In this document: one piece after another, positions 1 through 64,000 of the stretch
Layout of the letters: the number at the start of each line of letters is the position of its first letter
How positions within the stretch are numbered: position 1 is the stretch's first letter
Assembly (NCBI GenBank): GCA_019187105.1
Contig: JABAQM010000001.1
Coordinates: forward strand, 3,006,734-3,070,733
Origin: Fimbriimonadaceae bacterium
Lineage (GTDB): Bacteria > Armatimonadota > Fimbriimonadia > Fimbriimonadales > Fimbriimonadaceae
Direction of reading: 5' to 3'
DNA: 64,000 bases
Made by a program: the position numbers and the translations under genes
The notes under the pieces: generated by a model
What the model was told of the DNA's origin: nothing
Database searches by the model: none
What the model saw: only the letters and a program-made list of their open reading frames with translations

Positions 1-948
1 AGGGGTAGCGCAGGCTTGCGTGATAGAGGCTGGCTCAAGGGCGATGGTCTGGAGCCTGCGGAGGTTCGACGCCATTCGCTGGGGCGCAGCAAGTTGCCAC
101 AGGTCTGTGGTTCCGGTTTTGCTTCCGCTCGTCAGAAGCAGCAAAGCCCCATCGTGCGGCATGATTGCCCTGATAGTGTGCTGGCTCGCGACCGAGCCTT
201 CGCCCGTCGGAACCCACTTCCCGGTGCAACCAGCGGACTGCCACGCTGCCAAAGAAAGTTCCTGAGCGATGCCACCTGCGGCAAGATCTGGGATGCTCTT
301 CGGAACCCATCGGAGCAACCGAGCACCTTTGACGTCGACGGCGAACAAGCAATGGGATTGACCGTCGTAGGCCATCTGGCTGAGGGCAACACCCGCAAAT
401 GGTCTCAGTGCAGTCGGTGCCTTCAACTCGCGCTGCTGGATCCTACTCTCGAAGATACTGCCTTCCTCATCGGCGGCGAGCCAAGTTCCCCAAGGAGTGG
501 CCGTTCCGGCTACAGGTAAAGCAATCCCGGAAATCAGGCACCAGTCCCGGACCAGTTCGTTAGTTCCGTTCTCCAGGATCATGCAGACGACACCGCCGGG
601 AGTGGCGGGTCGATAAGAGTTCGCCTCCGGTCCAATGGTGGCATCGCCATGTCCGACATGGTTCCGTGCGACATAGGTCTGCCCATTCAGGCGAAGGCAT
701 CCTAGTTGGCGAGGTCCGGCGGGGTTTGCAAAGCCATCCCGCATCTTGTCACCTGCGGCGGCCAGCGCGACATACCGGAAGTCCTTGGGCAAGTCCAGGA
801 TGGTTTCATTCCTAACCCGGTCCGGGACCGGCGAGAGGGCGCCGTAACCTTCCTTGTTCGGCCTGCCTCCAAGGGCGCCAAGGCTGGGCGGGCAGGCGGC
901 CAGCGCAGCAAGTGCGGCCGTGCCATGAAGGAATTCGCGTCGGTTCAT
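1..948 (-). CDS. PhoX/DUF839-like secreted protein, C-terminus cut by window edge
   Basis: This reverse-strand frame is open for 316 codons from an ATG at 948 and runs off the left edge without a stop, so the C-terminus is missing. The N-terminus reads MNRREFLHGTAALAALAA, a twin-arginine-type signal followed by a hydrophobic stretch, so export in folded form is likely. About residues 90-170 resemble the PhoX/DUF839 propeller: an RNHVGHGD segment, a GGVV strand followed by LENGTNELVRDW, then TPWGTWLAADEEG, which matches the PWGTWL-CEE signature of the family. PhoX enzymes are Ca/Fe-dependent alkaline phosphatases, but many DUF839 members have no known activity and the metal-binding C-terminal part is not visible. 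No close upstream gene shares its direction. Family fairly sure, enzymatic role open. Confidence 0.75.
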   Translation of the reverse strand, partial: MNRREFLHGTAALAALAACPPSLGALGGRPNKEGYGALSPVPDRVRNETILDLPKDFRYVALAAAGDKMRDGFANPAGPRQLGCLRLNGQTYVARNHVGHGDATIGPEANSYRPATPGGVVCMILENGTNELVRDWCLISGIALPVAGTATPWGTWLAADEEGSIFESRIQQRELKAPTALRPFAGVALSQMAYDGQSHCLFAVDVKGARLLRWVPKSIPDLAAGGIAQELSLAAWQSAGCTGKWVPTGEGSVASQHTIRAIMPHDGALLLLTSGSKTGTTDLWQLAAPQRMASNLRRLQTIALEPASITQACATP

Positions 949-971
949 CGGTTTTATAGGTTGAGTCTATC

Positions 972-1010
972 AAAGAAAAAGGGCCGAGCGACACACATCG
1001 CTCGGCCCTT
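972..1010 (-). terminator. Rho-independent terminator of the small lipoprotein gene
   Basis: A perfect 13-bp stem (979-991 with 998-1010) encloses a 6-nt loop. On the reverse strand it is followed by TTTTTCTTT (980-972). It lies just after the stop codon at 1022, so it should end transcription of the lipoprotein gene. Confidence 0.9.
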
Positions 1011-1021
1011 GATAACGAATG

Positions 1022-1189
1022 TTACTTCGGTCCTTCCAGCTTGGCGCCACCACCGCTGGTTTCAACGCCCGGGGGTGTGACCGCCTTGCCTTCCGGCGCC
1101 TTGGTGGGGTCGGTGTCTGCCGTTCCGCTGCCGCATCCTGCAAGCACGACGCCCATGATTGCAATAACGATCCAAAGTGATTTCTTCAT
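1022..1189 (-). CDS. small predicted lipoprotein, 55 aa
   Basis: A 55-residue protein whose first 20 residues (MKKSLWIVIAIMGVVLAGCG) form a textbook lipoprotein signal: two lysines, a hydrophobic core and the lipobox LAGC with the modifiable Cys at 19. The mature part is only about 37 residues, rich in Gly, Pro, Thr and Lys, with no recognisable domain. The ATG at 1189 is supported by AGGAGG six nucleotides upstream; a longer frame exists but has no such site. The gene has its own terminator downstream and the prepilin terminator upstream, so it is probably a single-gene unit. Function unknown; such short lipoproteins are often membrane-anchored stress or envelope factors, which is only a guess here. 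Confidence 0.8.
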   Translation of the reverse strand: MKKSLWIVIAIMGVVLAGCGSGTADTDPTKAPEGKAVTPPGVETSGGGAKLEGPK

Positions 1190-1271
1190 GAAAACCTCCT
1201 GTTCGAACCCAATATACATCGGTAAACCTTGATCCTGCAAGGTAGGGTACCGATGCATTGCCCTGGAATGC

Positions 1272-1310
1272 AAAAAAGAGGACGCACCTCATAACGGGTA
1301 CGTCCTCTTT
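1272..1310 (-). terminator. Rho-independent terminator of the prepilin gene
   Basis: A 10-bp stem (1275-1284 with 1301-1310) with a 16-nt loop lies 14 bp past the prepilin stop. On the reverse strand it runs into a T tract (the A run at 1272-1277), as expected for intrinsic termination. Confidence 0.88.
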
Positions 1311-1324
1311 GGCCTGTCAAGATC

Positions 1325-2242
1325 TTAGTTGAACTCGTAGTCCGGTCGGAAGATCCAAGCGTATCCAACGCTGTCAACCCAGAAGGAAGCCGGAATACCG
1401 ACTGCATTGTACTGAGTGAACGGGTCGGTCTTGTAGTCCGTGTTGCCCGGTGCGATGGTTCGTCCCACGCCACGCCACTTAGCCGAGGAGTCGGCGAAGG
1501 TCATGTGGATACCCTTTGAGTATGCCCACATCGACGTGTTGCTGAACAGGAACATGCTGCTGGCGTTGCCGCTGGCGCCCTTCTGAGCAGGTCCACCAGG
1601 AGTGTATCGGCAAGGGCCGGCGGCGGTGATCGTTCCTGGGCAGTTCAGGTACGGATTGACATAGGTCAAGCCGATAACGTTCAGTTTGCCAATACCCATC
1701 CAAAGCATCGGGAAGTTGGCCGGAGCGGCGATACCCGAGTAAGGATAGTTGTGCACGAGGCCATTCATCGTGAAGCCAGCGAGCGAGGGCTCTTTGCGCT
1801 TCTTGATACCGGCGCCCATCGGGTTGGTCTCGGGCATGCCCGAGGCATCCAACGTTGCGTGGCTCTTCATGTAAGGCTGAAGGTTATTGGCCCACTGAGT
1901 TCGTGCGACCTGGACAGACTCGGCCTTGCCGTAGGTGTTGCCCGGATCGACCCAGTCCGGCGGAACGCAGATTCGGGTGTTACCCGGAACCCACTTATCG
2001 GTTGCGCCGTAAGCCGAGCCCGACACTTCGACGAACGCGTTAACCGAGTTAACCGTGTCGTCGGAGTCGCCCAGATACATCTGGACAGCAGCCGAGATCT
2101 GCTTCATGTTGTTGAGAGCGGCCGTCTTCTTGGCAGCCTCCTTCGCTTGAGCGAAGACAGGGAAAAGGATTGCAGCAAGGATTGCGATGATGGCGATAAC
2201 CACCAGCAATTCAATGAGCGTGAATGCTTTGCGTTTTAGCAT
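1325..2242 (-). CDS. prepilin-type protein (type II/IV pseudopilin with H-X9-DG-like C-terminus)
   Basis: A 305-aa protein beginning [17 protein letters not shown], the class III prepilin signal: basic leader, cleavage before Phe, Glu at +5 and a hydrophobic helix. It continues [16 protein letters not shown], which I associate with Armatimonadota. The remainder is a Gly/Pro/Asn-rich globular part ending in an [12 protein letters not shown] segment, resembling the H-X9-DG module of DUF1559-like planctomycete and armatimonad pseudopilins. A prepilin peptidase would remove the leader, and the protein would join a pseudopilus or surface fibre. The ATG at 2242 is chosen because the leader starts there; GGAGG lies 13 nt upstream. 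A sigma-70-type promoter lies at 2415-2443 and a terminator at 1272-1310, so it is monocistronic. Exact role (secretion, surface display or uptake) unknown. Confidence 0.9.
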
Positions 2243-2361
2243 ATGGGTATAAGTGCCTCCTCTGGAATATGTATGTCGTGCCCCGTTCGCGCTGGAGACG
2301 CAGGTCGGGCATTGTAATGACGGGTGGATAGACCCAGAGAGTTCCATCCTTCCCGGCAAAA

Positions 2362-2379
2362 TCTCAGAAGTTTCTGAGA
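2362..2379. promoter_or_regulatory. 18-bp inverted repeat in the prepilin leader
   Basis: TCTCAGAA-GT-TTCTGAGA is a perfect 8+8 bp dyad. It lies about 30-45 bp downstream of the predicted start of transcription from 2415-2443. A dimeric repressor operator or a small RNA hairpin would both fit. No regulator is identified. Confidence 0.45.
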
Positions 2380-2414
2380 CTGCCTTCCCTCCGAGCCGGC
2401 GAACCGGTTCATGT

Positions 2415-2443
2415 ACTATACAACAATCGAATCGGAACTTCAA
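2415..2443 (-). promoter_or_regulatory. sigma-70-like promoter for the prepilin gene
   Basis: On the reverse strand TTGAAG (2443-2438) and TATAGT (2420-2415) are separated by exactly 17 bp. Each differs from consensus at few positions. The predicted leader to the ATG at 2242 is about 165 nt. Confidence 0.6.
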
Positions 2444-2564
2444 GCCGCTGGAGGCAAAATTGGCGCGTTTTTCTAACGGTACCGGTTCGCGAAGCTAAGA
2501 CGACCCGCATTAATGCTGGCATCGCCTCAAGATAGGCCCGAAAGACCCCGATATTTGGGTTACC

Positions 2565-2888
2565 ATGCGTCGACGTGCCTTCACGCTGATCGAGATGATG
2601 ATTGTGGTGCTCATTCTGGGCATTCTTCTGGCGATTGCGGTTCCTTCGTGGATCAAGGCTCGCGAGAACTCGCGACGAACCTCGTGCCTGCGTAATCTCA
2701 AGAAGATCGAGGAAGCCAAAGAGATCTTTATCGTTGAGGCCAAGCTAAAGGAAGGTGACGCGGTGGGCGAGGACGACTTGCATCCGACCTACATCAAGGG
2801 TTCGGCCTTTCCGGAGTGTCCGGAAAACGGCGACTACGGCATTGGTGAGGTTGGCGAAGCCGTCAGCTGCAGCATCCACAAGCCTTAG
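2565..2888 (+). CDS. short type IV pilin-like protein
   Basis: A 107-aa protein starting MRRRAFTLIEMMIVVLILG, a class III prepilin signal with cleavage expected before Phe6 in AFTLIE and Glu at mature position 5. The helix is followed by IAVPSWIKARENSRRTSCLRNL, typical of the alpha1 spine of pseudopilins. The globular part is short (about 65 residues) and contains three further Cys, so a disulfide is possible. It is divergent from the larger prepilin at 1325-2242 and convergent with the LOG gene, whose stop overlaps by 4 bp. It has no assembly ATPase or prepilin peptidase gene beside it, so it must use machinery encoded elsewhere. Possibly a minor pseudopilin; function not assigned. Confidence 0.85.
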   Translation: MRRRAFTLIEMMIVVLILGILLAIAVPSWIKARENSRRTSCLRNLKKIEEAKEIFIVEAKLKEGDAVGEDDLHPTYIKGSAFPECPENGDYGIGEVGEAVSCSIHKP

Positions 2889-3481
2889 GGCTTCATCATG
2901 ATCCAAGATTTGCGGGCGTGCGGAACGTACGACCGCAGGAGATCGAGAAGCTCCTCCGGGTCCTCCGAAGTGTAAACCAGCTTCCGATCCCCCTCCTTGA
3001 CGAACCCCTGTTCCACACTGTGGTCGAGAAAGGACTCCAGGAGATTGTAATAGCCCTCGACGTCCAGAAAGCCGCAGGGTTTGTTGTGAATGCCGAGCTG
3101 CGACCAGGTAAGCACTTCGAAAAACTCGTCGAGGGTGCCCATTCCTCCCGGCATAGCGATAAACGCATCCGCCATTCCAGCCATTTCGTACTTACGCTCG
3201 TGCATCGAGCGGACGATCCTTAGGTCGGTGAGTCCCCAGTGCGCCACCTCATTCTCGACAAGATGTTGGGGGATGACGCCGGTGACGGTGCCACCGTGCT
3301 CCAGCACGCTGTTCGCGAGGGTGCCCATGAGTCCTCGGACCCCGCCACCATAGACGAGCTTGATGCCCTGAATGGCAAGCGCAGCCCCGAGGCGTTTCGC
3401 CTGCTCCTCGTATGCAGGCTTCTTTCCGATGCTGGAACCGCAGAAGACGGTGACCGCAGTTAGCTCGGTTGGATGAGGCAT
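2885..3481 (-). CDS. LOG family protein (TIGR00730 Rossmann fold)
   Basis: A 198-aa protein of the lysine-decarboxylase-like/LOG family, which hydrolyses nucleoside 5'-monophosphates, including cytokinin ribotides, to base and ribose 5-phosphate. Motifs in order: TVFCGSS near the start, YGGGVRGLMG at about 44-53, SMHERK at 92-97, and PGGMGTLDEF at 111-120, the two catalytic signatures of the family. Length is normal. The ATG at 3481 is chosen because it lies 8 bp after the stop of the upstream acuC-like gene; a longer frame would overlap that gene. It is probably the second gene of an operon with it. Whether it makes cytokinin-type compounds or simply recycles nucleotides cannot be told from sequence. 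Confidence 0.9.
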   Translation of the reverse strand: MPHPTELTAVTVFCGSSIGKKPAYEEQAKRLGAALAIQGIKLVYGGGVRGLMGTLANSVLEHGGTVTGVIPQHLVENEVAHWGLTDLRIVRSMHERKYEMAGMADAFIAMPGGMGTLDEFFEVLTWSQLGIHNKPCGFLDVEGYYNLLESFLDHSVEQGFVKEGDRKLVYTSEDPEELLDLLRSYVPHARKSWIMMKP

Positions 3482-3489
3482 GGCCAAGG

Positions 3490-4578
3490 TTACTTTGGAG
3501 CCGATACGTTTGGCAGAACCTGTCCCTCGATTGCCCGACACACGTTGTCGGCAACCTCAGACTGGTTCTGGCGCGGTTGGGGAAGGGTGCTGTCAAAAAA
3601 TGTCGTCATTCCCCAGCTCGGATCGACTCCATCCGGGATCTGTTGCGGCACCGGCTCGCGCAGTAGTGTTAGCATCGCTGCGGTCCACATCCGTGGAACG
3701 GTGGTGAGGTTATATCCTCCACCTCCCAGAGCAACGATCGGAACCTCAAGGTCCTGAACGAGCGGTATTGCCGCCAACCATTCCTGGGCCGTGAGTCTTA
3801 GGTGCCCGAGAGGGTCCAGCTCGTGGGGATCGACGCCCATCTGGAGAACGACCGCGTTTGGCCGGAACCGCGCCATCGCAGGCACAAGCGTGCGTTCCAT
3901 CGCCTCAAGCCAAACATCGCCCGTCGTGCCGGGCCATAGCGGCACATTCATGGCGGAATAGTCCTGGCCGGTGTCGGAGACGAAGCCTGTGCCGGGATAG
4001 AGGGTCCTGCCGTCTTGGTGGATGCTATAGGTGAACACGGCGGGGTCCTCCCACCAGATCGCTTCGACGCCATCGCCGTGGTGAAGGTCGATGTCGATGT
4101 AAGCCACCCGGTCGAACCTCCTCTTCAGGACGGCGATGGCGGCAGCCGCATCGTTGTAAATGCAGAAACCGCTGGCGCGATTTCGCCGGGCATGGTGCAG
4201 GCCGCCAGAAATGTTGATTGCGACCGATTCGCCGTCCACCACCGCCTGGGCAGCCGCTATAGAGCCAGCGAGGTAGGCCAGCGAAGCTTCGTGCATTCCC
4301 GGAAAGATAGGATTGTCGACCGAGCCGAAGCCCGATCCTCCGCCAAGACCTTCCGAGGGAGAATTACCGCTGCTCAGCCTCCGCACCTCCTCGAGATAGC
4401 TTTGGTCGTGGACAAGCAGCACGTCATCGTCGGCTCCCGGGCTGGGGTCGGACCATACGGTTCCTGGCTGGACCGCTTGAAACAGGGCAATGGTTCGGCG
4501 GAGACGCTCCGGCTTTAGGGGATGCTGCGGTCCAAAGTCATAAGAAAGCATCCGCGGATGATAAAACAGGAGAGCCAT
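3490..4578 (-). CDS. acuC: class I/II histone deacetylase family protein (AcuC-like)
   Basis: A 362-aa zinc-dependent deacetylase of the arginase/deacetylase fold. Seen in order: the N-terminal HPLKPERLRRT segment, GLHHARRNRASGFCIYND (about 126-143) carrying the paired catalytic His, DIDLHHGDG (162-170) with the Asp and His zinc ligands, and a MGVDPHELDPLGH segment carrying the third Asp ligand. In Bacillus, AcuC reverses acetylation of acetyl-CoA synthetase; related proteins act on acetylpolyamines or histone-like substrates, so the substrate here is open. The ATG at 4578 starts MALLFYHPRML, where family homology begins. It lies upstream of the LOG gene in the same operon and is divergent from the GH20 gene, 43 bp away. 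TAAGAT lies 10 nt before the ATG; no Shine-Dalgarno is visible. Confidence 0.92.
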   Translation of the reverse strand: MALLFYHPRMLSYDFGPQHPLKPERLRRTIALFQAVQPGTVWSDPSPGADDDVLLVHDQSYLEEVRRLSSGNSPSEGLGGGSGFGSVDNPIFPGMHEASLAYLAGSIAAAQAVVDGESVAINISGGLHHARRNRASGFCIYNDAAAAIAVLKRRFDRVAYIDIDLHHGDGVEAIWWEDPAVFTYSIHQDGRTLYPGTGFVSDTGQDYSAMNVPLWPGTTGDVWLEAMERTLVPAMARFRPNAVVLQMGVDPHELDPLGHLRLTAQEWLAAIPLVQDLEVPIVALGGGGYNLTTVPRMWTAAMLTLLREPVPQQIPDGVDPSWGMTTFFDSTLPQPRQNQSEVADNVCRAIEGQVLPNVSAPK

Positions 4579-4607
4579 CCCGAGTCGAATCTTACACTTG
4601 GGCCTTC

Positions 4608-4621
4608 CATAATAGGTAGCG
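4608..4621 (+). promoter_or_regulatory. possible -10 element close to the GH20 start
   Basis: CATAAT (4608-4613) lies 8 nt before the ATG at 4622, too close for an ordinary leader. It resembles the arrangement seen at several other starts in this window and may give a near-leaderless transcript. Confidence 0.35.
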
Positions 4622-7165
4622 ATGCTTCCCCTGATCATGTCGGCGTTGATTGCGCCTGACATCGACTTCGACTATAAGTCGATGAAGGGATTTTTCCTGA
4701 ACGTCAAGGGCGTGCCCGTTGTCAGGGGCTCGTTCTTTCAGGTTTATGAAAAGGGATGGACCAAGGGCTACTACAGCTCCCGATGGCGCCCTCAGCAGAT
4801 TCAGAGGCTGCAAGACGGGAGCATCCAAGTCCGGTTCGAGAGTCTCGACCGCAGGGTCGCCGGCGAGCAGCGGTATGAACCTATACCGACGGGGATTCGC
4901 GTTCACTACGAGTTCAAGTGGAAGGGCCGATCGCCGGTCAAGCTGGAAAACACGATCGGACTCCTCTGGGCACCCGTTTTCGAGCAGGGATCGGCGATGG
5001 CGGGCATGGAGAACAATACGGAGCTTGAGCGTCGGCCAAAACCGACAGACACGATTGCCAAGCGCATGATCCTTGGTCGATCGTCCGCCTTCAAGCTGAG
5101 TGCGCCGCTAGTCGATCTCCTGGTGCGGGGAACGAAGTCGGGCAAGGTCCTCTTCGACGCTCGGCGGTATCCCCAAGAGTGGGCCGACAGTACGGAAGTC
5201 TTTTGGGTTGGCCATCAGTCACTGGATCTGCAACCTGATGTGCCTCTGAAGTACTCGGTGGAGTGGGTGATCCAGCCAAAGGAACCCTCGCCGGAGCCTC
5301 ATGAACCCGCGGTGTTCGATGCGGTCCCGGAACGGACCGTTTCTGCCATCGGACCCGTCCCCATGTCGACACAGATCCTGCCTAAGCCGAAGTCCGTTGT
5401 ATCCATTGGTACAGGCTATTGCCCGGCAGATCGGAGGTTCAAGATATCGATGCCATTGGGCTATCGCTCATACAGCGAGGAACTCGATCGCCAGCTGGAT
5501 CTCAGGTGGCGCCGGCGCGTGGATTCTTCGCTGCCCGAGATACCGATCGAAACCGCCACCGGCCGATTGGATCTTCCAAACGAAGGGTACGAGCTGAAAA
5601 TCGCGCAAAACAAGATCACCATTGCGGCCCGGGATGGCGACGGCCTGGTGCAGGCGCTGAGAACGCTGGCACAGCTTGCGCGGCCCCGTAATGGCAACTT
5701 GGTATTCCCCGAAGTGTCGGTCCGGGATTGGCCCTCGGTTGGATGGCGAGGCGTTCATGTCTTCGTCGGTCCCCAATCGCGTCCGTTCCACGAAAGGCTG
5801 TTGGAACGGGTACTGGTTCCGCTGAAATTCAATAAGGTTGTCCTTCAATGCGAGCGCACCGACTGGGACTCCACCCCCGGCATTGCGACTCCCACGACCA
5901 CGCCAAAGGCAGAGCTAGCCAAGCTGTTCGACATCGTACGGTCCTACAACATTGAGCCGATTCCCCTGATTCAGAGCTTCGGTCACATGCAATGGCTCTT
6001 CGCAAACGGCCAAAACCTCGACCTTGCGATCAATCGGCAGTTTCCCTACGCGATCGATCCAAGAAAGCAGGCGTCTCGAGCGCTGCTGACCAAGATCTGG
6101 ACCGAAGCCTGCCAACTCCTAAAGCCGAACGTTGTTCACTTTGGATGCGATGAGGTCAGCTCGAGAAGTTGGTCCGACATGTTTTTGACCACCAGATTGT
6201 GGCAACAGCACATTCCGTTCTTGGCGACTCTTGCGAGGGATCTTGGGGTCGAACCGATGTTCTGGGGAGACATGGCCCTTTCTGCCAGTGAGGCTCCCGA
6301 CGCCACCCACGGCGACACCAAGGACCAGGCCGACATGCGCAAGCAGGCGATACCGGCCGGCAGCTATGTTGGCGATTGGCATTATCGGCCCACGACCGAT
6401 CCCACGAAGTTCAAATCCTTGCAGATGTGGAAGGCCATCGGCATGCGCCCCATCGCGACGAGCTGGTATCGCCCGGAGAATATCTATGGGCATACCCAAG
6501 CCGCAATCCAGGCTGGGGCGGGAACGTTGCAGTCGACGTGGGCCGGGTACATCAATTCCGACCAATCGATCTATAACGAGCTTGAGCAGTATGCGGGTTA
6601 TGTTTTAGCTGCGGAATATGCGTGGAGTGGCCGAAAGGAGCTGCCCAACCAGCTTGCCTACAAACCCGATGAGGTCTTTAGACGAATGTATTTTCGGGCG
6701 CCGAGCGCGGTAACGATGGAAAGTGGCTGGCACCTGCTGCCTCGCCCAAAACAGCGGTCGCTCAGGATCGGGGAAGTGGAATTCGGTCTGTTCGAGCCGA
6801 TCGGGCTCCACTGGCTGCTCAACGGCAGTGGACAGCGCCAACCTCGTACCGTCGTCCTGAATGCGAAGGTCGAAGCCACTGACCTTGCTTTCGCCATGGC
6901 TTCCCGTGCATGGGTGCCCGAGGGCGAGTCGGTCGGGGAGATTATCATCAAGCTGGACACGGGAGAGGAGATTCGCCAGCCGCTCATTTACGGGCGCCAC
7001 CTTCGCAGCACAGAGGATCCTCGATCCACATTGTTCGCCGATCGTGCGGGTGGCATTAGCGGACTGAGAATTCCGTTCGGCAAACGCCGCAGGATCGAGA
7101 CAATTGCCGTCCAGTCAGACAACGACTCCGTAGGGCTGCAGCTTTACGGCGTGACGGCACTGTGA
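4622..7165 (+). CDS. glycoside hydrolase family 20 protein (beta-N-acetylhexosaminidase-like)
   Basis: An 847-aa protein. The first 250 residues are a beta-rich domain I do not recognise. About 270-370 form the GH20 b-type accessory domain, with an LNEGYEL-like strand (LPNEGYELKI) and VQALRTLAQL. The catalytic barrel follows from VRDWPSVGWRGVHVF. HFGCDE carries the Asp-Glu pair (about Asp510-Glu511) that in GH20 orients the substrate acetamido group and donates the proton. FGHMQWL and TSWYRPEN lie where barrel substrate loops are expected. There is no clear signal peptide, only a short MLPLIMSALIA, so localisation is uncertain. GH20 enzymes remove terminal GlcNAc or GalNAc from chitin, glycans or peptidoglycan. 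Its stop overlaps the next gene by 4 bp, implying coupled translation with a surface lipoprotein. Confidence 0.88.
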   Translation: MLPLIMSALIAPDIDFDYKSMKGFFLNVKGVPVVRGSFFQVYEKGWTKGYYSSRWRPQQIQRLQDGSIQVRFESLDRRVAGEQRYEPIPTGIRVHYEFKWKGRSPVKLENTIGLLWAPVFEQGSAMAGMENNTELERRPKPTDTIAKRMILGRSSAFKLSAPLVDLLVRGTKSGKVLFDARRYPQEWADSTEVFWVGHQSLDLQPDVPLKYSVEWVIQPKEPSPEPHEPAVFDAVPERTVSAIGPVPMSTQILPKPKSVVSIGTGYCPADRRFKISMPLGYRSYSEELDRQLDLRWRRRVDSSLPEIPIETATGRLDLPNEGYELKIAQNKITIAARDGDGLVQALRTLAQLARPRNGNLVFPEVSVRDWPSVGWRGVHVFVGPQSRPFHERLLERVLVPLKFNKVVLQCERTDWDSTPGIATPTTTPKAELAKLFDIVRSYNIEPIPLIQSFGHMQWLFANGQNLDLAINRQFPYAIDPRKQASRALLTKIWTEACQLLKPNVVHFGCDEVSSRSWSDMFLTTRLWQQHIPFLATLARDLGVEPMFWGDMALSASEAPDATHGDTKDQADMRKQAIPAGSYVGDWHYRPTTDPTKFKSLQMWKAIGMRPIATSWYRPENIYGHTQAAIQAGAGTLQSTWAGYINSDQSIYNELEQYAGYVLAAEYAWSGRKELPNQLAYKPDEVFRRMYFRAPSAVTMESGWHLLPRPKQRSLRIGEVEFGLFEPIGLHWLLNGSGQRQPRTVVLNAKVEATDLAFAMASRAWVPEGESVGEIIIKLDTGEEIRQPLIYGRHLRSTEDPRSTLFADRAGGISGLRIPFGKRRRIETIAVQSDNDSVGLQLYGVTAL

Positions 7166-7848
7166 AACTCCAACCGCCGCGGGTTCGTTCTCCTGGTATG
7201 AGATGGATCGTGGCGGTTATGGTCCTGGCATCACTCGCAGGCTGCCGAGGATTGATGGGCGGGATCAAAGGCTCGGGAGTGATGAAGTCTGAGACCCGGT
7301 CCGTGAAGCCGTTTACCGAAGTTGTCGCAGGGGGCAACTTCGACATCACGATCGAGGTTGGCAAGCCGGAGAAAGTGGTTATTACAACCGACGATAATGT
7401 GCTGCCTCTCGTGACAACTGAAATCGAGGGAGAGACCTTAAAGCTCGACATGCCAGACCGAACCGAGCTCTCGGCGCCCGTCAAGGTGGACATTTCGGTG
7501 CCTAAGTTGAACGGATTCGTGCTTGCCGGTGCCGGGACAACCGTCATCCGTGGAATTGACAACGAGAAGCTAACGCTCTCGATCAACGGTTCGGGATCGA
7601 TCGCCGTCGCCGGTACCGCCAAAAACGCCGACTTTTCCATTTCAGGATCGGGGGAAATTGAGGCTTCCAGGCTGAAGCTCGGGAATGCTCAGACTGCCAT
7701 TACGGGCAGCGGCGAGATTTCGGCCGCGCCAACCGGCGATCTGGAAGCTAGCATCACAGGGAGCGGAAAGGTCAGCCTATCCGCCAAGCCCAAATCGCTC
7801 AAGGAGAACATTGTCGGCAGCGGTTCGATCGTCCAACTTGAACGTTAA
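7162..7848 (+). CDS. DUF2807 (head GIN domain) lipoprotein
   Basis: A 228-aa protein with a putative lipoprotein signal, MRWIVAVMVLASLAGC, Cys at about 28. The mature part begins with KSETRSVKPFTEVVAGGNFDITIEVG, characteristic of the DUF2807/GIN family, and continues as a repetitive beta-solenoid with recurring GSG turns (NGSGS, SGSGE, TGSGE, TGSGK, VGSGS). Such proteins are predicted envelope-anchored adhesin-like heads without known enzymatic activity. The frame can start at GTG 7162, which overlaps the GH20 stop (GTGA), or at ATG 7198, which gives a more ordinary signal peptide. I give the longer form because the overlap suggests translational coupling. It converges on the sugar transferase with a 4-bp overlap. 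Confidence 0.85.
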   Translation: MKLQPPRVRSPGMRWIVAVMVLASLAGCRGLMGGIKGSGVMKSETRSVKPFTEVVAGGNFDITIEVGKPEKVVITTDDNVLPLVTTEIEGETLKLDMPDRTELSAPVKVDISVPKLNGFVLAGAGTTVIRGIDNEKLTLSINGSGSIAVAGTAKNADFSISGSGEIEASRLKLGNAQTAITGSGEISAAPTGDLEASITGSGKVSLSAKPKSLKENIVGSGSIVQLER

Positions 7849-8597
7849 TAGGCGCCGTCGCCTTTCAGGACGGCGATGGGGGTCATGACGAGTATCCGGA
7901 TATCGGTCCAGAGGCTCATGTCGTCGATGTACTTCCGGTCGAGTTCCATCCACTCGTCAAACGTGAGATTGCTGCGACCCATCACTTGCCAGTAACAGGT
8001 GATGCCTGGCTTGATCCGAAGACGCTCTAAATCGCGATCCGTGTACTCCAGGACCTCTTTCACGATCGGTGGGCGGGGGCCTACAAGGCTCATTTGGCCC
8101 ATGAAGACGTTAATGAGCTGCGGCAGCTCGTCCAAGCTGAACTTCCGGAGAATACGACCAAGAGGAGTTATCCGGGGGTCGTTCTTCATTTTGAAGATCG
8201 GCCCTTCCCGCTCATTTTGGTTGAGTAGATCCGCCTTTCTGCGGTCGGCATCGGCATACATGGACCGGAACTTCAGGAAACTGAAAACCCGTCCGCACAG
8301 CCCTACCCGCTTCGATACATACAGAACCGGACCGCGGCTGGTGACCTTGACCAAGATTGCAATGAGAAGGATGGGAGCGGAAAGCAGGATGAGTAGGACA
8401 AGCGAGCCAAATATGTCGAAAATGCGCTTTCGACGGAAGTAGCTCACGTCCACCGGACGAAGGTGGGTGCAATTGGGAAGCTGGTCCCCGAGGAACCTGG
8501 TACCCCGAAAGAGCTGGGAGCCGGGGAAAATAGGGGAACGCGAAGGATCCGCCGATGCCGGCGCCTCAGGATTCAATCCAACCTCTCCGTCCTTCAT
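7845..8597 (-). CDS. bacterial sugar transferase (polyprenyl-phosphate sugar-1-P transferase)
   Basis: A 250-aa protein of the initiating sugar-phosphate transferase family (PF02397; WcaJ/PglC type), which loads a sugar phosphate on undecaprenyl phosphate to start exopolysaccharide or glycan synthesis. It has a basic RRKRIFD entry to a hydrophobic helix (about 55-85), then GPVLYVSKRVG, FLKFRSM, the active-site segment KFSLDELPQLINVF, and MSLVGPRPP, all hallmark motifs, ending with KPGITCYWQV and DIRILVMTPIAVL. The long proline-rich N-terminus (about 45 residues) replaces the membrane domain of the longest members. ATG at 8597 has no strong ribosome site. The neighbour glmS, on the same strand 104 bp upstream, supplies amino sugars; the specific donor sugar cannot be read from sequence. 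Confidence 0.93.
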   Translation of the reverse strand: MKDGEVGLNPEAPASADPSRSPIFPGSQLFRGTRFLGDQLPNCTHLRPVDVSYFRRKRIFDIFGSLVLLILLSAPILLIAILVKVTSRGPVLYVSKRVGLCGRVFSFLKFRSMYADADRRKADLLNQNEREGPIFKMKNDPRITPLGRILRKFSLDELPQLINVFMGQMSLVGPRPPIVKEVLEYTDRDLERLRIKPGITCYWQVMGRSNLTFDEWMELDRKYIDDMSLWTDIRILVMTPIAVLKGDGAY

Positions 8598-8649
8598 AGG
8601 TTCTCAAGGATCGATTCGTAATCGACCGTTACACAGCATCATTATTCTC

Positions 8650-8669
8650 GGTTCGGGAAGCCCAGAACC
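8650..8669 (-). terminator. hairpin between glmS and the sugar transferase
   Basis: GGTTC-GGG (8650-8657) pairs with CCC-a-GAACC (8661-8669) around a 3-nt loop, with one bulged base. There is no T tract, so it may only weaken read-through from glmS or stabilise an mRNA end. Confidence 0.4.
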
Positions 8670-8701
8670 TTGCGCCCGACTAATTCGGACTAATCCCTAA
8701 G

Positions 8702-10531
8702 TTATTCGACCGTGACAGATTTTGCCAAGTTCCTCGGTTGATCGATCTCGCAGCCATTGAGCCTTGCGATGTGATACGACAGCAACTGCAGGGGTATCGC
8801 GCCCAACAGCGCGCTCAGAAAATCGAACTTCGTTCCGGGAATGACGAGGCGGTATTCCGATGCCGAAACCAGTTGCGGCGAGTCTTCAGTGGTAATCGCG
8901 ACAACGGTCCCTCCCCGAGCCTGGATTTCCTTCATGTTCGATACCAGCTTGTCGAAAATCGCCGGATCAGTCGCGCCGAATATCGCGGTAACGCCCGGCT
9001 CAACGAGGGCCAACGGACCATGCTTCATTTCTCCGGCAGGAGATTCCTGTGTCGCCTTGTAGGCGATTTCCTTCATTTTTAGGGCACCCTCAAGAGCAAC
9101 GTGCGCGTCGGCGCCCCGGCCAAGGAAGAAAAACAGCTTGGAATCCTTTAGAATTTCGGCCAGCTTCACGATCTCGCCTTCCGCAGCCAGAATCTCCTTG
9201 GCCTTTTCGGGCAAATCACGCAGTTCGTCGAGGATCTCGGCAACGCGAACTCCCGGTGTCTCGCGAACCTGAGCGATATAGAGCGACAACAGGGTCAAGG
9301 CGGTCACCTGAGCCACGTAGGCCTTGGTGCTGGCCACCGAAATTTCTGGTCCGGCCTGGGTAAAGATCGTTCGATCACATTCGCGGGCGATGCTGGAGCC
9401 GATCACATTCACGACGCCCAAGGTGCGGATTCTCCGCTCCTTGCAGAGTCGCAGGGCAGCAAGAGAATCGGCGGTCTCGCCGGACTGGCTGATGAAGACG
9501 GCAAGAGTCTTTGGCGACAAAACGGGGTCGCCGTATCGAAACTCGCTGCTGAAGTAGACATCGGTCGGTAGTCTCAGCAGCTTTTCGAACATGTGCTTGC
9601 CCATGAGGCCGGCATGGTAGGCGGTGCCACACGCCACAATGCAGACCCGTTCGATCTCGTGCCAGACATGTTCAGAGAACACCTGATCGAACCGCAAATG
9701 ACCGGCCTCGTTCATTCTGCCCAGCAGCGATTGCCGAACGACGTCGGGCTGTTCGTGGATTTCCTTGAGCATGAAATGCTCGTACCCACCCTTTTCCGCC
9801 GCATCGATGTCCCAGCTCACATGGAGCGGGTGAATCGGAAGCTCGCCGCCCTCAAGATCGAGGATCCGGACGTTTTCACGGGTCAGGACGGCAATGCGGT
9901 CATCCTCGAGCACGACAACTTCTCGCGTGTAAGGAATGAGTGCTGGAATATCGCTGGCGAGCATATTTTCGCCTTCCCCGAGCCCGATGACGAGTGGCGA
10001 AGCATTCCGCGCGGCCACCACCTTGTCGCGCTCCGTCTTCGAGATGATGACCAGGGCATACGCGCCCTTCAGCCGCTTGACGGCGCGTCGGACAGCTTCT
10101 TCGATCGGAACGCCCTGCGAGTACTCCTGCCCGATGACGTGCGCCGCAATCTCGGTGTCCGTTTCGGACCGAAACTCATGGCCATCTTTCATAAGCTCGT
10201 CCTTGAGCTCAAGGTAATTCTCAATGATGCCGTTGTGGATGATGGCAATCTGCTCGAACTGGTCGTAATGCGGATGCGCATTGATGTCGTTCGGAGCGCC
10301 ATGAGTGGCCCATCGGCTGTGCGCGGTCGCCGTATGCACGTCTTGGGGAACCGAATCCATGAGCTTCCCAAGTTCGGTTAGCTTGCCCGCTCGCTTGATG
10401 ATCTGAATGTCCGATTCGAAGGGATAGGCGATTCCTGCGGAATCATAACCCCGGTATTCGAGTCGCTTCAGTTGGTCGTAGACGACCTCGACGGCGTTTC
10501 GTGGCCCGACATATCCTGCTATTCCGCACAT
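8702..10531 (-). CDS. glmS: glutamine-fructose-6-phosphate aminotransferase (isomerizing)
   Basis: A 609-aa cytoplasmic enzyme making glucosamine-6-phosphate from fructose-6-phosphate and glutamine, the first committed step to UDP-GlcNAc. It starts MCGIAGYVG with the nucleophilic Cys2 of the N-terminal class II amidotransferase domain, followed by RLEYRGYDSAG and HSRWATHG. The two SIS isomerase domains occupy about 285-600 with the family segments SQSGETADS and STKAYVAQ. The C-terminus NLAKSVTVE is the conserved tail. Full normal length. No glmS ribozyme-like leader is visible in the 141 bp before it. glmM, the next enzyme of the pathway, is at 61245-62627. CATAAT lies 12 nt before the ATG and is a candidate -10. 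Divergent from the membrane protein at 10673. Confidence 0.98.
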   Translation of the reverse strand: MCGIAGYVGPRNAVEVVYDQLKRLEYRGYDSAGIAYPFESDIQIIKRAGKLTELGKLMDSVPQDVHTATAHSRWATHGAPNDINAHPHYDQFEQIAIIHNGIIENYLELKDELMKDGHEFRSETDTEIAAHVIGQEYSQGVPIEEAVRRAVKRLKGAYALVIISKTERDKVVAARNASPLVIGLGEGENMLASDIPALIPYTREVVVLEDDRIAVLTRENVRILDLEGGELPIHPLHVSWDIDAAEKGGYEHFMLKEIHEQPDVVRQSLLGRMNEAGHLRFDQVFSEHVWHEIERVCIVACGTAYHAGLMGKHMFEKLLRLPTDVYFSSEFRYGDPVLSPKTLAVFISQSGETADSLAALRLCKERRIRTLGVVNVIGSSIARECDRTIFTQAGPEISVASTKAYVAQVTALTLLSLYIAQVRETPGVRVAEILDELRDLPEKAKEILAAEGEIVKLAEILKDSKLFFFLGRGADAHVALEGALKMKEIAYKATQESPAGEMKHGPLALVEPGVTAIFGATDPAIFDKLVSNMKEIQARGGTVVAITTEDSPQLVSASEYRLVIPGTKFDFLSALLGAIPLQLLSYHIARLNGCEIDQPRNLAKSVTVE

Positions 10532-10632
10532 GTGGTTGGTCCGATTATGTCATGGGGCTGGCCTGCATCCCCGACGTGGGATGTAACAGGAATGCCATAG
10601 CCTGGGTTCCAACCAGGTTCAAAGCAGTCAAA

Positions 10633-10650
10633 AGCAGTTACAATACTGCT
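10633..10650. promoter_or_regulatory. palindrome enclosing a -10-like hexamer
   Basis: AGCAGT-TACAAT-ACTGCT: perfect 6-bp arms flank TACAAT (10639-10644), which lies 28 nt before the ATG at 10673. A further AAAGCAGT copy lies at 10621-10628. This looks like an operator overlapping the promoter of the GT-C gene. Confidence 0.45.
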
Positions 10651-10672
10651 CGAATCGACTAAGGGACGCGTG

Positions 10673-11965
10673 ATGGAGTTCGGGGGGAAATGGAGGGGGC
10701 GAGTTGACAGATGGCTCGTCGCCATCGAAAAGGCTCCGGCAGCTCTTCACCTGCTGATCATGGCCGTTCCGTTCCTGGTGGTTTGGGTGGCGATGCGCGG
10801 CCTCACCGACCAGTTCCTTTCAACGAGCGTCGCGGACGAGGACTATTACCACTGGCCCTCGATTCTCCAGTTCGCCCAAGAGTGGCCCAGCCCGGATCTC
10901 GTCAATTACCGTTCAGCCACGGGCCCACTGTTCCACCTGATCTTCGCGTGGTTCTATCGCTGTGGGATGGACATGTGGATGCTGCGCAGCATCAACATGG
11001 TCGTCTCGTATCTGGGAATTCTGGTGCTTTACCGGATCATGGTCCAGATCGGAACGAGCAGAACTTATGCGCTGATCCTCAGCACGCTGTTTGCGATCTC
11101 ACCCTACTTCTTCGGTAGCTCCTTCGTCCTGATGACGGACAATCTTGCCGTTGCCCTCGCCCTGGGCTCGCTCTATGGGATCTACCTGCTGAAGTCGAAT
11201 CCGAAAACGACGACGCTGGTCTGGACCTGCCTACTGATCGCTGCGGCACTAATGACGCGGCAGTTCTATGCCTGGCTCCTGCCGCCCCTTCTATGGGTCA
11301 TCTACAAGGCGCCTGCTACCAAGATCTGGAAGGTCGTGGCGGCACTGCTTGCTGTGGCAACGACAATCCCGATAGGCATGTTGATGCTGCAGTGGCGCGG
11401 GCCAGTGCCCCCAGAGTTTCAGGAAGCCCATGCTGCGACCGGCCTTGGGGACATGACGGGAACGATGCTGCTTTTGAGCCTAATCGGCGCCTATTCGCTC
11501 CTGATCGCGCCTTCAGAGGTCTTCAATCGGAGGAATGTCTCGAACCGGCGGCTGTGGGCATTTATTGTCACGGTGCTGTCCACATGGATCGCTCTCTTTA
11601 TCAAGCCTGTCCCGCCTGGCAATGTTCGCCGCGACGGCTGGTTGGTGAAGCTGAGCACGCTCGTCAAGGTCAAAGTGGGAGCGTCGAGCATTCTCTTGTA
11701 CCTGCTCGGCGCAATTGGCCTCGGCTACTTGTGGCGGCGATGGCCGGACAGGCGCGACCATGCAATTCCATTTCTATGCATCGTCGGGTGCTCGCTCGTT
11801 TCGCTACGGACGACCGGTTACTTTCAGAAGTATTACGACCCTTTGGCCCTGATCTTCCTGTTTTTGACCTTGCCGAACTTTTCCAGGCGGCTCTGGATCG
11901 ACCGGGTTGGCGTCGCCTTTCTCTTTGCGGCGTTCACGCTGTTCCACATCGTCCGCTACGTGTGA
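10673..11965 (+). CDS. polytopic membrane protein, GT-C-type glycosyltransferase-like
   Basis: About 430 residues with roughly ten hydrophobic segments. The first exoplasmic loop contains VADEDYYHWPSILQF, an acidic pair shortly after the first membrane helix, as in GT-C glycosyltransferases that use lipid-linked sugars; a YRSATGPLFHLIFAWF segment after it is also reminiscent of PMT/ALG10-type enzymes. I cannot assign a specific family or substrate. GTG at 10670 immediately precedes ATG at 10673; I choose the ATG, with AAGGGA upstream. A palindromic element with a TACAAT hexamer lies in its promoter. It overlaps the convergent comF gene by 10 bp. Likely role: transfer of a sugar outside the membrane during envelope glycan synthesis; inference only. 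Confidence 0.65.
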   Translation: MEFGGKWRGRVDRWLVAIEKAPAALHLLIMAVPFLVVWVAMRGLTDQFLSTSVADEDYYHWPSILQFAQEWPSPDLVNYRSATGPLFHLIFAWFYRCGMDMWMLRSINMVVSYLGILVLYRIMVQIGTSRTYALILSTLFAISPYFFGSSFVLMTDNLAVALALGSLYGIYLLKSNPKTTTLVWTCLLIAAALMTRQFYAWLLPPLLWVIYKAPATKIWKVVAALLAVATTIPIGMLMLQWRGPVPPEFQEAHAATGLGDMTGTMLLLSLIGAYSLLIAPSEVFNRRNVSNRRLWAFIVTVLSTWIALFIKPVPPGNVRRDGWLVKLSTLVKVKVGASSILLYLLGAIGLGYLWRRWPDRRDHAIPFLCIVGCSLVSLRTTGYFQKYYDPLALIFLFLTLPNFSRRLWIDRVGVAFLFAAFTLFHIVRYV

Positions 11966-12588
11966 TGCAGCGATTCGCCGGCGAAGGCGGCTGCGAAAAC
12001 CTCGCCCACCCCTATCGACCGTAGCGCCTCAGCACAGGCAGTGATTGTCCCGCCAGTGGTGATCACGTCGTCGATCAGCAGCACGGACTTGCCGGCCGCC
12101 GCCGAGCTTCCCCGAAAGGCGTTTCGGAGGTTCGTGAGCCGTTGAGGAGCCCGAAGACCGACCTGTGGTCGGGTTCGCCGAATTCGAGCCAGCCAGTCGG
12201 GCCGCAAGGGGCCAACGTCGAGGCACTCTGCGATCAAGTGGGCCTGATTGAACCCACGATGGAACATCCGGGACCAATGGATCGGGACGGGAATGACGGC
12301 GTCAAACCGGTTAAGAGATTGCTTTTCAAGGCACCTTGCGATCCACTCTGCGATTGGAGCTGCGAGCGCGGTTGACCGTTCGTACTTAAGCTGTTTGACG
12401 GCCTGTGCCGATCGCCCAAAATACGAAGTAGCTGTAATCACACCCGTTAAGAGATTGTTGGCTATTTGCAATAGATGGGAATGAGGTTGTCCAGCGATTT
12501 CGGCCCAACAGTCGGCGCAGATCGGCTGGCGACCGATGCGGAGGCATAGGGCACATTTGGGGGGATAGAGGCAGCCGGTAACAGGCAA
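11956..12588 (-). CDS. comF: ComF family phosphoribosyltransferase-like protein
   Basis: A 210-aa protein. The N-terminal 30 residues contain CALC and CADC, the zinc-ribbon pair of ComF. The phosphoribosyltransferase part has VIPVPIHWSRMFHRGFNQAHLIA, the conserved ComF middle motif, and the PRPP-binding VLLIDDVITTGGTI near 170-183. ComF proteins support DNA uptake during competence in several bacteria, probably on the cytoplasmic side, though the biochemical reaction is not established. The frame has no ATG before the zinc ribbon, so TTG at 12588 is the likely start; TAACGT lies 9 nt upstream of it. It overlaps the convergent GT-C gene by 10 bp. The prepilin genes elsewhere in the window might belong to the same uptake process, but nothing here shows it. 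Confidence 0.9.
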   Translation of the reverse strand: MPVTGCLYPPKCALCLRIGRQPICADCWAEIAGQPHSHLLQIANNLLTGVITATSYFGRSAQAVKQLKYERSTALAAPIAEWIARCLEKQSLNRFDAVIPVPIHWSRMFHRGFNQAHLIAECLDVGPLRPDWLARIRRTRPQVGLRAPQRLTNLRNAFRGSSAAAGKSVLLIDDVITTGGTITACAEALRSIGVGEVFAAAFAGESLHHT

Positions 12589-12606
12589 TTTGCTGCTACG
12601 TTACCG

Positions 12607-12642
12607 CAAAGAAAAGGGCCAGACGCAATTTGCGTCTGACCC
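12607..12642 (-). terminator. Rho-independent terminator of the LuxR-type gene
   Basis: Arms 12616-12628 and 12630-12642 form a 13-base inverted repeat with about one mismatch. The reverse strand then reads CTTTTCTTT. It lies 22 bp after the regulator stop and before comF. Confidence 0.8.
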
Positions 12643-12664
12643 ACATTCTAAGTTCGCCGAGCTC

Positions 12665-12943
12665 CTAAGAGTCGCCGTTCTGCGAATGTCCAAAGATCGG
12701 CTCGAAGGGGATCAAGCCCAATCGCGTAGCCATACGAAGTGCTTGAACGCGATTATTTACTTGTAACTTATCGTAGATGTTTGCCAGGTGAAAGTCCACC
12801 GTTCGCTTGGACACGACGAGTTTATCCGCCGCTTCCTTGCTGCTGTGGCCCTGAGCGATCAGGCTGAGAACCTTAACTTCGGTTGCCGTTAATCGGACAC
12901 CTCGGGGTGAAAGGTCCGTTCTAGTTGTGCTAGGCATTGCCAT
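12665..12943 (-). CDS. short LuxR/GerE-type HTH regulator
   Basis: A 92-aa protein consisting almost entirely of a LuxR-type DNA-binding domain: LTATEVKVLSLIAQGHSSKEAADKL, VSKRTVDFHLANIYDKL and NRVQALRMATRLGLI, the canonical four-helix GerE fold. The ATG at 12943 has AGGA seven nucleotides upstream. The same frame stays open upstream to 13327, overlapping galK, with other ATGs at 13030 and 13177, but these lack ribosome sites, so I take the short form. If correct it is a stand-alone GerE-like regulator with no receiver or ligand-binding domain. It ends the local reverse-strand run after galK, with a 185-bp gap before it that could carry its promoter. Target genes unknown. Confidence 0.8.
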   Translation of the reverse strand: MAMPSTTRTDLSPRGVRLTATEVKVLSLIAQGHSSKEAADKLVVSKRTVDFHLANIYDKLQVNNRVQALRMATRLGLIPFEPIFGHSQNGDS

Positions 12944-13128
12944 TACCCATTCCTCACTCGTGATGATTTGACTTGCCGCCTGACTAGCTCGTTCCACACT
13001 CCTTACCGGATTTGAGATGCTCGAGAGCATTTGTCCGATAAAAGTCTCGACTTGACTTCGAAGGCGATGGTTCAATGATATTCGAATCGAGCCGGCTTTT
13101 GGGACAAAGGCCTCAGTCGTTTGGCCAG

Positions 13129-14271
13129 TTATTGCGACGCTCTTCGCACCGCTGCGGCTCCATCCGCCGCTGAACATACTGAAAACGACGACTGAAAGGT
13201 GGATGAACGAGCATAATTCGTTGCGCATTCTTCGACGAATGCTTCCGTTGCGGCCCGCTCGACCAGCGCCACGCAGGCGCCGCCAAACCCTCCGCCGGTC
13301 ATCCGGCACCCCGCCACGCCTCGGCATTCGAGTGCGGCGTCCACCATCGCATCAAGCTCGGGACAGCTGACTTCGAAATCGTCCCGAAGGCTTGTGTGGC
13401 TTTCCGCCATGAGTCGGCCAAGTCGAGGCAGGTTGGCGCCAAGGAGGGCCTCAGCGAACACCAGTGTCCGGCTGTTCTCCGTGACCACATGCTCGGCCCG
13501 ACGCCGAAGCAAGGGATCCGATAATCGCTCAAGATCGTCCAGACTTGCGTTCCTAAGAGAGCTGATTCCCAATTGCCTTGCCGCTTCTTCGCACTGAGCT
13601 CGCCGATCGTTGTAGGCAGAACTGGTGAGCTCGCGGCGTTTGCCCGTGTCGCAGAGCACGATCGCGTGCGTTACGGGCAAGGGAACTGGCGTTATCTCAA
13701 TATCACGAATATCGATCAGAAGGGCTGATCCGGCCACGCCACACGCCGAAGCCAACTGGTCCATCAAACCACAATTCATACCGACGAACTCGTTTTCAGC
13801 GGCTTGCGCAGCCTTGGCGACGTCCACCTTGGGTAGCTCGGCGCCACAAAGCTGGAGGTACGCGAGGGCAAAGGCAACCTCGATGGCGGCGCTGCTGCTG
13901 ACCCCGGTCCCTACTGGCAAATTGCTCCAAACGGCCGCGTGGATGTTCGGTAAGTTGAGATTGTGGTGCTTGCGGAGGGTCCACGCGACTCCTGCCGGAT
14001 ACCTTGTCCACGAGGATGATGGGGGCGGCGCCACCGCCGAGACATCGTACGGTTCACCCTCGCCAAGTTCCAAGGACAGCAATTCACTGGTACCGGAAGT
14101 TGGAGCCGCAGCCACCCAAACCGCACGGTCGATCGCAGCGGGGAACACGAAACCTTCGTTGTAGTCCGTGTGCTCGCCGATCAGGTTTATTCGGCCGGGA
14201 GCCCGGACAATGACTTCAGGAGCGCGGCCAAACCGCTGAACAAACGCCTCGCCAAGGATCGTTGTCGGCAC
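13129..14271 (-). CDS. galK: galactokinase
   Basis: A 380-aa GHMP-family kinase that phosphorylates galactose at C1 to start the Leloir pathway. It shows the galactokinase signature RAPGRINLIGEHTDYNEGF (about 23-41), the ATP-loop motif GTGVSSSAAIEVA, a MNCGLMDQLAS segment containing the catalytic Asp, and the third GHMP motif MTGGGFGGACVAL. The open frame extends to 14778 but would overlap the divergent dipeptidase; the GTG at 14271 gives the normal family length and is preferred, without a strong ribosome site. No galT, galE or sugar transporter lies nearby, so the rest of the pathway must be elsewhere. The LuxR-type gene follows it on the same strand. Confidence 0.95.
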   Translation of the reverse strand: MPTTILGEAFVQRFGRAPEVIVRAPGRINLIGEHTDYNEGFVFPAAIDRAVWVAAAPTSGTSELLSLELGEGEPYDVSAVAPPPSSSWTRYPAGVAWTLRKHHNLNLPNIHAAVWSNLPVGTGVSSSAAIEVAFALAYLQLCGAELPKVDVAKAAQAAENEFVGMNCGLMDQLASACGVAGSALLIDIRDIEITPVPLPVTHAIVLCDTGKRRELTSSAYNDRRAQCEEAARQLGISSLRNASLDDLERLSDPLLRRRAEHVVTENSRTLVFAEALLGANLPRLGRLMAESHTSLRDDFEVSCPELDAMVDAALECRGVAGCRMTGGGFGGACVALVERAATEAFVEECATNYARSSTFQSSFSVCSAADGAAAVRRASQ

Positions 14272-14393
14272 TGATGGTTCATACCCGGTAATCCTCGCAC
14301 CGCTCCAACCCGAAAAATGCGGAACAACCGGTTGGGTACCCGTAGGAGGCAATCTGCCGCCCACACCTCCTCGGGTCCCGATTACTTTAGCGG

Positions 14394-14405
14394 TAACCTC
14401 ATCGC
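14394..14405 (+). promoter_or_regulatory. possible -10 element close to the dipeptidase start
   Basis: TAACCT (14394-14399) lies 6 nt before the ATG at 14406 and no Shine-Dalgarno is visible. It is one example of the TANNNT pattern described in the findings. Confidence 0.35.
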
Positions 14406-15797
14406 ATGCCGCTCCCACAGGTCGAGGCCGCTCAAGGCTGGCTTCGACAGCACGAAACCGAGCTTCTCCGAGACTACAGGGCGATACTCCAGATTCCGTC
14501 GATCGAAGCCGAGCCACTCCCCAACGCTCCGTTTGGTCAGGGCAATCGCGACGCTCTCGATTTCGCACTCCAGCAAGGCGAAGCTTGGGGCATGCGAACC
14601 AAAGACCTGGACGGCTTCTGCGGCTACGCGGAGTTTGGCAGCGGGGACAAGCTGTTGCTCGTTCTCGGACACTTGGATGTCGTCCCGGTAAGTCCGGATT
14701 GGAAACATGCCCCATTTGGGGCGGAGATCGATGGCGGCTACGTTTACGCTCGGGGAGCCGTTGACGATAAAGGACCAACCATGGCAGCCTTCTATGCTGC
14801 CCGGGCGATCCAGCAGACTTTCCCTGACTTGCCCTGTCGGTTGCGCGTGTTTTTCGGATGCAACGAAGAATCCGGCTTTGAGTGCGTGCATCACTACGCG
14901 AAAAACGATGAGGCGCCTACCCTTGGAATCGCGCCGGATTCTGGCTGGCCCCTCTATCACGGCGAAAAGGGAATCGCGAACTTTATTGTTGAAAAGCCCC
15001 TGATCGGGGGCGACTTTGCGCTGCTTGAGGCTTGTGGGGGGCAACGTCCTAACATCGTGATCGACAGCTTGCGAGCTCGCGTCAGGGTCTCACCGGCGGT
15101 ACGGGCGGAAGTAGACAGCAAGTTGGCAGATGCCTGGGATCGCAACCTGGAATTCGCCTGGGCAGGCGACGTTCTGGAAATCAACTCCAAGGGCAAGGCG
15201 GCTCATGGAGCTTGGCCGTTTGGAGGCGATAGCGCTGCAATCCGCTGCTTCCGGTTCTTAATGGAGATCGCGCCAGTATCGGCAACCAAGGCTTACACCG
15301 AGCTGTTCGAGCGGACCCACATAAGTGGCGGTGGGCTCGGAATCCACGGCGCGGACGATCCAAGCGGCGACCTGACCTGCAACCTCGGGATCGTCGAGAC
15401 GATAGATGGAAGCCTGAAACTAACCTTCAACGTTCGCTACCCGGTCACCTGGAAGGGGCCAGAACTCAGGGCCAAGTGCGAAGCTCACCTTGAATCCCTG
15501 GACGGAGGTTATCGACTCGCCGAATTCAGCGATAGTGCACCGCTCTATTTCCCGATCGAACACCCTTTGGTCAAGACGATCCGCGACGTTTATCGGGAGG
15601 AGACCGGGGACGACAGCCAGCCGGGAGTGATGGGTGGCGGTACGTACGCCCGCGCTTTGCCGAACACGGTCAGCATTGGCACGGGTTGGGAAGGAGACGG
15701 AGCTGCACACGAGAACGATGAGCGGCTAAAGATCGATCACCTCTATAAGATGTCGCGAATCTACGCGCACATTCTGCTACGGCTGGCTCTGCTGTAG
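14406..15797 (+). CDS. pepV: M20 family dipeptidase (PepV/Sapep-like)
   Basis: A 463-aa dinuclear zinc peptidase. Metal-binding motifs in order: LVLGHLDVVP, with the first His-Asp at about 88-90; ARGAVDDKGP, with the bridging Asp at about 122; and FGCNEESGFECVHHY, with the catalytic Glu pair. The long lid domain (about 190-380) includes KGKAAHGAWPF. PepV enzymes cleave dipeptides with an unblocked N-terminus, including carnosine-like ones, in the cytoplasm; no signal peptide is present here. The ATG at 14406 is placed 134 bp from the divergent galK start. It converges on a transposase-like gene, overlapping its stop by 21 bp. Peptide scavenging is the likely role. Confidence 0.93.
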   Translation: MPLPQVEAAQGWLRQHETELLRDYRAILQIPSIEAEPLPNAPFGQGNRDALDFALQQGEAWGMRTKDLDGFCGYAEFGSGDKLLLVLGHLDVVPVSPDWKHAPFGAEIDGGYVYARGAVDDKGPTMAAFYAARAIQQTFPDLPCRLRVFFGCNEESGFECVHHYAKNDEAPTLGIAPDSGWPLYHGEKGIANFIVEKPLIGGDFALLEACGGQRPNIVIDSLRARVRVSPAVRAEVDSKLADAWDRNLEFAWAGDVLEINSKGKAAHGAWPFGGDSAAIRCFRFLMEIAPVSATKAYTELFERTHISGGGLGIHGADDPSGDLTCNLGIVETIDGSLKLTFNVRYPVTWKGPELRAKCEAHLESLDGGYRLAEFSDSAPLYFPIEHPLVKTIRDVYREETGDDSQPGVMGGGTYARALPNTVSIGTGWEGDGAAHENDERLKIDHLYKMSRIYAHILLRLALL

Positions 15798-16241
15798 GCC
15801 GGCATCGGGCGCCACATAGACGTCATCGTCGTCCTCGGTCAGATCCAGTAGCTCTGCGAGTCGTTCCTCATATTCGTTCTCGTCACGAATGATACGATCG
15901 AAGCTCTCGGTATAGAAGGGCGAAAATCGCTCCCCGCTCTTCTTGATGATGTCGTTGCCGGCCCTTCGCTTTGCCTTTTCCAAAACGTCGGAGAGCTCCA
16001 GTTCGGCACCGGCCGAACCCAGCAGCATCCGAAAGATCAGTTGCGTGGAGGAATCGGCCACGGCTGCCGCCTGGATCTCCCATCGTTTGGTGTTCGAAGC
16101 GAGTAAGCGCTTCATCAGCAATCCGCGTTCGGCCGGCTCGAGCGGTCGCCGATGACGGAAAGTCGCGAAATACGTTTCTCCGTCAGCGCGCCAGTGGGGA
16201 AGTCGTCCGCGCCATATTCGAAAATTGCGGAACCGCCCCAT
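15777..16241 (-). CDS. degenerate IS200/RAYT-like (Y1 transposase fold) protein
   Basis: A 154-aa protein that looks like a REP-associated tyrosine transposase relative. The N-terminus GRLPHWRADGETYFATFRHR matches the usual RAYT opening, and GERFSPFYTESFDRIIRDENEYEERL matches the late conserved helix. Where active members have the MPNHVH-type HUH metal site, this protein has VADSSTQLIFRM, so the two His are absent. The C-terminal tail is acidic and short. It starts 4 bp after glnB (stop 16246) and is the last gene of the hslV-glnB operon. Loss of the catalytic motif with an intact frame and operon position suggests a domesticated nucleic-acid-binding protein rather than an active transposase; this is inference. 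No REP-like repeats flank it. Confidence 0.7.
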   Translation of the reverse strand: MGRFRNFRIWRGRLPHWRADGETYFATFRHRRPLEPAERGLLMKRLLASNTKRWEIQAAAVADSSTQLIFRMLLGSAGAELELSDVLEKAKRRAGNDIIKKSGERFSPFYTESFDRIIRDENEYEERLAELLDLTEDDDDVYVAPDAGLQQSQP

Positions 16242-16245
16242 CGCG

Positions 16246-16587
16246 CTACGAAATGGCAGACTCTCCGCGCTCGCCGGTTCGGATTCGCATGGCGTCGATG
16301 ACCTCGCTGATGAACATCTTTCCATCGCCTACCTCACCCGTGTATGCGGCTTCCTGAATCGCAGCGATGGCCCCCTCGAGGTCCTCGTCCCTTAGGACGA
16401 TCTCCACTTTCAGCTTGGGGACGAGATTGAGCGCGTAGGTGCTACCGCGGTACTTGTCCGTTCGCCCCTGTTGGCGTCCGTATCCGCGGACTTGCTCGCA
16501 GCTCAAACCCTTGATGCCGATGTCTTCGAGAGCAGCCTTGACGGCCTCCAGCTTGTTAACGCGAATGTAGGCCTCCAGACGCTTCAC
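16246..16587 (-). CDS. glnB: P-II family nitrogen regulator
   Basis: A 113-aa PII protein, a trimeric sensor of ATP/ADP and 2-oxoglutarate that controls nitrogen enzymes and transporters. It begins MKRLEAYIRVNKLEAVKAAL. The T-loop region reads GRTDKYRGSTYALNLVPK, retaining the PII signature and the Tyr at the position of Tyr51 used for uridylylation in enterobacteria. The C-terminal GEVGDGKMFISEVIDAMRIRTGERG is the nucleotide-binding segment. Start is GTG 16587 overlapping the hslV stop by 4 bp, so translation is probably coupled. No amtB or glnA is adjacent, which is the usual company of glnB or glnK; its place behind a protease gene is unusual. GlnB versus GlnK cannot be separated here. Confidence 0.95.
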   Translation of the reverse strand: MKRLEAYIRVNKLEAVKAALEDIGIKGLSCEQVRGYGRQQGRTDKYRGSTYALNLVPKLKVEIVLRDEDLEGAIAAIQEAAYTGEVGDGKMFISEVIDAMRIRTGERGESAIS

Positions 16588-17123
16588 GCCGCACCTGCGG
16601 TGGTCTCGACCGTGACCTTGTCATTTGTGTACACGCAGATCTCCGAGGCGATCGCCAGGGCGTGGCGGGCAATTTCCTCGGCAGAAAACTCGGTGTGGCG
16701 AAGCAGCGCCCTAGCCGCCGCAAGGGCATACGAGCCGCCGCTGCCGATACCGGCCACGTCATCATCCGGCTCGATCACGTTGCCGTCACCGCTAAGCAGA
16801 AGCAGGCATTCTTGGTCTGCGGCAACGATCATTGCATTGAGGTTGCGAAGGACTTTGTCGGTTCGCCAGTCCTTTGCGAACTCAACGGCCGATCGCCGGA
16901 GATTGCCATTGAACTGCTCAAGCTTGTGGTCGAGCCGCTCCAGAAGGGCCTGGCAATCCGCGACCGCACCGGCAAAGCCGCAAATCACGCCACCTGCGAG
17001 CTTCCGGACCTTCTTGGCGCCATGCTTGACGATGGCGGCATCGCCCAGGGTGACCTGGCCATCGGCTGCAATGGCGGTAACTCCGTTGCGTCGCACGCCA
17101 ATGACGGTTGTGGATCTGGTCAC
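16584..17123 (-). CDS. hslV: ATP-dependent protease subunit HslV
   Basis: A 179-aa proteolytic subunit of the HslUV (ClpYQ) protease. After MTRS the sequence TTVIGVRRNG aligns with the mature N-terminus, so the catalytic Thr would be residue 5 and needs removal of four residues. Further family segments are ADGQVTLGDAAIVKHGAKKVRKL, GGVICGFAGAVADCQAL, SAVEFAKDWRTDKVLRNLNAM and GSGGSYALAAARALL. Length is normal. Start is GTG 17123. The partner ATPase HslU is not in this window; it usually sits next to hslV, so it is either elsewhere or replaced by another unfoldase. It heads an operon with glnB and a transposase-like gene and is divergent from a histidine kinase 66 bp away. Confidence 0.96.
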   Translation of the reverse strand: MTRSTTVIGVRRNGVTAIAADGQVTLGDAAIVKHGAKKVRKLAGGVICGFAGAVADCQALLERLDHKLEQFNGNLRRSAVEFAKDWRTDKVLRNLNAMIVAADQECLLLLSGDGNVIEPDDDVAGIGSGGSYALAAARALLRHTEFSAEEIARHALAIASEICVYTNDKVTVETTAGAA

Positions 17124-17189
17124 GACCAGCAGTTTACTGATTCCGGATCGTTCAGCACGATCGGTATGTTGTGAGGTTCCCTATGCGAC

Positions 17190-18434
17190 GTGGACCGCAT
17201 GGGATGGCTACGCTTGGGGTCGCTTGTCGCGCTGGCGATAGCCATTATTGGTGCCCTCGTCTCGCCATCCTTTGGTTTGCCCGCCCTGGTCGTCGTATCG
17301 GTATTGGCTACTGCTCTGGCCGCGCGGATGATGTTTGTAGCGCAGAGGTCGGAACAAGTTGCTCGAATGGCTTCCGCTCGCGCCGACATGGCTGAGGACG
17401 AGTCGCGCCACCAACAGGAGATTGTCGACACGTTTGCCGACGGCCTTGACCTCGCGCTATTCCTTTGCGACTCCAAGGGTTCGGTTCTGTTTGCCAATGA
17501 GAGGGCGACAACCGTATTTCGATACCCAGATCCGAGCGGTCGCTCCATTCTCGCCGTAACGCTGTCGTCAGACGTCGAACGACTGGCCCTGTCCGCACTG
17601 GCCGAGGACCAGACCGTTCAGCAGGAGGTCACTTTCCACTATCCAGACGAGCGAACGGGAATTGTAAGGGCATGGCCGGATCGCACGAACCTCGGCAGGG
17701 TCTTTCTGAGCATCCTGGATGTTACGGAGCTTCGTCGCCTCGAGCGGGTGCGCAGGGACTTTGTCGCCAACGTATCCCATGAGTTGCGGACGCCCATCAC
17801 GATGATTCGGGCGATGGCCGAGACACTGCAAGATGACAGGGGTGCGGATCCTGAACTCGCAGACCGCTATCTTGGCCGAATCGTCAGTGAAGTCGACCGG
17901 CTGACCCACGTGATATCCGACCTGCTGACGCTTAGCACAGCGGAATCGGGGACTGCCGAGCGTCGAAGCTGCGACCTCGTGGAAATCGTCCGAGCCGTCC
18001 TCGGGCAGTTTCAAGAACGATTCGACGAAAAGGGATTGGAACTGCGCACAAAGCTTCCTGAACGTGTTTTCGTTCTCGCGAACCCTCCACAGATAACCCA
18101 AGTCCTGATGAACCTCGTCGAGAATGCACTGAATTACACCACCGACGGTCACGTGCTTGTGACTGTAGGCGAGGAGAAGGGGTTTGCCACCGCGACGGTG
18201 GAGGACACGGGAATAGGAATTGCCAGCGACCAGGTGTCGAGGATTTTTGAACGCTTCTACCGGGTCGATTCGGCGAGGGCTAGGGCCCCAGGGACCGGCT
18301 TAGGGTTGAGCATCGTGAAGCATATTGTCGAATCCCACGGTGGGACCGTCGAGCTTGAGAGCGACTTCAATCGCGGAAGCAAGTTCACGATCAAGCTGCC
18401 CCTTGCTAAGGAGTTGGAACCGCCCTCGCACTAA
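17190..18434 (+). CDS. membrane sensor histidine kinase, PhoR-like
   Basis: A protein of 414 aa. Two membrane helices (about 8-28 and 30-50) with almost no periplasmic loop, a PAS-like domain (about 80-180), then the kinase core: H box FVANVSHELRTP with the phospho-acceptor His197, N box MNLVENALNYT, G1 DTGIGI, F box IFERFYRVD and G2 GTGLGLSIVKHIVESHGG. The layout resembles PhoR. No response regulator gene is adjacent, so it is an orphan in this window; the stimulus is unknown and the short loop argues for sensing within the membrane or cytoplasm. Start GTG 17190 has GTGAGG upstream; ATG 17199 is an alternative. Its 3' end overlaps the convergent GHL10 gene by 29 bp. Confidence 0.92.
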   Translation: MDRMGWLRLGSLVALAIAIIGALVSPSFGLPALVVVSVLATALAARMMFVAQRSEQVARMASARADMAEDESRHQQEIVDTFADGLDLALFLCDSKGSVLFANERATTVFRYPDPSGRSILAVTLSSDVERLALSALAEDQTVQQEVTFHYPDERTGIVRAWPDRTNLGRVFLSILDVTELRRLERVRRDFVANVSHELRTPITMIRAMAETLQDDRGADPELADRYLGRIVSEVDRLTHVISDLLTLSTAESGTAERRSCDLVEIVRAVLGQFQERFDEKGLELRTKLPERVFVLANPPQITQVLMNLVENALNYTTDGHVLVTVGEEKGFATATVEDTGIGIASDQVSRIFERFYRVDSARARAPGTGLGLSIVKHIVESHGGTVELESDFNRGSKFTIKLPLAKELEPPSH

Positions 18435-19467
18435 AGTGCACATAGCCGGCAACCCCTGGTCGAGAAGCCACAATCCGCACTTGTTTGGCGATCTCGGCGT
18501 CCGATCGCTTGGAAGTGTAGAGGCCAGCTGCGACCTGGACTCGCTTCGGCACCGTTTCGCGCCACCAATCCAGCAGCGTCGAGAAGCTTTGCTTGCCGCC
18601 GTCAGGCCAGTAGAGCTGCGGAATCAAAACGTCACACCAGCCATTCTTTGCCCACCGAATGGGATCGGCCGCCAAGTCGTTATAGGCGTCGAGGTCGGCA
18701 TGAATCCCCTTTGGCAAGCCCGGCCGGTATATGCCAAATGGGCTAATGCTCACGATAGCGGTTGATCGGGCCGCCTTGACTGAAGCGTATAGCCGCCGGA
18801 CAAACTCGTCGATGTTGCGTCGGCGCCAGCCCAGATGATCGAGCTTGCCGCCCCGCTTTCGGTATTGCACGAACCGATCCTTGTCTGGGAATGGTGCGCC
18901 CTTCGCGGGGTACGGATAGAAGTAGTCGTCAATGTGGATTCCGGCGATGCCATACCGCCGAACCAGGTCGACCGCTACCGCAACGGCCCGGTCCCGAACA
19001 ACAGGGCTTGAAGGATCGAACCACAGGAGTTTGCCGTAGGGAAGTGCCGCCTGAGGCTCCTGCATGGCCAGGTGATTCGGCGACAGCGGCCCCGGTGCGC
19101 TCGGGTGCTTTGCCCGGAAAGGGTTGATCCAAGCGTGAACCCGCATGCCATTTTGGCTGGCGTAGGCCACGACCTCGGTTAGGGGGTCCCATGCCGTCGT
19201 AGGTGGCACACCCTGGCGACCGGTGAGGTACTCGCTCCAAGGCTCGGTGGGGCTTTCGTAAAGCGCATCACCCGCCGGCCGCACCTGGAAAAACAGGTCG
19301 GTTAATCGAGCCTCGCCGCAGCGGTCCAGCAGCTTCACCAGCGCAGCACGCTGCTTCGCGACGGCATATACGCCCTTTGGTGGCCAGTCGACGTGATCGA
19401 CGGTGGCGATCCACGCTCCGCGGATCATCGGGGTCGTCAAGACGGCGCCGAGGAGAGCCGACATCAT
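18406..19467 (-). CDS. GHL10/DUF187 family glycosyl hydrolase-like protein
   Basis: A 353-aa protein of the YngK-like family-10 glycosylhydrolase group (GHL10). Typical segments: RGAWIATVDHVDWPP at the start, LFFQVRPAGDALY, HAWINPFRA, and GIAGIHIDDYFYPYP with the acidic pair expected on a barrel strand, then VSISPFGIYR and DVLIPQLYWP. The family is thought to hydrolyse envelope or extracellular polysaccharides, but few members are characterised. The N-terminus MMSALLGAVLTTP is weakly hydrophobic, so export is possible but not convincing. I choose ATG 19467; TACCGT lies 6 nt upstream. It shares a very short divergent promoter region with the DUF2993 gene at 19492. Confidence 0.85.
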   Translation of the reverse strand: MMSALLGAVLTTPMIRGAWIATVDHVDWPPKGVYAVAKQRAALVKLLDRCGEARLTDLFFQVRPAGDALYESPTEPWSEYLTGRQGVPPTTAWDPLTEVVAYASQNGMRVHAWINPFRAKHPSAPGPLSPNHLAMQEPQAALPYGKLLWFDPSSPVVRDRAVAVAVDLVRRYGIAGIHIDDYFYPYPAKGAPFPDKDRFVQYRKRGGKLDHLGWRRRNIDEFVRRLYASVKAARSTAIVSISPFGIYRPGLPKGIHADLDAYNDLAADPIRWAKNGWCDVLIPQLYWPDGGKQSFSTLLDWWRETVPKRVQVAAGLYTSKRSDAEIAKQVRIVASRPGVAGYVHFSARAVPTP

Positions 19468-19473
19468 GGACAA

Positions 19474-19483
19474 ACGGTACCCT
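19474..19483. promoter_or_regulatory. overlapping divergent -10-like elements
   Basis: GGTACC at this site yields TACCGT on the reverse strand (19479-19474), 6 nt from ATG 19467, and TACCCT on the forward strand (19478-19483), 8 nt from ATG 19492. The two hexamers share two base pairs. Only 24 bp separate the two start codons. Confidence 0.4.
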
Positions 19484-19491
19484 CGAAGCCA

Positions 19492-20007
19492 ATGGTCGGA
19501 CCCTTCGTTCTCGACAAGCTAACTGCAAAGCTTGACGGCTTCACGCTTCCGATGGGGCTCACGGTTGACGAAGGGTGGATCGAAGCGGTCGGCGCCAACG
19601 TTTCGGCCGACGGGCAGTGGTCGGTCTCTTCGCCGGCAAGCGTACGCCTGAGGATTTCACCGCTGGCGGTCGCGGACTACCTCAATCGCACCTCCCCGGG
19701 GGGACTAAGGCAAGTTCAGGTCGCAATCGACAACGGCCTGATGGTCATTGACGGCAAGATTCGGCTGCTGTTGGAGATTAGCGCCACGGCACGGTGCTCA
19801 CTTGAGATCCGTGACTCAAAGGAGCTTCACGTCGTGCTTGAGAGCGTCGACGTTGGCGGAGTTGGTGCCAAGGGCTTGGTTGAAAGCCAGATCGCTAAAG
19901 TCAATCCCCTATTTGACGTGCGGGACCTTCCGATTTCAGTCACGCTGACGAACGTTGACATCCGCGACGATGGGGTTCACCTCAGCGGGGAAGTGTCCCC
20001 GAAATGA
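19492..20007 (+). CDS. DUF2993 (LmeA-like) protein
   Basis: A 171-aa beta-rich protein without signal peptide. Features matching the DUF2993/LmeA lipid-binding family are SVSSPASVRLRISPLAVADYL, VQVAIDNGLMVIDGKIRLL, KVNPLFDVRDLPISVTLTNVDIRDDGVHLSGEV. The last segment, with NPLFDV-LP near the end and a final GVHLSG strand, is the most typical. Mycobacterial LmeA is a periplasmic phospholipid-binding protein; cyanobacterial relatives are uncharacterised, and this copy lacks an export signal. The ATG at 19492 is the only start that avoids the divergent gene. It overlaps the following GNAT gene by 4 bp, so the two are probably one operon. Function unknown beyond possible lipid binding. Confidence 0.75.
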   Translation: MVGPFVLDKLTAKLDGFTLPMGLTVDEGWIEAVGANVSADGQWSVSSPASVRLRISPLAVADYLNRTSPGGLRQVQVAIDNGLMVIDGKIRLLLEISATARCSLEIRDSKELHVVLESVDVGGVGAKGLVESQIAKVNPLFDVRDLPISVTLTNVDIRDDGVHLSGEVSPK

Positions 20008-20519
20008 TAGTGACGATTCGGCCCTACCGGCCAGATTCCTCAATCGACACCTTGACGGAGATGATTCGCCAAGCCTATGGTGACTTGGCCGACCGGGGTT
20101 TGAGGTTTTGGGCGACCCACCAGTCGTCTCAGGACACGATCGAACGAATCGACCGCGGCATCTGCTGGGTTGCGTGGTCGGAGGACCACCCGGTGGGAAC
20201 CTTGACCTACTATCCTGCCGCCTCGACATCGGGCTGCGACTGGTACGACCGCGCCGATGTATCGGCGTTTGGCCAGTTCGCGGTCGCCCATGAGCACCGG
20301 GGGACAGGACTTGGTGACCGCCTGATCCAGCTCGCCATTAACCAGGCGAACGCAGACGGGGCCGGCGAGCTTGCCCTCGATACCGCTGAGCCTGCCGAAT
20401 GGCTCATCAACTACTACGCCCAGCGAGGTTTTCGGTTTATACAATTCGTCCGATGGGAGGCTGTCAACTACCGTTCGGTTGTGATGAGCCGCAGCCTTAA
20501 GCCAGATGGATCGGACTAG
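20004..20519 (+). CDS. GNAT family N-acetyltransferase
   Basis: A 171-aa acetyltransferase. The acetyl-CoA-binding motif A is visible as FAVAHEHRGTGLGDRLIQLAI (about 92-112), preceded by the beta strands VAWSEDHPVGTLTYY, and the C-terminal part contains ELALDTAEPAEWLINYYAQRGFRFIQ, the usual motif B. The acceptor cannot be inferred: GNAT enzymes modify amino acids, polyamines, antibiotics or proteins. Start ATG 20004 overlaps the stop of the DUF2993 gene (ATGA), a translational coupling arrangement. Its 3' end overlaps the convergent unknown gene at 20497 by 23 bp. Fold assignment is secure. Confidence 0.9.
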   Translation: MIVTIRPYRPDSSIDTLTEMIRQAYGDLADRGLRFWATHQSSQDTIERIDRGICWVAWSEDHPVGTLTYYPAASTSGCDWYDRADVSAFGQFAVAHEHRGTGLGDRLIQLAINQANADGAGELALDTAEPAEWLINYYAQRGFRFIQFVRWEAVNYRSVVMSRSLKPDGSD

Positions 20520-21027
20520 CAACGGCTGCGACCCGAATGGGTCGCAGGTTGGTGTCGCAGCCCGCATCGTTTTCCCCAACCAAGAACGGAAGGCGGATCG
20601 AAAGATCGTCAACCGCAAAGAGCTTGCCCCCTTCGTCGCAGCAGCGCCCGATGGCGATCGATGGACAAGATCGATCCGGCTCCTTGGCGGTAAATCGAAT
20701 GTTATCGATAATCACAGAGTCCCATGCGCCAAAAGGCCTGCCTCCCGGATGGCTGCAGCAGATTAGCGCGGCACGAGCCACCTGTAGGGCCTGAACCGGC
20801 AACAATCGGGGATCCCCCTCAACCAGAAAGATCGCCTGTTCGGGATCCAGCTCGCCCACCAGACTCTCCACCTTGACATAGAGGTCGAGGCTGTCGGCGC
20901 CGGAGAACAGGCCTCCTTGTCCGACCGCCTCCGCTTGTACGGCAACCGCCATCGTGCGAAGATCGGGAATATACGCTGCCCCCGATGGATGCAAAATCAC
21001 GGCTTTGTCAGCGAGCTCGAACGTCAT
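20497..21027 (-). CDS. hypothetical protein, 176 aa
   Basis: I do not recognise this protein. It is soluble, with five Cys in the second half (CC, then single Cys in RSCPSIA, GRCCD and DAGCDTN segments), and starts MTFELADKAVILHPSGAAYIPD. There is no signal peptide or membrane segment. The start ATG at 21027 lies only 24 bp from the divergent secreted protein at 21052; the 3' end overlaps the GNAT gene by 23 bp. Codon use resembles its neighbours and the opposite strand has no better candidate here, so the frame is probably real. Function unknown. Confidence 0.6.
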   Translation of the reverse strand: MTFELADKAVILHPSGAAYIPDLRTMAVAVQAEAVGQGGLFSGADSLDLYVKVESLVGELDPEQAIFLVEGDPRLLPVQALQVARAALICCSHPGGRPFGAWDSVIIDNIRFTAKEPDRSCPSIAIGRCCDEGGKLFAVDDLSIRLPFLVGENDAGCDTNLRPIRVAAVASPIHLA

Positions 21028-21051
21028 CGCCGGGTAAAACCTCTTAAGTCC

Positions 21052-21864
21052 ATGCCACCCCTCCTTCGCAATCGTATCCTAACCGCGGTTGCGATCATCC
21101 ACCTGATTTCCACATCCTTTGCCCAATCCAGCGACAAGCTGGCCGATCCGCCACTGGATCGCACGGGGGAAAAAGAGCTTCGCCAGATCTTTCAGGACTT
21201 CGGAAAGCTGAAGTCTCTTGAAGTTTCCTTGATACAGTGGACACGTGAAGTCGCCGAGGGGCCGGATTACTTGGACCATTCTCTTGACTTATGGTACGGA
21301 GGCGGCACACGATTTCGCGTCGACTACATGAGCATGTGGGGGGATGGATTCCGCGTCTGGTCCGACGGGGTTGTCTTTGTACGCGATTCATTCGAGATGC
21401 CGCAACGGTTGACTCTGATGGATGCCCAGCAGGCGATCGACTCGATGTTGTTCCAATTGGCGCCGGGCGGTCAGGCTGGAAGTCTCCTTTACGTTATGCT
21501 CGATGGCGAACGGGGCTTTGGGCGTACCGTCGACGAGAAGACGCCGATTTTTGTTCGTGACCTGGCGGACGGGCGGAGATCCATCGAGTTCGTCGCAAAG
21601 CAGCAGGGAGCCACCCAACTCATCCTCGCCGACGTACAAGGTGCAACGCGAGTGGTTGAGATTCGTTTTGACAATCGACGGAATCGGGAAGGCGTTGCAC
21701 CGCTTAAGGCCAAGTGGTTCGATGCCCCGGACCACCCCATCGTCATTCAGCGGATCGACTATCGGGGTGTGAACGGCCGAGTCAATGGAAAGCTGTTCGA
21801 TACCAACGTTGGCCAGGGCGCGGCCGTTGACGACCGCCGCAAGAAAAAGACCGCAACCCGGTAG
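21052..21864 (+). CDS. secreted protein of unknown function (LolA-like architecture possible)
   Basis: A 270-aa protein with a signal peptide (MPPLLRNRILTAVAIIHLISTSFAQ). The mature part begins with a helical RQIFQDFGKLKSLEVSLIQWTR stretch followed by alternating beta strands (LDLWYGGGTRFRVDYMSMWG, FRVWSDGVVFVRDS). The order of helix then antiparallel sheet, with a question-mark-like reading of substrate-free outer membrane carrier proteins, recalls LolA/LolB folds, but I see no diagnostic motif, so this is a weak guess. The C-terminal tail is basic (DDRRKKKTATR). ATG 21052 is chosen for the signal peptide. The next secreted gene follows 49 bp downstream on the same strand. Confidence 0.65.
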   Translation: MPPLLRNRILTAVAIIHLISTSFAQSSDKLADPPLDRTGEKELRQIFQDFGKLKSLEVSLIQWTREVAEGPDYLDHSLDLWYGGGTRFRVDYMSMWGDGFRVWSDGVVFVRDSFEMPQRLTLMDAQQAIDSMLFQLAPGGQAGSLLYVMLDGERGFGRTVDEKTPIFVRDLADGRRSIEFVAKQQGATQLILADVQGATRVVEIRFDNRRNREGVAPLKAKWFDAPDHPIVIQRIDYRGVNGRVNGKLFDTNVGQGAAVDDRRKKKTATR

Positions 21865-21884
21865 TAGACGCCTTCGTAGGCGAT

Positions 21885-21904
21885 CTCACAGCAGAGGCTG
21901 TGAG
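21885..21904 (+). promoter_or_regulatory. hairpin overlapping a ribosome binding site
   Basis: CTCACAGC (21885-21892) and GCTGTGAG (21897-21904) form a perfect 8-bp stem with a 4-nt AGAG loop. The Shine-Dalgarno GAGGAG (21902-21907) of the gene at 21914 begins inside the stem, so the hairpin could limit translation or mark an RNA end. Confidence 0.5.
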
Positions 21905-21913
21905 GAGCATTTC

Positions 21914-22582
21914 ATGAAGCACTTCGCCGTTCTAGGAAGCATATTGCTAGCGTTTGGCGCATCCGCGCTTGTAGGGCAGGAAAAGGTCAACCTGAAACGC
22001 ACCTACAAGCAGGACGACAAGGCGAGCTACAAGCTGTCCATCAAGTCGGAAGGATCGATGGACTTCAAGGTTAACGGGCGCCTGCTGACCAAGGTGATCT
22101 CCGTCAAGGAAGCGACCGCGGAAATCGAAGCCACCATCAAGGAGCTCAAGATCGAGGGGCTGCCATCTGCACCAGATACTTCGGGAGACGTCGTCAAGAA
22201 AGACACCTTCGACTCCAAGTCGATGCCGCAGAACCTAGAATTTGAGGAAGCCGCGATCGGCTTCGTCGTCCAAGCCATCTTGAGCGTCTTGCCGGACAAG
22301 GAAGTTGCGACGGCCGGCGACTTCAAAATCAACTGGACGTCAAAGGACGGAAAAGTAAGCTTCGTTGGCGATGGAAAGCTCGTCGAACTCGGCGAGAAGG
22401 GCGGCGCGAAGGCGTTCAAGGTGCGTCGAACCATGGACGTCGAGAACGGACAGGGTGAACCTGCGAAGGTCAAGGTCGAGTCATGGCACGCCGTTGCTGA
22501 CGGTCGGCTGATCGAGGGAGATGGGACCGTAGAAGTCGAAGGTATGACGGTCAAGATCAGTCTTGCCCCCGACAAGAATTAG
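21914..22582 (+). CDS. secreted protein of unknown function, 222 aa
   Basis: A 222-aa protein with a clear signal peptide (MKHFAVLGSILLAFGASALVGQ). The mature part is Lys/Glu/Val-rich and beta-strand-like, beginning KVNLKRTYKQDDKASYKLSIKSEGSMDF and including DFKINWTSKDGKVSFVGDGKL. This resembles DUF6263-like proteins seen in planctomycetes and armatimonads, but I cannot confirm that family. GAGGAG lies 6 nt before the ATG and is partly folded in a hairpin at 21885-21904. It converges with guaB, overlapping by 4 bp. Likely periplasmic; function unknown. Confidence 0.75.
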   Translation: MKHFAVLGSILLAFGASALVGQEKVNLKRTYKQDDKASYKLSIKSEGSMDFKVNGRLLTKVISVKEATAEIEATIKELKIEGLPSAPDTSGDVVKKDTFDSKSMPQNLEFEEAAIGFVVQAILSVLPDKEVATAGDFKINWTSKDGKVSFVGDGKLVELGEKGGAKAFKVRRTMDVENGQGEPAKVKVESWHAVADGRLIEGDGTVEVEGMTVKISLAPDKN

Positions 22583-24063
22583 TCGGTATCCGACGAAGCG
22601 AAGGGGCTGCTGTAATTGGGCGGCTCCTTCGTAATCCAAACGTCATGCGGATGACTTTCGCGCAGGCCAGCGTTGGTGATGCGGCAGAACTCCGCGCTAT
22701 CCCTTAACTCCTGAAGGTTCTTGGCACCGGCGTAACCCATACCGGAGCGGAGCCCACCGATGATCTGGTCCATGGAGTCGGAGAGCGCCCCTTTGAACGG
22801 TACTCGTCCCTCAACTCCTTCAGGGACAATCACACCGCCCGCTTCCTTCACCTGCAGGTATCGATCGCTCGAGCCCTGCTTCATTGCTCCCATCGAACCC
22901 ATTCCACGATAGACCTTGTAGGCGCGATTTCGGTAGATTTCGATCTCACCGGGGCTCTCCTCGCAGCCGGCGAACATATTGCCCATCATCACACAGCTCG
23001 CCCCTGCCGCAAGGCATTTCACGACGTCGCCGCTGGTGCGGATTCCTCCATCGGCAATCGTTGGAATGCCGAGTTTATGCGCCTCGTCGCAACACTCAAG
23101 GACGGCGGTGAACTGGGGCACGCCGACTCCGGCGACCACGCGCGTGGTGCAGATGGAGCCTGCGCCGATGCCGACTCGAAGAGCGTCCGCGCCCAGTGCG
23201 GCAAGATCTCTCACGCTTTCGCGTGTGGCGACGTTTCCGGCCACGATCTTGAGGTTCGGCAGCTTGTCCTTGAGTAACTTGACGCAGTTCATCACGCCTG
23301 CACTGTGCCCGTGTGCCGCGTCGATCACGACAAAGTCGACGCCGGCATCGTAGAGCGCCCTTGCCCGCTCGACGGGCTCCCGCAAAGCGCCGATTGCCGC
23401 TCCCACCACGAGCCGTCCTTTTTGGTCCTTGGTTGCATGCGGATGCTGCTTGACTTTGAGGATGTCTTTGATGGTAATAAGTCCCTGAAGCCTGCCCTCG
23501 CCATCAACGATGGGAAGCTTCTCGATTCGGTGTTCGGCGAGGATATGTTCAGCCTGATCCAGCGTCGTGCCGACGCTCGTGGTGATGAGATTCTTGCTCG
23601 TCATCCGCTCCTGGATGGGCTTGGTGAAATCGGTCTCGAAGCGGATATCGCGGTTCGTCAATATTCCGACCAAATGACCCGCCTCGTCAACGATCGGAAC
23701 GCCACTGATATGGAACCGCTCCATCAGGTTTAGGGCATCGCGGATCGTCTTGTCCGCCGTCAGCTTGATTGGATTGCTGATAACGCCATGCTCTGAACGT
23801 TTGACCCGGTCGACCTCTTCAGCCTGACGATCGATGGGCATATTGCGGTGGATGACACCGACTCCGCCTTCCCGCGCGATCGCAATCGCCAACCGGGCTT
23901 CGGTAACCGTGTCCATCGGGGCCGACACGACGGGGATGCGAAGCGTGATGCCGGCCAGGAATGGGGATGAAGTATCGACTTCACTGGGTAGGACTTCCGT
24001 CTTCTTGGGGAGTAGGAGAACATCGTCGAAGCTTAAGCCTTCGCGGAAGTTTGGAGTTCCCAT
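22579..24063 (-). CDS. guaB: IMP dehydrogenase
   Basis: A 494-aa enzyme converting IMP to XMP with NAD, the rate-limiting step to GMP. The barrel is interrupted by two CBS domains (about 95-210) that bind adenine nucleotides. The catalytic loop [20 protein letters not shown] holds Cys305, and the flap follows with [10 protein letters not shown]. The N-terminus [24 protein letters not shown] is typical. Full length. CATAAT lies 6 nt before the ATG at 24063, with no Shine-Dalgarno visible. The gene is divergent from the DUF2961 gene, with 32-41 bp between start codons. guaA and hpt, also serving GMP supply, are elsewhere in the window. Confidence 0.98.
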
Positions 24064-24069
24064 TTACGA

Positions 24070-24097
24070 ATTATGACAGGTCGCCGACGGCTAGAAT
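24070..24097. promoter_or_regulatory. compact divergent promoter region, guaB and DUF2961 gene
   Basis: Reverse CATAAT (24075-24070) lies 6 nt from the guaB ATG; forward TAGAAT (24092-24097) lies 7 nt from ATG 24105. Neither gene has a Shine-Dalgarno sequence in the gap. The -35 elements are not obvious. Confidence 0.4.
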
Positions 24098-25166
24098 GGA
24101 CCCTATGCCGCTCTCCGAGCTTCCCGTTTTGCGCAGCTATCGATCTTGCCGTGCCAGCAGCTACGACCGTGACGGCAACAACAGCGATTGGTGGGTGATC
24201 GAGCCCGGATCCAGCCGTGATCTGATGGTCGCTAAACTCCCGGGTTGCGTACGGCACATTTGGATGACCGTGGGGGGTGACGACCTCTTTACACGGCGTG
24301 CCGTGCTGCGAATGTGGTGGGACGGCGAGGACGATCCCAGCGTTGAAACTCCGTTCGGTGACTTCTTTGGGATGGGTCACGGCGTGATGCGCAACTTCGT
24401 CTCAGCACCCCTGCAAATGAGCCCGCAAGACGGTCGGGGAATGAACTCGTGGTGGCCGATGCCGTTCGATCGCGCCAGGATCGCGCTCGAGAACCAAGGC
24501 CCGGATCCGATCAATGTCTACTTCTACATTGATTTCGAGTCCTATCCGAAAGACTTTCAGCACCCCGAAGGCACGGCACGCTTTCATGCGCAATGGCGCA
24601 GAGAGAACCCCACAGAAGGTTGGCTGACGGAGAAGCTCGACGACCAGAATCTCTGGGACGTTTGGAGCCGCAAGCCGAACCTGGACGGCGACGACAACTA
24701 CGTGATCCTGGAGGCCAAAGGAAGCGGAATCTACTGCGGTTGCCACCTGGACGTCGATTGCTTTCAGCGGCAAGGCAACGATTGGTACGGGGAAGGCGAT
24801 GACATGATCTTCGTCGATGGCGAGCCATGGCCGCCCGGACTCCATGGCACGGGAACCGAGGATTATTTCAACACGGCATTCTGTCCTCGGGAAATCTATC
24901 ATGCTCCGTACCACGGGGTCACCATGTACTCTGGCAACAGCGAGTGGCCCTGGAAGGGAAAGAACAGCCTGTATCGGTACCACATCCTCGACCCGATCCG
25001 GTTCAACGAGAGCGTTAGGGTAACGATCGAGCACGGGCACGCCAACAAGCTCAGCAATGACTACTCCAGCACGGCGTACTGGTACCAGTTGGAACCGCAC
25101 CTGAAGTTTCCAGCCCTGCCGCCTGTTGAAGCGCGGATGCCGCGACCCTCCGAGCAACGATTTTAG
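24096..25166 (+). CDS. DUF2961 protein (GH172-type glycosidase family)
   Basis: A protein of about 356 aa in the DUF2961 family, recently classed as GH172, whose characterised members act on difructose dianhydride or on D-arabinofuranosides. Segments: RASSYDRDGNNSDWW at the start, PGCVRHIWMT, TPFGDFFGMGHG, SWWPMPFDRARI, FYIDFESYP, and GDDMIFVDGEPWPPGLHGTGTEDYFNTAF, with HGTGTEDYF a strong family mark. No signal peptide is evident, so the enzyme seems cytoplasmic or exported by another route. ATG 24096 gives MDPMPLSEL; ATG 24105 is a good alternative because TAGAAT lies exactly 7 nt upstream. Substrate unknown. Confidence 0.9.
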   Translation: MDPMPLSELPVLRSYRSCRASSYDRDGNNSDWWVIEPGSSRDLMVAKLPGCVRHIWMTVGGDDLFTRRAVLRMWWDGEDDPSVETPFGDFFGMGHGVMRNFVSAPLQMSPQDGRGMNSWWPMPFDRARIALENQGPDPINVYFYIDFESYPKDFQHPEGTARFHAQWRRENPTEGWLTEKLDDQNLWDVWSRKPNLDGDDNYVILEAKGSGIYCGCHLDVDCFQRQGNDWYGEGDDMIFVDGEPWPPGLHGTGTEDYFNTAFCPREIYHAPYHGVTMYSGNSEWPWKGKNSLYRYHILDPIRFNESVRVTIEHGHANKLSNDYSSTAYWYQLEPHLKFPALPPVEARMPRPSEQRF

Positions 25167-25210
25167 GCCTTGCCGGAACCCGTTGATATACTGGTGCTAA
25201 GGAGCTTGCT

Positions 25211-26827
25211 ATGATTCTTGCAATCGCGATCGGTGTCATCGCCACATTCGGTGACGAGGCGCCAAGATTTTTCGAAGGAACGGGCCCCCACAGGCGAACC
25301 GTCCAGACCTCATCAAAGGTTTGTCAGCGCTACTTCGACCAGGGCCTGAACTTCCTCTATGCTTTCAACCACGGAGAGGCTGAGCGTTCCTTCAGAGGGG
25401 CGGTTGCGGCCGATCCGAAGTGCGCCATGGCTTATTGGGGAGTGGCGATGGCTAATGGACCCCACATCAACAACATGTCCGTCGTGCCTGAAGACGAAAA
25501 GGAGGGCGTCGAGTTCCTTGCCAAGGCGAGGAAGCACATGTCCGGGATTCGGTCCGCCGACAAGGACCTGATTCTGGCCGCGACCAAGCGCTTTGCTTGG
25601 CCGCAGCCGGCCGATCGCACCCGGCTGAACATTGCGTACGCCAATGCGATGCGAAAGCTCTTCCGGCGCCACCGAAAGGACGCCGATGTAGGCGCCCTGT
25701 TTGCCGAGTCGATGATGGACTTAAGACCATGGGACCTTTGGCGGCCGGACTATACAGCCCAGCCCGGAACCCAAGAGGTGGTCCGGGCCCTGGAGCAAAC
25801 GATTAAGCTAAATCCTAAGCATCCCCTCGCGCTTCACCTCTATATCCATGCTGTGGAAGCCTCGGCCGATCCTCACCGGGCCGTCGACGAGGCAGATCGC
25901 CTGCGCGATCTGCAGCCTGGCTTGGGTCACAACGTCCATATGCCCAGCCACATCGACGTGCGAATCGGTGCATGGGAAAAGGCGATTGTCTCCAATGCGA
26001 AGGCGATCGAAGCGGACCGCAAATACCGCGAGATTCGGCCAAGGCAGGGGATCTATCACATCTATATGGCCCACAACGCTCACATGCTCGCGTATGCGGC
26101 GATCATGAGCGGACAAAGCAAGAAAGCGATCGAAGCGGTCGACGGGATGGTGGCGGCCATTCCCGAGGATGCTTCGGTTGCGATGGCGCCGTTCGTGGAC
26201 GGGTTCTACGCGATGCCGATCGAGGTTCGCAAGCGGTTTGGTCAGTGGGATGAGGTCCTTGCCGCGCCAGAGCCTGCAGCCCGATTCCCGTTGGCGCGGG
26301 CGATGCGATTTGCCGCCAGGGCCACCGCCTTTGCGGCCAAGGGCCAGCCAGCGGAAGCAAGGGCAGAGCAGGGCGCATTCTATGAAGCGCGGCTCTCTGT
26401 GCCGCAGTCGCAGGGATTTGGCAACAATCGGGCTGTGGATCTCATCCGCGTCGCAACTCACCTCATGAACGGGGAGATCCTGATCGCAGAAGGGAATATC
26501 GAAGGTGCGATCGCGCACCTGAGGGCCGGCATGGCTGCCGAGGACAAGTTGCGGTATTCGGAGCCGCCCGACTGGATTCAGCCCGTGCGCCATACCCTTG
26601 GCGCGCTCCTCGTCCGAGAAGGGCGTTATCAGGAGGCTATCCAGGTCTACCGCGAAGATCTGGGTAAGTGGCCCAATAACGGATGGAGCCTTTATGGCAT
26701 GGCGATGAGCCTAAAGGGAGTGGGCGACCAGCAGGGCGCCGCGAAGTATGAGAACGCGTTCGCCAAGACATGGAGCCGGGCGGATGTGCCAATTACGTCG
26801 TCGTGCCTGTGTGTTCCTGGCAAATAG
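25211..26827 (+). CDS. TPR-repeat secreted protein
   Basis: A 538-aa protein made largely of tetratricopeptide repeats. Examples are FNHGEAERSFRGAVAADPKCAMAYWG near 55-80 and RYQEAIQVYREDLGKWPNNGWSLYGMAMS near the C-terminus. Between them are His-rich segments (MPSHIDVRIGAWEKA, MAHNAHMLAYAAI). The N-terminus MILAIAIGVIATFGDEA is a short signal-like sequence. The pattern of N-terminal LHYFNQGL-type start (YFDQGLNFLYAFNHGEA) matches a family of bacterial tetratricopeptide proteins of unknown role. AAGGAG lies 8 nt before the ATG, and TATACT occurs upstream. It probably scaffolds protein interactions outside the cytoplasm; partners are not known. Monocistronic, followed by a GC-rich hairpin. Confidence 0.85.
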   Translation: MILAIAIGVIATFGDEAPRFFEGTGPHRRTVQTSSKVCQRYFDQGLNFLYAFNHGEAERSFRGAVAADPKCAMAYWGVAMANGPHINNMSVVPEDEKEGVEFLAKARKHMSGIRSADKDLILAATKRFAWPQPADRTRLNIAYANAMRKLFRRHRKDADVGALFAESMMDLRPWDLWRPDYTAQPGTQEVVRALEQTIKLNPKHPLALHLYIHAVEASADPHRAVDEADRLRDLQPGLGHNVHMPSHIDVRIGAWEKAIVSNAKAIEADRKYREIRPRQGIYHIYMAHNAHMLAYAAIMSGQSKKAIEAVDGMVAAIPEDASVAMAPFVDGFYAMPIEVRKRFGQWDEVLAAPEPAARFPLARAMRFAARATAFAAKGQPAEARAEQGAFYEARLSVPQSQGFGNNRAVDLIRVATHLMNGEILIAEGNIEGAIAHLRAGMAAEDKLRYSEPPDWIQPVRHTLGALLVREGRYQEAIQVYREDLGKWPNNGWSLYGMAMSLKGVGDQQGAAKYENAFAKTWSRADVPITSSCLCVPGK

Positions 26828-26836
26828 ATGAAGCGT

Positions 26837-26859
26837 GGCCCCGGCAAGTCGCCGGGGCC
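26837..26859. terminator. GC-rich hairpin between convergent genes
   Basis: GGCCCCGGC and GCCGGGGCC form a perfect 9-bp stem with a 5-nt loop. It lies 9 bp after the TPR gene stop and 16 bp past the end of the convergent gene. There is no T tract on the forward side, so it may act as a weak bidirectional terminator. Confidence 0.6.
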
Positions 26860-26875
26860 ACATTGATTCAGTAAG

Positions 26876-27445
26876 TTAACGGATTACTCGAATCTGCACG
26901 TCGTCGATCAGAATGTCGCCGCTCTTGCCGGCCATTGCGCCGAACATCACGTACTTGGCGTCCTTGTCGATTCGCAGGCGAATCTTGGCCTCCTGCCATC
27001 CGCCCATCTTGACACCGTTGTAGCCCATGTTATCGAAGGCTCCGACTTCTCCGTTTGTCCGGTCCACTCGCATCCAGATCCTTGCCAGAGGGGAGCTGAG
27101 GTTCTTGACCTTGACGGAATACTCGACGACTTTGCCGGCCAGATCTTTGCCCTTTACTGCTGACATCAGGTTGCCGAATCCGTGCTCAGGTTTTCCGACT
27201 TGCTTGAGGTGCGCGCACTTCTTGCCAGAAGCTTTGTCCCAGTCGATCACCTCTGCAACATAGCCTTGCGTTGGCACCACCCAGGTTTTGGGCAGCTTGC
27301 CTGTGGCGACCGCCTCAAAGTCCATCGGCACGCGGTCCTTGCTGGTGTACAAATCGGCTTTTTTGGCCGTACTGTGGACCTTCTGAGAGCCCAGCACTGC
27401 CACAAGTGAAGTCATGACGAGTACGGTAAGGGTGATTTCTTTCAT
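26876..27445 (-). CDS. secreted beta-sandwich domain protein (AraC-associated C-terminal domain type)
   Basis: A 189-aa protein with a signal peptide (MKEITLTVLVMTSLVAVLGSQKV). The mature domain has FEAVATGKLPKTWVVPTQGY, HGFGNLMSAVKGKDLAGKVVEYS, LARIWMRVDRTNGEVGAFDNMG and GDILIDDVQIRVI. These match a jelly-roll domain, usually found fused to AraC-type regulators, with GFG-LMQ, AGLWMRVDG, AFDNM and VWLDDV marks. Here it is a secreted stand-alone domain. Carbohydrate binding is plausible from the fold but not shown. A second copy, broken by a stop codon, lies upstream on the same strand (27519-28073), so this is a tandem duplication. Confidence 0.8.
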   Translation of the reverse strand: MKEITLTVLVMTSLVAVLGSQKVHSTAKKADLYTSKDRVPMDFEAVATGKLPKTWVVPTQGYVAEVIDWDKASGKKCAHLKQVGKPEHGFGNLMSAVKGKDLAGKVVEYSVKVKNLSSPLARIWMRVDRTNGEVGAFDNMGYNGVKMGGWQEAKIRLRIDKDAKYVMFGAMAGKSGDILIDDVQIRVIR

Positions 27446-27518
27446 CTCACCCCTTCGGGTGAAACCAAGCGACCCCCCGTTGCGAGCTGGTGCCTGTAAG
27501 GGACCAAAGCCCCAGACG

Positions 27519-28073
27519 TTAGCTTTCGCAACGAACGTCGATGTTGTCGACGAGCACGTCGCCATTGGTTGACCGGATACCGATTCGTACGGCTTTGGCG
27601 TCTTCGGGAATCTTGGTCGTGACTGAAACCGACTTCCAACCCCCGATGCGAATCTCCTCGCTCTCCTCGGTTTGGGAGTGGCCGTTAAACTGGTCTACCT
27701 GTAGCCAGACCTGTGCGCCTGGCGCCGTGATGCATTTTAGGTTGGCGCTTACCGAAAGGGTCTTGCCAGCGAGCTCCTCACCCTTCATGTCCTTGACGAT
27801 CTCGCCAAGGGAATCCGCGTCATCGGCGACTTAGTGCAGCCTCAGAGAATGGGTGCCCCATGCGGCGTCCCAGGAAATGACTTCAGCGGCGTAGCCGTCG
27901 CTGCGGACTTGCCAGTCCTTGGTGCCACATCCTGCCTTCTCAAAGTCCATGGTAAAGCCGTGAGCTGATCGAACCTGTGCGTTGCCAGGATCCTTAGGAC
28001 TTCCCGTGGTAAAGCCTGCCATCGCAAGCAACCCAAGGGCCAATCCACATATTCCGAGCGAGAGGTTTCTCAT
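27519..28073 (-). pseudogene. paralogue of the 26876-27445 gene, interrupted by an in-frame TAA
   Basis: From ATG 28073 a signal peptide (MRNLSLGICGLALGLLAMAG) and the first half of the same domain are read (FTMDFEKAGCGTKDWQVRSDGY), ending at TAA 27833-27831. The frame then continues, with no shift, as VADDADSLGEIVKDMKGEELAG and onward to IDVRCES at 27519. Laid against the intact neighbour, the stop falls in the middle of the region ahead of LAGK and nothing else is missing; total length would be 184 residues. So a single nonsense codon splits the gene. It is a recent pseudogene, a sequencing error, or less likely a recoded stop. An internal ATG at 27788 would give only 89 residues without a signal peptide. 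Confidence 0.8.
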
Positions 28074-28268
28074 GTCTGACTCCAGCGGAGTTCTGACCGC
28101 ATGGTAGGTTAAGTTCTTGCGGTGCGTGAGGCTTTTGAACCACGATCGTCCCGATGTCCTTCAGGAATTGGGCACAAAGTAGGACATACGACTCGCCAAT
28201 CCTCTCCCGCGCCGGTTCGTTAAGGTGGTGTAAAGTGAATCTCACCACGTTTTTGGAGGCTGTTCTCG

Positions 28269-30338
28269 TTGAAATCCTATAGCGCAGACAAGATTCGTAA
28301 CGTTGCCATTGTCGGTCATGGCGGTTCGGGCAAGACTATGCTCGTCGAACACATGCTCTACACCGCCGGAGCTGCGGATCGCGTTGGTACCGTCGAAGCG
28401 GGAAATACCCAAAGCGACTTCGACCCCTTGGAGATCAGACGAAAGATCAGCGTCAGCGCTAGCGTCCTTCCTCTCGAGTATCACGGCCACAAGATCAACC
28501 TCATCGACGTCCCTGGGTACCCGGACTTCATTGGTGACCTTCATAGCATCGCGCGCGTGGTGGAGTCGATGATCATTGTCTGCGAGGCCAAACGTGATTT
28601 GGATGTCGGCTTCGACCTCGCCTGGGAGGTAGCCGAAGAGCACGGTCTCGCCAAGTGCATCTTCGTCAACAAGCTTGAGCGGGACAACGCGGATTTCCCT
28701 GGCCTCATGGAAACCCTGCATGCCCGATACGGCAATCGTATCGTCGACGTGCAAATTCCGATCGGCCACCAAGCCGCATTCAGCGGAATCCTGGACCTCA
28801 TCAACATGAAGGTCTACAAGGGCAAAGACCGCGGGGAAGAAATCGAGGAGATTCCCGCCGGCTACAAGGAAGAGGCGGAAAAGCTTCACGACAAGATGAT
28901 GGATGCCGCCGCTGAGGGCGAAGACAGCCTGATGGAGAAGTATCTCTCCGGAGAGGAGCTTACGGCGGATGAGGTCGAGCATGGCCTTCTCGTCGGTGTG
29001 GAGACCGGCCGAGTCATCCCCGTCCTGCTCGGCTCCGCCCATAGCGGAATCGGCGTCGCCACCCTGCTCGACCGCATCATTGGCGAGTTGCCTTCGCCGG
29101 CAGAGCTGCCGCGCAAGTTTGGCGATATCGAACTGAAAGCCGATCCCAATGGACCGCTTGCCGCGTTTTGCTTCAAGTCCACCGCCGACCCCTACGTCGG
29201 CAAAATCAACTACGTCAGGGTGTTCAGCGGAAAGATAGCCCACGACCAGCACGTCCTCAACATCAACCGCGAGAAGGACGAGCGGCTGCACAACCTCTAC
29301 TTTGCCCACGGCAAGGGCCAGGAACCAGCCCAAGAGGTCTTGGCCGGCGATATCTGCGCCCTCGCCAAGCTCGCCGATACCCACACCGGCGATACCCTCA
29401 CGACCGTCAAGGACAAGATCCAGCTCCCGCCGATCGAGTTCCCTGAACCGATTTACCGCATCGCCATCAAGCCGGTCGCCAAGTCCGACGAAGACAAGCT
29501 CGGTCCCGCGATGACGAAGCTGCTCGAAGAGGATCCGACCCTGACGTACACCCGCGATGCGGCCATGCACCAGGAAATCATCGCCGGCATGGGCGATATT
29601 CACCTCGAAACCGTAATCGAGAAGCTCAAGACACGATTTGGCGTGAGCGTCACCACCGACGAGGCGCGCGTTCCCTATCAGGAGACCATTCGCGGCACCG
29701 CCAAGGCCCAGGGCCGGCACAAGCGGCAAACCGGTGGCAAGGGCCAGTTCGGCGATTGCTGGCTGCGGCTGGAACCCCTGACCAGAGGGGAAGGGTTCCA
29801 ATTCGGAAACGAGGTCGTTGGCGGATCGATCCCCAAGAACTTCATTCCTGCCGTCGAAAAAGGCGTGCGAGAGACCATGGAAAAAGGGTTCCTCGCAGGC
29901 TATCCGGTCGTGGACGTCAAGGCGGTGGTCTATGACGGCAGCTACCACGACGTGGACTCAAGTGAACAGGCATTCAAGATCGCCGGATCCCTCGCCTTCA
30001 AGACCGCTGCCGCACAGGCTAATCCGATCATCCTCGAGCCGATCATGGACCTCGAAGTCGACGTGCCCGACGAGTGCGTCGGCGATGTCGTCGGAGACCT
30101 GAACACGCGCCGCGGGCGTATGCAGGGCATGGACCCGGTCGCGCCCGGCAAGACTCGCGTGAGGGCCGAGGTTCCGATGGCGACGATGATGCGCTACGCC
30201 CTCGACCTACGGTCGATCACGAAGGGGCGAGGTCGGTTCCGCCAAAAGCTGGCTCGGTTCGATGAGTTGCCGCATGGCGAAACTCAGAACCTCGTGACCG
30301 CCTACGAGAAGCTGAAGAAGGACCACGAAGAGGATTAA
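28269..30338 (+). CDS. fusA: elongation factor G paralogue, EF-G2 type
   Basis: A 689-aa translational GTPase with all five EF-G domains. The GTPase motifs differ from canonical EF-G: G1 GHGGSGKT at 16-23 (usually AHIDAGKT), G3 DVPGY at 80-84 (usually DTPGH, so the catalytic His is Tyr) and G4 NKLE at 134-137 (usually NKMD). These changes match the EF-G2 group; in Thermus such a protein is a ribosome-dependent GTPase, whereas a mycobacterial FusA2 was reported to lack this activity. Domain IV (QTGGKGQFGDCWLRLEP and GSYHDVDSSEQAFKIA) is well conserved. Start is TTG 28269, with GGAGG 9 nt upstream. The usual neighbours rpsL, rpsG and tuf are absent. It is probably an auxiliary factor, with a standard fusA elsewhere. 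Confidence 0.93.
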   Translation: MKSYSADKIRNVAIVGHGGSGKTMLVEHMLYTAGAADRVGTVEAGNTQSDFDPLEIRRKISVSASVLPLEYHGHKINLIDVPGYPDFIGDLHSIARVVESMIIVCEAKRDLDVGFDLAWEVAEEHGLAKCIFVNKLERDNADFPGLMETLHARYGNRIVDVQIPIGHQAAFSGILDLINMKVYKGKDRGEEIEEIPAGYKEEAEKLHDKMMDAAAEGEDSLMEKYLSGEELTADEVEHGLLVGVETGRVIPVLLGSAHSGIGVATLLDRIIGELPSPAELPRKFGDIELKADPNGPLAAFCFKSTADPYVGKINYVRVFSGKIAHDQHVLNINREKDERLHNLYFAHGKGQEPAQEVLAGDICALAKLADTHTGDTLTTVKDKIQLPPIEFPEPIYRIAIKPVAKSDEDKLGPAMTKLLEEDPTLTYTRDAAMHQEIIAGMGDIHLETVIEKLKTRFGVSVTTDEARVPYQETIRGTAKAQGRHKRQTGGKGQFGDCWLRLEPLTRGEGFQFGNEVVGGSIPKNFIPAVEKGVRETMEKGFLAGYPVVDVKAVVYDGSYHDVDSSEQAFKIAGSLAFKTAAAQANPIILEPIMDLEVDVPDECVGDVVGDLNTRRGRMQGMDPVAPGKTRVRAEVPMATMMRYALDLRSITKGRGRFRQKLARFDELPHGETQNLVTAYEKLKKDHEED

Positions 30339-30528
30339 GCCCGCAGCGCAACAGGAAATCTCTGGGTCTGACCCATAGCACTATCGAAGCCGATAACAGA
30401 CCAAGGCAAACAGTCAGGTTGGCAACGAGCCAAGTTGTCCCAGTCCCACTGCCATATCGACTCGACCTGGTAATTTTGCTTTTGCCATAGAAAGTTAAGG
30501 CATCGTACACTAGGATGCGGAGCTAGGG

Positions 30529-31248
30529 ATGTTAGGGGGGATATTGCCGGCGCTTGCGGTGGGTGTGTTGGGGGTCGCACAGAGCGATTTCACACCCCCG
30601 GCGTCGGCGCTTCAAGTCGTGGAGCTCATGAATCATGAGCGCGTCAAACATGGCCTTCCACCGGTGAAAGCCTCGACCGAATTAATGCGCGCGGCCCAGG
30701 TGCACGCCAAGAGCCTCTCGACCGACCAATTCTTTGACCACAGCGACCAGCAGGGCAAGAGCGCCGGTGACCGCGCCAAGGATGCCGGATACCGTTGGAC
30801 GCTCATCGCGGAGAACATTGCCGCCGGTCAGGATTCGCCGGCCGAGGTGATGAACACCTGGATGAATTCGCCGAAACATCGGGCGAACATCCTCAACGCC
30901 CGGGTGATGGAAGTCGGGGTTGGATACATCACCGATCGCGAGCGGCGCTACGATCATTATTGGGTGATGGACCTCGCCTGTCGTGCGGACGTCTTCCCGG
31001 TCGTCATCAACCTCGAGGCAACCAAGACGAAGCAGCGGGAGGTACGGCTCTCCCTTCACGGCAAAGAGCTCTTCACGCACTATCGCCTCAGTGCCGATGG
31101 CCATAGCTGGGGTGAGTGGCTGCCCTTCCAGAGCGAGGTCGTTTGGACGCTGCCGGGGGGCAAAGGTCGCAAGACCGTGTGGGTCGAACTGAGGGACGGC
31201 GGAGGCAACGTGCTGCGCGCGTCCGACGATATCGAATTGATTGGCTAG
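30529..31248 (+). CDS. secreted CAP-domain protein
   Basis: A 239-aa protein with a signal peptide (MLGGILPALAVGVLGVAQS) and a CAP/SCP (PR-1-like) domain at about 25-145: VVELMNHERVKHGLPPVKAS, MRAAQVHAKSLSTDQFFDHSD, WTLIAENIAAGQDSPAEVMNTWMNSPKHRANIL and GVGYITDRERRYDHYWVMDL. The His and Glu of the CAP cavity (HAK, FDHSD, AENIA, YWVMD) are present. A C-terminal beta-rich domain of about 85 residues follows and is not recognised. Bacterial CAP proteins are secreted and of mostly unknown activity. GAGCTAGGG lies before the ATG. It converges with a small Cys-rich gene with a 4-bp overlap. Confidence 0.88.
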   Translation: MLGGILPALAVGVLGVAQSDFTPPASALQVVELMNHERVKHGLPPVKASTELMRAAQVHAKSLSTDQFFDHSDQQGKSAGDRAKDAGYRWTLIAENIAAGQDSPAEVMNTWMNSPKHRANILNARVMEVGVGYITDRERRYDHYWVMDLACRADVFPVVINLEATKTKQREVRLSLHGKELFTHYRLSADGHSWGEWLPFQSEVVWTLPGGKGRKTVWVELRDGGGNVLRASDDIELIG

Positions 31249-31445
31249 CCCCTGTTTACCGGACTCGGCTTTCGTGGGCATCGCGACAAGACGAGCTTCT
31301 CGCGATGGTCGTTCATCATGCAGATGGCCCGAATACCGTAGGCGTTCGCGACATTTACGGCGTCCTCCCACGACTGCGGATTGACTTTGTCGTCCCGGCA
31401 ATGCCTCGTCTCCGGGTTAAATCTTGAACAATCTCGGCAATGCAT
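31245..31445 (-). CDS. small Cys-rich protein, 66 aa
   Basis: A 66-residue protein starting MHCRDCSRFNPETRHCRDDKVNPQ, with CxxC and a third Cys within 16 residues, then a fourth Cys at about 46 (IRAICMMNDH) and a fifth near the end (SRCPRK). This could bind a zinc ion or iron-sulfur group. AGGAG lies six to nine nucleotides before the ATG (31445), a strong ribosome site, which supports the start. The start codon is the reverse reading of ATGCAT, whose forward reading starts the gene at 31440. Function unknown. It is too short for fold assignment, but the zinc-ribbon-like beginning is clear. Confidence 0.65.
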   Translation of the reverse strand: MHCRDCSRFNPETRHCRDDKVNPQSWEDAVNVANAYGIRAICMMNDHREKLVLSRCPRKPSPVNRG

Positions 31446-32513
31446 GGAGTTCTCCTGGGAGCGCTGGTCGCCCCGATTGCGGTGCAGGATACGATACCGG
31501 ACCCGGCGCCGTCGCTCGACTTTCGAGACGGATATTTTCGTGTTTCCGCCGCAGGAAAATCGGTTGAGCTTCCTTTGAAGCCGCCGCCCAGAAAGCGTCC
31601 GGAAGCCGTGATCGAAAAGGCGGGCGCAAAGATCGCGGTATGGGACGAACGTGGCCTTACGGTTCGCGCAGGAAAGCGATCCTATCACACCCGTTTCGAG
31701 GACTACCCGATTTCACCCAAGCTGCTTGATCCCGACGTGATTCGCGGGAATGCTCCAAAGTTTGCCGGCGGGGAATACAAGCGAACGGCAGCGGGAATCA
31801 GCGGGCATCTGCGGATCGGCGACAAGCTGTTTATGCTCCCGCGCTGGGAGAATCGGAAAGGGGAACCCTGGCTCGAAGCCCTTGTGGAGCTGGACTTTGC
31901 CCAAGATCTTCCCAAGCCGAAGCTGGTAGGTCGGTTCCAGGGCTTGTCAGCGGCGCAGGGCTTAATCGATGAGGAGTTGCACGCGATGCAGGAGCACCTG
32001 CTCGTGGTCACTGAGACCGGCGCCGACTGGGGCATCGCCCGCTTTCATACAGCTGAGCCAGGTTTTGCCTACACCGGGGCGGGTTCGAGCCTCGTTCACC
32101 ACGAGTGGCGCTCCGACCGGATTCTGTATGCGGAAACAACTGCTTTCGGCATGACGGTAGCCGGTGTTTTCGATCTAGCATCCGAAACCCGGCGCGATGC
32201 GATCGAGACGAGAGGCTTGCTGAGCTTCCTCCCCCTCCAGCATGATGCCGCGGTGATTCGGTTCAAATCCACGACTTACGTGCGCTCGATGGAAAGCGGC
32301 GCAGAGAGCCGTCTCAATCCGGATGCCGGCTTTCTTCCGACGGAATTGGGATTGCTCGTTTACAGTCCGAGCGTCAAGCCAAACCGGGCTACCGTCTACG
32401 ATCCCTTGACCTGGAAGCCTGTTCTGAAGTGGAGTCACGAAACACAGCCTTCACCCCAAAGTGCTTCTCGAACTTCGGGGAAGCCTCCGGGCCGAGTACG
32501 TAAAGGGCGATAG
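31440..32513 (+). CDS. hypothetical protein, 357 aa
   Basis: A protein I do not recognise. It starts MHGVLLGALVAPIAVQD, a possible short signal peptide, and continues as a beta-rich sequence (VELPLKPPPRKRPEAVIEKAG, LDFAQDLPKPKLVGRFQGLS, LLSFLPLQHDAAVIRFKSTTYVRS). No catalytic motif stands out. The upstream frame is closed by a stop at about 31425, so ATG 31440 is the only sensible start. It overlaps the divergent Cys-rich gene at the start codon (shared ATGCAT) and overlaps the convergent ApbE-like gene by 125 bp at its end. The last 30 residues, in that overlap, are Ser/Pro/basic-rich and may be a non-conserved tail. Confidence 0.65.
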   Translation: MHGVLLGALVAPIAVQDTIPDPAPSLDFRDGYFRVSAAGKSVELPLKPPPRKRPEAVIEKAGAKIAVWDERGLTVRAGKRSYHTRFEDYPISPKLLDPDVIRGNAPKFAGGEYKRTAAGISGHLRIGDKLFMLPRWENRKGEPWLEALVELDFAQDLPKPKLVGRFQGLSAAQGLIDEELHAMQEHLLVVTETGADWGIARFHTAEPGFAYTGAGSSLVHHEWRSDRILYAETTAFGMTVAGVFDLASETRRDAIETRGLLSFLPLQHDAAVIRFKSTTYVRSMESGAESRLNPDAGFLPTELGLLVYSPSVKPNRATVYDPLTWKPVLKWSHETQPSPQSASRTSGKPPGRVRKGR

Positions 32514-33342
32514 CGATAGGATCCGTGTCGACGGCTTGCCTGCCGATCACAAACACGCGGTGACGGTTCGTCGACGCGACGCCCGTCCGTCCATCGATGA
32601 CATCGGAGAACTCGCGGTTGCCCATTCGCGCGAGAATCCGAAAGTCTCTCAAGCTGAGGGCTTGATTGGCTAAGGTAAACGCCTCGTCCTGCAGCCTGAC
32701 TTTCCAGTGCTTCTGATTTGGCGGTGGCTCGCCCGCAATCACCCGATGGTCTGTTTCGATAAGCGACCTCGGGTGCCCCGTTTTCTTTAGGACCCTCATC
32801 GCCTCGTCGCTTGCGAACCCTGGAACGATGCCACTTCCGTCGAGCCGCATGCCGCCTTTGTGAAATCGGACATAGCCAAAGATGGGATCGATATCGAGGT
32901 GCTGGTACCCGACACGCTTCATCGCGTCCTGCAGCCGCGCTCCTTCTGGAATCGTGCCCACCTCGGCCGTCTCCTTCCAGAGCTTGGACGCAGGACCGAT
33001 CGTCAGGTCGAAGGCTCCGTCGGATAGAACCGAAACTCGCTTTCCGGCCCGAAGCACCGCGATCATCTCCTCTGAAACGCGGACCCTCGCGCCTGGCTCG
33101 GCTTCCGCGATCCGGGCGAACTCCGAATCCAGAGAGACAACCTCATCCATCCGCTTCCCGGCTGCGTTTACCGCCGCCAGGGCCTGGTCGCGGCTATTGG
33201 AAAAGACGGTAAACCGGACCTGGTCGCCCATGCGCCGCTGGGTGAACGTCCACCTTTTCAAGGTCGCTTCTGGGGCCGAGAGTCGTACCGCGGGTACAGG
33301 CGTCAGAATGATACAGCCGATGATCCTTGCCGCTACGTGCAT
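32389..33342 (-). CDS. apbE: ApbE-like FAD:protein FMN transferase
   Basis: A 317-aa member of the ApbE family, which attaches FMN to Thr residues of exported redox proteins such as NqrC/RnfG-like subunits. Visible: RRMGDQVRFTVF in the place of the MGT start motif, LSDGAFDLTIGPASKLW, and FSDVIDGRTGVAST, which matches the DPRTG region. The FAD-binding DLGGIAKGYA segment is LDGSGIVPGFA here, and the metal-binding ADALAT region reads AVDTDPIAIAL, so both are altered. The N-terminus MHVAARIIGCIILTPVP is a plausible signal sequence. No Rnf/Nqr operon is adjacent. The start ATG at 33342 overlaps the divergent SUMF1-like gene. Activity uncertain because of the motif changes. Confidence 0.8.
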   Translation of the reverse strand: MHVAARIIGCIILTPVPAVRLSAPEATLKRWTFTQRRMGDQVRFTVFSNSRDQALAAVNAAGKRMDEVVSLDSEFARIAEAEPGARVRVSEEMIAVLRAGKRVSVLSDGAFDLTIGPASKLWKETAEVGTIPEGARLQDAMKRVGYQHLDIDPIFGYVRFHKGGMRLDGSGIVPGFASDEAMRVLKKTGHPRSLIETDHRVIAGEPPPNQKHWKVRLQDEAFTLANQALSLRDFRILARMGNREFSDVIDGRTGVASTNRHRVFVIGRQAVDTDPIAIALYVLGPEASPKFEKHFGVKAVFRDSTSEQASRSRDRRR

Positions 33343-34075
33343 CGCCGTTACGCTACCGTCTCCTCAGTTGAAGACGTTTGAGGACAAGCTGGCGAGCCAT
33401 CTTGTGTCCTGGAAGATGATCGAAGTGCCCGACGGGGCGATAAAGGTCGATGGAAAGGAAGTTCAGATTAAGAAGCTGGCAGTAAGTGAGACCGAGGTTA
33501 CTTGGAACTTATTCGAAGTCTGGGCCCTGAGACTGGACCTATCCCAAGATCAGCAGGCAAGGGGCGTCGATGCTAAGAGCCGCCCCAGCAAGCCCTACTC
33601 TGCGATCTTCATCAACTTTGGCCACCACGGATACCCCGCGATCTGCATGAGCCACGAGGCGGCAAAGCTCTTTTGCCAATGGCTCAGCGAAAGGACGAAG
33701 CGAAGATACAGGCTCCTGACGGAGGCCGAATGGGAGTATTGTGCCCGTGCAGGCGCAACGGAGCCTCCGAAGGCGGATGAGGTCGCATGGTATTGGTCCA
33801 ATGCCGACGATGTCACCCACCCGGTTGCCGGGAAGAAGCCAAATGCTTGGGGACTTTATGACACTTTGGGCAACGCGGCTGAATGGGCAGCGACCTCCGA
33901 CGGCAAATACGTCATTCGGGGCGGCTCGTGGCGGACAAAGGAAAAGGACCTTGGTTTCGGAGCGCGCGAGCTTCCAAGCCCCAAATGGAACGAGTCCGAC
34001 CCGCAGATACCGAAGAGTCGATGGTGGCTGGCAAACGGCCAGTTCGTCGGGTTGCGGCTGGCGTGTGACCTTTAG
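33308..34075 (+). CDS. SUMF1/FGE-sulfatase-domain protein
   Basis: A protein of about 255 aa with the formylglycine-generating-enzyme-like fold used in bacteria for many modifications besides sulfatase activation. Segments: AVSETEVTWNLFEVWAL near the start, MSHEAAKLFCQWLSERTKRRYRLLTEAEWEYCARAG, PNAWGLYDTLGNAAEWAATSD, IRGGSWRTKEKDLGFGAREL and FVGLRLACDL. It lacks the paired active-site Cys arrangement in the C-terminal part that FGE uses, so it is probably a non-sulfatase-modifying member. The N-terminus MIQPMILAATCIAVTLPS suggests export. ATG 33308 or 33320 is possible. It overlaps the divergent ApbE-like gene by 23-35 bp at its start. Confidence 0.85.
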   Translation: MIQPMILAATCIAVTLPSPQLKTFEDKLASHLVSWKMIEVPDGAIKVDGKEVQIKKLAVSETEVTWNLFEVWALRLDLSQDQQARGVDAKSRPSKPYSAIFINFGHHGYPAICMSHEAAKLFCQWLSERTKRRYRLLTEAEWEYCARAGATEPPKADEVAWYWSNADDVTHPVAGKKPNAWGLYDTLGNAAEWAATSDGKYVIRGGSWRTKEKDLGFGARELPSPKWNESDPQIPKSRWWLANGQFVGLRLACDL

Positions 34076-34097
34076 GCGTTAGGGGTAAAACCTGATC

Positions 34098-35342
34098 ATG
34101 CTTACGCGGCGGGAGTTCATGGTTTCTTCGGTAGCAGCAGGTGCGGTGGCAGCCGCGCCGCGGGCGTTCGGCGTACACCAGGGTCAGGCCACCCTAAAGA
34201 TCGGACTGATCGGATGCGGTGGACGAGGAACCGGTGCGGTTACCGATGCCGTCGCCAGTGCGAAAGGGATCGAGCTATGGGCGATGGGAGACGTGTTCAA
34301 GGACCGCCTCGATGGATCGCGCAAACACCTGTCGGAGAACTTGAAGGGTGCCTACAAGGTAACGAATGACCGCGCATTCGTTGGCTTCGACGCTTACAAA
34401 AAGGTCATCGACAGCGGAGTTGACGTTGTTATTCTAACGTCGCCTCCAGGCTTTAGGCCGATCCACCTGCGTGCCGCTGTCGAAGCGAAGAAGCACGTTT
34501 TTATGGAGAAGCCGGTTGCGGTGGATGCTCCCGGCATCCTCTCCGTCTTTGAAAGCCACGATCTTGCTGAAAAGGCTGGATTGAACATCGTTGCCGGCAC
34601 CCAACGACGCCATGATGTTGCCTACCGCCAGGTGATGGATCAGATTCGTGCTGGCGAAATCGGCGACGTCGTCGCGTGCTATGCCTACTGGAATCAAGGC
34701 GGACTCTGGATGAATCCGCGCGAATCGAATTGGAGCGATGTTGAATGGCAGCTTCGTAACTGGCTGTACTTCGCCTATCTCTCCGGTGACCACATCGTCG
34801 AGCAGCACGTCCACAACATCGACGTTTGCAACTGGGCGATGAACGCTCATCCGGTAAAGGCGATTAGTCTTGCCGGACGGCAGGTCCGGACTGACCCCGC
34901 CTACGGACACATCTTCGACCATTTCGCGACCGAGTACGAATACGCGAACGGCGTGAAGATGCTCAGTATGTGCCGGCAAATCGACGGCACCGCCGCCAGA
35001 GTCTCGGAGCACATCGTCGGCACCAAGGGCGTGACGAACGGAAACACCTCGATCAAGGGCCAGAAGAACTGGCGATTCGACGGCGACCGCCCCAACCCCT
35101 ATGTCTTGGAGCATACGCACCTGTACGACGCCATTCGCTCGGGCAAGCGGATCAACGAAGCGAGGCAAGTGGCGGAGAGTACGATGACCGCTATCCTCGG
35201 CCGAATGGCCGCCTATTCGGGACAGGAAATTACCTGGGACCAGGCCCTGAAATCGGAAGAGGTGCTCATGCCTCCGACGCTTGCCTTCGGAGAGATGGCC
35301 GTACAAGCCATTGCCGTTCCGGGCAAGACGGTGATCAAGTAG
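34098..35342 (+). CDS. Gfo/Idh/MocA family oxidoreductase with Tat signal
   Basis: A 414-aa protein. The N-terminus MLTRREFMVSSVAAGAVAAAP is a twin-arginine signal, so the folded cofactor-loaded enzyme would be exported. The Rossmann core follows: LKIGLIGCGGRGTGAV for NAD(P), then VDVVILTSPPGFRPIHLRAAVEAKKHVFMEKPVAVD, where EKP carries the conserved catalytic-site Lys, and a GTQRRHDVAYRQ segment; C-terminal domain with HIVEQHVHNIDVCNWAM. Such exported sugar oxidoreductases are common in Planctomycetes and relatives; the substrate is not known. The gene is followed after 8 bp by a Tat-exported hydroxypyruvate-isomerase-like protein, so the two probably act on the same sugar or sugar acid. Confidence 0.93.
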   Translation: MLTRREFMVSSVAAGAVAAAPRAFGVHQGQATLKIGLIGCGGRGTGAVTDAVASAKGIELWAMGDVFKDRLDGSRKHLSENLKGAYKVTNDRAFVGFDAYKKVIDSGVDVVILTSPPGFRPIHLRAAVEAKKHVFMEKPVAVDAPGILSVFESHDLAEKAGLNIVAGTQRRHDVAYRQVMDQIRAGEIGDVVACYAYWNQGGLWMNPRESNWSDVEWQLRNWLYFAYLSGDHIVEQHVHNIDVCNWAMNAHPVKAISLAGRQVRTDPAYGHIFDHFATEYEYANGVKMLSMCRQIDGTAARVSEHIVGTKGVTNGNTSIKGQKNWRFDGDRPNPYVLEHTHLYDAIRSGKRINEARQVAESTMTAILGRMAAYSGQEITWDQALKSEEVLMPPTLAFGEMAVQAIAVPGKTVIK

Positions 35343-35349
35343 GCGTCCG

Positions 35350-36273
35350 ATGGCAGGGAAAATGAGTCGACGAGCTGTCTTGAAGGCCGCCGCAGCAACT
35401 GCCGGCGCCGCTGCAATTCCTTCCGCACTGAAGGCCGAGAGCCGTGCCACTGAGCCAGTCGCGCCGTTCAAACTGAAGTATGCGCCCCACTTCGGGATGT
35501 TTGCCGCCCATGCGCCCGATGACCTCGACCAAGTTCGGTTCGCCGCCGACGAGGGATTCACGGCTTGGGAGGACAATGGGATGCCCGGGCGAGGAAAGGA
35601 ATTCCAGGATAAGTTTGCCAAGCTGATGCAGGAAAAGGGGATGCAGATGGGCATCTTCGTCGCGCATCGGATCGACTGGTCGAATCCCACCTTGACGGGT
35701 GGCGATAAGGCGCAGGCCGACGCCTTCGTCAGCGACATCAAGAACAGCACGGAACTGGCCCGGCGCATCAACGCGAAGTGGGTGACGACGGTAGTGGGTC
35801 GGTCCCACCCTGGGCTGCCGGTCGGCTATCAGTTTGCCAACGTCGTCGACACCCTTCGGCGAGCTTGCGAAGTCTGTGAACCGACGAAGATGACCATGGT
35901 TCTCGAACCGCTCAACTGGCGGGACCATCCTGGCATGTTCCTGTCCACCACCGACATGTGCTACGCGGTGGTGAAGGCTGTGAACCACCCTTGCTGCAAG
36001 ATTCTCCAGGACCTCTACCACCTCCAGATCGCGGAAGGAAATCTCATCGACCACATGAATCGGGCGTGGGATGAGATCGCCTACTTCCAGCTCGGTGACA
36101 ATCCCGGCCGTGCCGAACCGGGTTCAGGGGAGGTGAATTACCGCAATGTGTTTCGCCATATTCATTCTCGAGGCTTCCAAGGCATTCTGGGGATGGAGCA
36201 CGGCAAGACCCAGGGCGGAAAGGAAGGCGAGCGCAAGCTGATCGACGCCTATCGCGCAGCCGACTCGTTCTAG
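35350..36273 (+). CDS. hydroxypyruvate isomerase-like TIM-barrel protein with Tat signal
   Basis: A 307-aa protein starting MAGKMSRRAVLKAAAATAGAA, a twin-arginine signal, followed by a TIM barrel of the xylose-isomerase-like superfamily. Segments: KYAPHFGMFAAHAPDDLDQVRFAADEGFTAWEDNGM, KWVTTVVGRSHPGLPV, MVLEPLNWRDHPGMFL, CKILQDLYHLQIAEGNL, HIHSRGFQGILGMEHG. These resemble Hyi, which interconverts hydroxypyruvate and tartronate semialdehyde; the Glu, Asp and His expected to bind metal lie in the LEPLN, LQDLYHLQ and GMEHG segments. It starts 8 bp after the Gfo/Idh/MocA gene and likely forms one operon with it. Actual substrate outside the cytoplasm is unknown. Confidence 0.88.
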   Translation: MAGKMSRRAVLKAAAATAGAAAIPSALKAESRATEPVAPFKLKYAPHFGMFAAHAPDDLDQVRFAADEGFTAWEDNGMPGRGKEFQDKFAKLMQEKGMQMGIFVAHRIDWSNPTLTGGDKAQADAFVSDIKNSTELARRINAKWVTTVVGRSHPGLPVGYQFANVVDTLRRACEVCEPTKMTMVLEPLNWRDHPGMFLSTTDMCYAVVKAVNHPCCKILQDLYHLQIAEGNLIDHMNRAWDEIAYFQLGDNPGRAEPGSGEVNYRNVFRHIHSRGFQGILGMEHGKTQGGKEGERKLIDAYRAADSF

Positions 36274-36330
36274 ATACGTTTCCGAGCCTGAGGTTCGGCA
36301 ATGTGTCGTACAATGACCAAGAGGGATCAG

Positions 36331-37650
36331 ATGAGAGCGATTGTTAGTACATGCCTGCTGGTTTGCGCGGCTGTCGGCTTGGCCGAAGACTTTTACACGA
36401 ACGGGTCCGGCGGAGACATTCTGCAATGGGACGGGCAAACCGGGGATCTTAAGCGGAAGTTTGTCGTCGGCTCGCATTCAGGAATGACGGGTCCGCAGCA
36501 AGGCTTCTTTGGCGGGGCCAGGAAGGACATGTATTTCTGTTGTGGCTCAAGTCGGAAGCTCTACATTTTTGACGGCGTTAGCGGGCATTCTCTGAAGGTC
36601 ATCAGCAGTAACGAATTCTCGCAACCCTTTGGGTTCGCAATGGGGCCGGACGGTTTCCTGTACGTCACGAATCATTTTGGCAACCGGGTTATGAAGTTCG
36701 ACGCCGGTACCGGGAGCTTCTTGGGGGATTTCGTGACTGGAGGGTATGGGGGCCTTAATGACTCTCGGGGTCTTGCTTTTGACCCGCAAGGAAACCTGTT
36801 GGTCGGCTGCACGTGGTCCGACTCCGTGAAGATCTATAACTCAGTCGGAACTTTTCTTGGAAACAAGTACAAAGCTAGCGGCATGGGCGAACCTGGCTTC
36901 ATTTCCGTCGAACCAAACGGCAAACTGTATGTACCAGATTACACCGCCGCCAAGACCTTCATGTTCGACGTTGCTTCTGGCGTCTTCGAGGGGGTCGCGG
37001 TGGATAGCGGCTCTACCCCAGCAGACCGACCAAGCGCCCAGGATATCGGTGCGAACGGGAACCTATTTGTGGTCGATCGTCAGATCCACCAGGTCCTTGA
37101 GTTCCATCCCACGAACGGTCAATTCATCAGCTTTTTTGCCTCTGGCGATGGAATGTCGGTTGCCGATTTTGGTATGTTCGGGCCTACCGCCAATACGACT
37201 ACCGCAACGTCAACGTCGGTCAAGATTGGCGCGGTTGTTGGGGGTAGCCCCACTTCCATGGGCGCTGCCGATGACGAGTACTATAGAATCCGAGCTGCAA
37301 CAGTCGCAAACAATCAGATTCCTCCTGTTAGACTGGAAATTGAAAACACCCTGAGCGCGGTGCCGAGCGAATTTCGGTATGTCCTGGAATCGGCAGTCAA
37401 TGCCACACCGGTCCAACTCAAGGTTGAGCTCTTCAATGTCCACACGCAGACATGGGACGTCAAGCACCAAGCGAATGCCCTAACCAGTGATTATAGGATT
37501 CAGGTCGGGCGAGGCGACAGCGTCGAAGATTATTTCGATACGGTTACGATGAAGGTTCGTATGCGATTGAATTGGCGAGCACCTGGTATAACGACGGCCT
37601 TCCCCTGGATAGTCAGATTGGACGAGCTTAAGTTCCATTGGCGACCTTGA
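36331..37650 (+). CDS. secreted NHL/SMP-30-like beta-propeller protein
   Basis: A 439-aa protein with a signal peptide (MRAIVSTCLLVCAAVGLAED). The propeller part (to about 275) contains repeats with the pattern GFAMGPDGFLYVTNHFGNRVMKFDAGTG and GLAFDPQGNLLVGCTWSDSVKIYNS, typical of NHL-type repeats. The C-terminal part (about 280-439) is a beta-rich domain with no recognised family, ending FPWIVRLDELKFHWRP. Three start codons exist at 36301, 36313 and 36331; I take the last because GAGGG lies 6 nt before it and the signal peptide begins there. TACAAT lies upstream at 36310. Likely extracellular and structural or ligand-binding; partner unknown. Confidence 0.8.
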   Translation: MRAIVSTCLLVCAAVGLAEDFYTNGSGGDILQWDGQTGDLKRKFVVGSHSGMTGPQQGFFGGARKDMYFCCGSSRKLYIFDGVSGHSLKVISSNEFSQPFGFAMGPDGFLYVTNHFGNRVMKFDAGTGSFLGDFVTGGYGGLNDSRGLAFDPQGNLLVGCTWSDSVKIYNSVGTFLGNKYKASGMGEPGFISVEPNGKLYVPDYTAAKTFMFDVASGVFEGVAVDSGSTPADRPSAQDIGANGNLFVVDRQIHQVLEFHPTNGQFISFFASGDGMSVADFGMFGPTANTTTATSTSVKIGAVVGGSPTSMGAADDEYYRIRAATVANNQIPPVRLEIENTLSAVPSEFRYVLESAVNATPVQLKVELFNVHTQTWDVKHQANALTSDYRIQVGRGDSVEDYFDTVTMKVRMRLNWRAPGITTAFPWIVRLDELKFHWRP

Positions 37651-37717
37651 CTTGTGACCTTAACATCTTGACGACTGGCCTCGGCGGCTTTTCGCTTCGC
37701 GTTCCCGTTTTATAGGC

Positions 37718-38257
37718 ATGGCGCGCTCAAGGGCGAAAAAAGTCGTCCTGTTCGTCGTCGGCATCTTCGTCGGCGTCCTCGCCTACTTGGCTTACCGTTT
37801 CGGACCCGCTCTTCTGGATCTGGCGAACGCGGGCTGGACCTTGTCGGACATTGAGCAGCGCGAGTACCAGGGGACGTCTAAGCAGAATCTGGAAGCCATT
37901 CACGTTGCCCTAATGCTGTATCACGATAGCGAGGGTGCATTTCCACCCGCCGCTACGTGGATGGACGTTACCAAGCTGCGCCTTAAGACCCGCGACCTTA
38001 GTGACGAGGAGTCGCTCAAGAAACTCAAGAACCCGGTTCTCAAGAATGAGTCCGAGTGGGGATATGCCATCAACGAAGCGGTAGCAGGGAAGTACAAGGA
38101 CGATATCAAGGACCCTGAGAAAACGCTGCTGGTATTCGACAGTGCCGCGACCGCTTGGAACGCTCACGGAGATCCGACGAAACTCTCGCCGAAGCCGGCT
38201 CGGCCGGGGGGCAATCTTGGCGTGACCGTTTCGGGCAAGGTCATTCCCCTGAAATAG
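37718..38257 (+). CDS. membrane-anchored protein with pseudopilin-like body
   Basis: A 179-aa protein with one N-terminal membrane helix (RAKKVVLFVVGIFVGVLAYLAYRF) and a body whose pattern SKQNLEAIHVALMLYHDSEGAFPPA resembles the post-helix region of DUF1559-type pseudopilins, where an alpha helix is followed by an FP turn. However the class III prepilin signal is absent, so cleavage by prepilin peptidase is not expected. The C-terminus (GGNLGVTVSGKVIPLK) is beta-like. It lies 67 bp after the NHL protein and 16 bp before the DUF1592 gene, all on the same strand, and may be cotranscribed with either. Function unknown. Confidence 0.65.
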   Translation: MARSRAKKVVLFVVGIFVGVLAYLAYRFGPALLDLANAGWTLSDIEQREYQGTSKQNLEAIHVALMLYHDSEGAFPPAATWMDVTKLRLKTRDLSDEESLKKLKNPVLKNESEWGYAINEAVAGKYKDDIKDPEKTLLVFDSAATAWNAHGDPTKLSPKPARPGGNLGVTVSGKVIPLK

Positions 38258-38268
38258 GCGAGCTGTCT

Positions 38269-38281
38269 TACAATGAATGCG
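38269..38281 (+). promoter_or_regulatory. possible -10 element close to the DUF1592 start
   Basis: TACAAT (38269-38274) is followed by 7 nt and ATG 38282. This is the same spacing as at 24105 and 53709. ATG 38273 lies inside the hexamer, so it would not be used if transcription starts here. Confidence 0.4.
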
Positions 38282-40561
38282 ATGGGTCGACTTCCGATAT
38301 GGCTGGCGGCGGGGTTGTGTTTTGGCTTTGCCGGTATCCAGCAGAAGCCTTCTGCGAAGCCGGCCGAGTTCACCCGTACAGTCAGGCCACTGCTCACCAA
38401 ATACTGCACGCCCTGCCATAGCGGTTCTGAAGCGCCGGCGGGAGTCGATCTGGGCGCCATTCGGAGCCAAGCCCACGCCGAGAAGGCAGCGGGACTCATG
38501 GCGAGGGTCGTCGCGAATATTGACGCCGGCATCATGCCTCCTGAAGGTTCCGAACGTCCAACGCAAGCCGAAGCAAAGGCGATTAGTGCGGCCCTTCGCG
38601 ACCTGATTGCCAAAGCGCCGGCCGCTCCGGGACGTGTCACCTTGCGGAGACTCAACCGGTTCGAATATGCGAACAGCGTGCGCGACCTGCTTGGTGTGGA
38701 CTGGGACCCGACCGAGGACTTTCCCTCCGACGATGTAGGATATGGATTCGACAACATCGGCGACGTGCTTTCCGTTTCCCCCCTGCTTGTCGAGAAGTAC
38801 CTCGACGCCGCCGAGGCGCTGTCGGAGAAGGCGATCAAAGCCCCGCAGTCGCTGAGGCGGAACTACGACCTGACCGACCTGGCAATCGAAGGCGGGGTCC
38901 GGGAAGCGGATGGTGCCCTGGCGTTCTACTCGAACGGCACCGCCAGGAAGGTTGTCTCGATCGAGATCCCCGGCGACTACCTGATCCGTGCGACGGCCTT
39001 TGCGACTCAGGCGGGCAACGAAGCGGCGAAGTTGACGATGGTAGTCGGTAGCCGGAAGCCTCAGCACTTCGACGTTAAATCGACACGGTCCAATCCGGGA
39101 ACGTTCGAGCTTCCGGTCACCCTTGAGAAGGGGGCGATCACTCTGGGGGTCGGGTTTCCAAACGACTTCTACGATCCCCAGAATCCAGACCCCCAGCGAC
39201 GGGACCGCAACCTGATTGTCATCGGGTTTGAACTGGAAGGTCCGATCGGACAGATGGAGGCGGTATCGGAAACCCAACTGCGACTCCTCCCCAACCGCCA
39301 GGCCGCCGAATCGGAGGCCGGTTACCGCAGGCGGGTCGTCACCGCCTTCGCAAGCAAGGCCTTTCGGCGCCCAGCAACGGACCAGGAAATTGGAAAGCTG
39401 GTGAGCCTCATTGGCGCTGCGGAAAAAGAGGGTCAGACCCTCGCCCACGGTTTCCGCTTGGTCATCCAAGCCGTTCTTTCCTCGCCAAAGTTTCTGTTTC
39501 GACCAGAACTCGAGGGTGGCACGAAGCAGGTCCGCAATCTCGACGGTTACGAGATCGCCAGTCGCATGAGCTACTTCCTGTGGGGCTCGATTCCCGATGA
39601 CGAATTGATTCGAGCGGCGAAGGTCGGCCTGCTGAGTACGCCCCAGGGACGACGTACGCAAGCCTTGCGGATGCTTGCCGACCAAAAGGCCCGGGCGCTG
39701 GCGGACGGCTTCGCCACCCAGTGGTTGCAGCTGCGCAAACTCGACACGTTTCAACCCGACCCCAAGCAGTTCCCCGATTACGACGAGTCGCTACGGGCCA
39801 GCATGAAGGAAGAGACGCTCGCGACCTTCGACTCGATCAGGTCCGAGAACCGTTCCGTGGTCGAGCTGCTGGATGGCGATACGACCTTTCTGAATGAGGC
39901 TCTTGCCCGACATTACGGTACGAAAGGCGTTACTGGCTCAAAACTGAGGAAGGTTAAGATTTCTGACCCCAATCGCGCCGGAATCCTGACCCAGGCATCG
40001 GTGCTCACCGTAACCTCGAATCCCACCCGTACCTCGCCGACGAAGCGTGGAAGATGGGTCCTGGAGCAAGTTCTTGGCACCCCGCCCCCGCCTCCTCCAC
40101 CTGGCGTCGATACCCTGATCGAGACCGACAAGAAGATGGCGGGATTGTCGCTGCGCCAGAAGATGGAATTACACAGAAGCAAGCCGGACTGTGCGTCTTG
40201 CCATGCGCGAATGGATCCGCTGGGCTTCGGCCTGGAGAACTTCGATCCCCTCGGACGATGGCGTGTCCGGGACGCAGACGGAGCCGTGGATTCGACCGGG
40301 ATACTCCCAGGAGGACGGAAATTCAAGGGCCCGCGCGAGCTCCGGTCAATACTTCTTTCGCAAAAGAGCTTGTTTGTAAGGAATCTTGCCGATAAGCTAT
40401 TAACGTATGCGATTGGCAGAGGAACACGGCCCGAGGACAAGCCGACGGTGGAGCGGATTGCACGCCGGGCCGAGCAGAACGGATATAAATTCGCATCGCT
40501 GATCATCGGGATCGTAGAAAGCGAGCCATTCCTCAAGCAATCTGGAGATAGCCGACCTTGA
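38273..40561 (+). CDS. DUF1592-family cytochrome-like protein (PSD1/PSCyt type)
   Basis: A 762-aa protein of the DUF1587-DUF1592-DUF1588-DUF1585 type known from planctomycetes. A signal-like N-terminus (IWLAAGLCFGFAGIQ) is followed by a cytochrome c haem-binding site YCTPCHSG (about 43-50), then TLRRLNRFEYANSVRDLLGV (DUF1587), SSPKFLFRPEL and ASRMSYFLWGSIPDDELI (DUF1592), ARHYGTKG, and DCASCHARMDPLGFGLENFDPLGRWR (DUF1588). Biochemical role unknown; a secreted haem redox protein. ATG 38273 or 38282 may start; TACAAT lies 7 nt before the second. The last bases overlap the DUF1552 gene by 4 bp, as usual for this gene pair. Confidence 0.93.
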   Translation: MNAMGRLPIWLAAGLCFGFAGIQQKPSAKPAEFTRTVRPLLTKYCTPCHSGSEAPAGVDLGAIRSQAHAEKAAGLMARVVANIDAGIMPPEGSERPTQAEAKAISAALRDLIAKAPAAPGRVTLRRLNRFEYANSVRDLLGVDWDPTEDFPSDDVGYGFDNIGDVLSVSPLLVEKYLDAAEALSEKAIKAPQSLRRNYDLTDLAIEGGVREADGALAFYSNGTARKVVSIEIPGDYLIRATAFATQAGNEAAKLTMVVGSRKPQHFDVKSTRSNPGTFELPVTLEKGAITLGVGFPNDFYDPQNPDPQRRDRNLIVIGFELEGPIGQMEAVSETQLRLLPNRQAAESEAGYRRRVVTAFASKAFRRPATDQEIGKLVSLIGAAEKEGQTLAHGFRLVIQAVLSSPKFLFRPELEGGTKQVRNLDGYEIASRMSYFLWGSIPDDELIRAAKVGLLSTPQGRRTQALRMLADQKARALADGFATQWLQLRKLDTFQPDPKQFPDYDESLRASMKEETLATFDSIRSENRSVVELLDGDTTFLNEALARHYGTKGVTGSKLRKVKISDPNRAGILTQASVLTVTSNPTRTSPTKRGRWVLEQVLGTPPPPPPPGVDTLIETDKKMAGLSLRQKMELHRSKPDCASCHARMDPLGFGLENFDPLGRWRVRDADGAVDSTGILPGGRKFKGPRELRSILLSQKSLFVRNLADKLLTYAIGRGTRPEDKPTVERIARRAEQNGYKFASLIIGIVESEPFLKQSGDSRP

Positions 40562-41901
40562 ATTCGAACAAACTCTCTCGTCGAACGGTGCTCAGGGGTA
40601 TGGGAACCGCAATGGCGCTGCCGCTGCTGGAGGGTATGGCGCCGCTGCGATCCCTTGCCGGCAGTTTGGCCGCACCCGCTCCCGTGAGAATGGCTTTTCT
40701 CTTCGTGCCCAACGGCATCAAGATGGACGACTGGACCCCACCGGCCGTGGGCGCCCTGGAAAAGCTGCCCCACATTCTGGAGCCACTTGCCGGCGTTAAG
40801 GATTCATTCAACATCCTGACGGGTCTGGCCCAGCACAACGCGTTTGCCCTGGGCGATGGCCCTGGAGACCACGCCCGCTCAACCGCCACCTGGTTAACCG
40901 GCGTCCACATCAAGAAAACTTCCGGATCGGACATTCGCAACGGCATTTCGGCCGACCAAGTTGCGGCTGCAGAGATCGGTGACCTTACGAAGTTCGCATC
41001 GCTGGAAATCGGATGCGAGCGGGGCGCCCAGTCGGGCGACTGCGATTCAGGATACAGCTGCGCCTACAGCAGCTCGATCGCATGGAAGGGCGAGGCACAG
41101 CCGCTGGCTAAGGAAGTGAATCCACGGCTCGTGTTCGAGAGGCTGTTTGGCAGCGGTGACTCGGGCGAACAAGAAGAGAGCCGATCTAGACGAGCTCGGT
41201 ATCGGAAGAGCATTCTCGACTTCGTACTCGACGATGCGAAAAGCCTGGAAGCCAGGCTTGGCACTCGCGACAAACAGAAGCTGGATGAGTACCTGACGGG
41301 AATTCGGGAGATCGAGGCACGACTCGTAAAAGCCGAGAAGGAATCCGGGAATCCGATGGTGGGTGTGCCGAGACCGTCGGGGACGCCCCGCGACTATGCG
41401 GAACACATCCGACTGATGGGCGACATGATGATCCTAGCGTTCCAGACCGATGTGACCCGAATCTGCACGTTTATGTTCGCAAACGACGGCAGCAATCGGA
41501 GCTACAGCCAGATCGGCATCGCCGATGGCCATCACGATGTTTCCCACCATGGCCGAGATGTGGCTAAGCTGGAGAAGAAGCGGCAGATCGACCGGTATCA
41601 CGCCGAGCAGCTCGCTTACATCCTTGAGCGGATGCAATCGATCAAAGAGGGCAACGGCACCCTGCTCGACAATACCCTCCTCGTTTACGGGGCCGGTATC
41701 AGCGATGGCGACCGCCATAATCACGACGACCTTCCCATCCTCCTTGCCGGAAGCGCGGGCGGGTCGCTGAAGACAGGTCGCCACCTGCAGTTCACCCATA
41801 ACACGCCCATGAACAATCTGTTTCTGTCCATGCTGGATCGAGTAGGAGTCAAGGTCGAAAAGCTGGGCGACAGCACCGGCAAGCTGCAAGGGCTGTTTTA
41901 G
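40558..41901 (+). CDS. DUF1552-family exported protein
   Basis: A 447-aa protein. The start TTG 40558 overlaps the DUF1592 stop and gives MNSNKLSRRTVLRGMGTAMALPLLEG, a twin-arginine signal. The body follows the DUF1552 pattern: MAFLFVPNGIKMDDWTP, GPGDHARSTATWLTGV, YSSSIAWKGEAQPLAKE, DDAKSLEARLGTRDKQKLDEYLTGIREIE, ICTFMFANDGSNRSY, DGHHDVSHHGRD and LPILLAGSAGG. The family almost always follows DUF1592 genes in planctomycetes and myxobacteria, with no reported reaction; histidine-rich motifs suggest metal binding. Translation is likely coupled to the haem protein. A hairpin follows at 41902-41923. Confidence 0.92.
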   Translation: MNSNKLSRRTVLRGMGTAMALPLLEGMAPLRSLAGSLAAPAPVRMAFLFVPNGIKMDDWTPPAVGALEKLPHILEPLAGVKDSFNILTGLAQHNAFALGDGPGDHARSTATWLTGVHIKKTSGSDIRNGISADQVAAAEIGDLTKFASLEIGCERGAQSGDCDSGYSCAYSSSIAWKGEAQPLAKEVNPRLVFERLFGSGDSGEQEESRSRRARYRKSILDFVLDDAKSLEARLGTRDKQKLDEYLTGIREIEARLVKAEKESGNPMVGVPRPSGTPRDYAEHIRLMGDMMILAFQTDVTRICTFMFANDGSNRSYSQIGIADGHHDVSHHGRDVAKLEKKRQIDRYHAEQLAYILERMQSIKEGNGTLLDNTLLVYGAGISDGDRHNHDDLPILLAGSAGGSLKTGRHLQFTHNTPMNNLFLSMLDRVGVKVEKLGDSTGKLQGLF

Positions 41902-41923
41902 CCTGATTCAGGGTAGAATCAGG
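41902..41923. terminator. hairpin between the DUF1552 gene and gyrA
   Basis: CCTGATTC and GAATCAGG form a perfect 8-bp stem with a 6-nt loop, directly after the DUF1552 stop. No T tract follows, so it may be only a weak terminator or a processing signal. TAGAAT within it resembles a -10 box. Confidence 0.45.
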
Positions 41924-41976
41924 GGTGTCCCTAGCTTCATTTGAGCTCGGGCCATCGTCCATGTTATTGAAGTCCA

Positions 41977-44457
41977 GTGCCCGACGATCCTTCGATTCTT
42001 AACGTCGATATTGCCGACGAGTTAAGCCGCTCGTATGTGAACTACGCGATGTCGGTGATCATCGCGCGAGCGTTGCCCGATATTCGTGACGGTCTCAAGC
42101 CCGTGCAGCGCCGAATCCTATATGCGATGCGGCTGCTCAATCTGACGCCCGACGGCAGCTATGCCAAGTGTGCAAAGGTCACAGGTCAAACCAGTGGCGA
42201 CTTTCACCCGCATGGCGACCAGGTCATTTACCCGACGCTGGTGCGTATGGCGCAGGACTTTTCGATGCGCTATCCGCTCATTGATGGCCAAGGCAACTTT
42301 GGCTCCATCGATGGAGACTCGCCGGCCGCCCAACGGTACACAGAGTGCCGCCTTACGCCGCTGGCGATGGAGATGTTGGAAGACCTCGACCGGGAGACGG
42401 TCGACTGGATGGACAACTACAGCCAGACGACGAAGGAGCCGACCGTCTTGCCTGGGAAATTCCCCAACCTCCTTTGCAACGGCGCCCAAGGCATCGCAGT
42501 CGGCATGGCCACGTCAATGCCACCCCACAACCTGACCGAGGTTTGCAACGCGGTGCTCTACCGCATCGGCAACCAGCACTGCACGCTGGACGAGATCATG
42601 GAGATCCTGCCCGGTCCGGACTTCCCGACCTACGGCATTATCATGGGCAAGCAGGGCATCCGCAATACCTATGAAACGGGGCGCGGCTCCATCGTCATGC
42701 AGGCCAAGACGATGATTGAGCCAGGCGATATGGGCAAGTCGCTCATCGTCGTCACCGAGATTCCTTATCAAGTCAATAAGGAGAACCTCATCAAGGCCAT
42801 CGCGACCTTGATCAAGGACCGGAAGTTCGACGGACTCCTGGGTGTGTTCGATTACACCGACAAGCGAGGCATGCGCATTGAGATCGAGCTGCGTCGGGAT
42901 GTCAACCCCAACAAGGCTCTGAACTACCTGCTCAAACACACCGCGCTTCGCACGACATTTGGAGCCATCATGCTCAGCCTCGTCGACGGGGCGCCTCGCA
43001 CTTGTCCCCTGCTGACGATCCTCGATGAGTTCATCCGCCACCGTCGTACGATCATCGACCGGCGAACGCGCTTCGAGCTCTATCGAGCGCTCATGGAAGT
43101 CCATACGAACGAAGGCTTCCAGATTGCCAGGCGCTTCCTCGATGAGATCATTGCGGTGATTCGGGCCTCGGAGGATGCGGGCGAAGCACGGGCGCGCTTG
43201 GTGCGGGAATTCGGGATGTCGCCGCTGCAGGCCAACGCGGTACTCAACATGCCGCTAAGGCAGCTCACCAGGCTTAGCCAGCAGGAACTCGAGAACGACT
43301 ACAAGGCTGGTTTGCTCAAGGTCCAAAACCTGATGGATATCCTTTCCGATCCCGCCCGCCTGACAGCGGTCATGGTGGAGGAACTGACTGTCCTTCGAGA
43401 CCGATTCGGCGATGAGCGCCGAACCAAGATTATCGGCCGTGAAGCGGGAGAGTTCAGCGAAGAAGACCTGATTCCCGAGGAGCAGGCGATCATCAGCATC
43501 AGCCGGGACGGGTACATCAAGCGGATCAGCATCGACTCCTATCGCCAGCAAAGACGCGGTGGAAAGGGAGTCAACAACACGTTCAAAACCGATGATGAGC
43601 CGGCCCACCTCTTTGAGGTCAATACCCACAATTTCATCCTCTTCTTCACCAATCGGGGACGCGTTTACAAGCTCCGTGCTTACGACATTCCCGAAACCGG
43701 TCGCTATGCCAAGGGCATGCCTGTCATCAATTACATCGCCATCGAAAGCGACGATCAGGTCACGGCAACGGTATCGATCAAGGACATTCGGGGTGAAGGG
43801 TTCCTGACGATGATCACGCGGAAGGGTGAAATCAAGAGGACCGAACTTTCCGCATTTGCCAATATCCGGTCCAATGGCCTCATCGCGTTCGACATCGAAG
43901 AGGGCGACGAGCTCGGATGGGTCCTCAAGACGCGCGGCAACGACGATATCATTCTCGTCACGCGCGAGGGTCAGTCAATACGCTTTAACGAAACTCAGGC
44001 ACGCGGCCGCGGCCGGGCTGCCGGTGGCGTCCGAGCGATCACGCTCAAGGGAGAAGACGGTCTTGTCTCGGCGGACATCATCAAGCCGGGGGCGACCCTC
44101 CTCGTCGTTGGCGAGAACGGGTTTGGCAAGCGCACGGATCTCGACGAATACCGCATTCAGGGACGTGGCGGCTCGGGAATCCTGACGATGCAGGTCACCG
44201 AGAAGACAGGCAGAATCGTCGGCGCCGAAGTAGTTGAGGACGACCATCGATTGCTGGTCATGACCACCCAAGGCAAGGCTATTCGTGTTCGTGTCAAGGA
44301 AATTCGCACGACCGGTCGCGTCGCACAGGGCGTGAAAATCATCAACCTCGCTGCCAACGATCGGGTCCGGTCCATCGCCAAGATCATCGCCGATGCCGAT
44401 GATGGAGACATCGATCTGGCGCAGCCGGAGCTCGAAGACTTGGGATCCGAAGAATGA
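41977..44457 (+). CDS. gyrA: DNA gyrase subunit A
   Basis: An 826-aa subunit that breaks and rejoins DNA during negative supercoiling. The winged-helix/tower part is complete; the catalytic Tyr is residue 121 (RYTEC). The quinolone-determining region reads [15 protein letters not shown]: Gln82 and Pro86 stand where E. coli has Ser83 and Asp87. The C-terminal pinwheel carries the GyrA box QRRGGKG, showing gyrase rather than topoisomerase IV. Start GTG 41977 has no strong ribosome site. gyrB is not in the window. The stop overlaps guaA by 4 bp. Confidence 0.97.
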
Positions 44458-46019
44458 CCAGCGCCGCGCCCGCCAAAGTCTCCGTCGCTGAACCGACGGG
44501 CCACCGGCGGGTTCTCGTAGTGGATTTCGGCGGGCAATACTCCCAGCTGATCGTACGGCGGGTGCGCGAGTTGGGGTTCTTCAGCGAGATGGTGCCCTTT
44601 ACCCAGGCTGAGGCGGCCATTCGTTCCAAGAAGCCGGACGCGCTCATCCTCTCAGGTGGACCCCGCTCCGTGCTGGAGCCAGGCGCCCCGGATTTCGACG
44701 TCGCCGCCATAACCGGTATTCCCACCCTTGGCATCTGTTACGGACAACAGTGGCTGGCGTTGAGGCTCGGAGGGAAGGTCACCAAGGAGTCTGACCGAGA
44801 ATACGGCCACCGCACCGTCGACTTGCGAAAGGGCTCATGGCTGGAAGGCATTGATAGTGGCCAGGTTTGGATGTCGCACGGCGATCAGGTCGTCGAGGCT
44901 CCGCCGGGATTTACCGTAGCCGCGGTGACCGATTCTTGCCCGGTCGCGGCGTTCGAAAGCCACGATAGAAGCATCCTTGGCGTGCAATTCCATCCCGAAG
45001 TCAGCCATACGCTGAGCGGTAAAGAGGTGCTGCGCCGCTTTCTGATCGATCATGCGAAGCTGCAGCCAGACTGGAGCAGCGAGTCGTTCATCGACGAGGC
45101 AATTGCTTCCATTCAAAGGACGGTTGGTACCCGCCGTGTGCTCTGCGCGGTTAGTGGTGGCGTCGATAGTTCAGTTGTGGCGGCCCTCATGACGGAGGCC
45201 ATCGGTGATCAAGTCACGTGCGTGTTCGTCGACCACGGCCTACTCAGAAAGAACGAAGCGAAGAGCGTCATCGAGCAGTTCACAGGTCACTTCCATCCGC
45301 GGCTTGTCGCCATCGATGCCAGTCGCGAATTCCTCCAGTCGCTATCTGGAGTTACCGATCCGGAGCAAAAGCGGAAAACAATAGGCGAGCAGTTCGTGCG
45401 CGTTTTTGAAGCCAATGCGGACGCCTACAAAGACTGCGACTTTCTGGCGCAGGGCACGCTTTATCCTGACGTCATCGAGAGCGGCTCCCCAACAGCGGCG
45501 AAAATCAAGACCCATCACAACGTCGGCGGCCTACCAAGTTGGATGAGGCTTCAGGTAATCGAGCCGCTTCGGTGGCTCTTCAAGGATGAGGTGAGGGAAG
45601 TCGGCCGCAAGCTCGGATTACCGGAGACAATGGTGGAGCGAGAGCCATTTCCGGGCCCGGGTCTGGCCGTGCGCATCCTCGGAGAGGTCACTGAGCGGCG
45701 CGTTAAGATCGTGCAGGATGCAGACGCGATCTTCCGGGAAGAGCTGCGAGCGGGGGGGCACCATCGTGAGATCTGGCAGTCCTATGCCGCCTTGCTCGAT
45801 GTCAGGAGTGTCGGCGTCATGGGCGATGAGCGAACGTATCTGCAGCCAATCGTCCTCAGAGCCGTGCAAAGCGAAGACGCGATGACCGCAACGGCCGTCG
45901 ACTTGCCTTTCGACCTGCTCCAGCGGGTTGCAAACCGCATCGTTAACGAAGTTGAGGGCGTCAATCGTGTTCTCTACGATCTAACGAGTAAGCCACCCGC
46001 AACCATCGAGTGGGAGTAG
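44454..46019 (+). CDS. guaA: GMP synthase (glutamine-hydrolysing)
   Basis: A 521-aa enzyme converting XMP, glutamine and ATP to GMP. The class I amidotransferase domain has GICYGQQ with Cys95 and later FHPEVSHT; the ATP pyrophosphatase domain has AVSGGVDSSVVAAL (about 217-230), and the dimerisation domain ends with the conserved FDLLQRVANRIVNEVEGVNRVLYDLTSKPPATIEWE. Full length, all catalytic residues present. Start ATG 44454 overlaps the gyrA stop, so translation is coupled to gyrase. Converges with the MgtC gene, 7 bp away. Confidence 0.98.
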   Translation: MTSAAPAKVSVAEPTGHRRVLVVDFGGQYSQLIVRRVRELGFFSEMVPFTQAEAAIRSKKPDALILSGGPRSVLEPGAPDFDVAAITGIPTLGICYGQQWLALRLGGKVTKESDREYGHRTVDLRKGSWLEGIDSGQVWMSHGDQVVEAPPGFTVAAVTDSCPVAAFESHDRSILGVQFHPEVSHTLSGKEVLRRFLIDHAKLQPDWSSESFIDEAIASIQRTVGTRRVLCAVSGGVDSSVVAALMTEAIGDQVTCVFVDHGLLRKNEAKSVIEQFTGHFHPRLVAIDASREFLQSLSGVTDPEQKRKTIGEQFVRVFEANADAYKDCDFLAQGTLYPDVIESGSPTAAKIKTHHNVGGLPSWMRLQVIEPLRWLFKDEVREVGRKLGLPETMVEREPFPGPGLAVRILGEVTERRVKIVQDADAIFREELRAGGHHREIWQSYAALLDVRSVGVMGDERTYLQPIVLRAVQSEDAMTATAVDLPFDLLQRVANRIVNEVEGVNRVLYDLTSKPPATIEWE

Positions 46020-46026
46020 CGGCTAC

Positions 46027-46668
46027 CTAGAGCCAGCTTGCCGACCGCACGCCCTCTATCTCGGCTAGCTGTTTTGGAAGGTCGGCGATATCACCGGACA
46101 GCCGAAACTGCATCGCGACGCCGTTATCGGACGCCGTGCGCTCAAGCTCCCTGATGACGATTTGGCGTGAGGCAAGGGCGTTGATCACTTGGCCGACTTG
46201 TGCTTCGCCCTCAACCTCGACAATCAGGGTACGGCCGTGCACGTTGGGGAAAAACCGCACTTCGATCCGGTTCAGAAAGAAAAGGACGAATACCGTAACG
46301 ACGGTTGCAAACGTGCCGACGAGAAGATAGGGTCCGCCGGCGCTAATTGCCATGCCAATCGCGGCCGTCGCCCAAATGCTCGCCGCCGTGGTCAGGCCTT
46401 TGACCTCCGGACCCAGCCGCAAAATCGTGCCCGCGCCCAGGAAGCCAATTCCGGTAACGACTTGTGATGCGACTCGGCCGGGATCACCGCCAAGAGCCTT
46501 ACCGGTTTCGCAAAAGCACAGCACGCCCAACATGATCAGCATGTGGGTGCGTAACCCGGCGGGGCGACCGCTAATTTCACGTTCAAGTCCGATCGCCGCG
46601 GCGAGCACCATTGCCAACGTCAGCCGCCAGCTGATCGACCAAAAGACTGCCCAATCGGCCGAAGTCAT
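46027..46668 (-). CDS. MgtC/SapB family membrane protein
   Basis: A 213-aa inner-membrane protein with about four N-terminal helices. The conserved core LTLAMVLAAAIGLEREISGRPAGLRTHMLIMLG and VVTGIGFLGAGTILR belong to the MgtC/SapB family, with a C-terminal cytoplasmic ACT-like domain (GRTLIVEVEGEAQVGQVINAL, to SWL). In Salmonella MgtC inhibits the F-ATP synthase and supports growth at low Mg; related YhiD-type proteins in soil bacteria are less known. It starts 3 bp after the stop of the upstream 2-TM protein, so they form one operon. No P-type Mg transporter is adjacent. Confidence 0.93.
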   Translation of the reverse strand: MTSADWAVFWSISWRLTLAMVLAAAIGLEREISGRPAGLRTHMLIMLGVLCFCETGKALGGDPGRVASQVVTGIGFLGAGTILRLGPEVKGLTTAASIWATAAIGMAISAGGPYLLVGTFATVVTVFVLFFLNRIEVRFFPNVHGRTLIVEVEGEAQVGQVINALASRQIVIRELERTASDNGVAMQFRLSGDIADLPKQLAEIEGVRSASWL

Positions 46669-46671
46669 CGG

Positions 46672-47442
46672 TTATTCACCACCGAGCCTTTGCTGAATCG
46701 TATGTTCGTTCTCCGGCGTTTGCGTGGTTGTCGCCATTGAACCCGAGTCGATCGTGCTGGCGATTCGGGTTCGGAGGTCGTCGGCAATTTTCTCTGCCCG
46801 CCGATGGCCGATGCGCGTTAGTGCTGTAAAGGCAAACGAGCCAACCGTCATGAGGCATGCGGCAATAGCGAGCCCCACGGCTGCCATTCCTTTGTCAGCG
46901 GTCGAGGCGATCGCAATGATCGAGCCGATGAGCGATGGATAGAGCGTCATCAGCCCCTGGAACAAAGCATTGGACTTTACGCTCAGCTTGGTCCTACCAT
47001 TCCGCGACGTAACGTCGATCTTGGCTTGCCCGACGCCGGTCCAGACCGATGCCGTGAGTTTTCTCCCGATCTGAGACGCGTGCGGTTGGCCCGCGTTAGC
47101 CAACGGCTTCAAACCATCGAGAATCACGTCGTATTGGGCCGGGTCCATCTCCCCGGCGACAACGCGCTCGAACTCCTCGGTCAAATTGAGGACGCCCTTC
47201 TTTGTAGGTTCAGCGCCCTGCTCCAGGATCGCTTGGGCCAACGCCCTCGGTGATACTCCGACTTCGGCCGCGATCCGCTCAAGCTCCTCGATCGTTACCC
47301 CAGGAGCATAGGCCTTATCGGCGCCGGCTTCGGTCAGGGCTACTGCCCGGCGCAGAATCTGGGTCACTTCTTGCTCGCTGAATACGCGCTCGTCGGCCAC
47401 CTGACGACATTGTGACCGATGTCCAAGGGTAGCTTTGGTCAT
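46672..47442 (-). CDS. membrane protein of unknown function with conserved N-terminal helix pair
   Basis: A 256-aa protein. Residues about 18-75 contain FSEQEVTQILRRAVALTE and GVTIEELERIAAEVGVSPRALAQAI, a helical module common at the N-terminus of bacterial membrane proteins of unknown role. Two membrane helices lie at about 165-215 (SLIGSIIAIASTADKGMAAVGLAIAACLM). The tail is polar (ATTTQTPENEHTIQQRLGGE). ATG 47442 is the first start consistent with the overlap by 24 bp with the divergent thpR gene. It is transcribed together with the MgtC gene downstream. Function unknown. Confidence 0.75.
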   Translation of the reverse strand: MTKATLGHRSQCRQVADERVFSEQEVTQILRRAVALTEAGADKAYAPGVTIEELERIAAEVGVSPRALAQAILEQGAEPTKKGVLNLTEEFERVVAGEMDPAQYDVILDGLKPLANAGQPHASQIGRKLTASVWTGVGQAKIDVTSRNGRTKLSVKSNALFQGLMTLYPSLIGSIIAIASTADKGMAAVGLAIAACLMTVGSFAFTALTRIGHRRAEKIADDLRTRIASTIDSGSMATTTQTPENEHTIQQRLGGE

Positions 47443-48066
47443 ATCGTGCCCTTGTTTGCCGGGTATGCGTTGCCGAAGGAAGTCGCTGGTCGCCTCCATG
47501 AATGGTCAAACGTTCACCTAGCGCCACTCGGTGTCAGGGTGATACCGGCCGAGAACCTGCACATCACCACCTTGTTCTTTGGCGAAGTCGAGGATCGAAT
47601 TGCCAATTGGCTGAAAAGGGTCGTCAACGCGTATGCGCCGGAGCTGATCGAGGTCCGCTCCACCGGGTTGAGGATGGTCGGCCGCGGAGCGATCGCAGTC
47701 CTGCTCGATCGGACAGCGCCGTCTATCGACACGTCGGAGCCACCTGCCTCCTTCGAGCCCAGTTCGTACGTCGAGGTGATGCGCCAGCCTCTTGAGGGTC
47801 TACTGACGATCGATCCCGCTTCGATTCCCAGGGAAGAACGGGTGGTGCTGTTGTGGCGAGCGGCAATGCTCTGCTGCCCGACGCGTGGTCGCCGAGGCCA
47901 TGGGCACTTCCACGTTACGGTGGCCCGATGCCGAGACAAGCCCTCCGGCTTATCCGACATCAAGTACCCCAACCTTGCGTTTGGACTTACGGACTTTCAC
48001 CTCTACGAGAGTGAGCTCGGTCCGGGTGGATCCCTCTACTCGATCCTGGCAACAGCAAGAGGCTGA
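47419..48066 (+). CDS. thpR: RNA 2',3'-cyclic phosphodiesterase (ThpR/LigT-like)
   Basis: A 215-aa member of the 2H phosphoesterase superfamily. Both HxTx motifs are present: HITT at 48-51 (NLHITTLFFGEV) and HVTV at 165-168 (HFHVTVARCRD). These enzymes hydrolyse RNA 2',3'-cyclic phosphate to 2'-phosphate and have been linked to tRNA repair in archaea; the physiological role in bacteria is unclear. The N-terminus MSKGSFGHIVPLFAGYALP matches family starts. The insert between the motifs (about 100-150) is longer than in E. coli. Start ATG 47419 overlaps the divergent gene at 47442 by 24 bp. The aminotransferase gene follows 38 bp downstream. Confidence 0.9.
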   Translation: MSKGSFGHIVPLFAGYALPKEVAGRLHEWSNVHLAPLGVRVIPAENLHITTLFFGEVEDRIANWLKRVVNAYAPELIEVRSTGLRMVGRGAIAVLLDRTAPSIDTSEPPASFEPSSYVEVMRQPLEGLLTIDPASIPREERVVLLWRAAMLCCPTRGRRGHGHFHVTVARCRDKPSGLSDIKYPNLAFGLTDFHLYESELGPGGSLYSILATARG

Positions 48067-48104
48067 AGTCGTCTTGCAGGGATCGTATGTTGTAACCTGG
48101 GTGC

Positions 48105-49280
48105 TTGGCAAGCGTCCCCTCCGCCTTTCGGCTGTCCCAGCGTTCGGAGCTCTTTCAGTCGCCGGCCCTACGCCAGATCACAGTGGAAGTTCAGCGGGTC
48201 GGAGGCATCAACCTTGGCCAGGGGGTATGTAATCTGCCCACACCTCCCGAAGTGGTTGAGGCTGCGCACCGCGCCGCCCGCGATGGAGAGAACCGGTACA
48301 CCCACCCACGGGGCGCCGCGAGGCTTCGGCGGGCACTGGCCGAGAAACTCCGGGCCCACAACGGTATTGAAGCCGACCCAGAAGCGAACATCATGGTGTC
48401 CTGCGGCGCAACCGGTGGGTTCGAAGCCGTTTGTGCGACGTTGCTAGATCCTGGCGATGCGGTCGTCGTCTTCGAGCCGACGTACCCGTACCACCTCCAA
48501 GCGTTAAAGCGCTATGGCGCTTCGATTCGAACCGTCCGACTGGCTGAGCCTCACTGGGAGGTCGATTGGGAAGCGGTCGCCGCCGCAGTCGATTCGGCAA
48601 CGAAATTTGTGCTGGTCAACACGCCGGGCAACCCGACCGGCAAAGTTTGGTCAGCCAAAGAACTCGCTCGTCTCGGCGACATTGCTGCCCGCCACGGGGC
48701 CCTGCTGGTAACCGATGAGATTTACGAGTACATGATCTTCGATGGCGCGCGCCATGTATCCGCAGCCTCGATTCCTGAACTGAAGGACCGGGTGATTACG
48801 ATCGGCGGCTATTCCAAGACGTTCTCGATCACCGGCTGGCGGATAGGCTACGCCGTCGCCCCCACGGCGGTTGCGACCGCAATGACGGCATTCTTGGATG
48901 CGGTTTACGCCTGTGCCCCAAGTCCTCTGCAAGAAGCCGTGGCCGTTGGGGTCGAGTCATTCGACTCCTTGTTCTATGAAACCTTGCGCGGGCAATACGA
49001 AGACAAAAGGGACCTGTTCTTCCATCGCCTCCAGAAGATCGGGCTCAAGCCCCTGTTGCCCGGTGGCTCCTATTACATGCTTGCCGCCTTTGATGAGGCC
49101 TTTCCGAGCATGTCTAGTTTCGAGTTTGCTCGTCATATGATCGAGCGGGCAGGGGTTGGGGCCGTGCCATCCGACGACTTCGTGCGCGACCCCTCGGTTG
49201 CCCCCTGGGTCCGCTTTTGCCTCGCCCAGGAACAGGATGTGCTGGTCGAGGCCCTGGATCGGCTATCGAGGCTGCGATAG
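48105..49280 (+). CDS. class I/II pyridoxal phosphate-dependent aminotransferase
   Basis: A 391-aa fold-type I aminotransferase. GINLGQGVCNLPTPPEVVEAA near the start, NTPGNPTGKVW with the conserved Asn, DEIYEYMIFDG, and GGYSKTFSITGWRIGY with the Schiff-base Lys238. It looks most like the KynA/YbdL/methionine aminotransferase-type group, but the substrate is not determined. The start TTG 48105 has no ribosome site; other starts are downstream inside the conserved region, so a start between 48105 and about 48190 is uncertain. It is followed after 37 bp by a tRNA gene. Confidence 0.9.
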   Translation: MASVPSAFRLSQRSELFQSPALRQITVEVQRVGGINLGQGVCNLPTPPEVVEAAHRAARDGENRYTHPRGAARLRRALAEKLRAHNGIEADPEANIMVSCGATGGFEAVCATLLDPGDAVVVFEPTYPYHLQALKRYGASIRTVRLAEPHWEVDWEAVAAAVDSATKFVLVNTPGNPTGKVWSAKELARLGDIAARHGALLVTDEIYEYMIFDGARHVSAASIPELKDRVITIGGYSKTFSITGWRIGYAVAPTAVATAMTAFLDAVYACAPSPLQEAVAVGVESFDSLFYETLRGQYEDKRDLFFHRLQKIGLKPLLPGGSYYMLAAFDEAFPSMSSFEFARHMIERAGVGAVPSDDFVRDPSVAPWVRFCLAQEQDVLVEALDRLSRLR

Positions 49281-49317
49281 GCTCCAGCTGGCCCCGAAGG
49301 TAAGATGGATCGCGCGG

Positions 49318-49393
49318 GGGCCTGTAGCTCAGTGGTAAGAGCAGGCGGCTCATAATCGCTTGGTCGTGGGTTCGAATCCCACCGGGCCCACCA
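49318..49393 (+). tRNA. tRNA with CAU anticodon, probably tRNA-Ile2 (k2C34)
   Basis: A complete 76-nt cloverleaf with encoded CCA. Acceptor arms GGGCCTG and CGGGCCC pair (one G-U), D arm GCTC/GAGC, anticodon loop CTCATAA (CAU), variable TGGTC, T arm GTGGG/CCCAC with TTCGAAT. The stem-loop GGCTCATAATCGCTTGGTCG closely follows E. coli ileX/ileY tRNA-Ile2 rather than elongator Met tRNA. If right, C34 is changed to lysidine by TilS and the tRNA reads AUA; an elongator Met tRNA is the alternative. ilvC starts only 10 nt downstream, so ilvC mRNA must be released by tRNA 3'-end processing. Confidence 0.9.
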
Positions 49394-49403
49394 ATCTGCA
49401 ACG

Positions 49404-50405
49404 ATGGCGCGCTTTTTCGAAGAGTCCGAGGTCGAACCCGTCCTCATTGTTGACCGCCGGGTTGCCGTGATCGGCTACGGAAGCCAAGGTTCCGCTCAAG
49501 CTCTCAATCTTCGGGACTCTGGCGCCAAAGTCGTCGTCGGGCTTCGTCCAGACAGCCCGCGAATCCAGACCGCGGGGGCGGCCGGACTCGATGTTATGCC
49601 CATTCATGAGGCGATCGAGGGAGCCGATTACATTGTTTTGACCGTGCCAGATGCGGCCATGCCGGCTGTTTTTGAGGAGCACATCCACGGGCGGCTCTGG
49701 GACCACCAGGTTCTCGTATTTGCGCATGGATACAACATCCATTACGGTCGAATCCACCCGCCGGAGAACGTCGATGTCGTCCTGGTGGCACCCAAAGGAC
49801 CAGGCCCGGCCCTGCGGTCGGAGTTTGTAAGCGGACGTGGTTTGGTCGCTGTTATAGCCGTCCATCAGGACGCGAGCGGACGGGCCATGGATCGTGCTGT
49901 GGCCTATGCTCATGGGATCGGGAGCCTGCGAGTTGGCGCATATTTGGCAACGTTCCGCGAGGAAACGGAAACCGACCTGTTCAGCGAACAGGCCGTCCTG
50001 TGCGGCGGCATTCCGGAGCTGGTTAAAGCGGGGTTCGAAACCTTGGTGGCCGCCGGATACCAACCCGAATCGGCCTACATCGAGTGCTTGCACGAAACAA
50101 AGGCGATTGTGGATCTGATGGTAGCGAGAGGACTGACGGGAATGCGCGAATCGATCAGCAGTACCGCAGAGTGGGGCGGCTACGTGGCCGGCAAGAAGAT
50201 TGTGGATGATGGCGTTCGCCATCGAATGCAGGAGGTTCTGGCCGCCGTCCAGAATGGCTCCTTTGCCGCCGAGTGGAACGCCGAGGCGGATGCGGGCATG
50301 TCAGAACTCGTAAGCCACCGCTCCAAGGACGCATCGAGTGAAATCGAAAGCGTCGGTGAAGCCATGCGCCGCCGCATCTTCGGCCATACTCGCAAACATC
50401 CATGA
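49404..50405 (+). CDS. ilvC: ketol-acid reductoisomerase
   Basis: A 333-aa class I KARI that reduces and rearranges acetolactate or acetohydroxybutyrate in valine, leucine and isoleucine synthesis, with Mg and NADPH. The N-terminal Rossmann domain has VAVIGYGSQGSAQALNLRDSG, and the knotted C-terminal domain has the metal-binding ETETDLFSEQAVLCGG and LHETKAIVDL. Glutamate and aspartate ligands are present. ATG 49404 follows the tRNA by 10 nt; there is no Shine-Dalgarno in the gap. ilvB, ilvN and ilvD are not in the window. It overlaps hpt by 4 bp. Confidence 0.97.
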   Translation: MARFFEESEVEPVLIVDRRVAVIGYGSQGSAQALNLRDSGAKVVVGLRPDSPRIQTAGAAGLDVMPIHEAIEGADYIVLTVPDAAMPAVFEEHIHGRLWDHQVLVFAHGYNIHYGRIHPPENVDVVLVAPKGPGPALRSEFVSGRGLVAVIAVHQDASGRAMDRAVAYAHGIGSLRVGAYLATFREETETDLFSEQAVLCGGIPELVKAGFETLVAAGYQPESAYIECLHETKAIVDLMVARGLTGMRESISSTAEWGGYVAGKKIVDDGVRHRMQEVLAAVQNGSFAAEWNAEADAGMSELVSHRSKDASSEIESVGEAMRRRIFGHTRKHP

Positions 50406-50929
50406 TTGCCGACCGGGTCGATATCCTCCTGTCTGCCGACGCCATCCAGCAACGGATCGACCAGCTTGCAGCCGAAATTCGGACAGATTACGGTGACAAT
50501 CCCTTCCTCATGGTCGTCGTACTTAAGGGAAGCTTCATCTTTGCCGCCGACTTGGCAAGACGATTGCCCGAATCCACCCAGATCGACTTCGTGCAGGTCA
50601 GCAGCTATGCGGACCAAAAATCATCAAGCGGGGTCGTCCAGATTCGGAAAGACCTCGACATTACCGTCGAAGGTAAGCATGTTCTCATCGTTGAAGACAT
50701 TGTCGATACCGGCCTGACCCTGGGCCACCTTCGTGAACTGTTTGCAACCCGCAAGCCAGCGTCTCTGAGGGTTGTGGCGCTGTTAAACAAGCCGGACGCC
50801 CAGGCTAAGCCTGCGGAAATCGAATATGTCGGATTCCAGATTCCGAACGAGTTTGTGGTAGGATATGGATTGGATTACGCGGAACGGTACAGAAATCTCC
50901 CGTTCGTAGCAGTGTTGCGCTCTGAGTAA
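50402..50929 (+). CDS. hpt: hypoxanthine phosphoribosyltransferase
   Basis: A 175-aa purine salvage enzyme converting hypoxanthine or guanine with PRPP to IMP or GMP. The PRPP motif VLIVEDIVDTGLTL is at about 99-112; the N-terminal LLSADAIQQRIDQLAAEI, the MVVVLKGSFIFAADLAR segment and the C-terminal NEFVVGYGLDYAERYRNLPFVAVL are typical. Length is normal. Start ATG 50402 overlaps the ilvC stop by 4 bp, so hpt likely depends on the same tRNA-ilvC transcript. rho follows 72 bp downstream. Confidence 0.96.
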   Translation: MIADRVDILLSADAIQQRIDQLAAEIRTDYGDNPFLMVVVLKGSFIFAADLARRLPESTQIDFVQVSSYADQKSSSGVVQIRKDLDITVEGKHVLIVEDIVDTGLTLGHLRELFATRKPASLRVVALLNKPDAQAKPAEIEYVGFQIPNEFVVGYGLDYAERYRNLPFVAVLRSE

Positions 50930-51001
50930 TCCCCCCTTTGCATAGCTCATCGGCCTCTGGCCCTATCTCTTGCAAACGAAGACCCTAAATATCTCGTCGC
51001 T

Positions 51002-52368
<1,367 letters not shown>

Positions 52369-52372
<4 letters not shown>

Positions 52373-53115
52373 TTGTAGTACTCGCGGCTTAAGCGCTTGT
52401 AGGCGTAGTCGGCCAGCTTTTCCAAGCTCACGACGTCTTCGCGGTTGTAGGCGATCAAGAGGTCAAGGGCGGCTTCATTTCGAGTCCACAGGTATTGGCG
52501 CCATAGCCGCACGGCGTCCCTACCGTTCAAGCCCTCGGTTTGGGGTGACCGAAAGAACCCGAGCTCCCGCTCGATGCGCTTCAAACCTCCCCTAAAGCCA
52601 AGCCGACGCAACAGCGGACATAGGTCGAGGTGAAGTTGGTCGAAGTGAACGCCGAGGAACCGCTTTTGCAGCATCGGGACATCAAACCCATTCCCGAAGA
52701 ACGTTACGATCATCGAAAACCGCGAGATATCGTCCCGAAAGTTCTCAAGGTCGCGCTCTTTGACGCGGCACGTGAAGGTATTGCCGTCGAAAAGGCCAAT
52801 GATTGTTATCGCTTCACCCTGAACGCCACCGTCCGTCTCGATGTCGAGGTAAACGCATCGGTCGCGAAACTCGGGCCATGCTCGCCACACATCGAGCGAC
52901 TTGAGGTTGTTGGCGAAGTATTGGTGTTCTCGACGTTCCAGAGCGGCCTGGGAATCTCCGATGTGCTTCAGGACAAGCTCTTTTGACGCTGAGCCGACCG
53001 AGTAGCGGGATGGATCCGACAAAAAGTCTGCCCAGGTGAGACATCCCTGCTCCCACAGCTTGCGTTCGGTCTCAAACCCAATGCCGGGCAGATGGCAGAA
53101 GGTCCGATTCAGCAC
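52369..53115 (-). CDS. RNase H-like exonuclease domain protein
   Basis: A 248-aa protein with a DEDD-type RNase H fold like YprB. Exo I DIETDG (about 91-96), Exo II region FFGNGFDVPMLQKRF, and YNREDVVSLEKLADYA at the C-terminus, which matches the DEDD final motif. The N-terminus LPGIGFETERKLWEQGCLTWADFLSD resembles a helix-hairpin-helix-like DNA- or RNA-contact element. Start GTG 53115 lies 6 bp after the stop of the upstream secreted gene. Substrate unknown. It is downstream in the same operon as the secreted protein at 53122-53709, though no functional connection is evident. Confidence 0.85.
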
Positions 53116-53121
53116 GGCAGA

Positions 53122-53709
53122 CTACCTTTTGCCGGAGCCACCACCGACTCGGCGCTCCACCGGTCGCTCACCAGACCAATCCTGGGCCGGTACGACAATG
53201 TTGACCGTGCCGGTCGCGTACCATGGCCGCTTGTTACTGGGGTCGTCGTACCAGTATTGGCCCGTATCGAGGTTTCGATCGAATTCACCGGTCAGTCGGA
53301 TGATCGCGTTGCCATAGAGGACGGCCGACATATCGCGTCCGAACCATTGAACCGCGCGCCACTTGCCGTAGATGACGATCTTGCCGGTCCCAAAGTACGC
53401 TTGGCGGCCGTACTTGTCGAACTCCTTCCTGACGTTGCCAGAGACTGCTACACGTCCGTCGATCATATTGACCATCACGGTTCCGGTAAAGGAGATTTCA
53501 AATCGGCCCTCGGCTGCTTTGTAAACCCGCTTCTGATTGGCATCGATGATATCGGCACCAATGGCTTTGAAGCTCCCGACTCCGCTGCGGAGGTGAACCG
53601 TGCCGTACTCCGGCTTCTGATCGACACCCTCCCGCTGAGCGGGCGTGGCCGGTTGGGCCAGCGCGGAGAGGGCAGAAAGTGCGAGAACGGCTACCAGCCA
53701 AAAACGCAT
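53122..53709 (-). CDS. secreted beta-repeat protein, 195 aa
   Basis: A protein with a signal peptide (MRFWLVAVLALSALSALAQP). The body has repeated beta-strand units (KPEYGTVHLRSGVGSFKAIGADIIDANQK, RVAVSGNVRKEFDKYGRQAYFGTGKIVIYGKWRAV, NAIIRLTGEFDRN), with a layout like the OstA/LptA beta-jellyroll but without a diagnostic motif. The tail is basic (GERPVERRVGGGSGKR). A TAAACT hexamer lies 7 nt before ATG 53709, with no Shine-Dalgarno. It is the first gene of a two-gene unit with the RNase H-like gene. Function unknown; periplasmic location likely. Confidence 0.7.
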   Translation of the reverse strand: MRFWLVAVLALSALSALAQPATPAQREGVDQKPEYGTVHLRSGVGSFKAIGADIIDANQKRVYKAAEGRFEISFTGTVMVNMIDGRVAVSGNVRKEFDKYGRQAYFGTGKIVIYGKWRAVQWFGRDMSAVLYGNAIIRLTGEFDRNLDTGQYWYDDPSNKRPWYATGTVNIVVPAQDWSGERPVERRVGGGSGKR

Positions 53710-53716
53710 AGACAGA

Positions 53717-53722
53717 AGTTTA
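53717..53722 (-). promoter_or_regulatory. possible -10 element close to the secreted-protein start
   Basis: Reverse-strand TAAACT (53722-53717) is followed by 7 nt and ATG 53709. No Shine-Dalgarno is seen between. It is a TANNNT-N7-ATG case like 24105 and 38282. Confidence 0.4.
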
Positions 53723-53824
53723 CCAAATGAATCGGATCCATCGAAAAGTGTTGGGTCGAATTTAAATCGAATGTTAGACCACCCTCGTCCATTGGGTAAC
53801 AACGGGATACAGGAAGGATCATAC

Positions 53825-55198
53825 ATGCTGCTGATTTCAACGCTTGGGAGCTTTCTCTTGCTCCTCGTTCTCGCGTTCCAGAGACCAAGCGGGGAGGCTG
53901 CGGCTCCCTGGAAGTGGCGCCCGAGCGATGGGTCCCTGGTGCTCGGACTGGTTCTCAGCGCCTTGGGATGGGGCTTCTTCCGATCAACCCAGCCGAGCAT
54001 CGCCATGGCGATGGTTGGAATTGGCGGTGGGCTGCTCGCCGCCTGGCTTACCGACCGTTTCGCTCGACCCGATGCGAGGTCCGAAGCGTTGGCGGCATGT
54101 TGCCTGGCCGTCGGCGTCATCGGAGCCGTCGCGTCGATCGTGCACCGAGAGATTTGGGCAACCGGTCTTGGTGGCGTGATCGGCATCGCGGTCGCAGGTG
54201 GCGCCCTGTCCAAACGGTGGCTAATGGCAGGCAGTCTGATCGCGTTTGCCGTTCACATCATCAACCAGCTGAACGGATTGAATCCAGCTTTGGGGTCGCT
54301 GGTGGGTATCGCCCTCGTCGCATCCGGTGCGATTGGGTGGTTTGCCGGTTCCTATCGGGGGCTGCAGGGTTACGGCCTTACGGGAGTGATGTGGGCCGTC
54401 CTGGCCGTAGGCTCTTACTTTCTCTTTGCCTCGGCTCCCCAGATTTCAGCCACCATCGACCGAAAGGACCTGAGCATTCTGCTGGTAGGCGGAGTCGCGG
54501 TTGGCGCGCTCTGCTGCTGGGCCAATGGCGAGAAGCCATCCGTTGCCAATCTGGGCCTCCAGGGCTTGCTCTGGCTCGCCGCGGCAACCTATGCGTTTAC
54601 GATCGGTCGCGGGCTCGCCATGGGGATGGTGGCGATGGGGGCGATGGGGGCCGCGATTCTGGCCGGCCGACCTGCCGTCATGGCTGCCGGCACTCCCATA
54701 CTCGCGCTAAGCGCCTTTAGGGCGTTTCGAGATCAGTCGCCCGACCTCAGCCACTCGTTCGACATTGGACAGCACTATGCCCTGGTGGGGCTGTTGATCG
54801 GCATCGTCACGACGTCGGCCCTTTTGGAGTGGCACCGCCAAGGCGGAGGGCTCGACCGCAACTGGTGGGGACGGCTCGCTATCGGCGGAATGGTGGTCAT
54901 GGTGATCGTTGGGGCCCTTGCGATCCTCGGTCCCAAGGGTGGGGCAGGAATGCTGATTGGCTTTGGCATCAGCCCCGTCTTCGCCGCTATCAGCCGGGTT
55001 GGTACCGCAGGCTCGCTTGGAATCGCGGCCTCGGGAATGGCGGCCACGATTCTGGGGTATCCGGCCGTCTCTGCGCTTCAGGATTGGCCGACGGACAGAA
55101 AGATGAATATGGCGATCGCGGTTGGCATCGCTATACTCGTATTGGCAGGAGCAGCCATGCAATCGGCGCGACCGGAAGTTGAGGAGGTGCCGGCGTGA
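53825..55198 (+). CDS. polytopic membrane protein, about 13 helices, unknown function
   Basis: A 457-aa protein almost wholly hydrophobic, with approximately 13 membrane helices and short loops (MLLISTLGSFLLLLVLAFQ; SLVLGLVLSALGWGFF; GIGGGLLAAWLTDRFA; MGMVAMGAMGAAILAGR). Gly and Ala are unusually abundant. I do not recognise a transporter signature. GGAAGG lies 9 nt before ATG 53825, a usable ribosome site. Its stop overlaps the alpha-2-macroglobulin gene GTG start by 4 bp, followed by VanW, so the three genes form one operon and probably one function at the cell envelope. Confidence 0.7.
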   Translation: MLLISTLGSFLLLLVLAFQRPSGEAAAPWKWRPSDGSLVLGLVLSALGWGFFRSTQPSIAMAMVGIGGGLLAAWLTDRFARPDARSEALAACCLAVGVIGAVASIVHREIWATGLGGVIGIAVAGGALSKRWLMAGSLIAFAVHIINQLNGLNPALGSLVGIALVASGAIGWFAGSYRGLQGYGLTGVMWAVLAVGSYFLFASAPQISATIDRKDLSILLVGGVAVGALCCWANGEKPSVANLGLQGLLWLAAATYAFTIGRGLAMGMVAMGAMGAAILAGRPAVMAAGTPILALSAFRAFRDQSPDLSHSFDIGQHYALVGLLIGIVTTSALLEWHRQGGGLDRNWWGRLAIGGMVVMVIVGALAILGPKGGAGMLIGFGISPVFAAISRVGTAGSLGIAASGMAATILGYPAVSALQDWPTDRKMNMAIAVGIAILVLAGAAMQSARPEVEEVPA

Positions 55199-58100
55199 AT
55201 TCGCTGCTCCGTCCAGGTGGTCGCCTGAGCCTTGCCGCTCTGGCCATTCTCGTCCTCATCCTCATGGCGCGCGGGGTCACCGAAGAGGTGCGGACTGGGC
55301 ACTTGACAGGCCGTGTGGTAATGGCTGAAAATGGCCGGCCACTTCCAAACGCCACGGTCGTGATAGATTCTGCAACTGGCGGGCCGGATGACGATCGAGG
55401 CGTAACTCGGATTGCCAAAACGGACAAGGATGGCATGTTCAGCGTTCGACACATCCCCGTGGGGGCTTGCACGATCAGCGCTTACACGAAGGTGCATTCG
55501 CTCGATGCGTCCAGCATCAGCATCCAGCAAGGACAGACGACCCACGTCGATCTGGACCTGAAGCCGAACGTACCGTACCTGGACCTATACTCGTCGCAAC
55601 GGGTGTACCTTCCCGCCGAGCAGGCACAATTCCACTGCCGCGGCTTTGCCTCGGAAAGCGAAATCAAGATCGGAATCTACCGAATCCGGGCCGAATCGAT
55701 CGGCAAAAAGGGCAGCATAAGCAGCCTGCTGGAACCTTACCGCTACTACTATGAGAAGACGCCAACCCTCGATGGCTCGCCGGATTTCGAACCCGTCCAT
55801 CAGCTGAACTGGAAAATTGCGTCTCGCGATGGCGAGGGTGTGTTCGACGAGCACATCAGCCTGCCACAGCTGACGCCGGGCATCTACATGGGTCAGCTGG
55901 ACTGCGGCAGCGCTCGCCAGTTCGCGTGGCTTACCGTCACCGATATCGCACTTGTGACGAAGTCGGCAGGGAACTCCGTGCTCGCCTATGTCACAAAAAT
56001 GGACAGCGGGCAGCCCGTTCAGGGCGCGGTGGTGGGTTGGATCTCGGAAAAGGGATCATTGGAGCTCGGGAAAACCGATGAGGCCGGCATCGCACGAGTC
56101 GTCTTGCCAAAGGATGCGGGTGACGGCAGCCGCCCGGTCTATGCTCAGGCTGGCGACTCGCTCGCCATTAGCTCTTTCTACTCGTACTCCGAGGAATCGG
56201 CGAAGAACACGCGAACCTACATCTATACCGAACGACCGGTCTATCGACCGGGCGATGTCGTGAAATTCAAGGGCGTCATACGGAGGCTCGCCGGCGACGA
56301 TTACGAGCTGCCAGCCAAGGAGCCCGTCGAAGTCCGACTCCAGGATCCGGATGGTAATCGTCTCGCCTCGGTTTCCTTGGCATTAAGCGATTTCTGCACC
56401 TTTAGCGGGGAGTTCACGCTCCCCGATGACCTCACCGGCCAGTACTACCTGTCTTGCAACTATCAGGGTGCGACGTCTGAGCGATATGTGCCCGTGATGG
56501 CCTATCGAAAGCCGGAGTTCAAGATCGATGTCAAGGCGGAAAAACCCTTCTACCTTCGTGGGCAGAAAGTCAGGTTCGTGGCTAACTGCGACTACTATTT
56601 TGGCGGTCCGGTGCCGGGCGCAGAATTTCGCGCCACCATTTACCGCCGCCCGATCTGGCAGCCCTTTGAACTCGGTGAGGATGCGGATCTGGAGGAAGAA
56701 GAAGGGGGAGGCTACGATTATGTCGGTGACTATGTAGGAGTCGTGTCCGGACGAACGGACGCCCAAGGGCTCGCCCACATCGAATTCGATCCCACCCTTG
56801 AAAACTTCGACACCGAATATCCGCAGGACGGTCGCAAGTTTGATTTCGGGGACTCGGACTACCAGTTCACCTGTGAAGTCGGCGTAACCGAGACTGGCGA
56901 CAAGTATTTTTCGGGCAAGGGTTCAGTGAGCGTAGTTAGAGGCGAGTTTGACCTTCGTGCCGATCCTACCGAGTACCTCGCCGCAATTGGCGAAAAGACC
57001 ACGACGAAGATCAGCCTCAAGCGGTTCGAGGGAGGTCATCCCGTTGCGCAGACACCCGTTCTGATCGAGTATGGATTCGAAAACTGGAGTGGTGCCAACA
57101 CAAGCTTCGTTCGGCTGGGCACGGGAGCCGTGACAACGGACGAAAAGGGTGAAGCTGAGTTTCAGGTCAACGCAGAACGCGCTGGCAGCTTTGTAGTCAG
57201 AGCGTCCGTTCGGGACACGCTTGGAAACACCATCCAATCCCAGGCCTACATCTATATCCTCTCGGCCGGCGAGCCAACTTTTGGTGGTCCAAGTCCAAAA
57301 CTGGACCTTACGCTGGACAAAAAGCTTTATGGCCTAGGTGACGTTGTCCAGGGATTGATTCGGGCCGAGAAAGTCGGAGGCACCGCCCTCGTCACGATTG
57401 AAGGCGACGAGGTTTTTCACGCATTCGCCGTTCCACTGAAATCCCCGGCCACTTCTTTCTCCTTCAAGGTTGCAAAGCGGATGACGCCCAACGCCTACGT
57501 GTCGATTGCCTATGTCCGGGAGAAAACCTTTGCCGAGGCGCAACGCCTTCTCAAGACGGACATGGGGTATCGGGCGATTGACGTGAAGATAGCGGCCGAT
57601 AGGGCAGTGGTGAAGCCGGGGGAGGCCGTCACCTACGACATTCAGACCTCCGATGCCGCCGGCAACCCTATTTCTGCCGAGTGCTCGCTTGGTGTCGTCG
57701 ATGAGGCCATTTATGCGATTGCGGAAGATACCTATGACCCGATAGGGTTCTTCTACCCTCGGCGGTATCAGGGAGTTACGACATCGTATAGCTTTCCCGA
57801 GCACTATCTCGATGGAGGCGACAAGGGCCCAGTTAACGGAGAGGTGCGTCAGAACTTCCAGGACACCGCCGCCTGGCTGCCGACAGTGGTGACCGATGGG
57901 ACCGGGAAGGCCAGTGTTACGATCAAGCTGCCGGACAACGTCACCGAGTGGCGGGCGACGGTTCGGGCCGTTACCAAGGACACGGCGTTTGGCAAAGCCA
58001 CGGCGGGAGTGAAGGCGCGGTTGCCGCTGATGGTGAGGCTTTCGGCGCCTTCGCACGTCGTGGAAGGGGATACGATCCGGGTGTCGGCATCGGTGTTACA

Positions 58101-59889
58101 GGACGTTGCCGATTCAGCTGAATTCCGTGTCTCGCTACAGGGCGCCTCCGGGCAACTCCGCGGCAACCCGTCCCAGGTTGTACGGGTCATGCGAGGCGAG
58201 CCGGCAATCGTGAAGTGGGATTGGGTTGCGGCGAATCCTGGAGCAGCCAAGCTGTCGGTTACTGCTGAGGGCGCCGGCGTGCGGGACGCCATGGCGCTGG
58301 ACATTCCCGTGAAAACGCACGGCCGACCCAACGTTGCCAACGCCGCAGGTGAAGTAACCGGCGAAGAGCGTGTCCAAGTGGTCAGATTTGGCAATGCAAC
58401 CGACGGCAGGGTTAGGATCACCGTTACCCCGACCCTGATTTCCGCTCTACTCGACTCGCTTGACGGACTGATCGACTATCCCTACGGCTGCACGGAGCAA
58501 ACGATGAGCCGGTTCCTACCGGCGGTTGTAACAGGACAGTTGATTCGAAAAATGGGCCTTCAGAGGCCGGAGCTAATGGCGAAGCTGCCGGAAGTTGCCA
58601 GTCGCTCGATGACGCGCCTTCGCAATTTGCAACACCCGGATGGGAGCTGGGGCTGGTGGGAGAACGATCAGACCGACACGGGCATGACGGCTCTTGTCCT
58701 CGAAGGCCTTTGGGAAAGCCAAAAGGCGGGATACCCGCCACCCGGACAAATGATCAGCCGGGCTAAAGCCGGGGCTCAGGAACTACTGAAGCGTGCGGCT
58801 GGTACGCCTGAACAGATAACCCACCTGGCCTACGGACTCGCTCTGTGGGAACCAACAGAAGCGCACGCTGAATGGCTGTCAAGTTACACCGCTCCTCCCG
58901 CCAACGCGGTGGCGCTGGCCTGGTACGCGCTGGCCTGCAAGGCGATGGCCGGCAAATTCCCAACCTTGAAACCCTTGGGGATAAACGCCGCCGATCGCCT
59001 CAAGCAAATCGCCGAACGCGACAGTTCGACCATGCACTGGAAGGAATCCTATGGGGTGGAAACGACAGCCATCGCCATGAAATCTCTTTCCAAAATGACC
59101 CCTGACGATCCTGATCTTGTGAAGATCGCTCGATACCTGATGCGAGCGAAACGGGCGGGCGGTTGGCTGAGCACTCGGGACACGGCGACCGTCTTGCTCG
59201 CTCTTGCACCGAGAGCCGAGAGGGAACTGGCGTCGGCATATGATTTAACCGTGGAGATGAACGGCAAGTCCATCGGCAATGTGCGAGTTGGGCCGAGCTC
59301 CCGCGGGCCATGGGTTCACGACATCCCGATAAGCAATCTCGCAAACGGCAATAACGAGTTGGTTTTCAGAAAGTCAGGGGCGGGGGTCTGCTATTACGCA
59401 GTGGAAACGCGTCAGATTCCCCACCAGGAACGGATCGGGGTGCTACTTAATCAATCGCAGCTCAGTATCCAGCAAAGTTATCACTCCCTGCGGGTACGCA
59501 CCTCGGAGCAAGGCGAAATGCGCCTTATGCCAAGCCCAAGCCCGGAGACGACCTTCAGAAGCGGGGATGTGCTGAAGTGCATCGTGAAGCTCCAGGCAAA
59601 GAAGGACCTTGAATATGTCGTGATCGAGATCCCCATACCCGCGGGCTTTCGTGTTACCGAAGATATGGAACCCATGGAGTGGAACTGGTGGTGGTCTGGG
59701 ATGAGCATTCTTGACGATCGTGTTGCGGTATTCGCGGCGTCGATCGCTCCGGGACAGCACCACGTCGAGTTCACGATAAGAGCGGAGGCTCCCGGCGAGA
59801 CGTCGGCTATGCCGGCCACGGCCTATGAGATGTACGCTCCCGACCAGCGCGCTTCTTGTGAGGAGACCAGGCTGAGGATCCTGCCATGA
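55195..59889 (+). CDS. alpha-2-macroglobulin family protein with thioester motif
   Basis: A 1564-aa protein. Membrane helix near the N-terminus (LSLAALAILVLILMARGV) followed by a carboxypeptidase-regulatory-like domain (GRPLPNATVVIDS). MG domains include YIYTERPVYRPGDVVKFKGV, characteristic of A2M proteins. The bait-like and CUB-type region precedes FQDTAAWLPTVVTDGTGKASVTIKLPDNVTEWRATV, and the thioester motif YGCTEQTMSRFLP (Cys1099, Gln1102) sits in the terpenoid-cyclase-like domain (GSWGWWENDQTDTGMTALVL). Bacterial A2M traps proteases in the periplasm. Start GTG 55195 overlaps the membrane protein; the stop overlaps VanW by 4 bp. The usual partner pbpC is absent. Confidence 0.95.
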   Translation: MNSLLRPGGRLSLAALAILVLILMARGVTEEVRTGHLTGRVVMAENGRPLPNATVVIDSATGGPDDDRGVTRIAKTDKDGMFSVRHIPVGACTISAYTKVHSLDASSISIQQGQTTHVDLDLKPNVPYLDLYSSQRVYLPAEQAQFHCRGFASESEIKIGIYRIRAESIGKKGSISSLLEPYRYYYEKTPTLDGSPDFEPVHQLNWKIASRDGEGVFDEHISLPQLTPGIYMGQLDCGSARQFAWLTVTDIALVTKSAGNSVLAYVTKMDSGQPVQGAVVGWISEKGSLELGKTDEAGIARVVLPKDAGDGSRPVYAQAGDSLAISSFYSYSEESAKNTRTYIYTERPVYRPGDVVKFKGVIRRLAGDDYELPAKEPVEVRLQDPDGNRLASVSLALSDFCTFSGEFTLPDDLTGQYYLSCNYQGATSERYVPVMAYRKPEFKIDVKAEKPFYLRGQKVRFVANCDYYFGGPVPGAEFRATIYRRPIWQPFELGEDADLEEEEGGGYDYVGDYVGVVSGRTDAQGLAHIEFDPTLENFDTEYPQDGRKFDFGDSDYQFTCEVGVTETGDKYFSGKGSVSVVRGEFDLRADPTEYLAAIGEKTTTKISLKRFEGGHPVAQTPVLIEYGFENWSGANTSFVRLGTGAVTTDEKGEAEFQVNAERAGSFVVRASVRDTLGNTIQSQAYIYILSAGEPTFGGPSPKLDLTLDKKLYGLGDVVQGLIRAEKVGGTALVTIEGDEVFHAFAVPLKSPATSFSFKVAKRMTPNAYVSIAYVREKTFAEAQRLLKTDMGYRAIDVKIAADRAVVKPGEAVTYDIQTSDAAGNPISAECSLGVVDEAIYAIAEDTYDPIGFFYPRRYQGVTTSYSFPEHYLDGGDKGPVNGEVRQNFQDTAAWLPTVVTDGTGKASVTIKLPDNVTEWRATVRAVTKDTAFGKATAGVKARLPLMVRLSAPSHVVEGDTIRVSASVLQDVADSAEFRVSLQGASGQLRGNPSQVVRVMRGEPAIVKWDWVAANPGAAKLSVTAEGAGVRDAMALDIPVKTHGRPNVANAAGEVTGEERVQVVRFGNATDGRVRITVTPTLISALLDSLDGLIDYPYGCTEQTMSRFLPAVVTGQLIRKMGLQRPELMAKLPEVASRSMTRLRNLQHPDGSWGWWENDQTDTGMTALVLEGLWESQKAGYPPPGQMISRAKAGAQELLKRAAGTPEQITHLAYGLALWEPTEAHAEWLSSYTAPPANAVALAWYALACKAMAGKFPTLKPLGINAADRLKQIAERDSSTMHWKESYGVETTAIAMKSLSKMTPDDPDLVKIARYLMRAKRAGGWLSTRDTATVLLALAPRAERELASAYDLTVEMNGKSIGNVRVGPSSRGPWVHDIPISNLANGNNELVFRKSGAGVCYYAVETRQIPHQERIGVLLNQSQLSIQQSYHSLRVRTSEQGEMRLMPSPSPETTFRSGDVLKCIVKLQAKKDLEYVVIEIPIPAGFRVTEDMEPMEWNWWWSGMSILDDRVAVFAASIAPGQHHVEFTIRAEAPGETSAMPATAYEMYAPDQRASCEETRLRILP

Positions 59890-60623
59890 GAATCTTCTCC
59901 TGGGCCGTGGTCGCCACCGTTTTGGGTGGCGCATTGGTGGTCGACATGCAGAAGCCAACCGAGCGCGCGGTAGGGGTCTACGAAACCCGGCTCGATGGAC
60001 GAATGGCCAACCAGCGTCACAACGCTTTGCTCGCGCTCAGGAAGCTGGATGGGAAAGTCGTGGAGCCCGGTGCCATCTTTAGCTTCAATTCGGCCGTCGG
60101 AAGCTGCACACGCGACCAAGGCTACAGAAAGGCGCCGGTCAGCTACAACGGTCAGCTCATTCCCAGTTGGGGGGGAGGTGTTTGCCAGACTTCCACGACC
60201 CTCTATAACGCCGCGCTGCTGAGCGGCATGGAGATCGTCGAGCGCTGGCCACACCGCTTTGCACCCAACTACGTGAGCCCAGGCCGGGATGCCGCCGTCG
60301 CCTACACTTCGTACGATTTACGGTTCCGGAATACTCTGTCCAAACCCGTGACGGTCCGTGCCGAGCACCGGGCCGGAAGCCTCCGCATCAGCCTCCTTTC
60401 CGCGGATGTTCCCCAAACAACGGTGCGATGTGAGAGTCGAATCGTCAGCCGACAAATGCCTCGGACGTTCGAATTTGGGGGCAAGCCCACGGGCCGGCAG
60501 CGGGTGCGCAATTCCGGCAAGCCTGGATATGACGTGGTGGTCTACCGGGAAACGGACGGGAAGCGGGAGCTCATCTCGGTCGATTCCTATCCTGAGATGA
60601 ATCGTATTGTGGATTTCCGATGA
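59886..60623 (+). CDS. VanW family protein
   Basis: A 245-aa protein with the VanW domain: VVEPGAIFSFNSAVGSC, RDQGYRKAPVSYNG, GGGVCQTSTTLYNAALLSGMEIVERWPHRF and YVSPGRDAAVAYTSYDLRF, all conserved. The N-terminus RIFSWAVVATVLGGALVV is a membrane anchor or signal. VanW was named from a glycopeptide resistance cluster; its function remains undetermined, although links to peptidoglycan are suspected. Start ATG 59886 overlaps the alpha-2-macroglobulin gene by 4 bp. The C-terminal part beyond the VanW core (about 160-245) includes a short beta-rich G5-like tail. Confidence 0.93.
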   Translation: MRIFSWAVVATVLGGALVVDMQKPTERAVGVYETRLDGRMANQRHNALLALRKLDGKVVEPGAIFSFNSAVGSCTRDQGYRKAPVSYNGQLIPSWGGGVCQTSTTLYNAALLSGMEIVERWPHRFAPNYVSPGRDAAVAYTSYDLRFRNTLSKPVTVRAEHRAGSLRISLLSADVPQTTVRCESRIVSRQMPRTFEFGGKPTGRQRVRNSGKPGYDVVVYRETDGKRELISVDSYPEMNRIVDFR

Positions 60624-60661
60624 GCGCCGGCCGTAGGTAGAATCTTCTTGTAGGATCGCCT

Positions 60662-60688
60662 ATGGCGAAGTCGTATTCCAAAATATGA
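60662..60688 (+). CDS. eight-codon leader ORF before grpE
   Basis: ATG 60662 reads MAKSYSKI and stops with TGA 60686-60688, overlapping the ATG of grpE (ATGA). TAGGAT lies 5 nt before its ATG. It could couple translation to grpE or be a regulatory leader; alternatively it is a chance frame. Confidence 0.35.
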   Translation: MAKSYSKI

Positions 60689-61248
60689 CCCACAAGAAAA
60701 CGCAAACGGATCACGGCCCGATGCCCGATCCTGAAACCAACGACGAAACCATGCCTCCTGCGGACACCACCACCGCTCTTGATGAGGAATCCCTGGAAGC
60801 GTTCGCCCAGATTGCTGCAGAGCGGGACCAGTACAAGGATCAGCTGCTGAGGGCACTGGCCGACCTCCAGAACTATAGGCGCAGAACCGAGCAGCAGATG
60901 GAGGAGTTCCGTCGCTACGCGACGGAGGACGTCATCCGCCGATTGCTGCCCATTCTCGATAACTTCGAAAGAGCGATCCAGGCGCGAGCGGCTGGCGCAT
61001 CGGCAGAATCGACGTTGGAGGGCCTGATTGCGATCGAGAAGCAGCTCCGCCAGGTCCTGGATACGGCGCGCGTGGCCAAAATAGACGCCCTCGGAAAAGA
61101 ATTCGACCCGGAATATCACGAGGCCGTGTTGACACACATCTCCGACGAGCACGAGGAGGGAACTGTCCTGGAGGAACTTGAGCCGGGATATCGGATGTCC
61201 GACCGTGTCATCCGGCCCACGAAGGTCAAGGTGAGCCGCCGGGCGTGA
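60685..61248 (+). CDS. grpE: nucleotide exchange factor GrpE
   Basis: A 187-aa cochaperone that releases ADP from DnaK. The acidic N-terminus is disordered, then a long helix ERDQYKDQLLRALADLQNYRRRTEQQ with the family DLQNYRRR motif, followed by the beta-wing with DPEYHEAVLT and EEGTVLEELEPGYRMSDRVIRPTKVKVS. Complete. Start ATG 60685 overlaps the stop of the small leader ORF. Its stop overlaps the glmM GTG start by 4 bp. dnaK, dnaJ and hrcA, its usual neighbours, are absent. Confidence 0.95.
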   Translation: MTHKKTQTDHGPMPDPETNDETMPPADTTTALDEESLEAFAQIAAERDQYKDQLLRALADLQNYRRRTEQQMEEFRRYATEDVIRRLLPILDNFERAIQARAAGASAESTLEGLIAIEKQLRQVLDTARVAKIDALGKEFDPEYHEAVLTHISDEHEEGTVLEELEPGYRMSDRVIRPTKVKVSRRA

Positions 61249-62627
61249 GCAAGAAGCATTTCGGTACCGACGGCGTCCGCGGCGTCGCCAACGAGAAGCT
61301 GTCGCCTGAGTTTGCGCTCGCCCTGGGTTCCGCCGTTGGAAGGTTCATTATTGCCCGGGGGCTTGAACGTTCGGTCGTCATTGGGCGGGACACACGGCGA
61401 AGCGGACCGATGCTGGGAGCCGCTTTCGCGGCAGGACTCTGCGCGGAGGGAGTCGATGTCAGCACCTTAGGCGTCGCTCCAACCGGGGCAATCTCCTACG
61501 TCGTCCGCAACGGTCCACACTCCCTGGCAGCGGTTATCTCCGCTAGCCACAACCCGGCGCCAGACAATGGCATCAAGCTCTTTGCCCACGACGGCAAGAA
61601 GGTTGCGGACGATGATGAAATGGCTATCGAGAGCCTTCTGGATGAGCCTTCGGCGACTCGGACTTCCGGACGGGGCGTCGGGGATCTTCAACCGAACGTG
61701 AAGGCGCTGGAAGCCTATGAGAATGCCATCCTGGAGATCATTCCGGAAGGTCTTCGAGGCATGAAGGTCGCCTTCGATGGGGCTCACGGTGCGGGTTACG
61801 CGATCGGATCAAGAGTCTTGCGCACGCTTGGCGCGGAGGTGTTTGAGACCGGCTGTGACCCCGATGGATTTAATATCAATGCCGAAGGCGGAGCCACCAA
61901 GCCTTCGACAATTGGTGAATTCACCGTGTCGAGCGGCGCCGATATCGGGGTGGCCTTCGATGGCGACGCCGATCGGGCCGTTTTTTGCGACGAGAGAGGC
62001 CGACTGATAAACGGCGACCGCACCATGGCGGTATGGGCCACCTATTGGCGGGATCAGGGGCGGTTCCATCCGGCAACGATCGTCGGAACGGTTATGAGCA
62101 ATGGCGGATTTGCGAGTTTCCTGAATGCGCATGGGATCGAGCTCATCCGTGCTGCGGTCGGGGACAAATACGTTTCCCAGGCCATGAGCGAGTCCGGCGC
62201 CAAGGTTGGCGGGGAACAGAGTGGCCACATTATTTTCTCCGAGCGGGGGCCGACGGGCGACGGCCTTGTCACCATGCTCGAGTTCCTTCGTGTGATTCAA
62301 CTCGCCGGCAAGTCGGCATCGGCGCAATACGACGCCTTTGAAAACTGGCCACAGATTCTGTTGAATCTTAAACTGGAATCGCGTGAAGGGTGGGATCGCC
62401 ATCCACAAGTCGTCGCTGCCTTGAACGAGGCCGAGTCAATCCTTGCCGGAGCGGGTCGAATCAACGTTCGAGCAAGCGGCACCATGCCGATGCTGCGGCT
62501 TATGGTCGAGGCGGCGGACAGCGACCGGCGCGACCAGGCAGCAGAGAAGATCTTCCGGGCGCTCGAGTCGGCCATCGGGGCCAGCGTCCACAGCCGGGTG
62601 GACTTAACTCATGCTTTGGGCGATTGA
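61245..62627 (+). CDS. glmM: phosphoglucosamine mutase
   Basis: A 460-aa enzyme converting glucosamine-6-phosphate to glucosamine-1-phosphate on the route to UDP-GlcNAc. FGTDGVRGVANEKL at the start, the phosphoserine loop ISASHNPAPDNGIK with Ser101, the Mg site DGDADRAVFCD, and the sugar-binding GGEQSGHI. C-terminal INVRASGTMPMLRLMVEA is the phosphate-binding domain. Full length. Start GTG 61245 overlaps grpE; the last 17 bp overlap coaX. It works after GlmS (8702-10531). Confidence 0.97.
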   Translation: MSKKHFGTDGVRGVANEKLSPEFALALGSAVGRFIIARGLERSVVIGRDTRRSGPMLGAAFAAGLCAEGVDVSTLGVAPTGAISYVVRNGPHSLAAVISASHNPAPDNGIKLFAHDGKKVADDDEMAIESLLDEPSATRTSGRGVGDLQPNVKALEAYENAILEIIPEGLRGMKVAFDGAHGAGYAIGSRVLRTLGAEVFETGCDPDGFNINAEGGATKPSTIGEFTVSSGADIGVAFDGDADRAVFCDERGRLINGDRTMAVWATYWRDQGRFHPATIVGTVMSNGGFASFLNAHGIELIRAAVGDKYVSQAMSESGAKVGGEQSGHIIFSERGPTGDGLVTMLEFLRVIQLAGKSASAQYDAFENWPQILLNLKLESREGWDRHPQVVAALNEAESILAGAGRINVRASGTMPMLRLMVEAADSDRRDQAAEKIFRALESAIGASVHSRVDLTHALGD

Positions 62628-63369
62628 CGTCGGCAATACGCAAACGGCAATCGGCCTCCACGACGGCCGGAACTGGGTTACAACGATTCGGCTCTCCACG
62701 ATTTCAGATGAGACAGAAGACGAGTTGGCCGCTAAGCTCTCGTCGCTGCTACGCCTCGCCGGGCTCGATTTAAGATGCGACAAGCTCGTCATCGCGTCGG
62801 TGGTGCCGGACCAAGACCGAAATTGGCAGCGCCTTGCCGCCAAGTGGCTTAAGGTCGAGGCGCGTTTCCTCAGGTCCGGTGGCGATGTTGGAATTCGAGT
62901 TACCTATGACCCACCTCACGCGGTTGGCGCAGACCGGCTCGCGAACGCAGTCGCGTCTCTGGCGGAATTCTCTCCGCCAATTGTGGTGGTGGACTTTGGC
63001 ACCGCTACGACTTTCGATGTCATCGATGGGGAAGGCACCTATGTCGGCGGAGCCATACTTTCCGGGCCAGTCCTCGCGATCGAGTCATTGGCAACCAGGA
63101 CGGCCAAGCTGCCCCGCGTCGATTTGGCGAAGCCGGATCGAGCAATCGGCGCCACGACCGTACAAGCCATTCGTTCTGGAGTCATGTATGGATATGCCGG
63201 AGGCATTGACCGGATTTGCGACCGCATTCAAGCCGATCTCGGTCAAGGAGCCAGGCTCGTCGCAACCGGTGGACTGGCCCAAGAGATTATCGACATGTGC
63301 GACCACACGTTCGATGTGCGGCCAATGTTGACGCTGGAGGGCCTCAGGCTCTTCGCTGATCGAGTTTAG
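62611..63369 (+). CDS. coaX: type III pantothenate kinase
   Basis: A 252-aa ASKHA-fold kinase that phosphorylates pantothenate, the first step to coenzyme A. MLWAIDVGNTQTAIGLHDG (P-loop Asp), ADRLANAVA segment, VVVDFGTATTFDVI, GGAILSGPVLAIESLATRTAKLP and IRSGVMYGYAGGIDRI are the family marks, and the C-terminus ATGGLAQEI completes the nucleotide site. Start ATG 62611 lies within the glmM end, overlapping by 17 bp. birA, often adjacent, is not present. Convergent overlap of 4 bp with the last gene. Confidence 0.96.
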   Translation: MLWAIDVGNTQTAIGLHDGRNWVTTIRLSTISDETEDELAAKLSSLLRLAGLDLRCDKLVIASVVPDQDRNWQRLAAKWLKVEARFLRSGGDVGIRVTYDPPHAVGADRLANAVASLAEFSPPIVVVDFGTATTFDVIDGEGTYVGGAILSGPVLAIESLATRTAKLPRVDLAKPDRAIGATTVQAIRSGVMYGYAGGIDRICDRIQADLGQGARLVATGGLAQEIIDMCDHTFDVRPMLTLEGLRLFADRV

Positions 63370-64000
63370 AGCTCGATAAGTTCAGCCAAGCGAGTCTGAA
63401 AAAGATCAGGCTCGTGGACAAGCCTTAACCCGAAGTAAGTGGTTCCCATATTGAAGCGAATGCCGCTTACACCTGCATGCCGGGCATACTTGCTGACCTT
63501 ACCGGCGAGGATCCAGTCCGCGCACCGATCATCGTCGAGGTCAGGAACGACATAAGGGGCCATCAGCCGTAGCCAGCGATCGATGGGTTGCACATAAAGC
63601 CGGTCCTGATGGTCGAGCTGGTCCTCCAGGCCGGCCACGAACACGACGTCGCGCAGGAAGGTCGACGTGGTTTTTGGCCCTACGCCACGAATATCGACCA
63701 TCCGCAAAAAGGGGGGCTCCACGCGATCGGTCTGAAGAATGCTTCGCACCACCCAACCCGCAATTGAGCCAATGCAATCCTCTTGATAGATCTCTTGAGC
63801 CAGTTCGGCCATGCCTGCAATCAGTCCGATATTCAGCTGCTCCGAAGGACGCCGGTGCCGCTCCTCGCAGACTTCAACGAAGCATTCCCAGAACCGTTCG
63901 CCATTCCCACCGCTTACGATCGCCAGTTCGTCATCCTCCAAGCAGCGATCAAGTGCTTCAACGGCGATATCTCCAAGTTCTGCACGGTCCTTACCTCTTC
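63366..64000 (-). CDS. helix-hairpin-helix (HhH-GPD-like) protein, N-terminus cut by window edge
   Basis: A reverse-strand frame open from the right edge to its stop at 63366; at least 210 residues are seen and the start is missing. The central segment MVDIRGVGPKTTSTFLRDVVFV is a helix-hairpin-helix DNA-binding motif, with GVGPKT at the hairpin, followed by VQPIDRWLRLMAPYV. This order recalls HhH-GPD DNA glycosylases, where VDTH-type Asp follows the hairpin, and here Asp is present in PIDRW. I cannot confirm a glycosylase, and the usual Lys of bifunctional enzymes may be the K of GPKT. A role in DNA repair is plausible. Confidence 0.65.
   Translation of the reverse strand, partial: RGKDRAELGDIAVEALDRCLEDDELAIVSGGNGERFWECFVEVCEERHRRPSEQLNIGLIAGMAELAQEIYQEDCIGSIAGWVVRSILQTDRVEPPFLRMVDIRGVGPKTTSTFLRDVVFVAGLEDQLDHQDRLYVQPIDRWLRLMAPYVVPDLDDDRCADWILAGKVSKYARHAGVSGIRFNMGTTYFGLRLVHEPDLFQTRLAELIEL

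Follow-up and report, generated by a model that had tools for sequence, protein, structure and literature searches.

In the annotated record of Escherichia coli MG1655, the genes yfhM and pbpC abut, with the alpha-2-macroglobulin (A2M) gene first, and a joint periplasmic defence has been proposed in which the A2M stops proteases and PBP1c repairs the wall (PMC5764988). That record bears out the A2M–PbpC pairing with which an initial annotation of the DNA described here had compared three of its genes. A CxEQ thioester is the hallmark of type I bacterial A2Ms, and in the Pseudomonas mag operon the membrane protein MagB stabilises the A2M MagD at the inner membrane (PMC5764988). VanW proteins constitute a second family of L,D-transpeptidases, as shown in 2024 for the VanW-domain proteins LdtCd4 and LdtCd5 of Clostridioides difficile (PMC12729407, PMC11986978). 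These enzymes use a triad of Cys, His and a small residue, and certain VanW proteins are without L,D-transpeptidase activity (PMC12729407).

The locus analysed here lies in a 3.3 Mb Armatimonadota genome whose nearest relatives are Fimbriimonadaceae and Chthonomonadaceae MAGs. Within the window, which is the whole stretch of 64,000 nucleotides under analysis, a cassette of three genes encodes a polytopic membrane protein, an A2M and a VanW protein, with the following features:

53825–55198, + strand: gene 1, polytopic membrane protein (457 aa, ATG at 53825)
54719–54778, + strand: most conserved stretch of gene 1, residues 299–318, RAFRDQSPDLSHSFDIGQHY (R299 invariant in 48 relatives)
55195–55198, + strand: 4-bp overlap of the gene 1 and A2M open reading frames (same -4 offset in many relatives)
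55195–59889, + strand: gene 2, A2M (1564 aa, GTG start)
57301–57717, + strand: bait-region domain of the A2M, residues 703–841 (Pfam PF07703, E 1.8e-15)
58489–58500, + strand: thioester motif CTEQ, Cys1099–Gln1102 (CxEQ in 37 of 37 cassette relatives)
59886–59889, + strand: 4-bp overlap of A2M and VanW (VanW start codon at -4 relative to the A2M stop in 30 of 37 relatives)
59886–60623, + strand: gene 3, VanW–G5 protein (245 aa)
60183–60185, + strand: predicted catalytic Cys100 in WGGGVCQT (invariant in 29 relatives)
60252–60254, + strand: predicted catalytic His123 (invariant in 29 relatives)

The coordinates of the open reading frames agree to the base with the two exact 4-bp overlaps described initially, and the overlap between gene 1 and the A2M is likely to couple their translation. 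The genome has a single A2M domain and two VanW domains in total, and the cassette is surrounded by the housekeeping genes rho, grpE, glmM and coaX. A divergent gene of approximately 200 aa (window 53122–53763, minus strand), whose product begins in a signal-like manner and matches no Pfam family, has its upstream region in common with the cassette.

Bacterial and archaeal genomes were scanned with one VanW protein as query, an approach that reaches close relatives only; this returned 62 loci, mostly from the Armatimonadota, and the A2M lay directly upstream of VanW in 37 of them. A profile of the membrane gene matched all 33 cassette loci that have sequence upstream of the A2M. Linkage was then counted in an even sample of 121 Armatimonadota genomes, 97 of which contained A2M domains (145 A2M genes). 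A same-strand VanW was found 1.75–2.6 kb downstream of the A2M domain for 49 of these 145 genes, in 49 genomes, and 31 of the 49 linked pairs were full triplets with the membrane gene upstream, while several more were severed by contig ends. By our estimate, chance would supply approximately 0.001 such VanW neighbours per A2M gene, and the 49 pairs in 49 genomes, with their near-constant spacing, rule out chance adjacency. The membrane gene showed the same association, as 34 of its 43 matches preceded VanW-linked A2Ms and the remainder were mostly weak or at contig ends. The initial annotation had called for a search for conserved A2M–VanW neighbours and held that their absence from related genomes would count against a functional unit; given the linkage observed, such an absence is excluded. 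Conservation of the A2M–VanW–membrane gene cassette in the Armatimonadota is, in our judgement, practically certain.

Most of the 96 A2M genes in the phylum with no VanW link belonged to other A2M subfamilies, and 20 neighbourhoods of unlinked A2Ms were varied, with tatC, a glycogen-debranching gene and IMPDH among the genes present. For example, the A2Ms at loci L096 and L114 (genomes G003 and G080) represent another subfamily that has kept the thioester and has no VanW link, and lie directly 3' of a gene for a six-helix protein, which is TatC in L096. Other Fimbriimonadaceae A2M genes lack the CxEQ thioester and are type II-like (L107 in G078 and L115 in G111), and G111 carries both forms. 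Solitary VanW genes with no A2M nearby also occur (e.g. L028, L034, L037, L041–L047 and L049–L055), and the one in L034 adjoins a gene for a 2145-aa hybrid histidine kinase with 11–12 HAMP domains and three receiver domains (L034:10970-17407).

Cassette-type A2Ms clustered in a tree of 50 A2M proteins, with 3 label changes against a shuffled mean of 14.9, and the unit is therefore old and mostly vertically inherited. The same grouping leaves a recent mobile unit that spreads A2M and VanW horizontally unsupported. In one genome (L099, G013:C3:446500-459500), the putative pseudo-pyrophosphatase described below adjoins the A2M while the cassette-type VanW is found on another contig, and this relocation suggests that gene 1 and the A2M form the tighter pair. 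Two loci from the scan carry labels from outside the phylum: L020 (JADZEW010000001.1), labelled Methanoregulaceae archaeon, holds an Armatimonadota cassette near-identical to that of L017, and L030 (SYKE01000189.1), labelled Actinomycetota, holds one that matches genome G035 of the phylum. Both labels are probable binning or labelling errors.

The A2M contains MG2, bMG3, bait-region (A2M_BRD), A2M, TED and bMG10 domains, with an N-terminal CarboxypepD_reg domain (macroglobulin-type Pfam ids PF07703, PF01835, PF00207, PF07678, PF11974 and PF17973). The CTEQ motif begins at residue 1099, in agreement with the thioester residues Cys1099 and Gln1102 read from the sequence at the outset, and the CxEQ motif, bait region and macroglobulin domains together place the protein among the type I A2Ms. 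A sequence search of the PDB with the A2M returned the structures of human A2M and E. coli YfhM. Its N-terminus is hydrophobic, either an anchor or a signal, and lacks a lipobox Cys; in relatives the hydrophobic N-terminus is followed by a conserved (G)(V/I)T.E(V/T)P.G segment. The genome also encodes an Omp85 protein; the host therefore has an outer membrane and a periplasm (diderm).

Gene 3 encodes a membrane helix (residues 2–21), a VanW domain (residues 42–170; PF04294, E 2.1e-45, 153.9 bits against a cut-off of 27) and a C-terminal G5 domain (about 178–245). The same order of N-terminal membrane helix, VanW and C-terminal G5 was recovered in an AlphaFold2 model (pLDDT 91.9, pTM 0.86), with which Foldseek found G5 structures; the G5 domain alone matched clearly, and the VanW domain itself had no clear match among PDB structures. 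The predicted catalytic Cys100 and His123 are also common to VanW proteins of Clostridia and Paenibacillus. No PG4 peptidoglycan-binding domain was found in gene 3, whose C-terminus is taken up by G5 with no room for PG4. We know of no requirement for a PG4 domain in VanW L,D-transpeptidase activity. The suspicion that VanW proteins act on peptidoglycan, raised in the initial annotation, is backed by the published C. difficile enzymes (PMC12729407, PMC11986978). Together with the invariant Cys100 and His123, this precedent makes a transpeptidase role the likeliest for the VanW–G5 protein, and the predicted L,D-transpeptidase activity is, on this footing, rather more probable than its absence. 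As the genome also encodes two YkuD proteins, VanW is not the sole crosslinker candidate.

No PBP1c gene was found beside this A2M, and VanW occupies that position. The domain that distinguishes PbpC, BiPBP_C, was not found in the host genome and scored above the Pfam threshold in just 2 of the 121 Armatimonadota genomes, which fits the earlier proposal that VanW stands in place of PbpC. With BiPBP_C nearly absent from the phylum, no PbpC was found there as a partner of other A2Ms. The host encodes a single Transgly protein (class A PBP), which lies 0.4 Mb away and outside the window.

The gene 1 protein belongs to no Pfam or NCBIfam family, and searches of Pfam, NCBIfam and PDB sequences gave no convincing match to a known transporter family. 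The gene 1 family is fast-evolving, with approximately 20% identity to the window copy and only R299 and G379 invariant. An AlphaFold2 model built on an alignment of 48 relatives (pLDDT 85.7, pTM 0.89) contains 15 helical elements, of which two have the length of a double span, and thus predicts approximately 16–17 membrane helices, so the 13 helices counted initially were too few. Foldseek placed this model with the membrane-bound pyrophosphatases (M-PPases; E 8.6e-5), and VIA-align superposed 415 of its 457 residues on the Thermotoga maritima enzyme (TmPPase; Z 32.4, 3.2 A, 11% identity), with every listed M-PPase entry above Z 21 and the next unrelated chain at 7.2. Profile comparison with hhalign against 18 Armatimonadota M-PPases gave 97% in local mode (E 8.7e-11, 315 columns, collinear) and 99% in global mode, while controls with reversed profiles stayed below 2%. 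A generic match between helical membrane folds is ruled out by the gap in Z (32 against 7) and by these controls. The size of the alignment matters, as a smaller gene 1 profile (A1) reached 34% in one direction against 97–99% with the larger one. The relation was detected by profile–profile comparison only and not as a single Pfam match; PF03030 (H_PPase) was absent for the gene 1 protein and among the 25 of 32 families listed for members of alignment A3. We consider it very probable that gene 1 is related to the M-PPases, and the two most probably have a common ancestry.

The catalytic centre of the M-PPases has been lost from gene 1. Among 45 invariant polar M-PPase residues, 32 are deleted, 12 changed and 1 kept in the gene 1 alignment, and the deletions correspond to the pyrophosphate (PPi)-binding stretches of helices 5–6, 11–12, 13–14 and 15–16. 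The ion-gate residues D6.50, E6.53 and K16.50 (numbering after PMC5150537 and PMC6882861) align to M134, S137 and I400, the alignment of helix 16 being less sure. As the catalytic centre is deleted or replaced, gene 1 is not a pyrophosphatase in function and is best described as a putative 'pseudo-M-PPase', with the fold kept and the hydrolytic centre lost. The membrane protein left as unknown in the initial annotation is thus very probably an M-PPase relative without a catalytic centre. The true M-PPase of the host is a separate gene elsewhere in the genome (G000:C1:200970-203921) and carries an insertion of approximately 250–300 residues between Pfam positions 297 and 298; the same insertion is present in other Fimbriimonadaceae (G012, G026, G040 and G051), and the resulting open reading frames are approximately 1100 aa long.

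What gene 1 has conserved is predicted to face the periplasm. In the profile alignment, the R299...DIGQHY stretch aligns with M-PPase loop 12–13, which is periplasmic in the T. maritima enzyme (PMC12614893). Even helices of the M-PPase fold begin in the cytoplasm (PMC8657866), and under this topology K371 and the 423–426 region of gene 1 would also be periplasmic. A hand count of Lys and Arg in the loops (approximately 15 inside versus 9 outside) is in moderate agreement with that orientation.

On the strength of the computed results, namely the conserved linkage, the domains present, the intact motifs, the M-PPase fold and the missing catalytic residues, the cassette may be an envelope-protection unit in which a protease trap and an L,D-crosslinker have the pseudo-pyrophosphatase as their scaffold, a reading that we hold with moderate confidence. 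The N-terminus of the A2M would tether it to the inner membrane with its body in the periplasm, where proteases that cut the bait region would be trapped by conformational change and thioester bonding. Similarly, the membrane-tethered VanW–G5 protein would form L,D (3–3) crosslinks in peptidoglycan, and these could reinforce or mend the wall at an envelope breach. The gene 1 protein would act as the scaffold or stabiliser that holds both periplasmic partners together, its most likely role given the loss of the hydrolytic centre and ion gate and the retention of the conserved periplasmic face; as a precedent, the membrane protein MagB keeps its A2M partner MagD stable. Translational coupling would supply the cassette proteins in matched amounts. 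We infer that these neighbours cooperate and may have a shared purpose. In a signalling variant, which we think distinctly unlikely, the former pump encoded by gene 1 would receive the cleavage of the A2M bait at its periplasmic face and relay it, for instance as an ion flux or a conformational signal, so as to regulate how VanW forms L,D-crosslinks. If true, the cassette would sense breaches in the manner of complement and link them to wall repair, and gene 1 would, to our knowledge, be the first case of the M-PPase fold serving as anything other than a pyrophosphatase.

Each component of the cassette could also be read differently. Instead of crosslinking wall strands, VanW might join a protein, most likely the A2M, to peptidoglycan, so that the cassette would be a wall-anchored protease trap. 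Attachment of proteins to peptidoglycan by L,D-transpeptidases has been reviewed (PMC12729407). YkuD-type enzymes join Braun-type lipoproteins to the wall in this way, and such a role would suit an A2M that is translationally coupled to VanW and lacks the lipoprotein anchor of YfhM. However, this attachment is described for YkuD and not for VanW, and the N-terminus of the A2M already supplies a hydrophobic anchor. We consider wall anchoring improbable. We judge it equally improbable that gene 1 is an active transporter, channel or lipid carrier for another substrate, served by the A2M and VanW. The complete 16-helix fold has been retained and a few polar residues that are invariant or well conserved (R299, H317 and K371) lie close to the membrane surface, but the PPi-binding segments are deleted, conserved polar residues within the membrane are few, and the D/E/K of the ion gate are replaced by M134/S137/I400, with the last helices less surely aligned.

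The cassette as a whole may likewise serve housekeeping maintenance of the envelope, with the A2M in a structural or quality-control role directed at proteases that the cell itself makes, and not defence against those from outside. Its single copy, its mainly vertical inheritance, its position among rho, grpE, glmM and coaX and its presence in many free-living, environmental species are in keeping with such a role. However, bait region and thioester have been retained throughout, as expected for the trapping of foreign proteases, and the cassette is missing from many sister genomes and is thus dispensable. We regard housekeeping as rather unlikely.

No paper joining A2M with VanW, or A2M with membrane pyrophosphatases, was found in the open-access literature, which is weak evidence. 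A candidate family of pseudo-pyrophosphatases, in which the M-PPase fold appears whole, the catalytic centre is removed and the protein is tied to a periplasmic immune-like partner, would be new. In its predicted structure, gene 1 has the same 16-helix fold as the M-PPases (H_PPase, PF03030), with homology at the level of profiles; unlike them, it has 457 residues instead of approximately 700, and the hydrolytic loops 5–6, 11–12, 13–14 and 15–16 are missing or shortened. The gene 3 protein resembles LdtCd4 and LdtCd5 in its VanW domain, Cys–His triad and N-terminal membrane helix (PMC12729407). It differs from them in having G5 in place of PG4 at the C-terminus, in its link to an A2M, in its diderm host and in having an activity that is predicted only. 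Outside C. difficile, VanW thereby gains the A2M as a specific candidate partner.

As in the Pseudomonas mag operon, which encodes the type II A2M MagD, the A2M is made with a membrane-protein partner (PMC5764988). In contrast to the present cassette, MagD is without a thioester, MagB has a single membrane helix, and the operon as described includes neither VanW nor an M-PPase relative. The arrangement also resembles yfhM–pbpC (PMC5764988), in that the gene directly downstream of a thioester A2M, in the same orientation, encodes an enzyme for peptidoglycan crosslinking, here a predicted one. Unlike in E. coli, that enzyme is a VanW–G5 protein and not a class A PBP, the A2M has no lipobox, and an extra membrane gene lies upstream. 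The pairing of an A2M with a wall enzyme proposed from E. coli thus recurs in a distant phylum with another, only recently recognised class of crosslinker, and this recurrence supports the view that the functions of protease trap and wall enzyme belong together.
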